DNA of 64,000 nt, taken from positions 64,118-128,117 of the forward strand of contig NW_001799244.1 in NCBI RefSeq assembly GCF_000165425.1, given 5' to 3'. Source of the stretch: Paramecium tetraurelia. Lineage: Eukaryota; Ciliophora; Oligohymenophorea; Peniculida; Parameciidae. The stretch's first letter is position 1, and every line of letters starts with the position of its first letter. Shown in pieces: positions 1-64,000 of the stretch. Made by a program: the position numbers and the translations under genes. The notes beneath the pieces were generated by a model. That model saw only the letters and a list, made by a program, of their open reading frames with translations. It was not told the DNA's origin and made no database searches.

Positions 1-1568
1 ATTAATTTGGATTTCGACATACAAGCCAATTCATTATTGCCACTAATTCTTGCTTACCTAAGACTTCCAAGGCTCGTTCAACAGTATTGCTTGAAATGAT
101 ATCAGACAATACCTTGCGTATTTGTTAACACTAAGTTAGTAAAATTGTTATATAACTAATTGAACTAAATATCCCTTTTCTTAGCTTGGTTTCCAATATT
201 ATAATATATGCTATAAGACATAGTTTCCATATTCAGTTTAACTCAGTATACTATAATTCTACACAGATAATCTAATTATTCTACTTATTTGTTGTGGAGT
301 GTATTATTATATAACTTTATGAATAATTTTGCAGCCATATATTTATTAGCCCATGTAGTTAAACTAAATAGTTGAATGAGTAAATTTACAGATTCTTCTA
401 CAATGGGAATGAGAAATTCCATTTTTAATTTATCATAAGTTTCCAACATCTTAAAAATGACATAATTTCCATTCAAATCATAGATTAAAGATCTCATGTT
501 AGATTGTAATTGCTATAGTACAATCAATTACAAATCTTCACGATTATAGGTGTATTCAATCAATTTTTGCATCACTCTGCATCCAAAATTGTTCTTGGAC
601 AAGTCATAGAAATGGGACTTTAATTTGTTAAACATCCTCAATTGTAGTTTTTGATTAGCTAAATATCATGTGTGAATTATACTGCATTCAAAGATTTTTT
701 GAACCACGTAATTGCCAAATACGTCCTTCTCAATTTATGGACTGATGCGTTCCAACTTATATGTGATCAATTCCTTCTATTCCTAGGTCCCTTGTTCCAA
801 CATCTTCTGCAATTTGCGGCTTACAATCTGGTTTCCCCAAAGTTAATCCTATAGATTTATGCCATGTTTATTACTACTAAAGAGGTCACCTAAAGATCCA
901 TTTCAACATCTGGCTCAAATTTAACTTGAGGACTTTGAGATTCAAGAGGTGGAGAGTAGAGCGGTTAGTTGAGGTAACTATAATCATAAGACAAGCCTTG
1001 AGGGATGGAATGACCGTCAATGATGTCCTGGAAATACTCAGACTCATTCTTTTCTGAATTCCACAGTTCCTTTATAACCTATAAAGTCTGAGCATTGAGT
1101 AAAGGAGTATCATTTGAGCTAGGGGATTGCATCTCTAAAATTGCATCTTAATTTTCTTCAATTCCTTAACCAAGAGGTTCAGTCAGGTGAGGTTCACATG
1201 TTTTATGCTTTGGAGATTTTCGTTTTTATTCTCTAGGTACCTTGAAACTTTAATGTTTCTAAGCACTAAGTGTCCCTTGTACTTATAATTTGAATATATT
1301 TTCTTCTTATTCATCAATAGTGTCTATAATGAGACAGTTATTTTGATTAACTACGCTTTCTTTAGGTGATGTGTCCAATGTCATTTGCTCGAAGTCTGTT
1401 GTTAATGTATTGCTCATTGGAGTCATCAAACCTAGGTTCCCCAATCTTATAATAATAAGCAAGGCCTTACTTAACTTTTTGTTATTCAGATAACTGTCCC
1501 TCTGCATTTTCGGTTCCCTGAAATTCCTTTAGCAATGAAGGCAGATAATCATCATTTTAGTTGTTCAT
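1..1568 (-). CDS. Pumilio (PUF) family RNA-binding protein, 3' end outside window
   Basis: PUF proteins bind short motifs in mRNA 3' UTRs and repress or localise the message in the cytoplasm. After removing short introns (31, 29, 24, 26 and 23 nt, all GT...AG) the frame is open from the ATG to the window edge. The first ~230 residues are polar and low in complexity. Then come PUF repeats with the typical cores DVFGNYVVQKIFE, NNFGCRVMQKLIE, DLNGNYVIFKMLE, TEYGNYVLQHIL and KYASNTVERALE, the last matching the repeat that closes PUF arrays. At least five repeats are visible and the C-terminus is missing. It is divergently transcribed from the next gene across ~180 bp. Family assignment is firm; target RNA cannot be inferred. 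Confidence 0.85.
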
Positions 1569-1751
1569 GTGGGGAGATTGTATTGATAAATAAAACAAAA
1601 AAAATCTTTTATATATTTTTTCATTAAAATTCCAGCATCATTTAGTCTCTTTTATGATAATAATGCATGTGGCTAAAACAACTAATGATTATATATATTT
1701 ATAAATTGATTTGCAGAGTATATTCATATAATAATTTAAAATAGTACAACA

Positions 1752-2745
1752 ATGTCAGATGATGATGTTGAGATTATTCATTCGAGTCAATACGGAGATA
1801 GTCTGCCTTAATAAGTCCTTGGCAGTCAAATTATTCCCAACCTCTAATCTGATAATCAAGTAATACGTTTTCTGAAATTTAGAAACTTCAGCAAAGTAAC
1901 AAATCGCTGGAGACTGAGGTCAAACAATACAAACATTTATTGGAGTAAACCTTAGAAACTCTGCGACAATCTGAAAGAGATCAAAATACATTGAGTATTG
2001 CTATTGTGCATCTAAATTTTAGAACTTCAACTTTCCTAAAAGGATTTCTAACTTTAAGCAATCTAGGCTAATGTAGAGGAACGTTAAAAAAGTGCAAAAA
2101 TAGAATCGCATTAAAAATTAAAGGATAGCAATTCTAGTAAAATGCTGTAAATTATAATAGACCGAGATTCCTTTGGTAATAAATAAACAAATGTGTCTTC
2201 CATCGGCGGTTTTTTATCATCCACTTAAAGTCCTCGTTGTTAATGCGATGGTGTAATTTACTTCATTAATATTAGTTTCATACTAGAGGACAAACGCTCA
2301 TAGAGACTATGAAGAAGATTCAATTCTCTTTAAAATAGAATGAGTAAAGTGCTTACTCTTAGGACCTTTTCAAAATATTGTAAGAATTAGAAGAGAATTT
2401 AAAATAGTTTTTAACTCTTCATGAATAATTTGCAATCGAAGTATTTTTATGTTGTAAAAATAGATTCATCGAAATAGAATAGATCAAACAGAACAACAAT
2501 CTCAAAATAAACAACAATCCACCCATTCGATGAGTGATTAATTTCATTCTTTGGAAGATTAAAATACCAATTAAAATCCTAATCAGTAAATACTGAATAA
2601 TGATGAACTTGACACCAGCCAATTTGAAAGTGAATAACACATCAAATAGTAATTTGAATGTTTCGAAATGTCATTGGCAAAATTGAATGAAGAGGAAAAA
2701 CAATATTGGAAATAAAAATTACTATAATTAATTAACACTCTTTGA
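1752..2745 (+). CDS. Coiled-coil protein of unknown function
   Basis: Spliced product is 298 residues (introns of 23, 28, 23 and 23 nt; the sum gives an exact multiple of three). It starts with an acidic MSDDDVEII segment, then a Q/E/K-rich region with heptad-like spacing from about residue 35 to 85, and a second helical stretch (ETMKKIQFSLKQNE, FKILQELEENLKQF). No catalytic motif or membrane segment is visible. The Gln content depends on TAA/TAG readthrough. I do not recognise a family. It could be a cytoskeletal or basal-body component like many ciliate coiled-coil proteins, but that is only inference. Confidence 0.7.
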
Positions 2746-2763
2746 ATAATTTTAATATTATTT

Positions 2764-3803
2764 ATGGAAGAAGAAAAATCAGATTAAGTAACGATTGAGC
2801 CCTTATTCTTTCCATCAAAAGAGAACGAATAAAAGCTAATTCAATTTCTCTCCCAAGCCAAATCATACATCCGTATCTGTGTTTACACATTCACCAATAA
2901 AAACATTGTTGCCAAAATGTTGTAGATGATGAAAGAAAATCCTAATCTTAAAATACAAGTCATCACTGATGATGCTTAGACCAAGATACCCTCATAAAAA
3001 GCTATTCTGGATTAGATATTGGAAGAAGGAAAGGGCTAGGTAATTCATTAGCGTTATATTTTTCTCAGGCTGAAATCAAACTTGACAATTCAACAGTTAG
3101 TTTGATGCATAATAAATATCTAGTGATTGACACAGATTATATTGCTACAGGTTCTTTTAACTGGACTAAGTCTGCAGTTACAACCAACAAAGAAAACTTA
3201 CTATTAATTAAAAGTAAGAAACTTGTGCAATAATTTGATGAAAACTTCTAATAACTATGGAAAGACTTTCAATTCATGAACGACAGAATTCTATAATAAC
3301 AACAAGAAGAAATTGATAAAGCAGAACGTTAGAAATTAAAAGCAGAAAAACTAGCTGAATAGGCTGCAAAAAAGGCAGAACAAGAAGCAAATGCTGACCC
3401 TAATAATCCAAATCCCACACCAACAGAACCATAAACCAAACCTAAAAAAGCTCCCAAAGAACCCAAACCACCTAAAGAACCTAAACCTCCTAAGGAACCC
3501 AAACCTCCTAAAGAGCCAAAACCACCAAAAGAACCTAAACCACCTAAACCTCCTAAACCTACTAAAGAACCTAAACCACCCAAGGAACCTAAACCCCCCA
3601 AGGAACCAAAACCCATTAAGCAAAAAATTAGAAAGGTCGCCTAACCTAAGAAAAAGAGGGAAAGTTAAGAGGATGAAGATTTTAGTGATGATGGAGAGGA
3701 AGTCGACGTTTAGAATGATGTCGAAGATGATGATGACGATGTTGCAGAGGAGGAAGATTCAATGGAAGACTTTTTAGCAGAAGATGATTCTGAATGTGAT
3801 TGA
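2764..3803 (+). CDS. PLD-like (HKD) protein with KEPKPP-repeat and acidic tail
   Basis: 336 residues after removal of one 29-nt intron. Residues ~1-165 form a single phospholipase-D-like domain: FLSQAKSYIRICVYTFTN resembles the PLD strand-helix start, and the HKD signature is complete (H-N-K-Y-L-V-I-D, then TGSFNWT, the GSxN motif). One HKD per chain is the layout of mitochondrial cardiolipin hydrolase/Zucchini and bacterial Nuc, which act as homodimers on phosphodiesters or nucleic acid. A short K/E/Q-rich helix follows, then about nine KEPKPP-type units, a basic patch (KKKRES) and a ~40-residue D/E-rich end. There is no N-terminal membrane anchor of the PLD6 type. The histone-H1-like basic repeat and acidic tail suggest a nucleic-acid or chromatin setting (inference). 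The alternative is a cytosolic lipid phosphodiesterase. Confidence 0.8.
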
Positions 3804-3844
3804 TAAATTACATAAAAAAGAAATAAACAAAATATACATTAATT

Positions 3845-4510
3845 ATGAACTATAGCTCCTAAAATGAATACTATGTCAGAGATTCAAAAATAATAAGTGA
3901 GAGTCTTAATTAAAAGAAACTAAAATCTCAATTATCATTGGCAAAATCTCCTTTCAAAGATAAACGCAAATTCATTAATGAGTCTGAAGGAGCAATCAAA
4001 AATAGTTATCAAATACAATTAAACAATTTTGTTAACGGAGCCCGAGTTGCTCCTTAACCTATGTTTAAAACCACTGTATAAAAACATGGAGTTATAAAGC
4101 ATGTAGAAAGAATTCATTCTGAAACTTAAAAATATCATCAAAATTTATCCAATAAAAGATCTGAAAGAAATATATTTTATAATAAATTGATTTCTGCTTC
4201 CACAAAGCGATCATATAAAAAAATTAAGTAGAACTATTGCAAGACAAACGATAAAACCGATTGCATTTCGAGAGCTGAAATTACATATCTTTAAAATAGC
4301 TATATCGATGCTAAACCAACTGTTGCTGACACTTCGCTATAAATTAATCATCATCAAAATAAGTTGATAAGGAAAAATAAATATTAAATTATTTCGTATG
4401 CTAAGAAAGAGGAAAAGTACAATATATTGAATTAAACAGAAAACTAAATGAATGATGAAGATCCATCTGAAAAACAGGTTCTGCCTTTTAAATCAAAGAG
4501 AAAATTGTGA
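3845..4510 (+). CDS. Orphan basic protein
   Basis: Intronless frame of 221 residues, open only in the ciliate code. Rich in K, S, N and Q, no hydrophobic segment, no recognisable domain. It begins MNYSSQNEYYVRD and ends FKSKRKL. It starts ~40 bp after the stop of the PLD-like gene on the same strand. Function unknown. Because TGA alone is a stop, open frames are common in this DNA, but the even codon mix and length argue for a real gene. Confidence 0.6.
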
Positions 4511-4953
4511 TTAAAATTATTAGATATTTTATGCTAATTATAATTACTATCAGTTAATCAACTTATAAATAAACATTAAATTTTAATATTGTCAATATAA
4601 TTGCAATATATGGATATTTAGAAATTAATTAATAATCTTGTTAATATATGAAATATTCCTAATATTTGGTTTTTATATAACAGAACATTTCTATTTCTAT
4701 CAATTCAATTCAATATTTTAAAGAGAGTAAGAAAAGTAGATCATATTTGATAAAAAATATAAATAGAAAAATGAAAAAATTTATCATAAGCGATTTAAAA
4801 GATATAGCCTCTTAGACTTGGTTATTGATTGTGAAAGAAAATTGTAGAAGATTGAAACTAATATGTGAGAATTTTCAATACATTTGTATTTAAATTTAAT
4901 TTTATAATATAAAAACGAACTAAACTAATTGGTGAAGAATACATTATTTTTTT
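4511..4953 (+). other. AT-rich intergenic interval
   Basis: Very AT-rich. A 53-codon frame starting at an ATG near 4771 is open in the ciliate code but has no protein-like composition, so I do not call it. Likely holds the 3' UTR of the preceding gene and the promoter of the next. Confidence 0.5.
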
Positions 4954-6075
4954 ATGTTATTACTCTTTCACTAACATACTTCCTACAATCCAGAATATGA
5001 GAAGTAATCTCTCAAGCCAAATTGTTCATAAAATGTTATTCTAAAAGCAATGCATGCATCTTTATACAACAAATATTCCTATGCTCAAAATTACTATTAC
5101 ACTAATAATCTGAACATGATTATAAATAATCAAGGAAGGCCATCCATCATTCACATATATGAGAAAGAATACTTTGAATGCAAGGAGTATTTGAATAAAT
5201 ATCATGATAAATAAGTTACTCAAAAACTAAAGAAACTGATTTCTATTCATAAACAAACTTTAAATGCTCCTAGATACTTTTTAGAACCAATTAGTTTGGA
5301 TCTTTTAGTGGATAAAAATTATACAAAGAAAAGGAAACTGAGATAAAGAAATTTATAATAAAAATAGTAGACTCAATATAATAATAATAATAATGGTAAA
5401 TTTAACTTAGTAAATTAATTTCTTAAAATGAAACTCATTAGTTTTGATCCAATTTTGAAAGACTTGAACGATTCAAAGCCAACAACCATGTAATTTGTAG
5501 ACATGTTGAAGGAGTATAATGCATACAATAAACAATACAGAAATGCTTAATTTATTATAGAGATGGAGTAACACTAAAAGCAATCAGTTTTGGATGACAA
5601 TGTAAAAATAAAACAGTTCAATGAAATTGTATCTTTCAACAAGAATTCTAATCTATCAGGATCAACACGTCTATCAAGTACAAGAATTCAAAAGGAGCCA
5701 AATATCAGAAATATCTTAATGCAGCATTACACATCATTAAATTATTAGAATTTCATCAATCAAAGAATTTTGTAATAGGACGAAAAACATCTGAGTACTA
5801 ATAAAGCAATCTTCAAAAATACAACAAATTAGGAGAACTTGTAAAAATGCAACAATAAGGTTCAATTGACTTAGTACAAAAAAAAATAACCCTAGCCAAT
5901 CGATGTGATGATGGAATCAATGAGATCTTAATAATAATAGTAGCAAATATAAAGTAGTAGAGCAAACCCTGAAAACAAGAGAATCCAATCTAAACCATTT
6001 CTTAGCCCAAAAGGATAAGTAACTTCGAATATTAATTTTAGGAGAGTGCCTTCTAATATAACTAAACTAAGATGA
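4954..6075 (+). CDS. Orphan Q/N-rich protein
   Basis: Intronless, 373 residues, exact multiple of three. N-terminal half has folded character (YYTNNLNMIINNQGRPSIIH, YEKEYFECKEYL), while the second half is dominated by Q, N and K runs (for example QQQQQQ near residue 325). No transmembrane segment, no motif that I recognise. It sits between two + strand genes with less than 100 bp to the P5CDH start. Likely a lineage-restricted protein. Confidence 0.65.
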
Positions 6076-6163
6076 TACTTCATAATATAATTATAAATTT
6101 ATATAATAAGATTAATTCATCGATTATATCCAATTTAATGACATAAATAAATCATAAAATAAT

Positions 6164-7826
6164 ATGCAAAAATTTAGGAATATTGCAGCATTTTCTACAA
6201 TTCCCTCTTATTTTACCCTCGATCCAAATTAAATGTAAGATAGTCTTTTAATTAACATCACAATAGATCTGCTCGCAATCCTCACAAGGCTCAAAACTTT
6301 TTGCGTGGAAAATGGATTGATTCCCATAAATATCAAACAATAATAGATCCATTGAATGGCGAACCATTTATTACTGTGCCCGATGTCTAGGATAAATAAG
6401 AGTTGTAGAAATTTATTGATTCAGCCAAAGAATGCCCAATTAGTGGATTACATAATCCATTAAAAAATCCATAAAGATATTAACTTTATGGGGAAGTATG
6501 TCATAAAATAGCTGCAGAACTTAAAAAAAAAGAGGTTCATGATTTCTTAGTGAGATTAATCCAAAGAGTTGTACCTAAGCATTTTGCATAAGCATCAGGG
6601 GAAGTTGTTGTAACAGAGAGATTCTTCTAAAATTTTAGTGGTGATCAACCTCGTTTCTTAACTAGATCATTCAATGTCGCTGGGGATCGACCTGGATAGC
6701 AATCATCAGGATATAGATGGCCTTTTGGATCTTGTGCTGTTGTGGCTCCATTCAATTTTCCATTAGAAATACCAAGTTTATAGATATTTGGAGCTTTGAT
6801 CACAGGAAACAAAGTTTTCTTCAAAGGAGACAGCCGAGTCAATGTTGTTATGGAATAAATGTTGAGATTAGCCCTTCATTGTGGATTACCAGCTACAGAT
6901 GTAGATATGTTATTTGGAAATGGTGAAGCGACTGAATTTATTTTAAAACAGGGAAATTTCAGAAACACTTAATTTACAGGATCATCAAAGGTCGCAGAAC
7001 ATTTAACAAAAGTATTGAATGGAAAGATAAGAATTGAAGATGCTGGATTTGATTGGAAAATACTTGGTCCAGATGTACCAGATGTGGATACTCAAAATTA
7101 TGTTGCATGGCAATCTGATTAGGATGCATATGGAAGCACTGGATAGAAATGTTCAGCTTAAAGCATACTCTTTGTTCATGAAAATTGGGTTAAGGCAGGA
7201 TTTCTTGATAAAATTAAACAACTTGCTAGTACCAGAAAATTATAAGATTTGAGCAATGGTCCCATAATAACATGGAACAATACATAAATTAAATAGCATA
7301 TTGACAACATTTTGAAGATTCCTTAATCTAAAGTATTGTTTGGTGGGTAGGAATTGAAAAATCACACTATTCCATCAATTTACGGAGCATTTGAACCCAC
7401 AGCCTTGTACGTTCCATTAGATTAAATTTAAAAGAATAAGGCAGTGACTACAGAATTGTTTGGACCATTTTAGATTGTCACTACTTATTCTTCTGATTAA
7501 ATCAATTAGGTTTTGGATGTGATCAATAATCTTGAAAACCATTTGACTGCAGGCATAGTTAGTAATGATGTGAATTTCTTAAGACATGTTTAATCCAATA
7601 CAACTAATGGAGTGACTTATAGGTAATGTGAGATTCAATTATTTTAGTGGTATAAGGGCAAGAACCAACTGGTGCTCCCCAAAATCATTGGTTTGGACCA
7701 TGTGGAGATCCAAGAGGAGCAGGTATCGGCACTCCTGAAGCAATATTATCTGTGTGGACATGTCATAGGGAAATTATACATGACATAGATCTGGCTCCTT
7801 AAGGATTCAAAGGATAACAAAGTTGA
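6164..7826 (+). CDS. Delta-1-pyrroline-5-carboxylate dehydrogenase, ALDH12-type (one frame break)
   Basis: Oxidises glutamate semialdehyde/P5C to glutamate with NAD+, the second step of proline breakdown, normally in mitochondria. Two introns (32 and 25 nt) are removed; expected product ~534 residues. Landmarks: WPFGSCAVVAPFNFPLE (cofactor site), FTGSSKVAE, and GQKCSA with the catalytic Cys. The C-terminal block (TGAPQNHWFGP, GDPRGAGIGTPEAI) matches plant-type ALDH12 rather than ALDH4. Between YSGIRART and TGAPQNH the frame changes by one base near 7667, inside a conserved run, so the gene as read is interrupted. The N-terminus (MQKFRNIAAFSTIPSYF) is compatible with a mitochondrial presequence. 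The stop lies 37 bp from the stop of the convergent gene. Confidence 0.88.
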
Positions 7827-7863
7827 TTATTGTTTAATATATAGACAATATAGAATAGATTTG

Positions 7864-9141
7864 TCATTATCTAATCCAATCCAATAATTTGATAGCATCT
7901 TGCCATCTGAGATCTACTGATCTACAATTTAACAGTACAATAATGTACGAGTTCTCGTTATCCTCAAAATACTCTACAACACAAGGCCCTGCCTCTTTTG
8001 TTATGCCTGTCTTAACACCCCTAAATCCTTGGTATAACATCCTATTAGTGTTTTCCCAAAAGATTTCCTTTGACTCTCCAAATTTGTCTTCAATTTCACT
8101 AAAGTAGATTTTGGTCTTGACAATACTGGCGAACTGTAGATTTTACATGGCATGATAGGTGAGGATGCCAATATCATAAGCAGACGAGTAGTTGGCTTCA
8201 TGATACAAACCTTTTTGTTAGATTAATAATACCATGAGGATTAGCATAGGATGTCAACTCCATTCCAATGTCTTATGCGTTTTGATTCATTTGTTATATA
8301 AAGTCGCAACCTTTATAAAGTTCGAAATTATGTTGTAGGGAGATTGCTGCATCGTTGCCAGATGGTAACATCAACCCATAGAGCAGATCTCTAATGCTGA
8401 GTTTATCACCACTTGAGAGTTGTGCTGTTGTGCCTCCAATCCTTTCTGCCTATATTTAAGCTATGAACTACTTTTTCTGGCACTGTGAAATAGGTGTTAT
8501 CAAGGTCCAATTGAAATTGCTGGGTGAGTTTCAGTGCTAGCCAACATGTCATGATTTTGGTGATTGAAGCCATTTGTCTGCTTTTATATTGATTATAGCC
8601 CCCCATCAATTGGCCATTCTTTCCATTAATAACACACCAGCTCTGAGCAGACACTAATGGAGCCACACTCTCCAAAGGTGTAATGGAGATTTATTATGGT
8701 AATATTCGTTTAGCTCTGGAAACTGCAGTCTTGGGTTTGATGGGGGATTATTGATATTTTTCCGAACTCTTTTTCGAATAGAAGGAGTTGTTGGCTGTGG
8801 AATTTAGGAGTTTGACTTTGGTATTTTTGGGGTTGCTGTACATGTGAAACCTTTTGGAGTCCATGATGGTGGTTTTCTGCTTTTTTTGTTCAGGTTCTTT
8901 ATCTTGCTGATGTGGTTGAATGACTGAGACTTTTCGGACTTAAAACTTATCTGCGGGTTCAATAGATACATTGAATACTTTACTTATACTCTCTGAAGAT
9001 TCTCTGGGCCAACATTAAGGTGTTGCTGAGATTTTCGGTTTGTGGTTGGAGGAATGCTTGGTGGCGATAATTGCTGGCACTTGTAGGTTGGTATTTGAGA
9101 CAGAGGGCTTGTTGTCTATTTTCAAAGTATTCTTGATTCAT
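7864..9141 (-). CDS. Serine D-Ala-D-Ala carboxypeptidase-like protein (peptidase S11)
   Basis: Peptidase S11 enzymes (PBP5/DacA family) trim D-Ala from peptidoglycan peptides by a Ser acyl-enzyme. Spliced product is 401 residues (introns 28, 22 and 22 nt). All three active-site motifs are present and in order: SxxK as ASITKIMT (~residue 182), SGN as LPSGNDAA (~260), and KTG as GVKTGITKEAG (~350), with family context such as TSYANPHGL and YDIGILT. About 150 residues of polar sequence precede the domain and there is no signal peptide, unlike the secreted bacterial enzymes. Ciliates have no peptidoglycan, so the likely source is bacterial transfer. It carries typical ciliate introns and code, so it is resident in the nuclear genome. 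Substrate could be prey or symbiont wall fragments, or something else; this is inference. Confidence 0.88.
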
Positions 9142-9310
9142 GTAAATATTAATAATGAAATTGGGTATATAATTAAATTATTTAGATGTTATTTTTTTTA
9201 TACAGGAAAATCTAATAATGCTTTGGATGTAATGTATTTAGGTCCAAATATTTATTGATTGAAGTTACTATGATAAATAAATATTTATAAATTATAATAA
9301 ATAATAACTG

Positions 9311-12300
9311 ATGGGCAATGAGATTTCTAATGGAAGTCCAGGAGATCTGGAATAGATGAAAAGATTTATGAACATGTCGCCAGGTTAGGTCAAATTGATA
9401 AAGTAATCGTGTTATACAAATTGTGTTTTAGAGAGAAATTCGAATTGATGGCGGATGAGGATCTCACGATTGATAGGAATGGGTTTATATAGTTGATGAA
9501 ATTGAAGGAGACTGAAGTAGATAAAGTGTTTTAATTTTTTGACATCAGCAATGATGGTCGAATTGACAGTCATGAATTTGTATGTGCTTTGAGTCTTTTG
9601 AGTTAAGCCACCCTGAAGGTATTTCTAGAATTATTATATCGAAGGAAAAAGCAAATATCATATTTTCCTTATATGACTTTGATCACAACAAAACAATCAC
9701 TCGAAATGAATTGGTCATTCTGATCAAGACTACTTTGACAGCCTTGGGAGCCATGTCACAGAAGGGAGAATGCACCATCCAAGAGGCAGAGAGAATCTCA
9801 GACGAATTGCTAAGGAAATATGATACAAACAAGGACGCCTCAATATCTTTGTCTGAATTTCATAGGTATGTTTATATTTTAATAATTATTTCGCAGTCTT
9901 TTATCAAAAGATTAAGATGTGCTCAAGATGCTCCTATCCTATGGCTTATGCTCACTGGAAGATTTGAGATCTGACTTCGGAGGAGCCTAATAGGGTGATG
10001 TTCCGTATCCAGACTCTGATTTGGAGAGTGAAACACAGCGAAGACAATTGGCATACGATCAGAAAAGAGAATTGAGGAAAATTGGAATAGAAGCCAATCT
10101 TGATGATGGCAATACTCAATTACAATAAGATAATAATCAAAAAGCTCTCAAAATGACCAACAAAGAAGTTTGGAAAAACCAAGTTAAGAATGGTTATCCA
10201 TCTTCTTGGAAACCAGGAAAAGGGGATATCAATCCACCAAGTACATTTATGGAATTAGATTACATATATGGATTTAGAAGTTTTGACACAAGAAACAATA
10301 TTAAGTTTGTTGATTAAGAATTAGTCTATTTTACTGCTGCAGTTGGAGTGGTGTATAATCCATAGACAAATTAATAAAGGTTCTTCTTTGAACACACAGA
10401 TGATATTACATGCATAGATGTTTACGATAAGTATGTTGCAACTGGTTAGGCAAGGGGATAGGTTCCTCCTATTTATATTTGGGAAGTTAAAGATTAAATG
10501 TAACCATCTAGAGCTGCTTTTAAAGGTATTTTGCGTTAAGGAGTGCAATGCTTAGCATTTTCAAATGATGGTAAGAAATTGGCCGCTGTGAGTATGGATG
10601 ATGATCACACTTTGGTTGTTTATGATGTGGATAAGGGAATAGATGCAAGATTGAAAGGTGATGTATCATAGGCCTTATTAGCCACAGGTAAAGGTCCTAG
10701 GTCATTTGTATTTGATATTAAATTTGATAAAGTTGACAAGTATTTGATTGTGGCATGTAAGAATGAAGTCTACTTTTGCAGTTACGATTAAAATCAAATC
10801 AGATTGAATCTAGGAATTTGGGATACGAAAACATCACCATTCTCATCAGTATTATGCATAGCATTATGCGATAACAATGTGATAACAGGTACGTACAGAG
10901 GATAATTATTAATCTGGAAGAGCAATAGAGCTACTACAGCAGTGGATGCTCATAAGAGTGCAGTGCTAGCTATTCATACGAAGAGAAGTTAGGAAGGTGG
11001 GGTTGTATCAGGGAGTAAAGATGGAACAATCATAGTTTGGGATGTGAACATGAAAGCTAAAGAGAAGATAAATGTTCTGAACTTAAATTTAAAAATATTC
11101 AATTTCAAAGTATAAAGTGTTACAATAGGACCAAATGATTAAGATAAATCTGTCCACTTAGTGTTTGGAACAAGAGGTTCTGACATGGTAGAGGTGCAAG
11201 GACCAAAAAATAAGATTTTAATGAGAGGACATTCAGTCGGAGTCTTAAGGGGATTGGCCATGCATCCAAAATTCCCTACTTTTTACACAATTGGAGAAGA
11301 TAATATTTTGGCTTGTTGGCTGATCAAGGATAAGAAGATGTCAAGTTGCATGAGACTAGAATATCCTAGCAGTGCTATTCATATTAGCAAAGATTACAAA
11401 TATCTGGCTGTTGGTAGTACTAATGGAACTGTACTTATTATTGATCCTAAAACATTGATGCCTACTTTTAACTTTAAAGATAGGGATGCTGAAGTCTCAT
11501 GTCTCAAATTCTCTCCTGATACTGAATAATTAGCAGTTGGTCATGATGCACCAAGTTGTGATGTCATCATATATTCAATTAAGAATCATTTCAAAAAGAC
11601 TAATGTTTTAAGAGGATCTCCTGCAAGAGTAATTAGTATTGATTTCTCATCCACATGCAGAGTTTTATAAATTAATGATTGGAGTCAATAAGTTCTCTAT
11701 TATGAATTGGGTGGAGAAAATAATCAAAAAGTACAACCAGATGGAGCTTAGAAGTATAAGGATGAGAAGTGGGCAACATACACAGCTATATATGGATGGC
11801 ATGTTTTGGGAGTATGGCCACCTTTATCAGCTGGAAGTGATATCAACGCTGTGGATAGATCTAATAAAGGAGATATTATAGTTTCAGCTGACGACTATTC
11901 TGGAATCAAGATATTCAGATATCCTGCTGCATAACCAGGTTAAGGATTTTAGAGATATGTGGGACATGCAGCACATGTGACCAATATCAGATTCTCAGCT
12001 GATGACGAGTACATCATATCATTGGGTGGAGCAGATAAGTCCATCATGTAATGGAAAGTCTCGCATGATAAGGATGCTCAGATTGAGTAAGATCAGGCAT
12101 GTGAATCAATTTAAGATGTTTAGATATCCAAGGATTATTATAGACTCAATTTAAATGAGGAGGAGAATAAGTAGGAAGGGTAGAAGTAGTATTAAGCCTT
12201 TGTTAAAAGCCACTTAACCAACCAATTTTAAATTTGAATGAGAAGAAATATAATGTGTTGCCTTAGGGTAACATAACACTTGACTATGTTTTGGGGTATG

Positions 12301-15300
12301 AAAACAGATTAGTTGGGTTAGGATTACTTTAATGGAGTTAAATTATTTGGAAAATGGTAAGATTGCATTCTCTTGTGGAACGGTTGGTGTTATAATGGAT
12401 CCGAATATGCCCGTTGGATAATAATATTGCACTCAGACTTATTTCAGATATCATTAGGATGAAATCACTTGCATTGCCATTCATCCAAGAGGAAGAATAA
12501 TTGCAACAGGTACTAAAGCATTTGCTTTGAATGAGAAGCAATTAACTGCGATTTGTGTTTGGGAGGCTGAATCAAAGAAGGTTTTGTCAATGTTGAATGA
12601 TTTTCATACTAAAATGATTTATTGCTTAGAGTTTTCATACGATGGTGTTTTTTTATTATCATTTTCCTCGGAATATTCAATCGCAGTTCACGATTGGCAA
12701 ATTGGGTAGTTGATTATTACTGTAAAGACTATGAGATCTAACATTTATGGAATTTGCAGCAAGTCACCCACTGAGTTCATGTCTTGTGGATAGAGGAATG
12801 TCACATTCTATTAAATGAATGGAAGAAATATCAAATGTTATCCAGGCATTCTTAATAGCAATCAATTTGAACCAATGTTGTGCTGTTGTGTTGCATTTAA
12901 GGAGTCATATGAAATCACAGGATCTGAAAATGGTAACATTTTCCTTTGGAAAGATAACAAAAACAGCAAACATTACTAAGCTCATAGATCCAAGGTGAGT
13001 TCATTAGTTGCTGTTGGAAAAACCTAATTGTATAGTAGTGGTTTGGATGGTTAAATTAAGTTATGGGAAATGAATGGAAATAATTTGAATAATGTTGCAA
13101 CAGTTATTGATATTACTGAAGCTCTTCATTAACCTCAGCTGTAGTGAGAGGCCTTTCTATCGATATTAAGAATGATAACATCATAATAGCAACTAAATAA
13201 GCCCAGATGTATCATGCTCCACTTAAGAATGTTTAGAATTTGAAACTATTACTTGATTGCCATTATGGTGGAGAAGTATGGGGAATCGCAGCTAGTCGTA
13301 ACTCATAAACCATTATTACTTGCGGTGGAGACGGTGTTCTCCGTTAATGGGATATCAATCAATATACCTTGGTTAAATGTTCATCTCCATTTGAAAATGA
13401 CATAAGGGCAGTCGATTGGAGTTCAGATGGCAAATACTTAGCTGTAGGAGATGTGCGTGGATGCATTTACCTAGTTGAACCAACAAATATGAATATTTTG
13501 GATAAGAAGAATTCCAAAGCAGGATCCCTAAAATAGAGTACATAAGGAAAAACATTTTGGATAGAAGATATTAAGTTTTCACCGGACAGCACTAAAATTG
13601 CATTTGGTGCTCACGGCACATAGTCATAAGTAGAGGTATGGGAAATTGAAGGAGGTAAATTTTCTAAATAAAGTTCAATAAACATCTCATTGAATAGTAG
13701 TTTGATTAAATTAGATTGGGCTATGGATTCCATTCACATAGTAGTGAATTCATCAACTTATGAGTTGAAATTTGCAAATGTCTAATCTTTGAAGGATGTT
13801 CCAGGACCTTAAGTGAAAGAATTGGATTGGTACACTTGGACTTGTTTATTCGGTTTCAATGTTTAGGGAATTTATAAAAAGGATGAATATTCAGTGACTG
13901 CAGTTTGTGTTGATAACTAAAGATAGATATTGGCAACAGGAGAATATAATGGTATAATAAATCTGTATCAGTATCCTGCTGTTTGTTAATTCAACTAGAT
14001 TCATAAAGAATACCCTGGACATGCAAATGCTATTACAAGAATGAGATTCTCATTTGATGATAGTAAATTGATTTCAACAAGTGGTATGGATAGGGGAATA
14101 TTCATTTGGAAAACAGATTGGTCTAAATCGTAATAGTAGTTAATGTTGCAGGATGAGAATGCCTATGGAAAATTCGATGAGGATATTGATGATTTAGCTG
14201 CTCTATCAGTTCCATAGGAAAAGATTAGAAGATTTGGATCTGGATAAGTATGGCAAAGTGAGAAGAAGAGATAATCAATTCGAGAAGAATGAAGATCAAT
14301 AGAATTATAATGATCAGAATGAGAAAGGAGATGAATTCACTATCATTCGACCATGGATGGGAGCAATCAAAGAACCTTCCAATTATTATAAAGATCCATT
14401 GAACCAAAATAAACAGCCTTTGGTGGAATTGACCTTAGAATATGTTCATGGGTATCGTAGCAAGGATTGCAGAAATAATGTGAAATACTTAAAGAGAGGA
14501 CAGATTGTTTACAATGCTGCTGCATTAGCTGTTGTCTTAGATCCCAATCCCAATCCAAATACTAATTCAAATGCATAAAGATTTTTCAATCATCATACTG
14601 AAGATGTAGTCATGTTTGGATGTGTCTAATGATCAATTTAAGGTAGCTACTGGATAATTAGGAGCTAATCCATGTATTTACATATGGGAAAGCAACACTC
14701 AAGCCATCATCTGCTCAATTAGAGGTTATTTTACAAAAGGAATCTTACAATTGGCATTTAACGACTCAGGAGATAAATTAGCTGCTATTGGAATGGATGA
14801 TTGCCATCAATTATGCATTTTTGACATAATATCTAAATCTTTAACTGGAGGAACTTTGTTGGTCAAAGATCAAATTGGAAAGGATATTGTCACAGACATT
14901 AAATGGAAAAATGATTCTGAATTTGTTACATGCGGATTGAACCATCTTAAATTCTGGAAATTAGGACATGGAGGTTTGACTTACTCTAAGGCTTATCCTT
15001 AAAAACCTTTGTCTTATAAATATTTATGTGCAGCTGTCAACAATGAAGATTACTTGTTGGGTGCCGTGGATGGATCCTTGTAAATATTCTCTGGTGCCAA
15101 ATTCACAGCTTATTACTAATATCTAGAGGCCAATCGATCATTAGAAGCTATAAGTGTTTCCAAAGACTTGTATTTATATTCATCATCATTAGTGTTCTCA
15201 TCGGAGGAGCTGATTCTAAGATTGTCATTATAGATTCCAAGACTTACAAATTCAGTTTTATCTTTTAAGTTATCAGAATGCATGAGGAATTCATTGGGAT

Positions 15301-16466
15301 TAGAAGTCAAGTCCATATCGTTAGGATTGAGTGATTAGAAGACTTTACTTATATCAACTAATGCTGGAGATATTGTTGAATTAGTTACTAAAGATGCCAA
15401 AATCAATATTAACTCCAAATTTGCTGTTTCTAAAACCTTAATGAAATCTCATTGTTCTCCAAATAAGCGATCTTTGAATGAAATTTGGGGTTTGGCTATT
15501 AATCCACAAGATTCTGATCAATACTATACTTGTGGAGATGATGGAACTCTAAGATCTTGGTCTATCAGTCAAAAGAAAATGCTCAATTGCATCAAAACCA
15601 ATCTTGATGTTAATGGAGCAGAAATCAAACAAGATGAAGTTGGTGAATTGCCTGATAATACAAAAGGTAGATGTATAGCTGTTTCTTTGGATGGTATTTC
15701 AATATGCGTAGGATTTAAGGATGGAACATTTAGGGTATTTTATAAGTAATTAACTTAAGATATATGATAAAGAATTCAAATAAAAATATGTTAATAGATT
15801 AGCCAAAGAGTGGATTAGTGATATCAAATTCAGTCATGATCAATCTTGGATTGCAATTGGATCTCATGATAATTCCATATATATCTACAGTTTCCCAGAT
15901 ATGAAACAACGTTACAAACCACTCAAGAAACATTCAAGCTACATTACTCATATTGATTTCTCCATAGATGGAAATCATCTTCATAGCAATTGCGGAGGGT
16001 ATCTAATTAATACTTATGTTATTCAGATATGAACTATTGTTTTGGGAACTTCAAACTGGTAAATAATTGCCAAATGGAGCAAATTAATTAAGAGATGAGA
16101 AATGGTTGACTTGGACTACACCATACGGATGGCCAGTTTAAGGAATATGGCCAGATATCTAAGATGGCAGTGATATCAATGCTGCTGTCAGATCAAATAA
16201 GACATATAATGAAAAGGATAAACCCCCTGATAATTATCATTTGATTGCAACTGGTGATGATAACTCATAAATCAAAGTATTTAGGTATATGCTAAATGTA
16301 ATAATATAGATATCCTTGCGTTAAGAAAGAATCAGCATACATCTTAGGAAAAGGACATTCATCTCATATTACCAACATTGCTTGGTCAATGGAAGATCAT
16401 TACTTGTTTAGTATTGGCGGAGAAGACAATTCTATATTCTAATGGAAAATAAGTAAATTGAGATGA
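9311..16466 (+). CDS. Giant EF-hand / triple HELP-WD40 (EML-like) protein
   Basis: EML proteins bind microtubules through a HELP motif and tandem beta-propellers. Splicing nine introns of 22-31 nt gives ~2,306 residues. Start MGNEISNG has a glycine at position 2 that could be myristoylated. Three EF-hand-like loops follow (DISNDGRIDSHE, DFDHNKTITRNE, DTNKDASISLSE). Then come three EML units, each opened by a HELP segment (LDYIYGFRS, LDYVLGYEN, LEYVHGYRSKDCRNN) and followed by about a dozen WD blades (for example DGTLRSWS, GTIIVWD, GGEDNSIF). Known EMLs carry one or two units; three plus EF-hands is large. Four single-base frame changes (near 12205, 13131, 14220, 14612) interrupt it. They cancel overall, and blades continue cleanly across each. 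It may be one axonemal protein or a decaying locus; one gene is favoured. Confidence 0.85.
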
Positions 16467-16589
16467 TTTATTGTTAAAATTATCAATAAAATTAATTATT
16501 TATATTTAAATTGATCATATTTGCTATTAAATTTGAGTTTAATTAGTTCAACATTGAAATAAATATTTGATATTTTTGTATTAAGATAT

Positions 16590-17778
16590 TCAAAATATTG
16601 TGCAACAATTATTTCTAGCCTTTTCTGGAACTGTTGTTTTTTCTATTTAATAGAGCACAATTAATCCTTCAAATAACCTCTTGGTTACAATAGCTTCTGT
16701 GACACCAAATCTTGCTGATGGGGAAATGTCAGCAGTTCCTTCTTGATCCACAGATGAGTGCTCACCACCGATTCCTCTTGCTTATAATCCAATTGATTTT
16801 GCTTTATCTTTCAAATTGGCTTCGTCTGTTCCAGCTTTACTAAGATTTGGGAATTTGCCCAAGATAGATTATCTTTTTCCAGTTCCCATATTGGTTGGAC
16901 ATGTTGTTATGATACCATAGACTGGATGCTCAGCAAATTTGAGACCACTCTTTTCAATACCATTTAATAATTCATGAAGGGATTAATCAACCTTGCCTAA
17001 ATCATTTCCTTAGACAATTGAAATAATTCTTAATTAATCTTCTTCTCCTACCCAAACCCATTTTACTCTCATCTTAACTTATCCAGATTCCTCTTCCAAA
17101 TGGCCAATCTGATGCTACACCATTCGACATTAAATGATTGTCACTTGTCATATCTATAAATAAGAAATGCCTTTTCCTTAACTCATCAGCCTTTTGATCT
17201 GATATAAAATTCTTATGACCTGGTGTTAGACTGTAATAATTTCCTGGAATTCCAAAGTTTTCAAACACAGTTACCATTTGATTCTCAAATTTGATCCTCT
17301 CATCCTTATCCATTGATGATGGTAAATTGTAACCAACAACATTTCTGGCCACTCTGGCTCTCATTGAAACCTTCTCCAATGCAGGATCAATCTTTGTTAA
17401 TACATATTCACCAACTGGGATATTCCAATCATGTTCTTGCTTCGTCTCCCCTTCGATCTTATGATATTCTCTGATTATTGGTTCTAGATAAAACAGAAAA
17501 ACATCATAATCCTCTGGTCTTGTGGCTGATATACCAACTTAGCTATCATCATTTGTTAGACCGGCTATCACTATATCTAAGAATCGTTATTAGTCTTCAG
17601 CAGACATTGTTTTCACCTTCTCAACTACTGCTTGAGTATAATGTTTGTTGGCTAAGCTCACCTTTATATTCTTCAACTCATCCCATCTGGCCTATATCTT
17701 ATTAAAATCAACATTCCCTTGTTCATCTAAGTAGAGCTTCCTTACATCCTATTTAGCAAAGATTTTGTGTTAAGACAT
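16590..17778 (-). CDS. Arginine kinase (phosphagen kinase; one frame break)
   Basis: Transfers phosphate reversibly between ATP and a guanidino acceptor, buffering ATP, in ciliates notably for ciliary beating. About 395 residues, no intron. Motifs: RARVARNVVGYNLPS near the start of the catalytic domain, SDWPFGRGIW, WVGEEDQLRIISI, and the active-site ITTCPTNMGTG with the reactive Cys, then SSVDQEGTADIS and FGVTEAIV. The frame changes by one base in an AAAA run near 17061, between DESK and WVWVGEED, where the family has no insertion. C-terminus NNCCTIF is Cys-rich and could be lipidated (inference). Arginine rather than creatine specificity is inferred from what is known of Paramecium enzymes, not proven here. 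Confidence 0.88.
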
Positions 17779-17976
17779 TGCAATTTATAAATAACTTTAT
17801 CACTTCATTTTTGTTAAAAACGTATATAAATTCACCAAATTAATTAAACATAATGGGAATACATAACTTCCCTTTTACAATACTTTGATTTTCTCCTTAA
17901 TTTCTAATGATTTCCAACAATACTCCACTCAACTAGTATGACAAAATCTTCATTTATTAATATAACTATTATTAAA

Positions 17977-19656
17977 ATGTCTGTTCACACAAGTCCTAAG
18001 AGCTCTTTCTTAAGTTCAGCTCGCACAAGACCATAAACAGCTGTGACAAGCCCTCGAAGACCTCAATTTCAGTAAATAAATATTGCATCTTAGACTATCT
18101 ATTCCAAATGATGATCAAGATCAATAACTATTAATCAACAAATATACTGCCGCTACAAGTCTCACACCAAGGAGTTTGCTCAAGTTGCAAGAGAAGAAAG
18201 TCAATGTAGGAGCAAGATCTGAAAATGTATCGTGCAATTTGAGGGTTACAAAAGAATAGGCTGAAATTGATCCACCAGAGGACTATTTCGAAAAGGAAGT
18301 GTAAATTAATCAGGATGAATATGAGCAATTCAAAAAAAACTTTCATAGAATTGTTTTTGATGCTTTCGGAAATTATATTTACACCAAACCAGGACCCATT
18401 GATGAAGAATTTAAACTTTAAGTTTCTGTAATATATATTTGTAAACTAAGTCAGCATTGAATACGCAAAAGCATACTTCAAGCAGTCTCAAGAAAAAACT
18501 GTAAATCAAGACTCAGAGTTTCCAACCCAAAAAAACCATTGAAAACTTGGTCAAAAGCACCTCAGAAATGGCTAAAATGAATCCAAGAAGAAGAGCCATT
18601 CTGGAAATCAAATAAAAGGCAGAGAACTCTCTTTATACGATGATCAATAATCTTGCCAAAGAAAAAGTCTTGAGCGAATCCAAGGCTTAATTAGAGTAAG
18701 TTACACAATAAATGCTCATCTACATCGATAAATTTACAAGAGAAAAGTACCCTATTATCTATAATTAGCTAAGAACTTGTGGATTAATTAGAAATGGCTA
18801 AGGGGAAGATCTTTGAATTGTAGAGTTCGAATGAAAGTCTGAATTTTAAGAATATTCAACTTCTCAAAGAAATCAAGCTTTCCAAATAATAATTAGACGA
18901 ACTCAAGAGGAGCACAGTTGAAATTGAAAAGTTCATTCCTTAATTCAACATTATGACTAAGAGGTTCGAAAACTTTTAAGCTGAAAAATTCATAGATAAA
19001 TATGATTATTTTGAGAATTAAAACTTGATTCTCACCAAAAGAGTGTCAGATTTAGAGCTCGACAACATTTAACTTGAAAAATAACTTTTGCATCTACAAA
19101 AGGATTTAGAAATCAAACAATAAGTTAGCAAACATCAATACGATATGGATTTTAAATCATCCTCTAATAAATAAGATGCACCTGATTAAGATTACGAACA
19201 ATATAAGGATATGTATTTGAACTTGTTTAAGAAAATACTATAAATATATAGTGATTGGACTAGTAAATCTAAAGCTCTATTGCCTGACAAAATGGATGGA
19301 GGTCCAAGAGCAAATTTAGTTGAACCTTTAGAAATGTTGTAAAATATGGAAAAAATGATAACTATCTCCTCTAGCGAAAAGCTCTAATCCTACTTAAGAA
19401 AAATTATAGTCAGTGCTAATTAGTTGTAAAGGAAATATTTAACTGAAAATGTCAATGAAAAATTTGATCCAGATAAAATTTATGAAAGAATTATTAAATT
19501 AGTAGACAATTTAAAGGCGCAAATTTCAAATCTACAATCTTAATTGTAAAGCTAAAAATAATCACAAAATGTATTACTAATTGTATTATTTAGTGTTTAA
19601 CATAAGTGCAAACCTAGAGGTCAAAGTCTTTTCTTCATGAAAAAGAATAAAATTGA
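17977..19656 (+). CDS. Coiled-coil protein of unknown function
   Basis: 527 residues after removing introns of 22, 29, 22 and 23 nt. The start chosen is the second in-frame ATG, which follows ATTAAA and gives MSVHTSPKSSFL; an ATG 39 bp upstream is also in frame. The first ~130 residues are S/P/R-rich; from about residue 150 the chain is almost continuously helical with K/E/Q/L heptads (AKGKIFELQSSNESLNF, RVSDLELDNIQLEKQ). A short globular segment (IYSDWTSKSKALLPDKMDGG) lies near residue 390. Possibly a basal-body, rootlet or ciliary protein; no family recognised. Divergent from arginine kinase across ~200 bp. Confidence 0.7.
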
Positions 19657-19721
19657 TTATGAATAACTTTAACTTTTTCAGATAAAACATAATATTATTA
19701 AATCTAATTTCAATTCACATT

Positions 19722-21721
19722 TCAAGATAGTCTTTTAGATTAAACGAAAACCATGTAGTCTTCTTTAAACCTCTTCTCTTAGCTTGCATCACTTTATTTT
19801 AAGTTCTTAATAATTTAATCAGACGATTTATATTTCCAACCAGATACAACTTTGTCTTTCGATTTCAAATCTCCTTTGACATTTCGAAAGGAGGCTTAAA
19901 TTACTTATTAAATCTATTTGGCCTTTTTCTCAGGGTTCTCTGATTTGTATGCCTATTAATACATCAAAGATAAAACAAGGTTATCTCTTGGAATTCTAGG
20001 CAACCTACTAATTGACTCAAAGACCTAATTCAAATCTACTTTAGAATTTGAAGATGAGTTCTAGGCCATAGTTGGTAATCTCGGATTCAACTGGCTATTT
20101 CTCCTTCTCTCTGGACTACTCCTTTCGGTATAAAAGAAGGTTCTTTCATTATGTAAATGACATTATACTTATCTTTATGACTTCTAATACAATGATCATC
20201 AGAACATTGGGTTTATAAAGGCATCTTAAGTAATTTAGCCTAGTATTGCTAAAGTGCGTTGCTGTAGACCCGTTATAAAATAGTTTTAATGGGTGAATTT
20301 CCAATAGATTTAATATCCTGAATATTACTGTCTGCAAGATTTTGGAACACTTTGACTTGACTGAGTTTATCTCCCTGAACTTCTATGATCTATTTGTTAA
20401 CAATCTATTTTGAGGATTCATTTCTTCGATTAGTTAATTGATCTTGAGCTGCTTGGAAGATTTCATCTTTTTAATTAACTTAAGATTTGGCTGTTTCAAA
20501 AATTAGAGTCCAATGTTTAAGTATTACTTTTGAAGTACTTTTAAAGTTTTCATAAATTTGTATATTTCCTAGATTATCAAAGAATTTAGATTGTCCAATT
20601 TTATACACAGTAAGTCTAGGAGATATCACCCTTGCTCTAGTAAATCTTGGTATGTTATGGAAAACTTCCACTTCTCCAAAATGTTGATATTCACCATAAG
20701 AGGACAGAACGATTTGTTTAGATTTCAACTATTTAGACAATTCTACTTAGCCATTAATTATGAAATATATGTGATTGGATCTTTCATTTTCTTCATACAG
20801 TATTTCTGATGCTTTATATGTGATTTGATGACACTCTATAAGGATCCCCATAATTTCATTCAATTCGAAGTCAATTTCTTTGAAAATTGGAGTTTGAGTA
20901 AAGTAGTTTATTTTATCATCCAAAGATTTACTAAGAAAGGGATCTAAAAGTTATAAATAGGCTTGTTCACTAAGGAATACGAGATGCGAGTTCTCAATTG
21001 CAAAAACAGTAGAAGCTCTTGGACTGTACATTTTGATTGCTGCTTCACCGAAAGCGCTGTGGTTTATAAAGAATATTACTCTCCATTGATTAAGACTTTG
21101 AGAACTTTATAATCTGGAAAAGCACTCTTCAATCCATAGGGATCAGGATCATTCCTTCTCATATTTTGTTGTTTAGCCTTGCCTTCTTATTCCGACTCTA
21201 ACTTAAGAAAACCAACCATTTTGTCTTTAGGTTTCATCACTACACATTTTCCATCTAAAAGGATATAATATTTTTTATTTGAGTCTCCTTACCTATAAAC
21301 TGCAGTATTTGCAGGAACATATGAATATCTAAAATCTATGGCTATATTACCTTAACTCAGAGTAGACCTTATTCATAATTTCAACTGGGACTTGTTCTTT
21401 CATCAATTTGATGGAACTAACCGATTGCAATTATTCTATCAATAATGGAGAAGTGGGAAGTATAAAATTAGGTGGACTTTTAGCCCTCAACCGAGATGAC
21501 ATTTTACCAATCCTGGGACTAACTTCAGAATCAATTTAGGGTCGACTGTTTAGCTCTTATTTTATGGCTTCAATATCCAAAAGCTTTTTCTATCTTCTGG
21601 TGTAATTTTACAGGAGTTATTGTTATAACTGCAATTCTTCTTCTGAATCTGATTTATTCTGAGGTTTCTTGAAATCAAAAAGTTAACGATCAGAAACTAC
21701 GAATTAGGAAGGCATATTCAT
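19722..21721 (-). CDS. Protein with two cyclic-nucleotide-binding domains
   Basis: 642 residues after removing introns of 22, 23 and 26 nt. The first cNMP-binding fold spans roughly residues 130-260: a beta-roll (YYILLDGKCVVMKP) and the phosphate-binding cassette NGDAFGEAAI followed by RASTVFAIENSHLVFL, very close to the FGE...R-A-T consensus. A second, more divergent fold follows (IYFIINGQVEL, HFGEVEVFHNIPRFTRARV), with the cassette arginine retained in RARV. The C-terminal ~200 residues are basic and unstructured. No kinase or channel segment is visible, so this is neither PKG nor a channel. It is not an obvious PKA regulatory subunit because no RRxS inhibitor site is evident. A cAMP/cGMP sensor in ciliary signalling is a reasonable inference. 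Confidence 0.82.
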
Positions 21722-21965
21722 TTTAAGATAAAATACTCTAATAATAAAGTTTATATTATTCGTTTATTGGAAACATGATGTAAACTTAAAGTAATTCTTG
21801 ATGATGTATATAAATTTAATTAATTAGTATTATAAACCCATTTTCTTTGACTAAAATTTATCAAACAAAGTATTAATGAGAATGATAATTGCTAAAATTA
21901 TGAAATATATTTAACTTAATTGCAGATAAGTATTAAGATAAATTTATAAAATAGTATTATCAAGT

Positions 21966-24701
21966 TCAATTATACTCTAATTGTGCAAATACTTCAGCAA
22001 TCATCTCCAATTTCACAGGTTTAGTAATAAAGGCATCAAAACCAACATTTTCACACCTTTCCTATTCACTTTCATCATCAAATCCCGAGATCGCAATTAT
22101 TTTTACATCCTCAATGACTTTTTTGGCAATCTAATTTAAATTCTGATATTACCATATCTCGAATCTTAGCAACAGCCTTCCACCCATTTAAAATCGGCAT
22201 GAAGAGATCCATCAGAACATATTTAATGTTCTTGCTTTTCTGAAATGTTATTAACTATACACATATTACAAAAATAATTACTTTATTAATAGCTTATTAA
22301 CCATTATAGGCTTCTAAAAATGAAACATTTAATGAAATATCCTACAATAACAATTTCAAGGCCAATACGTTAAATGGTTGATCATCAACAATCAGTATTG
22401 AAAATGTTTTGTTTTACAAAGTCTTTTGTAATCTTGATCGAGGATCCATTATTTCTTACGAGTCATCCAAAGTCTGCTCTTTAATTTTTATTCTGCTTGC
22501 TGTTGGAGATTTTAGATTTTACAAAATGTTAATGTTTTATAATTTCTACTGTCCTTCATCCTCATGTTCTGGATTCAAATCAAAGCCTGCCTCCGTATCA
22601 TTTTTATCAACAGGTCTTGAGTAAACACGTAAAATTGATGACCTCACAAATTTTTATTACATTTCCTATTCATCAATTAGAGAGGGACTGTCAAGATTAA
22701 AGTTTTTAGAGCTGCTCTCCTATTTGAAAACACTAATATAATTAGGTGATCTCTTAGGATCGTCAGGCAATCGAGAATAAATCTGAAATGACATTCTCGT
22801 TCCTTTGTTTTGCTCACTCCATAGATCAATTTTCTCGGATGGACCCAACAATTTGATAAGCTTCTTACAAACCATCAATCCAATCCCAGTTCCACTCTTA
22901 TTTTGGACATCCTTACTTGGATATGTGGCATACATATTGAATAATTTAGGCTTGATTAGATCCGAGATACCACAACCTGTATCTTGAATAGATATGGTAT
23001 AAACCATCCTACCCTGTCCAGATTAAGACTTAACAGATTTTCCAGATAACTATTTCCGCAACTGCCCTACTGATTATTAATTTTATTATTGATGGAGCAC
23101 ACTTTTGGATGAAATTGTTCTAACTATATGATTAGCTTTATCAGTCTGTGGAGATTCAACTGATATTGTGATTGATCCTTGTTCAGTAAATTTTAATGAA
23201 TTAGAAATAAAATTCATAAGAATCTATTTGATACGATTAGGATCACTATAGATTTAAAAAGAAGGAATGTCATAATGTGTTTATATAACAACTCCTTTTT
23301 GTTCAGCTTAAATAGCTACCAATTCAACCACTTCATCTATAATTTCGTTTAAATAAAAGTCACTAACACTCAATCTTAACTGGTTTTTCTGGATCCTGGC
23401 AAAATCTAAAATGTCATAAATCATGTACAACATCAAGTACACATTCTTTCTAATTATTCTCAAATAATATTTGGAAGGAGCACTAAGATTGTATCTTTCC
23501 TCCATCGCCTCTACTATGGTACAGATTCCATTAATGGGAGTCTTAAAATCATGAAACACAGTCGCCAATATCTAATCCTTATTGTCGTTTTGTCTTTTGC
23601 TTTCTTCAAGTTCTTCAGTCAATATTTGTAACAACTTTTGGCTCTCCAAGTCTTTCAAGGAAATCATAAAAGCTTCTTTATTTTTCCAAATGCAATGCTG
23701 CACTGTTATATTCATTTTTTTTTATTTCAACTCGTTAATCCCAAATAATTTATATTGGCTATCCTTAAATCTGAATTTGCTCTTTCCGTGAGGGGTATCG
23801 TCATTGAATTAATTGGAAAGTTGAAATTTTTGATTTTCAATTTAAACTTTAGGACTTTCAATATTTATGAAGTCCTGCTTTTCTATATTGATTTCGTCTT
23901 GCAATAATGTAGTTATTTTTTTATTTTATTGAGTTTCAATAAATTGATAATCTTCATTTGATATTTCTTTTAATCTGCAGTATTAGAACCTGCTTTTTCG
24001 CTCAATTTATTATTGCTGTTCCTCAAAAACACTCTTCAATGTTTTTTGCGATGAGTCCTAAAATTATTGGAGACAATGAATAAAGTAATCTTAGTTTGTG
24101 GATGTATAATTAAATTCTTATTCCATTTGATTGCTATGAAAAAGTGGTTCTTTTGTTTCAGCATCAAGTATCAGAACTGGGTTCGTCAAAGTTTTTTAAA
24201 AAAAATCAATTATTGAAGAAGAAAGAATCTCTTGAGATTGATCAACAATAAATATAAAAGGAATAAAAGCCAATCCTAAATATGGAAACATATTCATATA
24301 AAATTGTAATCTGATACAAATGTAGAAATAAGTTATAGAAAATATAGTGATTCGAAATGGCATCCTTTCTATTGATGTTGTTAAAATAAATAATCTGAGA
24401 CTTAAAAAGAAAATATATTCCTATTTATTAATATAGTTTATACAGAAGATTAAAGAGATCCTAAAAACTCAATCTATAATATTTAGCATACAAGGTATGA
24501 AACACCTAAAAAAGTTTCTCTAATCAGGTCATTTAAAAACCTTTTATATTACAAAACAATAAATGCTATCATCAAAATTAGCTCTGCTATGAATATTATA
24601 CTAAAGTTAAAACAACAGCTAGCCTAGATAAAACTGACTATTCCAGCAACCAAACTAATCGCAGCATCACAGAATCCAAAATATAGTAATCTATTATTCA
24701 T
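21966..24701 (-). CDS. Membrane hybrid histidine kinase with receiver domain
   Basis: Two-component sensor kinase: autophosphorylates a His, then passes phosphate to an Asp in its own receiver. 887 residues after removing introns of 23, 27 and 22 nt. N-terminal ~150 residues contain several hydrophobic helices (SIIFIAELILMIAFIVL; PYLGLAFIPFIFIV), so the sensor is membrane-embedded. A coiled linker follows, then the H-box FHDFKTPINGI, the N-box NFISNSLKFTEQG, G1 IQDTGCGI and G2 GTGIGLMVCKKL. The C-terminal receiver has the acidic pair LIVDDQPFN, phospho-Asp in VLMDLFMP, and GFDAFITKPVK with the conserved Lys. All key residues are present, so both halves should be active. No HPt domain is fused; a separate one is expected. 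Confidence 0.88.
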
Positions 24702-25035
24702 ATTAAATTAAAATTATTATAAATCAATTCTTAACATCCAAAAATTAAGTATTCTAAATACCCTCTTTGAGTGAACAAAATATTTTTGTATTAAATTTAT
24801 CAAAAACATTTGTACTAAATGGATTCACAAAGAGTACTATAATTTACCAATTAATTAAGATATAATTTTTAATAACTCATTAATTAATATAATAAAATGG
24901 TAATTCAATTCAAATTTTGAATTTTGGTGAATAAAATATAAATAAGTTACTATTTTTTAATTTCAATAATTTTTACTTTTGATGGACCAACCTTTTTCAA
25001 AGATCATTTACACAGATATTTTCAAGTATTTAATC
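24702..25035 (-). other. AT-rich intergenic interval
   Basis: Upstream of the histidine kinase start. Nothing but A/T runs and short TGA-bounded frames; presumably its promoter and 5' region. Confidence 0.5.
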
Positions 25036-25209
25036 TCACTTTAATAGTTATTCTTCATTCTCACAGAATTGCCCTTAAAAATATTGTTAATCAGATGAAG
25101 AATTATGAAAAAATTATAAAAACTTACTCAATATAAGGTAATCATCATTTTATTTATCTATGTATGTTTTCTTTTTGGCATTATTGCACTGATATTTCTT
25201 AGGATCCAT
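25036..25209 (-). CDS. Possible small basic protein
   Basis: A 57-codon frame starting MDPKKYQCNNAKKKTYIDKQ and ending at TGA. N-terminal part looks protein-like, the rest is Q/F-rich and may be readthrough into an intron or UTR beginning at a GTAAG near codon 27. No homologue recognised. It may be the first exon of a short gene whose remainder I cannot define. Confidence 0.22.
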
Positions 25210-25627
25210 TTTGAGTCACCATATATCATATCTAATTATATATGACATCGAAAAACAAAAATAACAAATTAATGTTATTTATAAACTACATTGAAAGCAA
25301 TTGAATTAAATAGTATAGATTTCACGAAAAGATTTCGGTAAAACATAAATTTTAATCTTAAAGCAAATTTTAAGATTTAGTAATAACCTGTTAAAAATTA
25401 ACTACTTTTATTATACACTATTTCAGTAGCTAATATTTAATAAATAACAAAAAAATCATTTTTCCATAATAATTGTACATTAAAACTTATAGGAATTCTA
25501 GAGACTTTGCTGAATACAAAGATTCTCTAATTTTACATTATTTAAGAACCAATTATAAATTATCTTGTTAAAAGTCATAAAATTAAGATATTGATCTTAT
25601 AATTAAATAATATAGATTAAAACTTTT
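25210..25627 (-). other. AT-rich intergenic interval with a small inverted repeat
   Basis: No gene seen. Around 25498-25533 an imperfect inverted repeat (AGAGACTTTG ... CAAAGATTCTCT, ~7-nt loop) could fold as a hairpin downstream of the pseudokinase stop. Its role, if any, is unknown. Confidence 0.35.
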
Positions 25628-27205
25628 TCATGAAAAATAAATTTTTCGTAACTCATCAAATTATTCATCTAGTTCTTCTATATTTGCCCTAGCAAGGAAA
25701 TCATTTACTTGAAGTGGAGAATTTATCTCTTTTAATTATTGTGATTTTATTATTGTTTAGTAGTGCTTATTCAAATTGCTAACGTCTCCAATTTTATTTA
25801 TGAGGATGCACATGAAGATCAATAATCTAAATTATCTATTGCTTTTATTTTCCTCTAAATTTTCAATTTATTTTAATAAATTATTTAATGGCAATCTATA
25901 ATAATTTTTGACATCATCAAAATTTAAGTTAAAATTATCTATTGATATAAATTTTTTTATCTCCTAATACATCAAATGATTCTAATAATCAGGGTAATAG
26001 ATTTACAGAGATTTATATAAATTGTCCAAATAATTTGGCATAAATTATTATTGGAGGTATTTCAAATTTTTCAACAACTCAAAGCAAGCTTAATATTGTT
26101 ATGATTTAATCAAATTTTCTATTTCTTTAATATTGAATTTTAAAAATTGTTAACTTTCAAACATCAAAAATATTTTTTAGAAAAATATGCATTTAATTTT
26201 TTCAAGTACAAATATAGAAAGAGGAACTGAGATGTGATCACTTGAGATAAATTTAAGTTTAACATTTTCAATAGCCTAATCAATGATAGTAAAATTGAAT
26301 AGTCTAAAGTTTAAGTATTTGTGAATAGAATTTAATTCAGGTTTAAAAAAAAATATAAGATTATTTAAACTCTCATCTAATAGAATGGGAGGAGCAATAT
26401 CAACAACTTAACTATTGTCATCTCTCTTCTTAATTTCTTAATTAATTGAGGATAATGTTTCCTAATCCTCACTATAAAACTTTTTAATCTCTGTAAATTA
26501 TTATTACTTTCCTTTAAGACCTAAGAAATCTGTCATAAAGTTTGCAAAACAATATCGATTCTATTGAGAAGGTGAGATAAGGTTTTTACAAAGTTCTTGC
26601 AGAGTTTTAGAATATGAGGAGGTTTCAATTTTTTTTTAGGTTTCAGGCCACATGGATTTAAAAGAGCCATGCTCTGGAATATCCTGATTTGTTAGTAAAA
26701 AATACAAAATCCTTCCAATTAAAAATAAATCAAATTAATAATCATAACAGTTTAATTCTCCATCCAAAGGCTAATATTCAAGAGGACATCCAAAACCAAA
26801 GTCCATCAATTTGATGCAAAAACTACCTTTCTATATGTTTGTGACCAAAATATTATAAATATTAAAGCATCTTCCCATTAACTTGCTTTTATGTAAATTA
26901 TATATAGCTGATATTAATTAACCCAAAATATTAATAACTTCAGCCTCCAATAATTTTTTTGATATATCCGCAAGTCTGAAACTCCCAAAGTATTTAAAAA
27001 ATATATATTTGCTACCTGGATTTGTTATCATTAAAGGTTCTCTTAAATATTCAGATCTAGGTTCTAAATCTTATGATCTAAATGCTTAATCATATGTTCC
27101 AGTATAGAAATATGCAAAATAAGATTCTGAGCTTGAAGTTGCTTCATAAATTGTAAAACCAGAGGATTTTAGATTGGAGGATCTAAATTAGAATTTGGAC
27201 ATCAT
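25628..27205 (-). CDS. Protein pseudokinase
   Basis: Intronless, 525 residues. Residues ~10-240 follow the protein kinase fold: a glycine-poor start (GFTIYEATSSSESYFAYFY), a hinge region, a catalytic-loop equivalent, then LMDFGFG and a GRILYFLLTN helix. The catalytic loop HRDxxxxN is replaced by MGRCFNIYNILV, so the catalytic Asp is gone. The Lys of the VAIK strand is not identifiable either. The DFG motif survives. The C-terminal 280 residues are helical and K/E/N/L-rich with no recognised domain. The most likely role is a scaffold or regulator rather than an enzyme. It could alternatively be a very divergent ciliate-specific kinase, but loss of the catalytic Asp makes that unlikely. Confidence 0.75.
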
Positions 27206-27274
27206 TTGAAAATATATTTAATTATTAATATTTGAGAAACAATAATATCGTAAGTTATAAGCTAAAAGCAAAGT

Positions 27275-27951
27275 TCAACTATTATCTTAGCGCCTAGTTC
27301 TTTATCGTCTTGATTGTTAAGGCTATTCATTCTGTCTTCTTATTTCATTATACAAATCTTCGTCTTTACCATTTTCACAATGATTGCAATTGCATTCCAC
27401 AGTACAAGTTTTCTATCTGATATAGCATTCACAATATCTTTTTAGACACCTAGTCTTTTTACAATTACATCCCCAAATATCTTTTGTTTCAAATAATTTT
27501 TCTTATGGCACTTTTTTATTTCTATGAGCTTTTTTCTTTATATATTCCACAGCCTCATCTCTTTAGTGGAAATGCATATTAGTATTTTTGCAATCTTCAC
27601 ATTTGCAGGATTCGCCACAAATTTAGCCATTGTGAAAGCACGAACAATACATTTTAAGACAATAGGTTTTAGTACAACTACATGGTTACCATTTTGAACT
27701 CTCATTTATTGGACTCTCTTGTTTTTTTTCATCTATATCTATTTATTTATTAATCACAAGATGTAATTAATCGTTGTTATCAATAGCTGAATTTCTTAGT
27801 TAGTATTAAATAGATTTTACAATTTTCTTAATTTTAGTATTTTTGGAGATTACTTGTTCTCTAAATCAATCTCACTAAACTCAGAACATTTGCTAAAAAC
27901 TAACAATAACTTTGGTGGCCTATTCTCTTCTGATAGTTCAGGATTACTCAT
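27275..27951 (-). CDS. CXC (tesmin/TSO1/LIN54-like) DNA-binding protein
   Basis: 216 residues after a 26-nt intron. Two cysteine-rich CXC modules are complete: CSCTKTYCLKMYCSCF ending in CKCEDCKNT, then GCNCKKTRCLKRYCECY ending in CNCNHCENG, separated by a ~40-residue basic linker. In animals and plants such tandem CRC modules bind the CHR element in promoters of cell-cycle genes, each binding zinc. The linker here (HRNKKVPQEKLFETKDIW) lacks the RNPxAFxPK box typical of LIN54-type proteins. N-terminal 70 residues are unstructured; the tail is Q/R-rich. Likely a nuclear transcription regulator. Divergent from the NEK gene with ~380 bp between starts. Confidence 0.9.
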
Positions 27952-28335
27952 ACAATAATTTTTAAATATTATATATTTAATATAAATTTATAAAAGAAAC
28001 CTCAAATTCTAATTCTTATGTTTTTACATTTAAATCTTTTCATCTAAATTTATAACTCTATTTTGTTCCATACAATTTTATGATCCAATTAAGATTTTTT
28101 AATCATCTTACAATGTTATCTGCTCTTCAATATTTGATAGTCCAATTAATCTAGATGGTGGTTATTTCTAACTACTAAAAGTCTAACCATCAATGTATGG
28201 TTAATATTGATGATAATTCTTGGCTTAGATCGATTGGCAAAGCAGTAAGGGACACTTTGAAAATCCAAAATTATATTTTACTATTAAATAGATGTTAATA
28301 AAATTTTGAATTCAATATTAAATTTCTAACTACAA
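27952..28335. other. Divergent promoter region with a possible coding remnant
   Basis: Lies between two gene starts pointing away from each other. On the + strand around 28065-28205 one frame reads with protein-like character (SIFDSPINLDGGYF) but has no start codon and ends at two TGAs, so it may be a fragment of an older gene. No defined regulatory motif recognised. Confidence 0.35.
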
Positions 28336-29718
28336 ATGCATGAAGTGTCGGTTGCTGATTTTGAAATTCTAAGAAAATTAGGACAAGGGTCTTATTCTTC
28401 AGTTTATAAGGTCAGGAGAAAATCGGATGGATAGGAATATGCTATGAAAAAAGTATAGATGACTGGATTATCAATTAAAGAAAAATAAAATGCTTTGAAT
28501 GAAGTAAGAATTTTAGCAAGTTTATCTAATCTTCACATTATCGGGTATAGGGAGGCATTTATCAAAGGAGAAACATTATTCTTAATTTTGGAATTTGCTG
28601 GAGGAGGTGATTTGTAATAAAAAATAGAGTACACAAAAAAAAAGGGTTTTGGATTTCATTTTGATGAATAATTGATATGGAATTATTTAATTGAAATGTT
28701 AGTTGGATTGAACGAATTGCACAATAATGGTATTTATCATAGAGATATTAAATGTGCGAATGTATTTTTGACTTAAGACCATAAGCATATAAAATTAGGG
28801 GACTTAAATGTGGCAAAAATAGTGAAATCAAATTAACTTGCCAACACCAAAGCAGGCACTCCATATTATGCAAGTCCTGAGGTTTGGAAGGATGAACCAT
28901 ACGATTAAAAATGTGACATTTGGTCACTTGGATGTGTGATATATGAGATGGCTCAACTATAACCACCCTTCTTAGCAAATGATTTGTATCATCTACAGAA
29001 GAAAATTCAAAGGGGAATTTATGAACCACTAAATTAAAGATACAGCAAAGAACTTAGTTATTTGATATCTAGATGTCTCTAAGTTTCTCCAAAAACGAGA
29101 GCATCTTGTGAGGATCTACTCAATTTAGAGGAAATCAAAAAGAGACAGTAATACAGTGATTCAGGACAATTGCTAACTAATGGATCAAAACTATTAGGAA
29201 CCATTTATTTGCCCAGAAATTACAAAGACATAACTCTACCAAGACCAAGATATCAAACTGATAATAGTGATGCTAGTTTGACTCTTAATAAACGTCCTAG
29301 TTCTCGTGTTTAAAGGACAAAATCAAATAATATTTCGAATGATTCTGATAGTCCTTCATTTAAGAAGATTAAAATAAAAAATAAATTGTCAAATAATCTC
29401 AATATTCCATCTTTGTAAAGAAGCATTTCTTAAAATAATAGCCAACTTAAAGAGAACATCCCAAATAGCAGCAACATTTATTAATTGCTACCTCTTCATC
29501 AACATCACCCAAGTCATCAAGGATATTAAAGCAATAATGCAGGATAATGCTCTCCGAGACTACGGAAATAGTTATCCTCTCCATAACAATAAAAATAAAA
29601 ATTATAATCAATTTTATAATAAGATTTTTATTTACCAAGAATAGATTAGAAGTAATTGAACAAGTACCAAAAAATCAATTCAAAATGTTATATTTCAGAT
29701 ATCAGGAAATTATTGTGA
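28336..29718 (+). CDS. NEK (NIMA-related) protein kinase
   Basis: Ser/Thr kinase of the NIMA family, which in ciliates is expanded and acts on cilia length, basal bodies and cell division. Intronless, 460 residues. Kinase domain at residues 5-265: GQGSYSSVYK, AMKKV, HRDIKCANVF, then GDLNVAKI in place of DFG, the NEK activation segment AGTPYYASPEVW, and CDIWSLGCVIYEMA. The metal-binding Asp is kept, with Leu-Asn instead of Phe-Gly, a variant also seen in some other NEK-like kinases. All catalytic residues are present, so it should be active. The ~190-residue tail is S/N/Q-rich and basic with no clear coiled coil. Alternative early or late starts are unlikely because the ATG precedes the domain by four codons. 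Confidence 0.92.
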
Positions 29719-29793
29719 TTAATATTTTACATAAATATATTATAACAATACAAAAGCTAATTTTTACCATTTTTTTTTTTATCATTAATATAA

Positions 29794-33328
<3,535 letters not shown>

Positions 33329-33388
33329 ATAATTTTAAGAATATAATAATTTAATATTGTGCCAAGTTTGTATTAATTATAACGAATT

Positions 33389-33865
33389 ATGAGCCGTCTT
33401 TACACATTGGAAGATGAATAATTAGATTATGGTTTGGATTATGAAAGTGTCCTAGTAGTTAAAGATATTGATTAAAAAAGATAATAGAAGGGAAACGACA
33501 ATGATCTTCAAAAAGTACTAAGTCTTCAATTTTACAGCAGACATCAGCAATAATCAAAGACTACTGTAAATTTGAGGAGCATTTAAAGATTAATCACTGA
33601 GCAAAAAGAGAATAATAAAAAGTTGAAAGAAAATAAGCCCATCAATTACAAAATTAAGACTCCTTCTTTAAAACCTTATTAAGGCTCAATAATCACGCCC
33701 AAATATTAAACCAAAACACCTTAACTTACAAAATCATTAAAATCGACAATAACTATTACACCGTTAAATTTTTAGGATTCATTATAGAAAATTAAGATGT
33801 TAGTTTCTAAATAACAGTAAAAATACTAGTTAGACTTTAACAAATTTAAAAAGTCAATATATTGA
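33389..33865 (+). CDS. Small orphan basic protein
   Basis: Intronless, 158 residues, starting MSRLYTLEDEQLDYG and ending KFKKSIY. The acidic first 20 residues are followed by K/Q/T/S-rich sequence without hydrophobic segments. No family recognised. It starts 60 bp after the helicase stop on the same strand. Probably real given codon use and the exact open frame, but expression is unproven. Confidence 0.5.
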
Positions 33866-34208
33866 TTTAATAATTTGTATTCAGATTCTTTTTATATTAG
33901 TTTTTAAGTAAAAATATACGATTCAAACATTATGTTGATTAACAGTGTATAGGATATATCAACAATAAGAAAATTCACCATTCATAAATATAGTATTAAT
34001 TATTACGACTATTTTAATAATTTTAGTGGAGATGAAAATAAAAATACAATTCATTTGATAATGAATTTCTCATGATTTTTGCTAATTTGCGAGATTCTAA
34101 AGATAAATTCAAAGAGTTGAATCAAAAATAAATTATACTCTTAATTCAATGCAGTAATTAGTAAAATGATGAATTTATAAGTAATAACAAAAATAAATTA
34201 TAAATTTA

Positions 34209-34943
34209 ATGCAAATTAATGTTAAACAATCTTCAAAGAGTAGAATATTACTAACAATGATTGAAAATTATCACAAATCCCCTGATGATGAAGCTTTGCT
34301 TGAGACTTCAAAAAATAACTCAGTTGCCTAAATTGAAAAGAGATTCAAAAAAAGCTAAGTTAATCATACATATACATTTCCAAGAACGGAGGAAAATAAC
34401 CAAAGACTTAATTCTGAATCTCCTATTGCAAAATAGTTTTCACCTAAAGAATAACCTCAATAGAAAGACAACTTCAAAGATCTTTTGAAAAAAATATATC
34501 TCTCTAATCAAAACAAAAATTCAAGAAAAACTCAACTCAACCAAGAATTTATCAAATAACAATATTCAATACTGCAACAATCCAATCATAAATCATTTTA
34601 GACAGCAAACAAATCAAATTTATAACATTCCTTAAGTTAAAATAGGCTTTTAACAGACGTAGGTTTAAAATAAAGCTATTCTAGGGGACAGTCCCCAGAT
34701 AATAAATTGTCTTACTCAAATCGTCAGCTAGGAACACAGCTTTCTAAATTTATGAATCAAAATGTCAAGGAAAAACAAAGATCATAATAAAATTTTAATT
34801 AACAAAACTCATGTAGAAGTTTTGAACTTAGATATTAATTTAACAAGTCACCTTATTCATTACTGTAAAACAAAAGCTTTGATTTAATTAAATAGCTTTC
34901 ATAATTTTCAAGTCTATAAAAAGTAAAATCTAAAAATAATTGA
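34209..34943 (+). CDS. Orphan S/N/Q-rich protein
   Basis: Intronless, 244 residues. Starts MQINVKQSSKSRILLTMIENYH; acidic patch PDDEALLETSK, then a disordered S/N/Q/K-rich body with little hydrophobic content. No domain recognised. An upstream in-frame ATG is absent; a different frame with an ATG near 34072 is shorter and less protein-like. Its stop lies 45 bp from that of the convergent pseudokinase. Confidence 0.5.
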
Positions 34944-34987
34944 TATGGCTTCAAATTATTAGTTTATAATTCAAATAAATATAAATG

Positions 34988-36004
34988 TCATTCTTTTTTT
35001 TTTTAATTAACATCAAATCCTCCCCCACATCTTTTAGATTTAGTCGTTTTTGCTTTCTGCTTAATATTTATCACTTGGGTATTGGACTCCTTAGGTTGCT
35101 AAATTACAGTATCTTGTTATTTAACCTCTACCTTTTATTTTAAACTATAGTATTCTCCTAACACTATAATATTATTCTCGAATCTGAGTTCAGAGGCTAA
35201 CAGCATCATTTGAATGGCCAAATCTTCTGTTGGATTTTGAAATTCATTAGCCAAAAGACACTTTGCTTACTCTATGAAAATTCTCATGCAATCATATTTT
35301 TCTTCAATAATTGCTAGTAATTTTTAAGTACTTGGAACGGCCTTTAAATTGTCTTCCCCATTATCCAACCATCTAATAATATTGGCTATCTATTCAAATT
35401 CTTCATTTAAAATAAATTGTAATAACACAGCCAATGCAGAATAAATCATGGCATGAGATTTCCTTTAATATCTTTAAGTGATATTGTATTTCTTAGTTGT
35501 TATGCAATCTTAGATAAAACCCTTTAGATGCTTAGATTGGAAAATCGGTTATGAAAGCAAAAACTTTTCTGATCTCACAAATCCACTAATGTAGATATTG
35601 TCATTTTCAAAAAAAATATTTGTCGCTTTTAATCCTAATAAATGTACTCCATATCCTTCAAGGGAAGCCAAAGTTTAAAATAGTTGTTGAGTTATAGTAA
35701 CAACTAAAAATTTGTTTCTAATTTTGTAATCTAACAATTTAGTTTGATAGAATCTCCTTAAAACCTCAATGCATCTTTCTTTTTCATTGTAATCGATTTC
35801 AAAGTATTACACAATATTAGGGAGATTCAACTTTATTACATTTTCAAAAGCATTAATTAAAAATACTTATTCTCTTTCATCTGTAATATATATTTTCTCT
35901 AATAAAAAATCATCCATTTGATAAAATTTTGAATAAGCATCTGATTCTAATTCATTTGCAGCGTAATAATTGAAGTTCTTAATTCCTAATTTATTTTTCA
36001 TCAT
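34988..36004 (-). CDS. Highly degenerate protein pseudokinase
   Basis: Intronless, 338 residues, ending in a poly-Lys run coded by an A11 stretch. The fold can be traced: NIVQYFEIDYNEKERCIEVLRRF resembles kinase beta4-beta5 and hinge, GVHLLGLKATNIFFENDNIYISGF corresponds to the catalytic loop through the DFG position. HRD is lost (LLGLKATN keeps Lys and Asn but not the Asp) and DFG has become SGF. No VAIK lysine or glycine loop is visible. It therefore cannot be a normal kinase. The C-terminal 110 residues are helical. Less certain than the other pseudokinase; a chance resemblance is possible. Confidence 0.55.
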
Positions 36005-36119
36005 TGGAAATATGTTGTATTTAATTATATTATTATTTGAAATTTCTAATAATAACTAGAATATGATTATAAGTTATTTTTCTTTACAAAATAATATTTA
36101 TTAATATAATCAATTTTTC

Positions 36120-37025
36120 ATGAAAAAATAATAATAATCTAAATCTCTTTCTAGTCGCAAACCCTAAGATAATGCTAAGTCGGTTAAGAAACAGGAGAAA
36201 CTTACTAAAATATAAGAGGCCTTTAATTTCAATAAAGCATCCAAATACATTGTACATTTTTCCCTTATTTTTAGTTTTAATCTGGATTTTAAGAGAGAGC
36301 TTGGTTAATTAAAAGAGGTTATCAAGATAGGATTGATTTTAAGGACTAGGAGATTGCTGAATTGAGAAAATATTTTTCATCCTTAGATGGAGACGGATCA
36401 GGTGCTATCGGAATAGAAGAATTAGAGGACCCATTAATTGCTTTAGGCTTAGTTAATTCTAGGGAGGAAGTTGAAAAAATTATGAGTGAGGTCGATGAGG
36501 ATGGAACCAATGAAATTGAATTTAAAGAATTTCTAACTATAATGAGAGGAGTTTAGAAAGGTGGAAATGTGGACTAAGGAGAAAAAAATCCAATTTATGA
36601 TTTTTTTAAAAGTAAAATTTTTCATATTTGTATTAGAAATGAGTAATGGCCAATTAGAGAAAGGCATGGATAAGCATATTCCGTTTAAGTTAAATGTCAG
36701 TTTATTTAGAAGAAAATAAATATTAAGTATAAATCGATATAAATTATTAGATGCAATAACTGGTGATTAAAAAGAGTTAAAAGATAAGGGATAAAAAATA
36801 TTATAAGCATATAAAAGATAGTTATTGAATTATAAACAATAAGATAGAATCAATAGAGGAGAAGATCCAAATGGTAATTTATTGGATTAAACATTAGATA
36901 TCTCCTTAGATTAGTTTCCAAACAAAGATAATGGTCCTAATCCAAGAAATGGATTTCCTAAGCTATAAAGAGTCATTTAACAAGAATAAACTATAGGACA
37001 TAATCATAAACACTATGATAAATGA
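36120..37025 (+). CDS. EF-hand calcium-binding protein with C-terminal extension
   Basis: 285 residues after introns of 23 and 25 nt. N-terminus is basic (KKQQQSKSLSSRKPQ). Two EF-hand loops are clear: DGDGSGAIGIEE and DEDGTNEIEFKE, with the LxxLGL spacer between them, resembling one lobe of centrin/calmodulin-type proteins. Both keep the calcium ligands at positions 1, 3, 5 and 12. The C-terminal ~140 residues are basic and Q/N/D-rich and unknown to me. A calcium-responsive cytoskeletal or trafficking role is plausible. The introns are well supported: each restores frame exactly. Confidence 0.8.
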
Positions 37026-37773
37026 GATCAATTCAATTAAATCATAAATTTAGTATGCTTTTCTAATATCATTTTATTTGATATCTAGGATTTAATTCTA
37101 AATCAATTCTTAATAGTGTTCTGTTAGCTAAAGCTTTTCTTAGCTAAAACAAACTCTACTTATTTAAATATAAGTATTTAAATTGAATTGCTTCAGTGTC
37201 ACATCCAAAAATAATATTTTTAGAATTGTTTAAATTATTTACACAAAGAGGATTATTAACAATCTATTCCTTAATTCATATCTTTTAATATTCAAATATT
37301 TGCCTTAATTGAATAATCATAAATATTGTCAAAAGAAATATGATATTAATAATTAATTATTCTTAAATATATATATTATTTATGAAAACCCATTTTAGTG
37401 ATTTATTTGATTATCTGTCAATCATATATTTTATAAATATTGAAAAATTTGATTGAACACAATTTAAAAGAAATTTAATAAATGAGATTTGTGGGTATAG
37501 AAATAAATTTGATAAATTTTTATTAAAATATTGATTCCCATTTATATTATTGTATAAACGCTAACTACTTTTAAATTTCATGATTGTTTTAAAAATAAAA
37601 TTTATTAAATTTTACTTATAATGAACATAAAATTAAAATAGAATAGGCTAACAAAAGTATAATTTTATTATGAGTCAGCATAAGAAAGAAGAAAGAAACA
37701 AGCATTAAAATATATTAAAACTTATTAATTATTTCAAACTCCATAAAAAAGTTAAAGAATAATTAGAGATAAT
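37026..37773. other. Intergenic interval with a possible minus-strand gene remnant
   Basis: On the minus strand from about 37320 down to a TGA at 37069-37071 one frame has convincing protein character (KNIIFGCDTEAIQFKYLYL, then LRKALANRTLLRIDLEL), yet no start codon or intron leads into it. It may be a pseudogene fragment. The rest is A/T-rich with nothing recognised. Confidence 0.35.
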
Positions 37774-38502
37774 ATGCTTGACATCAGTTCTACAAAATTA
37801 GGTGATTCAAGTTGTTGTTGTTCAGAATGCGGAAGAGAATCTGATTTTAAATAAAGAATATTTAAAAATTATACCTTTACCCAAACTTAATATTCAAAAT
37901 AAGAGTCATAAAGATAGTAGTAAATTATGGATCGATATAGAAATTCTAAATACATTAAAATCTTTAGGAAACTTGTGTATTGCTTGCTTTTCATAATCAG
38001 ATATAAGATAGTTTAAAATATTAGGTATAGATAACGGTAGAGAATGAAAAAAGCTTTTAAAACAAGAATAGATCATCCCAAAATGACTTTTCTTAATATT
38101 TTAGACTTTTCATCAAACTAATTTCATATAAACCCAAAATTTAGATCCGCAACTAATTTTAATACTGTCTATATCTAAAATGGTACAGCTGTAAACTCTC
38201 CTTAAGATTCAGATGAGGAATTTTATCATCTTAAACCAAGAAAGTCTTTGGTGCACAAGTTTTCAATAGAGGAAGAATTAATGCGTAAAAAATTATCTAA
38301 ATCCCAATAAAAACTATACTTAATGACTGGGTCAAATTCAGTTTTAAATTAATATGTAACAAAGAAATTAAACTAAACTTATCAAAAGTCAATTGAAAAG
38401 CCACAATAAAACGTAATACTTCCATAAAATTCTAAAAATAATGTTGCAAGATAAAATTAATCAGTCTACTTACCTAATATCAGAATAAAAAAACTTAATT
38501 GA
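37774..38502 (+). CDS. Orphan basic protein
   Basis: Intronless, 242 residues. Start MLDISSTKLGDSSCCCSECGRES has a CCCxxC cluster that could bind metal or be lipidated. A short hydrophobic patch (LVYCLLFIIRYKIV, residues ~69-82) may be a membrane or buried helix. The rest is N/K/Q-rich. No family recognised. An overlapping frame starting at 37671 is also open but has poorer composition. Confidence 0.5.
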
Positions 38503-39110
38503 AACTATAATTAACTAAATTTTGTTTTTAATAGAAATCATAATTTAAATATCTAAAATATTGATTTATATACGCCTATCTTTCAAATTAAATTAATATA
38601 TAAATGAATTAACATCCTTCACATTATTTTAATTATTATTGTCTTAAGGTAAGAAATTTATAATATATATAAGCCCCTAGTAATGTTAATTATTGTACCA
38701 TAAAAATTCATAACTAGAACAATTTTTCAAACAATTTATTTAGACTTGATATTTTTATATCAAATTATTGAATCATTAATTTGGTTTCTTCTCAATAAAT
38801 ATTTCATTTATTTCCTGAAAATCTTCTGCTTTCATTTTTCAAAATTTATAAATTCGTATTTTCTAATGCATAAATTTATATATTAACAAATAATAGGCAA
38901 TCTCAAACTAAAAAACATTTAATTTGAAAATTAAATTACAAAAACTGTGTAAACAACTATATATAATCTTGCTTAAAAGTACTTAAAATATTGCATCCTA
39001 TTTTATTATTAAACCAATTATGGATTTGAAATTCTGTTAATCTGATTAGCAATTATTCAAACTTTATGAAAAAGAAGAGGTTATAACTCTAATATATATT
39101 TTATAAATTA
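38503..39110 (+). other. AT-rich interval with a doubtful hydrophobic ORF
   Basis: An ATG at 38604, with a 25-nt GTAAG...AAG intron removed, opens 138 codons ending at 39045. The product would be very rich in I, F, L and Y, which is what random AT-rich sequence gives in this code. I do not call a gene. Confidence 0.4.
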
Positions 39111-40219
39111 ATGGAATTAAATTTTATGATATTCCCAGCTCCAAGACTCTCCTACCGTGAGGAACATTTGAGAGTTTATATAATAGTTAATTTAGGAACT
39201 TGTCAAGATTCCTTATTATGATGATTTATTTAAGTTTCAGCAAACATCGCCTAAAACTCGAATTTAGTTTCATAAAATGGATCCTTTTAAACCTCCAGAG
39301 GAAGTTCCAAATGTATTGCAATAATTAGAATTTAGGATGTTAGTTAGCTTTCAATCTATGATGATTAAGTTGATGAGCTTCCTAGCCAAAGAATTCCTCA
39401 TATGAATAAGACTATTTCTGTAAGTAGACAACAAAATATGTTCACAGTTTAAGAAAATAGAAACAATATGAGAGTCTCAACTACTCCTCGTGTGAGTAGT
39501 AGCTCAAACACTTTTAATTAATTTAATAATAATAGGAATTATAGATGTTCAAAATAAATTCCATGCTTGTATTTAAAGGCTTCCATTCCTACTAAAAAAA
39601 CTATATTATATTTTCATGCCAATTGTGAGGACTTATTGTCTTCCTATAATTTGGTGGACTTTATAAGACACAATATGAAAATGAATGTTTTGTCAGTGGA
39701 ATATCCAGGATATGGATTGTATTAAGGATATACAAACGAGGAAAATATTTTGAAAGATGCTGAATATATTTATAAATACGTTGCATTTCACTCTGTAGTT
39801 GAAGAGAAAAATATGATCGTGATGGGTAGATCGATAGGAACAGGAGTAGCATGTCATTTGGCTTCGATATTTTAGCCTGGGCTTTTGGTTTTGATCTCAC
39901 CTTTTTTGTCATTGTAAGAGATTGTGAATGAGAAGTACCCTTTAGTAAAGAAAATGGTTAAGGAGAGATTCGTTAATAAAGATAAAATTCAATAAGCAAA
40001 ATGCCCTGTTTTTATTTTGCATGGTCTAAAGGATAACATAGTTTCAGTTGAATAAGGGAAGAAACTGTTTGGTATCTAATCGGTTAATAGTGTTTAGACT
40101 TATGCAAAAGTGCTTGTTTATTGAGGACACCGCCTGAGATGACACACACTAGATTTCAATTTGAGAATGACTTGACTTTGCCATTGCTAAACTTTATGAG
40201 ATCGTTGAATTTACTTTGA
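39111..40219 (+). CDS. ABHD17/BEM46-like alpha/beta-hydrolase
   Basis: 345 residues after introns of 22, 23 and 26 nt. The start MELNFMIFPAPRLSY resembles the FPAP start of ABHD13/17-type hydrolases. Catalytic elements: oxyanion strand LYFHANCED, nucleophile elbow GRSIGTG (Ser), acid in LHGLKDNIV (Asp), and His in MTHTRFQFE. An S/N-rich insert (residues ~70-125) precedes the strand core. ABHD17 enzymes remove palmitate from membrane proteins; ABHD13/BEM46 substrates are unclear. No N-terminal Cys cluster of ABHD17 is present, so substrate is open. Likely cytosolic or membrane-associated. Confidence 0.85.
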
Positions 40220-40255
40220 AAATAAAAAATAATTTGAATAAGTTTTATTTAATTA

Positions 40256-42175
<1,920 letters not shown>

Positions 42176-42252
42176 AACTGAGCATAAAATTATTTAAAAC
42201 TAACAGTTAAAAGAATTTAAATTCAATTAATTTAAATATATTTTTTAAGTAA

Positions 42253-45198
42253 ATGAACAAGTCTGATACTACTCACAATTAAGAGAACATTGATCCAAAT
42301 ATAGTTAGAAACTCTGTTTCTCAATAAAAAAAATTTACAAGAAGTTCAGGTCAAAAAACACCTTGGAGTGCTAAGTAATATTCTCTTTAAATTTCGATTA
42401 GCACTGGAGAAATAAGTCATTCAACCAATGACGATATTGAGATTTCTTGTTTCCAAGTAGGACCGACTAAAATATCTTCACTTTCGACCAATTAGGCTCT
42501 GATATGTCAAACAAGATTAGAGTAATATTTGACTTCAAATAATGTTCCTGATATCCTATCATACTTAGATGAATTTGAAGATCTTGATTGGGTTAAATAA
42601 AATTATGTTACTCATATAATCGAATTAATCGTAAAACAAGAGAGAGAATATTTAAAATAGAGGATTGTTGGATTAACTGCAATATTGACAAGCAAATGTT
42701 ATTTACTCAATAGATAAATCATCAAGATGATATTTAGTGTGTCATCTAGGATTGGTTCACAAGAAGGTTTCTATGCTTTACATGAAATATAAAACCTTAT
42801 GGAGACAATGATTTTCTAGGAGGAACTTCAGTAATACAATTAGAAACAATACTACCCTCTTATTGTATATTGTCATACACATCAATTATTGTATTGGGGA
42901 TTGGCTGGAGAATGCTGGGAATTACTAAAACTCAAATTAACCAAATAAATTGATGAGTCAGTCAAGGATGAATTTGAAAAGACAGCATAGAAAATCTGTG
43001 ATATGCTTTTGAGATAATTAATAGAATTAAGTAGTTCAAATAATTAATGGTATCCAATTTTCAATTAAGTCTTATACGAAGGTGTCATTAATTTGCATCC
43101 AACTGATATATTCTTTAATAAACTCATTGATTATGCTTTCAGGAAGTCTCAAGTTGAAATGGCAGAATATCTGCTGGTATTTATGAGAGATCAAGCCAAA
43201 ATTCAGCCCACTATTGTTACTATAAACACAATGATCGACTAATACTTTAAGAACAACCAGAGAGAAAAGGCTTGGAAGACTTTTGAAAATCTTAAATTGA
43301 CCTAAACAAAGCCAGATAATTTTACATACACAACTCTTATTAATGGTTTAAAGAATTCGGATAATATGGATTTGAAATTGGCATTCTCATTATTTGAAGA
43401 ATACAAATAATACAACCAGCCAGATCAAATCATTTATAATTGTCTTTTAGATGCATGTATTAATGCAGGAGACTTGAATCGAGGCTTCTAATTGTTAAAT
43501 GAGATGAAATAATCTTAAACCATTTAATTAGATGAGATTACATATAATACATTGATAAAAGGATGTGGAAGAAAGAAGAGATTGAATGATGCTCTAAATT
43601 TGTTTGAAGAAATGAAATTAATAGGAATTAAACCAAATAGAATTAGTTTCAATTCTTTACTTGATTCTTGTGTTAAGTGTAATAAAATGAATATTGCATG
43701 GAGATATTTTGAAGAAATGAGAAAACAATATGGCATTTTCCCTGATAATTTTACTTATAGCATTTTAGTTAATGGAATTAAAACCAATCACTCAAATAGA
43801 GATGAATTATTGAGGGCTATAACTCTATTGGAATAGATTCAAGAGACTGGGTAATTCAAGCCAGATGAAATTCTGTATAATTCATTAATTGATGCTTGTG
43901 TTAAATTTAATGAGATCCAAAAAGGAATGGAATTATTTAGAGAAATGAAAAATAAACAAATTGAACCATCATCAGTTACTTATGGCATTTTAATTAAGGC
44001 ATATGGAAAATAGAATGATTTGAATGGGGCATTTAAGATATTTGAAGAAATGAAATAAAAGAAGATACCAATAAATGATGTTACTTATGGATGCTTGGTT
44101 GATGCATGTGTGAGGAATGATAGATTAGATCAAGCATTGTAGTTCATAGATCAAATGAAATCTTAAAATCTACCAATCAATACAGTTCTATATACAACAA
44201 TAATCAAAGGATTTTGTAAATTGAATTAAACTGAAGAAGCAATCAAGTATTTCGATCTCATGAAATAGTCACCAAAGACTTATCCCAATCTCATAACTTA
44301 TAATTCATTACTGGATGGAATGGTAAAGAATGGATTACTGAATTAAGCAGATAAACTATTTTAAGAATTAGTTGACTCTAAAATCAAACCTGATCTTATT
44401 ACTTTTAGTACCTTATTGAAAGGACATTGTAGAAAAGGCAACATGAAAAGACTCAATGAGACAGTATAAATCATGACAGGTTTACAAATTAGTCCTGATG
44501 AGTCTTTGTTACAATTAATATTGGAAGCTTGTCTCAATCAATAGTAGTATCATATAGGAGTTCAGATATTTGACCAGTTTTGTCATTAGATTCCTTAATC
44601 CACTCAATTGTTATTGACAATCATCAGATTGCATTGTTTAGATAAGAAATTAGTCTAGGCAATGTCATTATTGAATCGTTTATACTAATTAATGGACGAA
44701 AATAGAGTTTAGCACTAATTTTTAGAATAAACAATTAATTCCTTATTATTGTATTAGTTGGACGAATAAGTTTATCCAATAGTTACTAACATAGTAATAA
44801 TAGCCTTAAAAATGGAGTTTAATATATCTAATTTGGAGACCCTAATATCTAGTAAAAATTCTTAATTAACCACGCTGTTATAAAACACTAGTCAACTTCC
44901 ATGTAATAAGTTACTGCAGATAATACCTGAATTGGCGAACGAGGATTAGAATGCATGCAGAGAGTATGTTAGGAAGAACAGCAAGAACGGTCTTAAAGAG
45001 CCATTGAATGAATAATTTGGGTAGGTATTTTTGTAATGTAACAACAATAATAAAAAGAGTAAGGTTTAAGAACGATCATCACCATTCAACAATGAGAACA
45101 AAGAGAACGTCTACCATCCAAAGCGGTAGTATAATAATTATGCAAAGAACGATTTGGATGAGTTCATGCCGAACAAACAATACGCAAGGAGAAGATGA
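42253..45198 (+). CDS. Pentatricopeptide repeat (PPR) protein
   Basis: Intronless, 981 residues. From about residue 315 to 745 roughly twelve tandem 35-residue P-type PPR motifs run almost without gaps (TYNTLIKGCGRKKRLNDAL, SFNSLLDSCVKCNKMNIAW, TYGILIKAYGKQNDLNGAF). PPR proteins bind single-stranded RNA one base per repeat and mostly act on mitochondrial or plastid transcripts. The N-terminal 300 residues are partly helical and begin with S/T/N/Q-rich sequence rather than a classical presequence, so mitochondrial targeting is uncertain. The C-terminal ~90 residues are N/K/Q-rich and end in RRR. No PPR-linked catalytic domain (SMR, DYW, PRORP nuclease) is fused. Confidence 0.93.
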
Positions 45199-45219
45199 TT
45201 AATTAATTAATATTATAAA

Positions 45220-46446
45220 ATGAATAATGATCAATCATTAGAAGACATTGACTAATTTATTCATTCTTATGCACCGCAACAGTCTATCCCAAATATTCTT
45301 TCGCAAGCCATCACGTAAGATTAACTTCTGGTCCAAAATGTAAGGTTATTACAACAATTGCATGAACAACAATCGATTTTGAATCTTTAAAGTTTAATGT
45401 TCCTCAATCCAATGGTGCAAACATAAGTGAACCACGAAAGTAAGAAGATAAAAAAAACAAATAAAAGCATCTAAGTTATCCCCTCTACGACAAATGTAAA
45501 GGAAAATGCACAGCATCTCTTAGAAATTAAAGGAAATGTCAAAAATGCATATATAAAGAAAATAACTTCGTTGTTGAGTGTGGAGGGTGACAAATTGCTT
45601 GATGATGACTTTCAAGAGGATCTGGAAATTGAGAGTTGTTCCGACCTCCACAAGTAGGATAAATTGAGTGGACTGTTGAACTCTAACAATGACTAAACTC
45701 AAGTGAAACAAAAAGGAAGGTAAAGTGCCAAAATGTCAAGACTTCGTAAAAAAGTGTATCTGAAACTTTTGGAGAAGAAGGTATGTTATTGCATCTAAGT
45801 CAGGTTTCAGATCTGGATTAGCAGATATCGGAATACAAGAAAACAACCCGGCAATCCTTTGAATATTTGACTCAAATCTTGCAATCGCATCCCATCCTCA
45901 ATAGCATGATAATAGGGAATTCGGCGGCAATTGATTAGGTAATGGAATGCTCATCTCCAGAGTAAGCCCAATTGATCCTCGACTCCTATATTGTAAGCAT
46001 CCAAATAAATGTAGATGAGATATGGCATATGTGGAATCAAGAGAAGGGATTACTTCAAATATGCCGTAAAAAATATACAGAAGAACTTTTTGAAGGGGAA
46101 CTATGGTCTGCTGCTGATGAGTTGGAATAATCGAGTACATAATTGTAAGAGACTTTGACTTATGAGTAGATGATCAAGAGTTTAATCAGTACGTGGAAAT
46201 CGTGAAGGAAGAGGCCAAGTTGGAAGACGATAATCAAGTGTATAAGGTACTGCCTACAGTTGATCGGATGCTGAATCATCGAAGATTGTCCTAATAGTAC
46301 ACTTAACAGTATTAATCATAGGCTATTGTTGAAATTCAATTAGGACATCAGAAATTTGAGATCCCTCCAACAAGAAGTGGAAGAAACAGTAAATTAATTT
46401 ACTTAAAGCTTAAGTCCCACTCAGCATTTAGATTTCATCAAGTTGA
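45220..46446 (+). CDS. bZIP-like transcription factor
   Basis: 386 residues after introns of 23, 23 and 20 nt (sum exact). Residues ~163-215 form a basic leucine-zipper: KGRQSAKMSRLRKKVYLKLLE, then VSDLDQQISEYKKTTRQ. It matches the CREB3/HAC1 type core NRxSAxxSRxRKK except that the nearly invariant Asn is Gly. Upstream is a Q-rich acidic region; downstream a helical E/L/Q-rich stretch (EELFEGELWSAADELEQ). The second intron choice near 46190 (GTACG...AAG) restores the frame; two other GTA...TAG candidates in this region would give a less protein-like reading. The final 20-nt intron and the 3' end are less certain. Probably nuclear. Confidence 0.72.
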
Positions 46447-46526
46447 TAGAGAAATAAGGAAGTTTTAATAGATATACCAAATGATTATTATAAAGTCATT
46501 AAAAATTTTTGGTTTTCTCTTAATAC

Positions 46527-47685
46527 ATGTCATCCATTTTAAACAGCATTGCTAAAATGAGATATAAAACAAAAGTATCAATATGATTTGAGTGTTGTTA
46601 GGCCGTATTTTCAGGAGTGACAGACGTTGTAGTTGTAGATCAGGGGGAGGAGAAGTATGCATCAACTCCTTTCAATGTGAAGTTTGGTAAATTGAAATTC
46701 TTAAATGCTGGAGAGGAATTGGTTATTGAGAGTATATTATAAATCCGATTGCATAGCATTGAATATAAAAGAGAAATCAACCATCAAATAGATGAGTTTG
46801 ATAAAATTAGTAATTTTCATAAACGGAGAGAAAAGGGATGACATCCAATTTTACTTGGATGACGATTAGATAGGCCATTTTGCATATGACTAGAAGGCAG
46901 ATATAGAGGAACTTAAATAGAAATATTTGGAACAGACAAAACAAAATATGAATCTACAGCAATAACAGGAATCTAAATTGATTCCATAAAATAAATTCTT
47001 AGTTTTGTCTAGAGTGCCTACTTCAAAAACCATTCAAAGTTTAAAGTTAAAGCATGGATTAAACACAATTACTTATGAAGTGGAGTGCAAGAGGTTGGGT
47101 TTGTAACATATTGAATGTCAATTGTTTATGATAAAATAAAACCAGAAGATTTTCATAAGTGACATCGATGGAACCATTACTAAATCTCCAACAAAAGGTA
47201 TGATTCTATCTACATTCGGAAGAGATTACACATAAGATCACATATGTGAGTTTTACAATAGGCTCACTTAGAGGAATTATCTTATTTTATACATGTCTGC
47301 TCGATCGATGGTATAATACGAAAGTACCAAAGAATATCTGCTCAGATAATAACAATAGGGTATCTAATTACCTCCAGGCCCACTGTTTTTGTCTCCCTAA
47401 GAACTATTAGAGGCTTTTACTATAGAGGTTATCAAGAAACAGACTGACATTCTTAAGTCACAAATGTTAAACGATTTGGTCTTCACCATAGGAGTAACTG
47501 GGACAATTTAAGGTGGAATGGGAGATAGATTGAACGATATTCAAGCATACAAGATGGCCAATATCGAATATGAAAGGATATTACTGATAAATAAGAAGGG
47601 GGAGATAGTTCGAGTGAATAATGAAATGAAAGAAGAAAAATTCACTATAAAAGAAATTATTTAAAAGATGGATTAAATTTTCTGA
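46527..47685 (+). CDS. Compact lipin (Mg2+-dependent phosphatidate phosphatase)
   Basis: Converts phosphatidate to diacylglycerol at the ER, and with its product controls membrane and storage lipid synthesis. 368 residues after introns of 27 and 25 nt. N-LIP: AVFSGVTDVVVVDQ and STPFNVKFGKLKFL. C-LIP/LNS2: FISDIDGTITKS with the catalytic DxDxT, GRDYTQDHICEFYNRLTQRNYLILYMSAR, and GDRLNDIQAYK. Only ~80 residues separate the two parts, against several hundred in yeast and animal lipins, so the regulatory middle is absent. All catalytic residues are kept. It starts 80 bp after the bZIP stop; an ATG ten codons further in is also possible. Confidence 0.92.
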
Positions 47686-47716
47686 ATTTATTTAAATAAT
47701 TACACAATTAATTAAA

Positions 47717-49402
47717 ATGTCTGCTGTGGGTATTCGTGGTGAAAGAGATCAAGGACAAGATGTTCGTACAAGTAATGTAACTGCCGTCATGGCCATTGCA
47801 AATGTAGTCAAAACTAGTCTTGGACCATAAGGATTGGATAAGATGTTAGTAGATGAAATTGGAGATGTTGTAATCACAAATGATGGAGCAACTATTCTCA
47901 AATAATTGGAAGTTGAGCATCCAGCTGCTAAAGTCATTGTCGAGTTGAGTTAATTGTAAGACAAGGAAGTCGGTGATGGTACTACATCCGTTGTTGTATT
48001 GGCTGCTGAATTGCTTAAGCGAGCTAATGAATTAATTAAAATTAAGGTGCATCCTACCACCATTATATCCGGTTACAAATTAGCTGCCAGATAGGCTGTC
48101 AAATATATCCAATCTCATTTAGTGCACAAAATCACTGAAGATGACACTGAGATATTGATCAATGCAGCCAAAACTTCCATGAATAGCAAAGTTATTGGTC
48201 CAGAAAGTCACATCTTTGCTAAATTAGCAGTCGATGCAGTCAGACTAGTCAAAACTTAAGGTGCAATCTCAGGAAAACCTAAATATCCCATCCAATCTAT
48301 TAATATTGTTAAAAGTCATGGACAATCCTCCAATCAATCTGAATTGGTCAAAGGATACGTTATCCAATTACAAAGAGCTTCATAATAAATGGTAACCAAA
48401 GTTAAGAATGCCAAAGTTGCTTGTTTAGATATCAATTTGAACAAATTCAAAATGTAGATGGGAGTTTAAATTTTGGTTGATGATCCAAACAATCTTGAGA
48501 AGATCAGAAAGAAGGAAATGGATGTTTTGAAAGAAAGAATCTAATTATTATTGTCAGCAGGAGCCAACGTGATCCTAACATCAAAAGGAATGGATGATTT
48601 AGCTAATAAATACTTGGTTGAGGCGGGAGCTATTGGATTAAGAAGAGTCCCAAAGGATCATCTAAGGAGAATTGCTAAAGCAACAGGTGCAAAGGTTATT
48701 ACTACCTTCGCAAACGAAGAAACTGGAGAGTCCTTTGATGCATCCAGTTTAGGAGAAGCTGAAGTATGATTGTATAATAACAATAGGAAGTTTACGAAGA
48801 AGCCATAGGAGACAATGATTACATATTTTTCAAGGGAATGAAAAGAGAATAATCAGCAAGTATCATCCTCAGAGGTGCAAATGAATTGATGACTGATGAA
48901 ATAGAGAGATCTATACATGATTCATTGTGTGTTGTTAAAAGAACCTTGGAATCTGGTTCAGTCGTAGCTGGAGGTGGAGCTGTCGAAATGGCCTTAAGCA
49001 TTTATTTGGATGATTATTCGAGAACTCTTGACACAACTGAACAAATTGCTGTTGCCGAATTCGCTGAAGCTTTGACTGCTATTCCAAAGATATTGGCTAC
49101 CAATGCTGCCAAAGATTCAATTGATTTGATCAGCAAATTGAGAGTTTTACATAGCAAATCTTAATAACTCTAAGTGGATGAGAAGGGATTTAAGTACAGT
49201 GGACTAGATCTGATTAAAGGAGAGGTTAGACACAATTTGAGACACGGAGTTCTTGAACCAACAGTGAGCAAAGTGAAATCATTGAAGTAAAATACAAACA
49301 TATATTGTTAGGTTTGCAACAGAGGCTGCTATTACAATATTGAGAATAGATGACATGATTAAATTAGAACCAAAGAAGGAGTAAATGCCAGGTAGACATT
49401 GA
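47717..49402 (+). CDS. CCT1: Chaperonin CCT subunit alpha (TCP-1 alpha)
   Basis: One of eight subunits of the cytosolic group II chaperonin ring that folds actin and tubulin. 545 residues after introns of 23 and 25 nt, the usual family length. Motifs: [28 protein letters not shown], the ATP site [26 protein letters not shown], and the ATPase-side VVAGGGAVE. Subunit identity rests on [10 protein letters not shown] and the C-terminal [17 protein letters not shown], both typical of alpha. Very highly conserved and without any frame break, a useful contrast with the interrupted genes nearby. Confidence 0.95.
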
Positions 49403-49607
49403 GTTATGATAAGTATAATAAATAATTATATGCATAATATTATTAATGAAAGTCCATTCAAGGATGTTAATAAATACTTACTCATTTTGGTGCTTATTTC
49501 TAGTTTACTTGAAAATATTTAATTAACCTAGAATCAACTCTAAAATTAATAGAGCTTTATTAATCAAAATAAGGAATCCAACAAATCGTTTAATTATTTT
49601 AATAAGA

Positions 49608-50373
49608 ATGAATCGAAGAATTATCACAGAAGTTGGAGATTCTAATCGCAAAGATCTCAAAGATGAGTGTAATGCAAATGAGTATAATTTCATCTCGAAT
49701 AAACGTTATCTACACTTGAAATCCAATGCAAGTGAATCTGCGGTTGAATTGAAAAGACAAAGTAGAATTAATCCAATGGCATTTCAATAAGAGAATGTTT
49801 CCATAGATTAAACGAAGTTATACTCTATGGCGAAACTGTCCCTTCAAGGATAAACTGAATAGCTGAAGAATTGCTAATGGTAGGATCTCAATCTACAAAA
49901 AAAGAGTTCTTGCTTATTCAAGAATTTAGACAAATTAGAACATAAAATTTTTGTTAATCAAGGTATTTATAATAATTCTAAAAGATTGAGATTAATTTAC
50001 AAAGAGAAGAAGTTAGTTGCTGAAATAACTAATGTAAATAAAACAAAGTGATAGGAGTAAGTCGAATTATAACTTGTAGATTAAAGATGGTGAGAAAATT
50101 GAAACGATCCTTCAAGTGCGATCGATAATGAATGCTGAAGGGAGGTTGGAATAATAGTAGAGAAGATTTTAGATACAAAATCAATCTGTCTTAAGAATGA
50201 GATAAAGATTGGCTAGTTGTTTGGAACAGAGTCAAGATAGAAGCTTGAGTAGATTGAATATGAATTTCTCCGCTTTGACGATACAGAGAAAAGAGCTGAT
50301 AAATAAAAATAGCTCTTAATTAAGAATAAGAATGTAATAAAATTGTTGTAACAAAGAAATAAATACTAATTGA
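49608..50373 (+). CDS. Orphan basic coiled protein, tandem paralogue 1
   Basis: 245 residues after a 28-nt intron (GTATT...TTGAG). Start MNRRIITEVGDSNRKDLKDE. Rich in K, R, Q, L and S; the C-terminal half is helical (SIMNAEGRLEQQQRRFQIQN). It resembles the next gene at both ends, so the two are a tandem duplicate, but the middle has diverged strongly. No domain recognised. The intron is inferred from the need to avoid a TGA and to keep the paralogous C-terminal block. Confidence 0.6.
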
Positions 50374-50397
50374 TTAATTATATATATTATATATATA

Positions 50398-51249
50398 ATG
50401 AATAGACTATTGATTACGGAATTAGGAGATACAATGAGAACAGAAATGAAAAGAGATTTAAATAAGACTATTAAGTCGAACAGAACTATACTGAAAACCT
50501 CATTTCCAGAAATAAAGAATAATTTTTGTAGTTCTGCTCTTCTTACCGAGATCGACAAAACTTAGAACCCACTCTACTAAAAAAGTCTTTCTGATTAGGC
50601 ACTTCTAAATCTGTCTAAGGTTGCCAATCTTTCTTTGTTTGGGCCTAAAAATAGACAGAGTTTGGAAAATCACTTAAGAGATGATCTATAAATTAAGAAG
50701 TAGAAGGATTATTTAAATTTATGTTTGGACAAGTAGGTTGATAGAATTCTTGATGATAAGAGTATTAGAATTGAAATAATATTAGATTTGATGAGCAAAA
50801 GGAAGAGACAGTTACTGAATGAGTTGAAGAAGTTGGAAGCCAGAACAAAGTTGAAACATTTTCATCACATCCCAACGGAGTAGTCTTAATTTAGTTCTCT
50901 GATTGAGGACAACGACAGAGGGATGAAGTTGATGTCGATAGTAAATGCTGAAGGTAAGTTATTATAATTGAAGAGAAGATACGAAAAGCAGTAATTGGTG
51001 GATTTGAAAACGAAACAATAAGTGAAACTGAATTATTTCAACTTCAAAGAAAATCAGATTAGGAACATCGAAGCTTTGAAAATAATGGAGCATAAGGATA
51101 TGGAGAGTGATGTTAAGGATATTTTTATGAACAAAGATTTGTCCGAAATCAGATTCAGTGAAAGATTGAATGAGAAACATGTAAAAGAGACTGAACAAAT
51201 TTGGAAGTAGCATCACTTTCCTCAACATAGGAAATGGCTATCAAATTGA
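50398..51249 (+). CDS. Orphan basic coiled protein, tandem paralogue 2
   Basis: Intronless, 283 residues. Start MNRLLITELGDTMRTEMKRD parallels the start of the preceding gene position by position, and SIVNAEGKLLQLKRRYEKQQL parallels its SIMNAEGRL block. Mostly alpha-helical by composition, with charged heptads (EIRFSERLNEKHVKETEQIW) near the end. Only 24 bp separate the stop of paralogue 1 from this ATG. No function can be assigned. Confidence 0.65.
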
Positions 51250-51280
51250 TTAAATATATATTAAAATTAAATTGATAAAA

Positions 51281-53295
51281 ATGACAAGGGCGATTAATCT
51301 AAAATTATAAGATAAGTTGATTCTCATAGAAATGGCAAATGAAGCTACTCTGAGTGATCTTTACAAAAGAGTAATAATTCAATTTAAGACATAGATCAAA
51401 GAGCATCCTCTCACTCCAAATCCAAATTAACTGATTGGACTCAAAACTGTATCAGGAGCCTTGACTTTAGATTATATTCTCTCAAGACCTGAAGATAGGA
51501 GTATAAAATAATAATGATTAGGTTTGTTACAATTAAATAAATTGAAGTAGAATGAGTGGTTGGTAGGAATTTATAAGTAATAAACAGGATAGTTAAGTTT
51601 GAAAGATTTTGTATTTGAAAAATGCATAGGAAAAGGAGGAACCTCAGAAGTATATTTGATAAGACATAAAGGAAATGCAAGACTGTACGCACTCAAAATG
51701 ATAAAAAAGCATTACATTACAGATTGCAGACGTTTAGAATAGGTATTGAGAGAAAAGAAAATATTATCCAATGTATTAAATTAAAGTCCATTTATTGTAC
51801 CATTGTATGCAACATTTGCCACTCGAGAACACTTGTGCTTCTTGATGGAATACAGTCCAGGAGGGGAGATGTTCTTCCACCTCTAAAATTATAGATTTAC
51901 AGAGGAAGAAGCCAAGAAGTACTTTTGTGAAGTGATTTGCACATTGGAAGAGTTACATAAACATAAAGTGCTCTATCGAGATTTAAAGGTATTATTACAA
52001 TTGATTATAATAGCCAGAGAATATCTTAATTGATATTCGAGGTCACATTTAATTGACAGATTTCGGTCTATCAAAGTTGGATTTGATGAATGAAGATGTT
52101 ACACACAGTTTTTGTGGTTCTCCTGAGTACATGCCTCCAGAAATAGTCAGGTATATCTATTGACTATTCTAGTCGTTAAGGATATTCATACCCAGCAGAC
52201 TTTTACACCTTGGGTTGTCTCTTACATGAGTTGTTATTAGGATTACCACCACATTATTCTTAAAACACTGAAGAGATCTTTTAGAAGATAATTAATGAGG
52301 AGTTGGAGTTACCAGATGACCTTACAGAAGAAGTAACTGAACTATTAATAGATCTATTGGAAAAGGATGTCAATAAGCGAATCAAGGACTTCAAAGTGTT
52401 GAAAAAGTATCAATGGTTAAGTGATGTGAATTGGGAAATTATCAAAAACAAACAATTAGAAATGCCTATTGAAATAGATATATATGAAACTCATATTCAT
52501 GGAGAATTCTTAAAGGTGGATGTTGCTGAATTTAATTAAAAAAACGAAACTGGTGATTTGAAACCTTAAGATGATTTGTTCGAGTTCTTTCATTACATTA
52601 ATCCTATGTATTAGGATTAATTCTTGTTAGAATCAAAATAATAGAATGTCAAAAACAGAGCTTCAAGTGATATGATAATTGAGAAGAAATAAAAATTAGG
52701 ACTAAATGACAGATAGTCGAATGTCAATCCAACTCAATTAAAGAAGTGCAATTCTATCAAATAATCTTTGAAGTCTGCTAGTTCTCCAAGAATAAGTAAT
52801 TAATTATTTAGTACTGGCCATCATAGTACTCAAAATTCGCCCAAGAAACAGCTACAACTCAATTTATAAGATATTGACAACCAATTAAACATGAAAACGC
52901 CAAAATAACCCAAATCCCTAGCTGGAACAACTCCAACAGCTGCAACTTTGGCACTGCTGAGAAAGAGTTTCTAGACTCTATTGAAGAAGGCTCCATAATT
53001 AAGGAATCAAGATAATAATCCCACTTTAAGAACTCTGTTATCAGAAAGGTCTTTAATGGATAGGAATTATGTTAATCATATTAATTATAATTAGATTTAA
53101 AAAATATTACAATTATAACATAGCAGTCCCACCAATAGAGAATTGTCATAGAGGCCACCTCAATAATTGTAAAAAAGAATTTCAAGCACTTCCACCCATC
53201 TTAAATCCTAGTTATCATAGTTATCACTCTTTACTTTATCTTCATAAATTACTTAAAGGGGCAGTACCTCACATAGACCAAAACTCAAATAATGA
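51281..53295 (+). CDS. AGC-family Ser/Thr protein kinase
   Basis: 648 residues after introns of 21, 25 and 22 nt. Kinase domain at residues ~100-360: GKGGTSEVYLIRH, YALKMIKKHY, YRDLKPENILID, TDFGLSK, SFCGSPEYMPPEI and YTLGCLLHELLLGLPPHYS. The YRDLKPEN and CGSPEYMPPE forms and the ~30-residue upstream lead are of AGC type (PKA/S6K/PKC group). A true C-terminal hydrophobic motif FxxF is not obvious, but LFEFFHYINP sits near where it would be expected. The ~250-residue tail is S/Q/K-rich. A ~100-residue N-terminal region has no PH or C2 signature. All catalytic residues are present. Confidence 0.9.
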
Positions 53296-53693
53296 TAATA
53301 TTATTATATATATTTAAATATAAATTTATCCTTTAAATTCATCTGATTTGTCCATCCTTACATTTTAAGTCTCGTTTTGATATTATTTATTTATTTCAAG
53401 TCACTTATCAATCACTATTACTATGATATCTTATATTAATTTCTATCTGCTTGAAACAAAGAAACATCAAGAAAGCAATTACAATGTTTATTTGATCTAT
53501 CAATTTGATGAATCAATCAGACATAGATATAAATTTTAAAATTTCATTTTAAAAGTAGTTGAATACATCAATAAATATCAGTTATAATATGTTATTGAAA
53601 TATTTATATTAATTAGTAACAACTTTAATAATATATAAATTATTCAAACTTTTTTTAATTAAATTTATAATAAAAAATACTTAAATCACAACA
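53296..53693. other. AT-rich intergenic interval
   Basis: Between two + strand genes. Only short frames and A/T runs; nothing recognised. Confidence 0.5.
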
Positions 53694-54657
53694 ATGATTG
53701 ATGTGCAGCCTTCCTAGCAGAATTAATATTTAATTAAATCTTTACTCAAAAATTAAATCTTTACCTTAGATAAATAGGATTCGTTAAAGTATTAATAAAT
53801 TACAGCCCAATAATGTAATCAGCAATTTCATTGGACTATAGTAAGTGTGGACTAACTCTAAAATTTTACTTAGAAATACTCCTTAAGATTTGGAGAGTTT
53901 ATTTAAATTACTGCAAGCAGACCCTAAAACTAAAATCAACCTTTGAGCAAGGTACCTCTATTGATCCAATAGCCTGATAATTCAATTATTTCAGAGTAAA
54001 CTTTTACAAGCCTTAATGATAATTTAGTTAGAAAACAACCATGTGTCCTTTAAAGGGCTGATGACAATTTTTATTTAACAATAGAGAAAGATAAAATTAT
54101 ATTCATAGAACTCCCTAATCAAGGAAGCTATTTCTAAATTATACCCCTAAGTGAAAATGAATTAGAAATAAATAGACCTATAATTTAATTCCAATATGAA
54201 TATGAAATCAGGAATTACTATACTGGATATTCTCTAAATATTAAATAAGAAAATAGCATTCCCAACCATCTAAAATTAAGCGCAATAAGAAGTAATAAAC
54301 AAAGTGAGAAATGGCAGATAATATAAGATCAAAACTTCCATAACTAATTTTAAATTCTAAATTTAAGACATCAGATTTATATCAATACGAAAGACGACAA
54401 TACAAAGTAATTTTCAGTGAACCCACAAAATGTTAATTGGGAATTTTAAAGTACAAGATTAACCATATAAATTAGCAATTGGCGGTCAAAAATTTTCTTA
54501 TGGTGTTCCTTTTATTATTCAAAATTCCTCCACTAAATACTTTTTAACAATGGGTGTATTTAACTTAAAAAATATTATAAATTTTTAATAAGTAGTTAAA
54601 TAAAGTCAAAAACTAAAGCCAACATCATTATGGATAATTTTTTAACATTAAATTTGA
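53694..54657 (+). CDS. Beta-trefoil-like (MIR-like) orphan, one frame break
   Basis: About 320 residues if a one-base shift in the TTTT run at 54444-54447 is allowed. Repeating blocks of the form GxxIxIxxxxxxxYL/F run through it: FGEFIQITASRP, CVLQRADDNFYLTIEKDKIIF, SEKWQIIQDQ, and after the break IGGQKFSYGVPFIIQNSSTKYFLTMG. The pattern resembles MIR or other beta-trefoil repeats found in ligand-binding proteins, but no single family is certain. Without the shift the frame stays open far beyond 54657 because the code has one stop, which makes that reading misleading. Could also be a decaying gene. Confidence 0.45.
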
Positions 54658-55079
54658 TTTTTTATTTATTTATATTAACACAACTAAGTGGAAATTCTTT
54701 TGAATATAAATAAAGTAAGTAGTAAGTCTTGGATTATTATAAAAGTTCTTAACAGAGATAAATAGTATTTTTTTTCGGAAAAATACTACTTAACTAAAGT
54801 AAGCACAGTATAAGGCTATTTCTAAAAGTTCTAAGAATAATACTAAAGGGTTGTCAAATTGATATCTTTGTAAAGAATAGATAACTTATAAAAAATAAAA
54901 GAATTGCTAAACCATCCTTATTTCATTTATCAAATATTATTTATTGTTTATAATTTATATTTTATAATTAAATGAAGCAAATTAAAAGCTAATTTAACTA
55001 TCAACTAATAGGAAGGATTCCAAAACAACTGAGTATAGCTAGCTAATTTATTATTAAGGTAGTTCATACAAAAAAATGA
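54630..55079 (+). CDS. Small ORF with signal-like start, or 5' exons of the Dicer-like gene
   Basis: An ATG opens MDNFLTLNLIFYLFILTQLSG, hydrophobic like a signal peptide. Removing GT...AG introns of 31 and 32 nt gives 128 codons of convincing protein (KVSTVQGYFQKFQEQY, QRIDNLQKIKELLNHPYF) ending in TGA within an A7 tract. The next gene's ATG overlaps this stop by two bases. One more A in the tract would join the two in frame. I think these are more likely the missing N-terminus of the Dicer-like protein than a separate gene, but cannot decide. Confidence 0.4.
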
Positions 55080-56896
55080 ATAATCGAATACTTGCATATT
55101 AAAATAAAATATAAGTCACAAAAGATGATAATCAATTTGACTTTAGCATAATTACTCCAGGCTATTTAAAATGCAACAAATCATAGTATATGTTTAATTG
55201 GAAAATCAACTTTTTTGAAAGCCAACTTTGTTAATTTTCTAAAGATGAATTTTATTAGATTTATCTATACAATTGTTTCCTCTTGGGGGATTGTTACAAA
55301 GCTAATAGTCTATCATATATGCAATAACAATTTAGATCATTTTAGTCATATTTTGATAAAAGGAGTGGAAACAGATATAATATGCTTTTATAAGGAGAAA
55401 ACATGAAATAATTCAATGAATTTAAACTATAAAATTCATCTCAAAATGAGTTCACAGATTTTAATCGAATTTATGTTAATAAAAGAAATCCATTTGTATA
55501 ATTTTCAGTATATGATATGGTAAACAGCAATGAAAAGGCAATATCATATTTTTAGAAATTGATTCAATAAAAAGCATTTAAAAACATAGATGAAGCCTTA
55601 TAATATTATGGAGTGACTCTAAAGGAAATTGAAGAATTGAATGTTCATGAATTCTTACATCTAGAAAAACTAGTTCCTGGGAATATACAAACATATAGGT
55701 AGAATTACCAGAATTTCTAAGAATACATAGCCTTTTGTGCATACACATTACATATCAATTAATTCCATAGAAATGTACCAAGTATGGCATTCAGCACTAA
55801 TGAATGCGAATAGTGTAACTCAAACAATCCATCAGAGTATTGTACATCTCTTAAACCTATTCAACCTTTAAAGTAACCTCTCTTAATACCTATTTAATAA
55901 TTGTAAGAATACCCTCTAAATTATAAAACATATGACATTATTTGCATTCTCTATAATTCATTAATTTGCTAATTAAATATTTGGAGTCATCAAGACTCTG
56001 TTGAAAGCATACTAAATTACTAAGTGCCTGAAGAAGCCATAGTAACTTCATCATTCAATTTCAAAAGAAACTATGAAAATTTGGAAGTATTAGGCGATTC
56101 TGTTTTGAAATATGTCATAACCGCGGATATCTTTAAACAATACAAATTGTTAGACGAGGGAGAAATGACATCCTTACGTAGCCGCTTAATAATGAATACC
56201 TTTTTGGCCTAATTATTTGAGTAACTAGGTTTAGAACAATTTATAATAAATTAGGATTTGCATTTCAAATAAATTAAAAATCCATTAGTCAATGATATAA
56301 TTTCAAGTGAAAATAAACAGCTGCAAATCAGCCAGAAAGCTGATATTTATGAAGCAATAATTGGTGGAGTGTTTGAAACTACTCAAAGTCTCTATGAATA
56401 TATTACTATTTTAAGAAGAACAAACTTTCCTATATCTATCTATAAAGACATCCTCTTTGATTATGAGCCAATTACAGCTCAAATCGAGCAAATAGATATC
56501 AGAGACTATAAATTCAATAATCCTCAATTATACGAAATAGCTATTAATCCATAATATTATGATAGATTGGAATTTTTAGGGGATGCTGCTATTGAATTAC
56601 TTGTCATTTCTTATGCTTTTAGAGTGGCAAGGGAAAAACAATAGAAAAATCCTAATTGGAGCTTGAATCCAGGATTACTATCGACATGGAAGTAGTATTT
56701 ATTAGGAAATAAGTTTATGGGAGAACAAACTATTAAAATGGGATTAAAACCTCAAGTTAACGAGATACCAAAATTATATGGAGATATTTTTTAAAGTGTT
56801 GCAGCTGCCATTCTTCTTGATAGTGGATGGAGAGGTTTAAATTAAGTGTATGGAAGCCTATATAAGAAATATTTGGATGAAATTATTGAGTTGTGA
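55076..56896 (+). CDS. Dicer-like double RNase III protein
   Basis: Cuts double-stranded RNA into small RNAs. Intronless here, 606 residues; no helicase, as in the short Dicer-like proteins of ciliates that make small RNAs during genome rearrangement. N-terminal third has a possible PAZ-like part (FDFSIITPGYLKC) and a cysteine pair region (ECEQCNSNN). RNase IIIa: YENLEVLGDSVLKY with the acidic set, and ADIYEAIIGGVFE. RNase IIIb: YDRLEFLGDAAIELL and YGDIFQSVAAAILLDSG. In IIIb the metal-binding Glu of the consensus GDIFES is Gln, encoded by TAA at residue 573. IIIa looks intact. The N-terminus may be incomplete (see the preceding entry). No C-terminal dsRBD is visible. Confidence 0.88.
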
Positions 56897-56916
56897 TATA
56901 TTATTAAACTAATTAT

Positions 56917-57393
56917 ATGAATAAAAAAAATTTAGGATGGGACATTGAAGAACACTAATACTTAGATAGTTTAATACCTAGCAATTTACCAAGAATCGAA
57001 AAAAGACATTAAGAGAGCAAGAACCATAGAATTAAGTCAATTTTAGATTCGAAAATTATTATCTGTTCTTCTTCTGTTTAACCTAACCAAAATAAGAAAT
57101 CAATGTAAATTTGTACTTAAACTACTCAAACTGCATTTTAAAATACACTTACTTAAAGTTTTTATAGTCCCATGGCTTTAACAAATTACCAAGCTTTAAG
57201 ATATCCTCCAATATAAGATGTTGTTAATAAGTCATCTAAAAAATCATAAGGACCATTGAAAAGAAGGAAATATAGATGCAGTATAATTAATTTGAGTCAG
57301 CCATCAATTTAAAGTCCATAAGCAAATAATAAGCTGTACAATATCAATTAATATTTATAATAAAAATACTCATGTATTAACTATTTTGATTGA
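56917..57393 (+). CDS. Small orphan protein
   Basis: Intronless, 158 residues, starting MNKKNLGWDIEEHQYLDSL 20 bp after the Dicer-like stop. S/Q/N/K-rich with one tidy segment (YSPMALTNYQALRYPPIQD) and a basic patch KRRKYR. No domain or membrane segment recognised. The tight spacing may mean the two share a 3'/5' boundary. Confidence 0.45.
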
Positions 57394-57958
57394 TGGTTTC
57401 TTATAGCATAATTTATAAATATTAAAACATAAAGGGATGACCATAACATTATTAATTAGAAAATATAAAGGATATTTCATTTATTTATATTTTAATTTCC
57501 TTTTCATTTACATCGGATTAAACTTAAATCAATCGATTCTAAACATAGACAAGAATAACATTAAGTAAATAGATTATTGAAGGAGCACTACAAGATGAAG
57601 ATGGAAATTGAAAAAAATAAATTATATATCTTGAAAAAAAGTTTTCCTTATTGATTGATTCTAAAGACTATGAATTTTTATATATATAATACAACAACAT
57701 TTCTTAATTATTGATTTAACAACTCATTTAGAAGTGAGCTAGGGAATCCTTGAATAAAGGTAAGTTAAGATCTAAATTATATCCAAATTATAGGTATGTT
57801 GTTTTAGATGCCATAAGATGAATTCTCAAATAGTTGTATTGCCATTCTATTAAATATGATAAATTATTCGATGACAAATATATAGAAATAAATATGTATG
57901 ATTTATAGCTTATTGTAAAGATTAATTATTATTTAATTACATTAATTAAAATATTAAT
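57394..57958. other. AT-rich intergenic interval
   Basis: Several short frames open only because TAA/TAG are sense; none has a clear start plus conserved content. Upstream of acyl-CoA oxidase, so probably holds its promoter. Confidence 0.45.
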
Positions 57959-60047
57959 ATGTCAGCACTTGAGATAGCACGCAAGAAAATATCATTTGAT
58001 GTAAATAAGCTGTCCCACTTCATTTGGGAAGGAGAGGAGAGATTCAAGAGATTCATGGCATTTTAGAAGCTATGCAGTTCTGATCCTCTTCTTCGTAATA
58101 ATCCTAAGGACATTGGAATAGGAAGAGCCGAAACATATGAACTATATGCAAGGAAAATGAAGAAGTTGTTGGAGGTGGCTGACTTGCGTGATATCAAAGA
58201 ATTCGCAACCTTGATCTATCCAGAGGCTGTAAGATATTGATATTATGTTGAATAGTTGGTGTCATCATTGAATTATGAAATGTTCATGCCCACAATAATG
58301 AATTTGGGAACAGAAGAATAAGTGAAGCTGTTTTATGAGCCAGCATCAAGATGGGAGATCTTGGGTTGTTATTCATAGACAGAATTAGCACATGGTTCAG
58401 ATATAAATAGAATCGAAACAACAGCCACATATGATAAATAAACAAAATCTTTCATAATTAACACTCCCTCATTGAAAGCCACAAAATGGTGGGGAAGTGA
58501 CATGGGCATAACAGCTACTCATGTCGTAACCTAAGCCTAATTGTATATAGACGGTAAGAGATGCGGAGTATAGAATTTTGTTGTCTAAATCAGAGATGTG
58601 AAAACCCATCTAAACACTTCCAGGCATTTTGGTCGGTGATATTGGTGCTAAGTTTGGATACAATGCAAAAGATAATGGATATTTGAGATTTGATAATGTT
58701 AGAATTCCCAAAGTCAATATGTTAAGCAAATATGTGAATGTCTCAGATGATGGACAATTCACTAAAACTGGAGATGACAAAGTATGGCATGCCACCATGT
58801 AATTGATGAGATAACATTTCTTGGATTCAGTATGGAAATGTCTAGGAATTGGTCTCACTATTGTTATTAGATATTCATTACAAAGAAAACAATTCAAAGA
58901 TTCCTTAGGGTAAGAAATTCCCATCTTTGATTACCAACTTCAATAACACAAATTGATTCCTTTGATTGCTGAAATGTATGGATGCATGTTAGGAAGTAAG
59001 AAGGTCTTTGCTATGGCACATGACAATGTTGCTAGAATCAAATAAAAGAATGATTTCTCTAAAATGATGGTATATCTTAAATTCATCTTAGGAAGTTCAT
59101 GTTGTCTTAAGTGCTTCTAAAGCATATTATACATGGAACTGCTTCTTTGCCTTAGAAAAGGTTAGATAATGTGCTGGTGGACATGGTTATTCCTATTACT
59201 CTGGAATCCCACCTCTTATTACTGAGATGAGTCCCTGTGTCGTGGCTGAAGGTGATAATACAGTCTTATCTTTGTCTGTGGGTAAGGTCTTGTTGATGTA
59301 TCTCAACAAAGGTATCACAATATTTTCTATTGTTAGCCATGTAATCAGGAAAGGCTCCCAACACCACTTGTGATTATTTGGAAGACATTTTCAATTATTT
59401 GACTGAACTCAAATAACCATTGGTCTCCAAAGAGTGCACCAGAGACCTCAATAAGGTTTTGGCTGCTTTAAGATACAATGTTGCTTTCAATGTTGCTAAT
59501 GCAGGATAAAAGTTACAAACTCTCATGGGTGATAAGGGATTAACATTTAAGGAATCCACAGACAAGCACTTAGGCATTCTCTTATAAGAAATTGCTCACA
59601 CACAATCTAATTATTGGACTTATAGAACCTTCCTTGAAGAAGTCAATGCTTTAACTGATCCAAATATTAAGACTGTCCTCACTCAATTATGCTTATTGTA
59701 TGGTCTTAACAAGATCTTGGAATAATAAGGATAATTGTTTGAGTATGGTGTCTTAACTGGTCCTCACATTCTGTATGGATCAGAGAAACCAGAGATGAAC
59801 TTATTTCAAATTTGAAAGACAACGCATTGGGATTAGTTGAGGTATACTTATTATCTCTATTTTATAGGCCATTGCTTATGATGATAATAGTGTGAGATCA
59901 GCCATTGGAGATTCCTAGGGTAATCCATATGAGAAATTATATCATTGGGCCAAAGACCTCAACCCATTAAATGAACCAGAGTTCCATGAATAAGTTTTCA
60001 AGACAATTAAGACAATCAGAACTGCATCTCCACATGCTAAGTTATGA
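57959..60047 (+). CDS. Peroxisomal acyl-CoA oxidase (two frame breaks)
   Basis: FAD enzyme for the first step of peroxisomal beta-oxidation, making trans-2-enoyl-CoA and H2O2. ~662 residues after introns of 27, 22, 25 and 26 nt. Landmarks: GCYSQTELAHGSDI, TATKWWGSDMGITATH, LPGILVGDIGAKFGYN, VRIPKVNML, CAGGHGYSYYSGIPPLI, and VVAEGDNTVLSLSVGK, the usual ACOX order. It ends SPHAKL, an acceptable PTS1. The frame shifts +1 at 58610 (between KTH and TLPGI) and by -1 near 59765 (before the RETRDELI segment); the two cancel. Both breaks lie in coding sequence with no suitable intron. Either sequence error or a damaged copy. Confidence 0.9.
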
Positions 60048-60167
60048 TTAAGATTAACAAATAATTAGATTCATTATTTATGTTCTTTTTCATTATAGAG
60101 TATTTATGATGAAAGTAAGGGAAGGACCATCAATGAATGCTTTAATATTTATTATTATTAATTAAAA

Positions 60168-62129
60168 ATGGAAGGATATTTGAAAAAATGGACTAACCTT
60201 TTTTCAAGATGGCAAGATCGTTATTTCATTCTGAATGAAGAAGTTCTTGTTTATTGCGATTCTCAAGGAGGCTAGATTAAAGGATAGGTGCATTTAAAAG
60301 TGGCGGCTTTGATTTTAGTGCCTGAAGACCCTTTAAGAATAATTATTAATACTGGAACGACAGAAATTCATTTGAGAGCAAGCAATATAAATGAGAAGAT
60401 CGATTGGATTAATGCATTGAAATAGGCATAGGACAAATGTTTGAGTCGTTAAAATGAAATAAAGTTTGAATAAAAGATACAAGAATTGCTTACTGATGTT
60501 TGGTAAACTGGAGCTATATGTAAGATAGATAAATTATTGTAGTTGATGAAACTTTGAGTATGTTGATTCCTAAATTGGAAAAGAACTCGCAAATTAAAGA
60601 AATGGCTGACAGATTAGAAAGCATAGGGAAAAATCTAAAAACGAAAATCACCTTATGTGCTCAAATTGTTGAAGAGGAAAAACAAAAGCTATCAAATATA
60701 GATAATGGAACTGTGTATGAGAGTTTTATTCATCAAAATTCAGCATAATCAGTATTACGAGAGGAGTCATTGAATCACTAGCATCATTAATCACACGGTC
60801 AATAATAATTAATGAGTGTATCTGAAATTGGTTAGCAAATAAGAGAGCATTAGCCTATAAAATATGTACTTAAAGAATTTGTTATATTAGTTTTTAGAAT
60901 AATCTCATCAATAATCCTGCGTTTCAGAAGAGTAAATTTACAAATCAGTCTAAAAGAGATAGATTACCTTATCGAAAGGACCCTAATGAAAAGATAAATG
61001 TTTGGTTATTGTGTAAGGAATTGATTGGAAAGGATTTAGGAAGATTTTCAGTGCCAAGTAATGGATTCATATTTACAAATAGTTATTTTGAATGAGCCAT
61101 TGTCGATGTTATAAAGATTAGCAGAATAAATGGAATACTCTGAATCGTTGGAAGAGGCTGATAAGATTCAAGGAGATAGTGCATTAAGAATGTGTTATAT
61201 TATGGGTTTTGGTGTCTCACCCTATTCAGCAAATATAGGAAGAACAAAGAAACCTTTCAATCCTATTCTAGGAGAAACCTATGAAATTTAGACTCAGAAT
61301 TGTAGGTTTATTAGTGAATAGGTTTCGCATCATCCTCCTATATCTGCAGGGTATGCAGAATCCAAAGCTTTTTAGTTTTGGGCGCACACAGATGTCCAAA
61401 CAAAATTTAATGGCTTATGTTTCTAAGTGAATCCTGTTGGATTATTTAACGTCATTTTGAAATCATCAAATGATCATTATTAATTTAATAGGTGCACAAC
61501 AAAGGTTCAGAACATTTTATGGGGGTAATAATATTTGGATCATATGGGACAAATGAAATTTGTAAATCTGACGACTGGTGATAATGGAGTGTTGGAGTTA
61601 ATTGAAAAATCAGGAAAATCAGAGTCTGAGATGAGAGGGTATGTAAAAGATAAAAATGGAAATGAGAAATATAAGTTAAAAGGTTTTTGGAATGATCGTC
61701 TTATAGCTTATGATTCTTAAAGAGAGATCATAGTGTGGAAGAGACATCAATTACCTTAGGATTCAGATTGGTATTATAATTTTACTGAATTCGCCATGTA
61801 ACTTAATCATTTGACAATTGATATGATAAAAGTAATAAATATATGTCTAAATGACTTAGGATTTGCCATGTACTGATTGCAGATTGAGACCAGATTAATT
61901 AGCATTTGAAAATGGATGGGTTGATTTGGCTTCAAGTGAGAAGCACAGGTTAGAGGAGAAGTAAAGAGCGCGTAGAAAGGCTATGGCAGCAGCTAATTAA
62001 GTGCATGTTCCTATGTTCTTTGAAGAAATGATAGATCCTAAGACAAATTTGAAGTGGTATAAATATAAAGGGAATTACTTTTAATAATAGTGGAAATAGG
62101 TGGGATCAGAATTGCTGGATTTGTTTTGA
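60168..62129 (+). CDS. Oxysterol-binding protein-related protein with PH domain
   Basis: Moves sterols or PI4P between membranes at contact sites. 617 residues after introns of 23, 32, 25 and 28 nt. PH domain at residues 1-95 (MEGYLKKWTNLFSRWQDRYFIL, ending IDWINALKQAQ). A helical linker follows, then the lipid-binding ORD: RLPYRKDPNEKINVWLL, GKDLGRFSVP, LNEPLSMLQRLAEQMEYS, NPILGETYE, and the family signature EQVSHHPPIS. C-terminal [33 protein letters not shown] matches the conserved ORP end. No FFAT motif was noticed. Complete and without frame breaks. Confidence 0.94.
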
Positions 62130-62222
62130 TTAATTTGAATAACAAAAATTAAGTTGTATTCTTCATTTAAAATATTGTTGTTAAAATACGAATTAAATTA
62201 AATATTTTAAGACATTTTAAAA

Positions 62223-64000
62223 ATGTTTAAAGACATTTCTTTTATGTTCCCTTTGTCCACAGTCAATTTAACTAATACTAGGATAAGGACACTGTCTAGT
62301 TTAATAGAGTCTAATGGAGGTGAAATGAGACTAAGTCCAGATGCATTAATGATTGTTGGTTCTGATGCAACAGTAGAATTATGTCAGAAATAGTTTATCA
62401 AATTTAATCTTGATTTTGAATAATATCGGTACTAGTTCTTGAATGCTGATTGGGTCTCCTAATCGTTATTGCATAAAAAACTACAGCAAAAGAAGAAGTT
62501 TTAATTGTTCCCGCAAGTAGAATTTCAACCTGTCTTAGAAGAAGTTCCAGAATTGACAACCAAATTAGTTTATGTAGAAGCTTTGGCTAAGACTGTGCCA
62601 GTGAGAGATGAAATGACTCAGTAAGATGATGGAGACACACATGTTTACAATATCAAGGATGTCGAGTTGAGAACGAATTATGAGAAAAGGATGGAGGAAT
62701 TTAGGAGGGACATTGTTAAGGAGTATAGATAAATATTGGATTATGAGTACGATTATGATTTGGATAATTTCCATAATCAAATAGATGATGGTTATGAGTA
62801 TTTGTTGGAGGATTTATCCATATTAAAAAAAGAAGAGCCATAAATACTTGAGTCTGAGAAATTTTATGGTGATGATGATTGTTTGATAACTGAGACTAGG
62901 AAAGTTTAATTTGATATTTTGGATGGGTTGGATCTAGGAAAATCAGTTGTTAATGTTGATTAACCAATATTGTCTGCTTAATTAAAAGAGACCAAATAAT
63001 TTAATCCTGGATTAAAAAGAAAATAGTAGTTTTGGGAGGCTAAGAAGGGATATTTTGTTTGTGAAGCTGGTGCTGCTCATAAATGTTAAAATAATGAGAT
63101 TATTGAAGAATTGGAAAAATTGTTGAAAATATACACAAATGAAAAAAATAAAGGAAGATGTATAGCTTACAGGAAAGCTATTGGATTATTAAAAGCACTT
63201 CCATATCCAATCAAATCTAGTGATGATCTCAAGGATATGCCCACAATAGGAGATAAAATTAAGAAAGAAGATAATCGAAATTATGTAAACAGGTAAATTG
63301 ACTAAAGTATAAAAGCTGGAAGGATAAGAAAAAAATGTGGCAATAGGCTAACTAAGTAGAGTTTGGGGTATAGGACCTACGACTGCTGCCACCTTCTATT
63401 TTAAAGGAATTAGAACTCTGGAGGATTTGAGAAAGAATAAACATTTACTAAATAGAAATCAATAAGTTGGTTTGCATTTGGTGGAAGATTTAGAATAGAG
63501 GATTCCAAGAGAAGAAGCTACCTTGATATATGAGATTGTGAAAGAGAGAAATCGATGATTTAAGTGGTGTGTAAGGATTGTATAAGGCAACAGCTTGTGG
63601 ATCTTATAGAAGAGAAAAGGAAACATGTGGAGATATGGATATTTTGATTACAAGGTGTGATGGGAAAAATGCTGATGATTTCCTATTAAACTTGATCACA
63701 AGATTGGAGGGGAAATTGTTAACTCATCATCTGACAATGCCAAAAAGAACTGAACAGGATTGTGAAACTTATATGGGGATTGGAAGAGTGTCTAATTAGG
63801 CTGTGCATCGAAGGATTGATCTGAAACTGTATCCAAAAGAACAGTATGGTTGTGCAGTTTTATATTTCACTGGGTCTGATCATTACAATAGAAGCATGAG
63901 ATTGTGGGCTCAAAAAAACGGATATACTTTGTAGTGATCATGGACTCTACCCTACTCAGAGAGGTGCTCATAATAAGAAGTTGTGGAAAGGAGAAGTAAT
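62223..64000 (+). CDS. Family X DNA polymerase (Pol lambda-like) with BRCT domain, 3' end outside window, three frame breaks
   Basis: Gap-filling polymerase of base excision and end-joining repair. N-terminal BRCT (residues ~1-90: TLSSLIESNGGEM ... YQFLNADWVSQSLL), an acidic linker of ~170 residues, the 8-kDa/lyase part (NKGRCIAYRKAIGLLKALPYP, SSDDLKDMPTIGDKIKK), fingers (VWGIGPTTAATFYFKGI), and the palm with metal-binding Asp residues in CGDMDILI and RRIDL. Then FTGSDHYNRSMRLWA and the start of LYPTQRGAHN. One-base shifts occur at 63267, 63547 and 63932, all +1, each inside conserved Pol X sequence. Pol X proteins are of interest in Paramecium because end joining repairs DNA after programmed excision. 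The gene as written is not translatable in one frame. Confidence 0.88.

Follow-up and report, generated by a model that had tools for sequence, protein, structure and literature searches.

The window, a stretch of 64,000 nucleotides from Paramecium tetraurelia, carries between positions 9141 and 7864 a gene with a peptidase S11 domain, which is read in the ciliate code 6 with TAA and TAG as glutamine codons. The gene and its parts are as follows:

9141..7864, minus strand: whole S11 gene, ATG at 9141-9139, TGA at 7866-7864, 401 amino acids, spliced model without internal stop
8664..9141, minus strand: N-terminal polar extension, residues 1-150, contains intron 1
8978-8951, minus strand: intron 1, 28 nt, GTA...CAG, an intron of the same length is present in the twin copy L020
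7924..8663, minus strand: Peptidase_S11 domain (PF00768), residues 151-382 by Pfam, same span in the profile search of the genome
8556..8567, minus strand: SxxK motif SITK with the nucleophile Ser183 and Lys186
8471-8450, minus strand: intron 2, 22 nt, GTA...TAG, directly 3' of the VPEK codons
8354..8362, minus strand: SxN motif SGN, Ser244-Asn246
8232-8211, minus strand: intron 3, 22 nt, GTA...AAG, between NPHG and L, splicing yields NPHGLYHEANYSSAYD
8005..8013, minus strand: KTG motif, Lys353-Gly355

Introns 2 and 3 both have counterparts in the paralogs L020, L022, and L024. A candidate fourth intron of the first gene model (7948-7922, 27 nt) was dropped because this stretch encodes the strand SYIIVLLNCRS, which is conserved as coding sequence in the paralogs. 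On one side of the S11 gene lies a plus-strand gene of the aldehyde dehydrogenase family (6142-7620), the two facing each other with their 3' ends. On the other side is a divergent neighbour (9311-12237, with its ATG near 9311) which encodes an EF-hand stretch and, after it, an EML-type double beta-propeller with a HELP motif.

The first-pass annotation had described a bacterial-type D-Ala-D-Ala carboxypeptidase gene at this place, and its coordinates, the minus strand, the genetic code, and the family assignment could be confirmed: the Pfam family PF00768 matches residues 151-382 with E=3.2e-44 and 151.6 bits (curated cut-off 27.6). The top solved relative by sequence is DacB (3mfd, E=2.7e-36), presumably the B. 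subtilis protein. The motifs Ser183-x-x-Lys186, Ser244-Gly-Asn246, and Lys353-Thr-Gly355 are present together with Arg388, and they are indeed intact, in the correct order and suitably spaced, with distances of 61 and 109 residues in comparison to 66 and 103 in the aligned E. coli DacA. An affinity to beta-lactamase-like proteins in place of family S11, raised earlier as the point that could overturn the assignment, was not found. The score against Beta-lactamase2 (PF13354) is 27.4 bits, above the cut-off of 22 and far below the S11 score; Beta-lactamase (PF00144) gives 13.5 bits, below its cut-off of 27, and the NCBIfam model bla_class_A gives 16.6 against 200. With the S11 score being far higher and the last two cut-offs missed, kinship to the beta-lactamases or to LACTB was rejected. 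The protein also sits inside the tree of S11 hits described below; the bacterial rows of this tree are all S11-like hits, and the profile scores are the better test. The protein ends soon after the S11 domain and has no PBP5-type C-terminal domain II or membrane anchor. As judged from its sequence, it is an S11 enzyme with intact active-site motifs.

The gene had also been regarded as a nuclear ciliate gene and not as a contamination, and this view is well founded. Contamination and an assembly artefact are refuted by the ciliate code, the three introns, the position on a 507-kb contig, the presence of S11 genes at 20 loci on 20 contigs, and a syntenic twin; as we found nothing in their favour, we consider them extremely improbable.

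The S11 paralogs of Paramecium, their tails and their missing leader

At least 20 S11 loci, that of the window included, exist in the genome and form one clade, a fact that the first-pass annotation had overlooked. A search of the 69-Mb genome with PF00768 yielded 43 matches, which are exon pieces, at no fewer than 20 loci on 20 contigs, this number being a lower bound. Absence of the gene from an independent assembly, which would have told against it, is thus not borne out, with many paralogs and one of these in a syntenic duplicate. Eighteen of the 20 loci could be modelled, whereas L012 and L027 were left out for doubtful or broken frames. Compared with its close paralog L026, L027 (C11) has a broken frame; the frame of L012 (C149) is doubtful, although an assumed intron of 34 nt yields, in one model, an open frame with the motifs preserved. 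Both cases could be due to assembly errors, unusual introns, or recent pseudogenes. We checked 12 residues (SxxK, SxN-D, Trp, Asn, KTG, Thr357, and Arg388), and all are kept in 17 of the 18 modelled paralogs. The remaining copy, C207 (L021, about 1550-2605), has an open frame with Cys in place of the nucleophile Ser, Gly in place of the SxN Ser and no KTG; it is probably dead as an enzyme and a candidate pseudo-enzyme.

The twin L020 on contig 114 has the same neighbours as the window gene, namely an aldehyde dehydrogenase gene and the EF-hand/EML-type WD40 stretch. In their best-matching piece, which spans 333 residues, the aldehyde dehydrogenases beside the twins show 98% identity, and the compared part of the EF-hand/EML-type neighbour lies in the same order beside L020, as expected of a whole-genome-duplication pair. 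Selection was estimated as dN/dS by a Nei-Gojobori count with code 6 in 11 pairs, which share genes and hence are not independent. In the domain the ratio is 0.032-0.137 in ten pairs (one of the 11 is saturated) and 0.032-0.067 when only the six pairs of dS below 2 are counted. In the tail it is 0.033-0.392 in the eight scorable pairs (three are saturated), seven of which show weaker constraint on the tail than on the domain. For the window gene and L020 the values are 0.056 for the domain and 0.11 for the tail. Thus, the window gene and its twin are under strong purifying selection.

The tail of the window protein is rich in Q, K, S, and N and has no hydrophobic leader. The polar extension of about 150 residues in place of an export signal, as noted in the first-pass annotation, is therefore real: the top 15-residue mean hydropathy within the first 45 residues is -0.09, and the upstream region 9142-9340 contains no minus-strand ATG in any frame, so that an upstream signal-peptide exon starting there was rejected. 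None of the 18 modelled paralogs has a hydrophobic leader, the top 15-residue mean in their first 45 residues being 1.39, a value which belongs to the dead copy C207, and trying each Met ahead of the domain as the start gives nothing above 1.39. When the same measure is applied to bacterial relatives, 62 of 68 scorable loci attain a value of 1.6 in the 45 residues after one or another possible start (of 80 loci, 12 start at the locus edge and were left unscored), although the several candidate starts allowed per bacterial row favour high hydropathy. An earlier control over the whole pre-domain region, in which 70 of 80 bacterial loci reach 1.6, was replaced because this region is longer in the bacteria and contains folded domains. 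All these values stem from a hydropathy scan, complemented by the ATG check for the window gene, and not from a trained predictor. The tails differ between the subfamilies of the paralogs; in the subfamily of the window gene, three of four copies share conserved tail blocks, for example D[ST]K.FH and R.LP..I...P.

Bacterial relatives and origin of the family

Bacterial relatives were collected by scanning 84,980 bacterial and archaeal species with the seeds LMLPSGND and W[EK]NTN[KR][LM]L. Among the 80 loci listed out of 532 confirmed ones, 60 have planctomycete titles; the first 51 include 50 of these, with identities of 32-40%. In order to avoid the seed effect of the pattern scan, a profile of 10 of the 18 Paramecium proteins (A1) was run on even phylum samples around centre genomes that are themselves hits. 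Six phyla, named in the following, were sampled in this way. In the Planctomycetota 13 of 119 genomes have matches, the best with 247 bits; five matches of at least 212 bits come from four genomes including the centre genome, and the next one has 102. The single match in the Verrucomicrobiota (1 of 145 genomes, limit 1e-50) has 206 bits and is the centre genome itself. The best matches are 177 bits in the Actinomycetota (101 of 119 genomes), 188 bits in the phylum of Sphingopyxis (238 of 249 genomes, the best in the centre genome and the next at 154), 184 bits in the phylum of the Clostridia row (143 of 149 genomes), and 169 bits in the Chloroflexota (11 of 121 genomes, limit 1e-45).

A tree had been proposed in the first-pass annotation as a check, and it places the Paramecium proteins beside a mainly planctomycete and verrucomicrobial group. 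The first tree comprised 17 family members, without the dead copy C207, and 89 further rows. Those from Paramecium are monophyletic (100/98) and join at 97/92 a 34-row clade of mainly Planctomycetota and Verrucomicrobiota; the minority in the latter comprises one row from Sumerlaeota, one from a bacterium without a label, and two that bear the label Pseudomonadota. The planctomycete rows with lower scores, L118-L125, branch far away in this tree. A second tree of 55 rows, 11 of them from Paramecium, with Chloroflexota and E. coli DacA included, recovers the pair of Paramecium and the PVC group at 98/94. Forcing the Paramecium rows together with the ten rows of the clostridial set is rejected (p-AU 2e-10), in a test that was chosen after the first tree. 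The amino-acid composition deviates in several rows of the trees, those of Paramecium among them, and Paramecium is the only eukaryote; for these two reasons we name the donor only as the nearest sampled group. Taken together, the sequences suggest one bacterial acquisition followed by expansion. At the deepest splits within the Paramecium clade the branches are long (1.1 to C36/C101), and therefore the family is older than the recent duplication; we expect it to be present in other ciliates too.

About 400 residues precede the S11 domain in many of the 80 listed bacterial loci (median 405.5), and in 70 of the 80, across all phyla, 60 residues or fewer follow it. Three bacterial relatives were scanned with Pfam: L067 carries PG_binding_1 and L042 neither PG_binding_1 nor Beta-lactamase2, whereas the planctomycete protein L029 consists of Beta-lactamase2, PG_binding_1, and a C-terminal S11 domain and thus combines two penicillin-type serine domains in one chain. 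In the three Paramecium proteins scanned with Pfam (the window protein, C12, and C207) PG_binding_1 and Beta-lactamase2 are absent outside the S11 region.

Relatives also occur in viruses. Two of 38 pattern matches in viral contigs (L109 and L110) encode relatives with 29-30% identity, and S11 matches were found in 79 phage records, the phage collection hits H1-H5 among them, with 38% at best. A viral origin was rejected, as L109, the sole viral row of the tree, lies on a very long branch outside the clade of Paramecium and the PVC group.

Proposed function

In S11 enzymes an acyl-enzyme is formed at the active-site serine, and the C-terminal carboxylate of the substrate is held by the KTG motif and an Arg. 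In the window protein, Ser183, activated by Lys186 and the pair Ser244/Asn246, would attack the carbonyl of the bond preceding the C-terminal residue, Lys353-Thr-Gly355 and Arg388 would hold the substrate carboxylate, and the acyl-enzyme would be released by water, as in a carboxypeptidase, or by an amine, as in a transpeptidase. We suggest that the gene came by a single transfer from a bacterium, with a mainly planctomycete and verrucomicrobial group as its closest sampled kin, to a forebear of the ciliate, that the export signal was then lost in the ciliate line, and that the gene may have spread by duplication, one whole-genome duplication included, with its catalytic machinery kept under selection. 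As no modelled member has a leader, work in the cytosol appears most likely, where the enzyme would act on a small peptide or a protein tail; the constrained polar tail, different in each subfamily, would set the place or the partner. The missing leader, the strong selection on the domain and the constrained, subfamily-specific tails together favour intracellular processing of peptides or tails. Thus, with a probability of roughly 0.55, we regard the window protein as an intact cytosolic S11 serine acyl-enzyme which was retained for work inside the cell and is positioned by its tail; from these features we infer its activity, its cytosolic location, the role of the tail, and a main substrate other than intact peptidoglycan.

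The bacterial pattern of the domain (WENTN, KTGxT, and the terminal Arg) is closely kept, and for this reason a D-Ala-containing substrate of bacterial origin is quite possible. Ciliates of the Paramecium kind feed on bacteria and can host symbionts, and the enzyme might trim D-Ala from wall fragments of such bacteria in the cytosol, either for recycling of D-Ala or for silencing of the muropeptides. The catalytic pattern is of the DD-peptidase type, and a precedent exists in the aphid enzyme ApLdcA, an acquired peptidoglycan carboxypeptidase in a eukaryote (PMC8689515) which would be similar in purpose. Against this stands that an exon-by-exon profile search of the genome, in which short exons can be missed, gave no match to Amidase_2 (PF01510), the one possible partner family that was covered, and that some 20 loci with different tails seem more than a clean-up step would need, so that we hold such muropeptide handling, the strongest alternative, to be rather doubtful. 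The original substrate of family S11 is found in bacterial walls, and bacterial walls are contents of food vacuoles; an enzyme that reaches the vacuole lumen without a classical signal peptide and acts there on intact peptidoglycan is nevertheless unlikely given the lack of a leader throughout the modelled paralogs, the absence of an upstream ATG for the window gene, and the finding of a PG_binding module in none of three Paramecium proteins scanned as compared to two of three proteins of the planctomycete group. The role in handling peptidoglycan of food bacteria or endosymbionts which the first-pass annotation had considered is therefore possible but not favoured, in view of the missing leader and the missing Amidase_2 match.

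Other genes of wall chemistry were searched for in the same exon-by-exon manner. The transpeptidase family of high-molecular-mass penicillin-binding proteins (PF00905) has no match in the genome. The C-terminal family of D-Ala-D-Ala ligases (PF07478) has two weak, distant matches with 38.9 and 33.1 bits (cut-off 24), which we tentatively take for another ATP-grasp enzyme and not for a sign of murein-like chemistry.

The dead copy C207, whose frame has stayed open despite the loss of KTG and of both serines (nucleophile and SxN), could point to a binder, sensor, or structural protein with the catalytic residues as mere passengers. The 17 other modelled paralogs keep all checked residues despite the long branches between subfamilies, and since such retention is not expected without catalysis, we think that this explanation is very improbable.

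We tentatively put forward that a whole family of penicillin-binding proteins in the cytosol of a eukaryote may have been turned to host proteins, cutting or exchanging C-terminal residues of host peptides or protein tails, with each subfamily aimed by its own tail at one structure. As glycine can take the place of D-Ala in achiral form, a target might, for instance, be the glycine chains that ciliary tubulin carries, although no result points there specifically. The enzyme that removes these chains was called unknown in a 2017 review, as far as its excerpts tell (PMC5666887).

Comparison with known systems

Low-molecular-mass penicillin-binding proteins are wall enzymes of the bacterial periplasm. 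In common with DacB (3mfd), the DD-transpeptidase 1skf/1es2-1es5, which we take to be that of Streptomyces K15, and E. coli DacA/PBP5, the window protein belongs to S11 by profile and sequence and shares the order and spacing of SxxK, SxN, and KTG as well as the terminal Arg. It differs from them in lacking a signal peptide and the PBP5-type C-terminal domain, in carrying a polar tail, and in residing in a genome without a PF00905 transpeptidase match. The C-terminal domain is likewise missing in the Streptomyces K15 enzyme and in the majority of the closest bacterial relatives. The S11 proteins of planctomycetes and Verrucomicrobiota, among them those of Bythopirellula (L029) and Singulisphaera (L067), have the closest sampled domains (247 and 206 bits compared to 188 or less in four other phyla). 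In most of them the N-terminus is hydrophobic, whereas that of the Paramecium proteins is not; outside its S11 region, the window protein also has neither the PG_binding_1 module of L029 and L067 nor the Beta-lactamase2 domain of L029.

Our full-text literature search, which mostly covered work outside subscription journals, yielded, among the titles and abstract openings listed, no description of S11 or D-Ala-D-Ala carboxypeptidases of ciliates. In the retrieved portions of PMC3146951, PMC2875401, PMC12239567, and PMC12176269 the matching terms have unrelated uses, and in those of a study on the eukaryotic acquisition of D-amino-acid enzymes (PMC5169069) Paramecium is mentioned once and carboxypeptidases never. 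Thus, the S11 family is known, and its ciliate, leaderless, and expanded form seems to be undescribed in the literature searched.

Two eukaryotic systems invite comparison, the aphid enzyme ApLdcA, which presumably belongs to a family other than S11, and the animal protein LACTB, to our knowledge the nearest precedent for a eukaryotic enzyme with the fold of penicillin-binding proteins and, as we assume, of the beta-lactamase (PF00144) type. Unlike the window protein, ApLdcA is an L,D-carboxypeptidase and tied to an obligate symbiont (PMC8689515). LACTB resembles the window protein in being a bacterial active-site-serine relative of penicillin-binding proteins kept by a eukaryote (PMC2266909, in part), but it is mitochondrial, and the window protein misses the cut-off of its family PF00144 (13.5 vs 27 bits). 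A large, mostly intact and selected family of leaderless S11 proteins would stand beside LACTB as a case of a domesticated penicillin-binding fold at the scale of a family, and penicillins would provide a ready chemical handle on its role in Paramecium.
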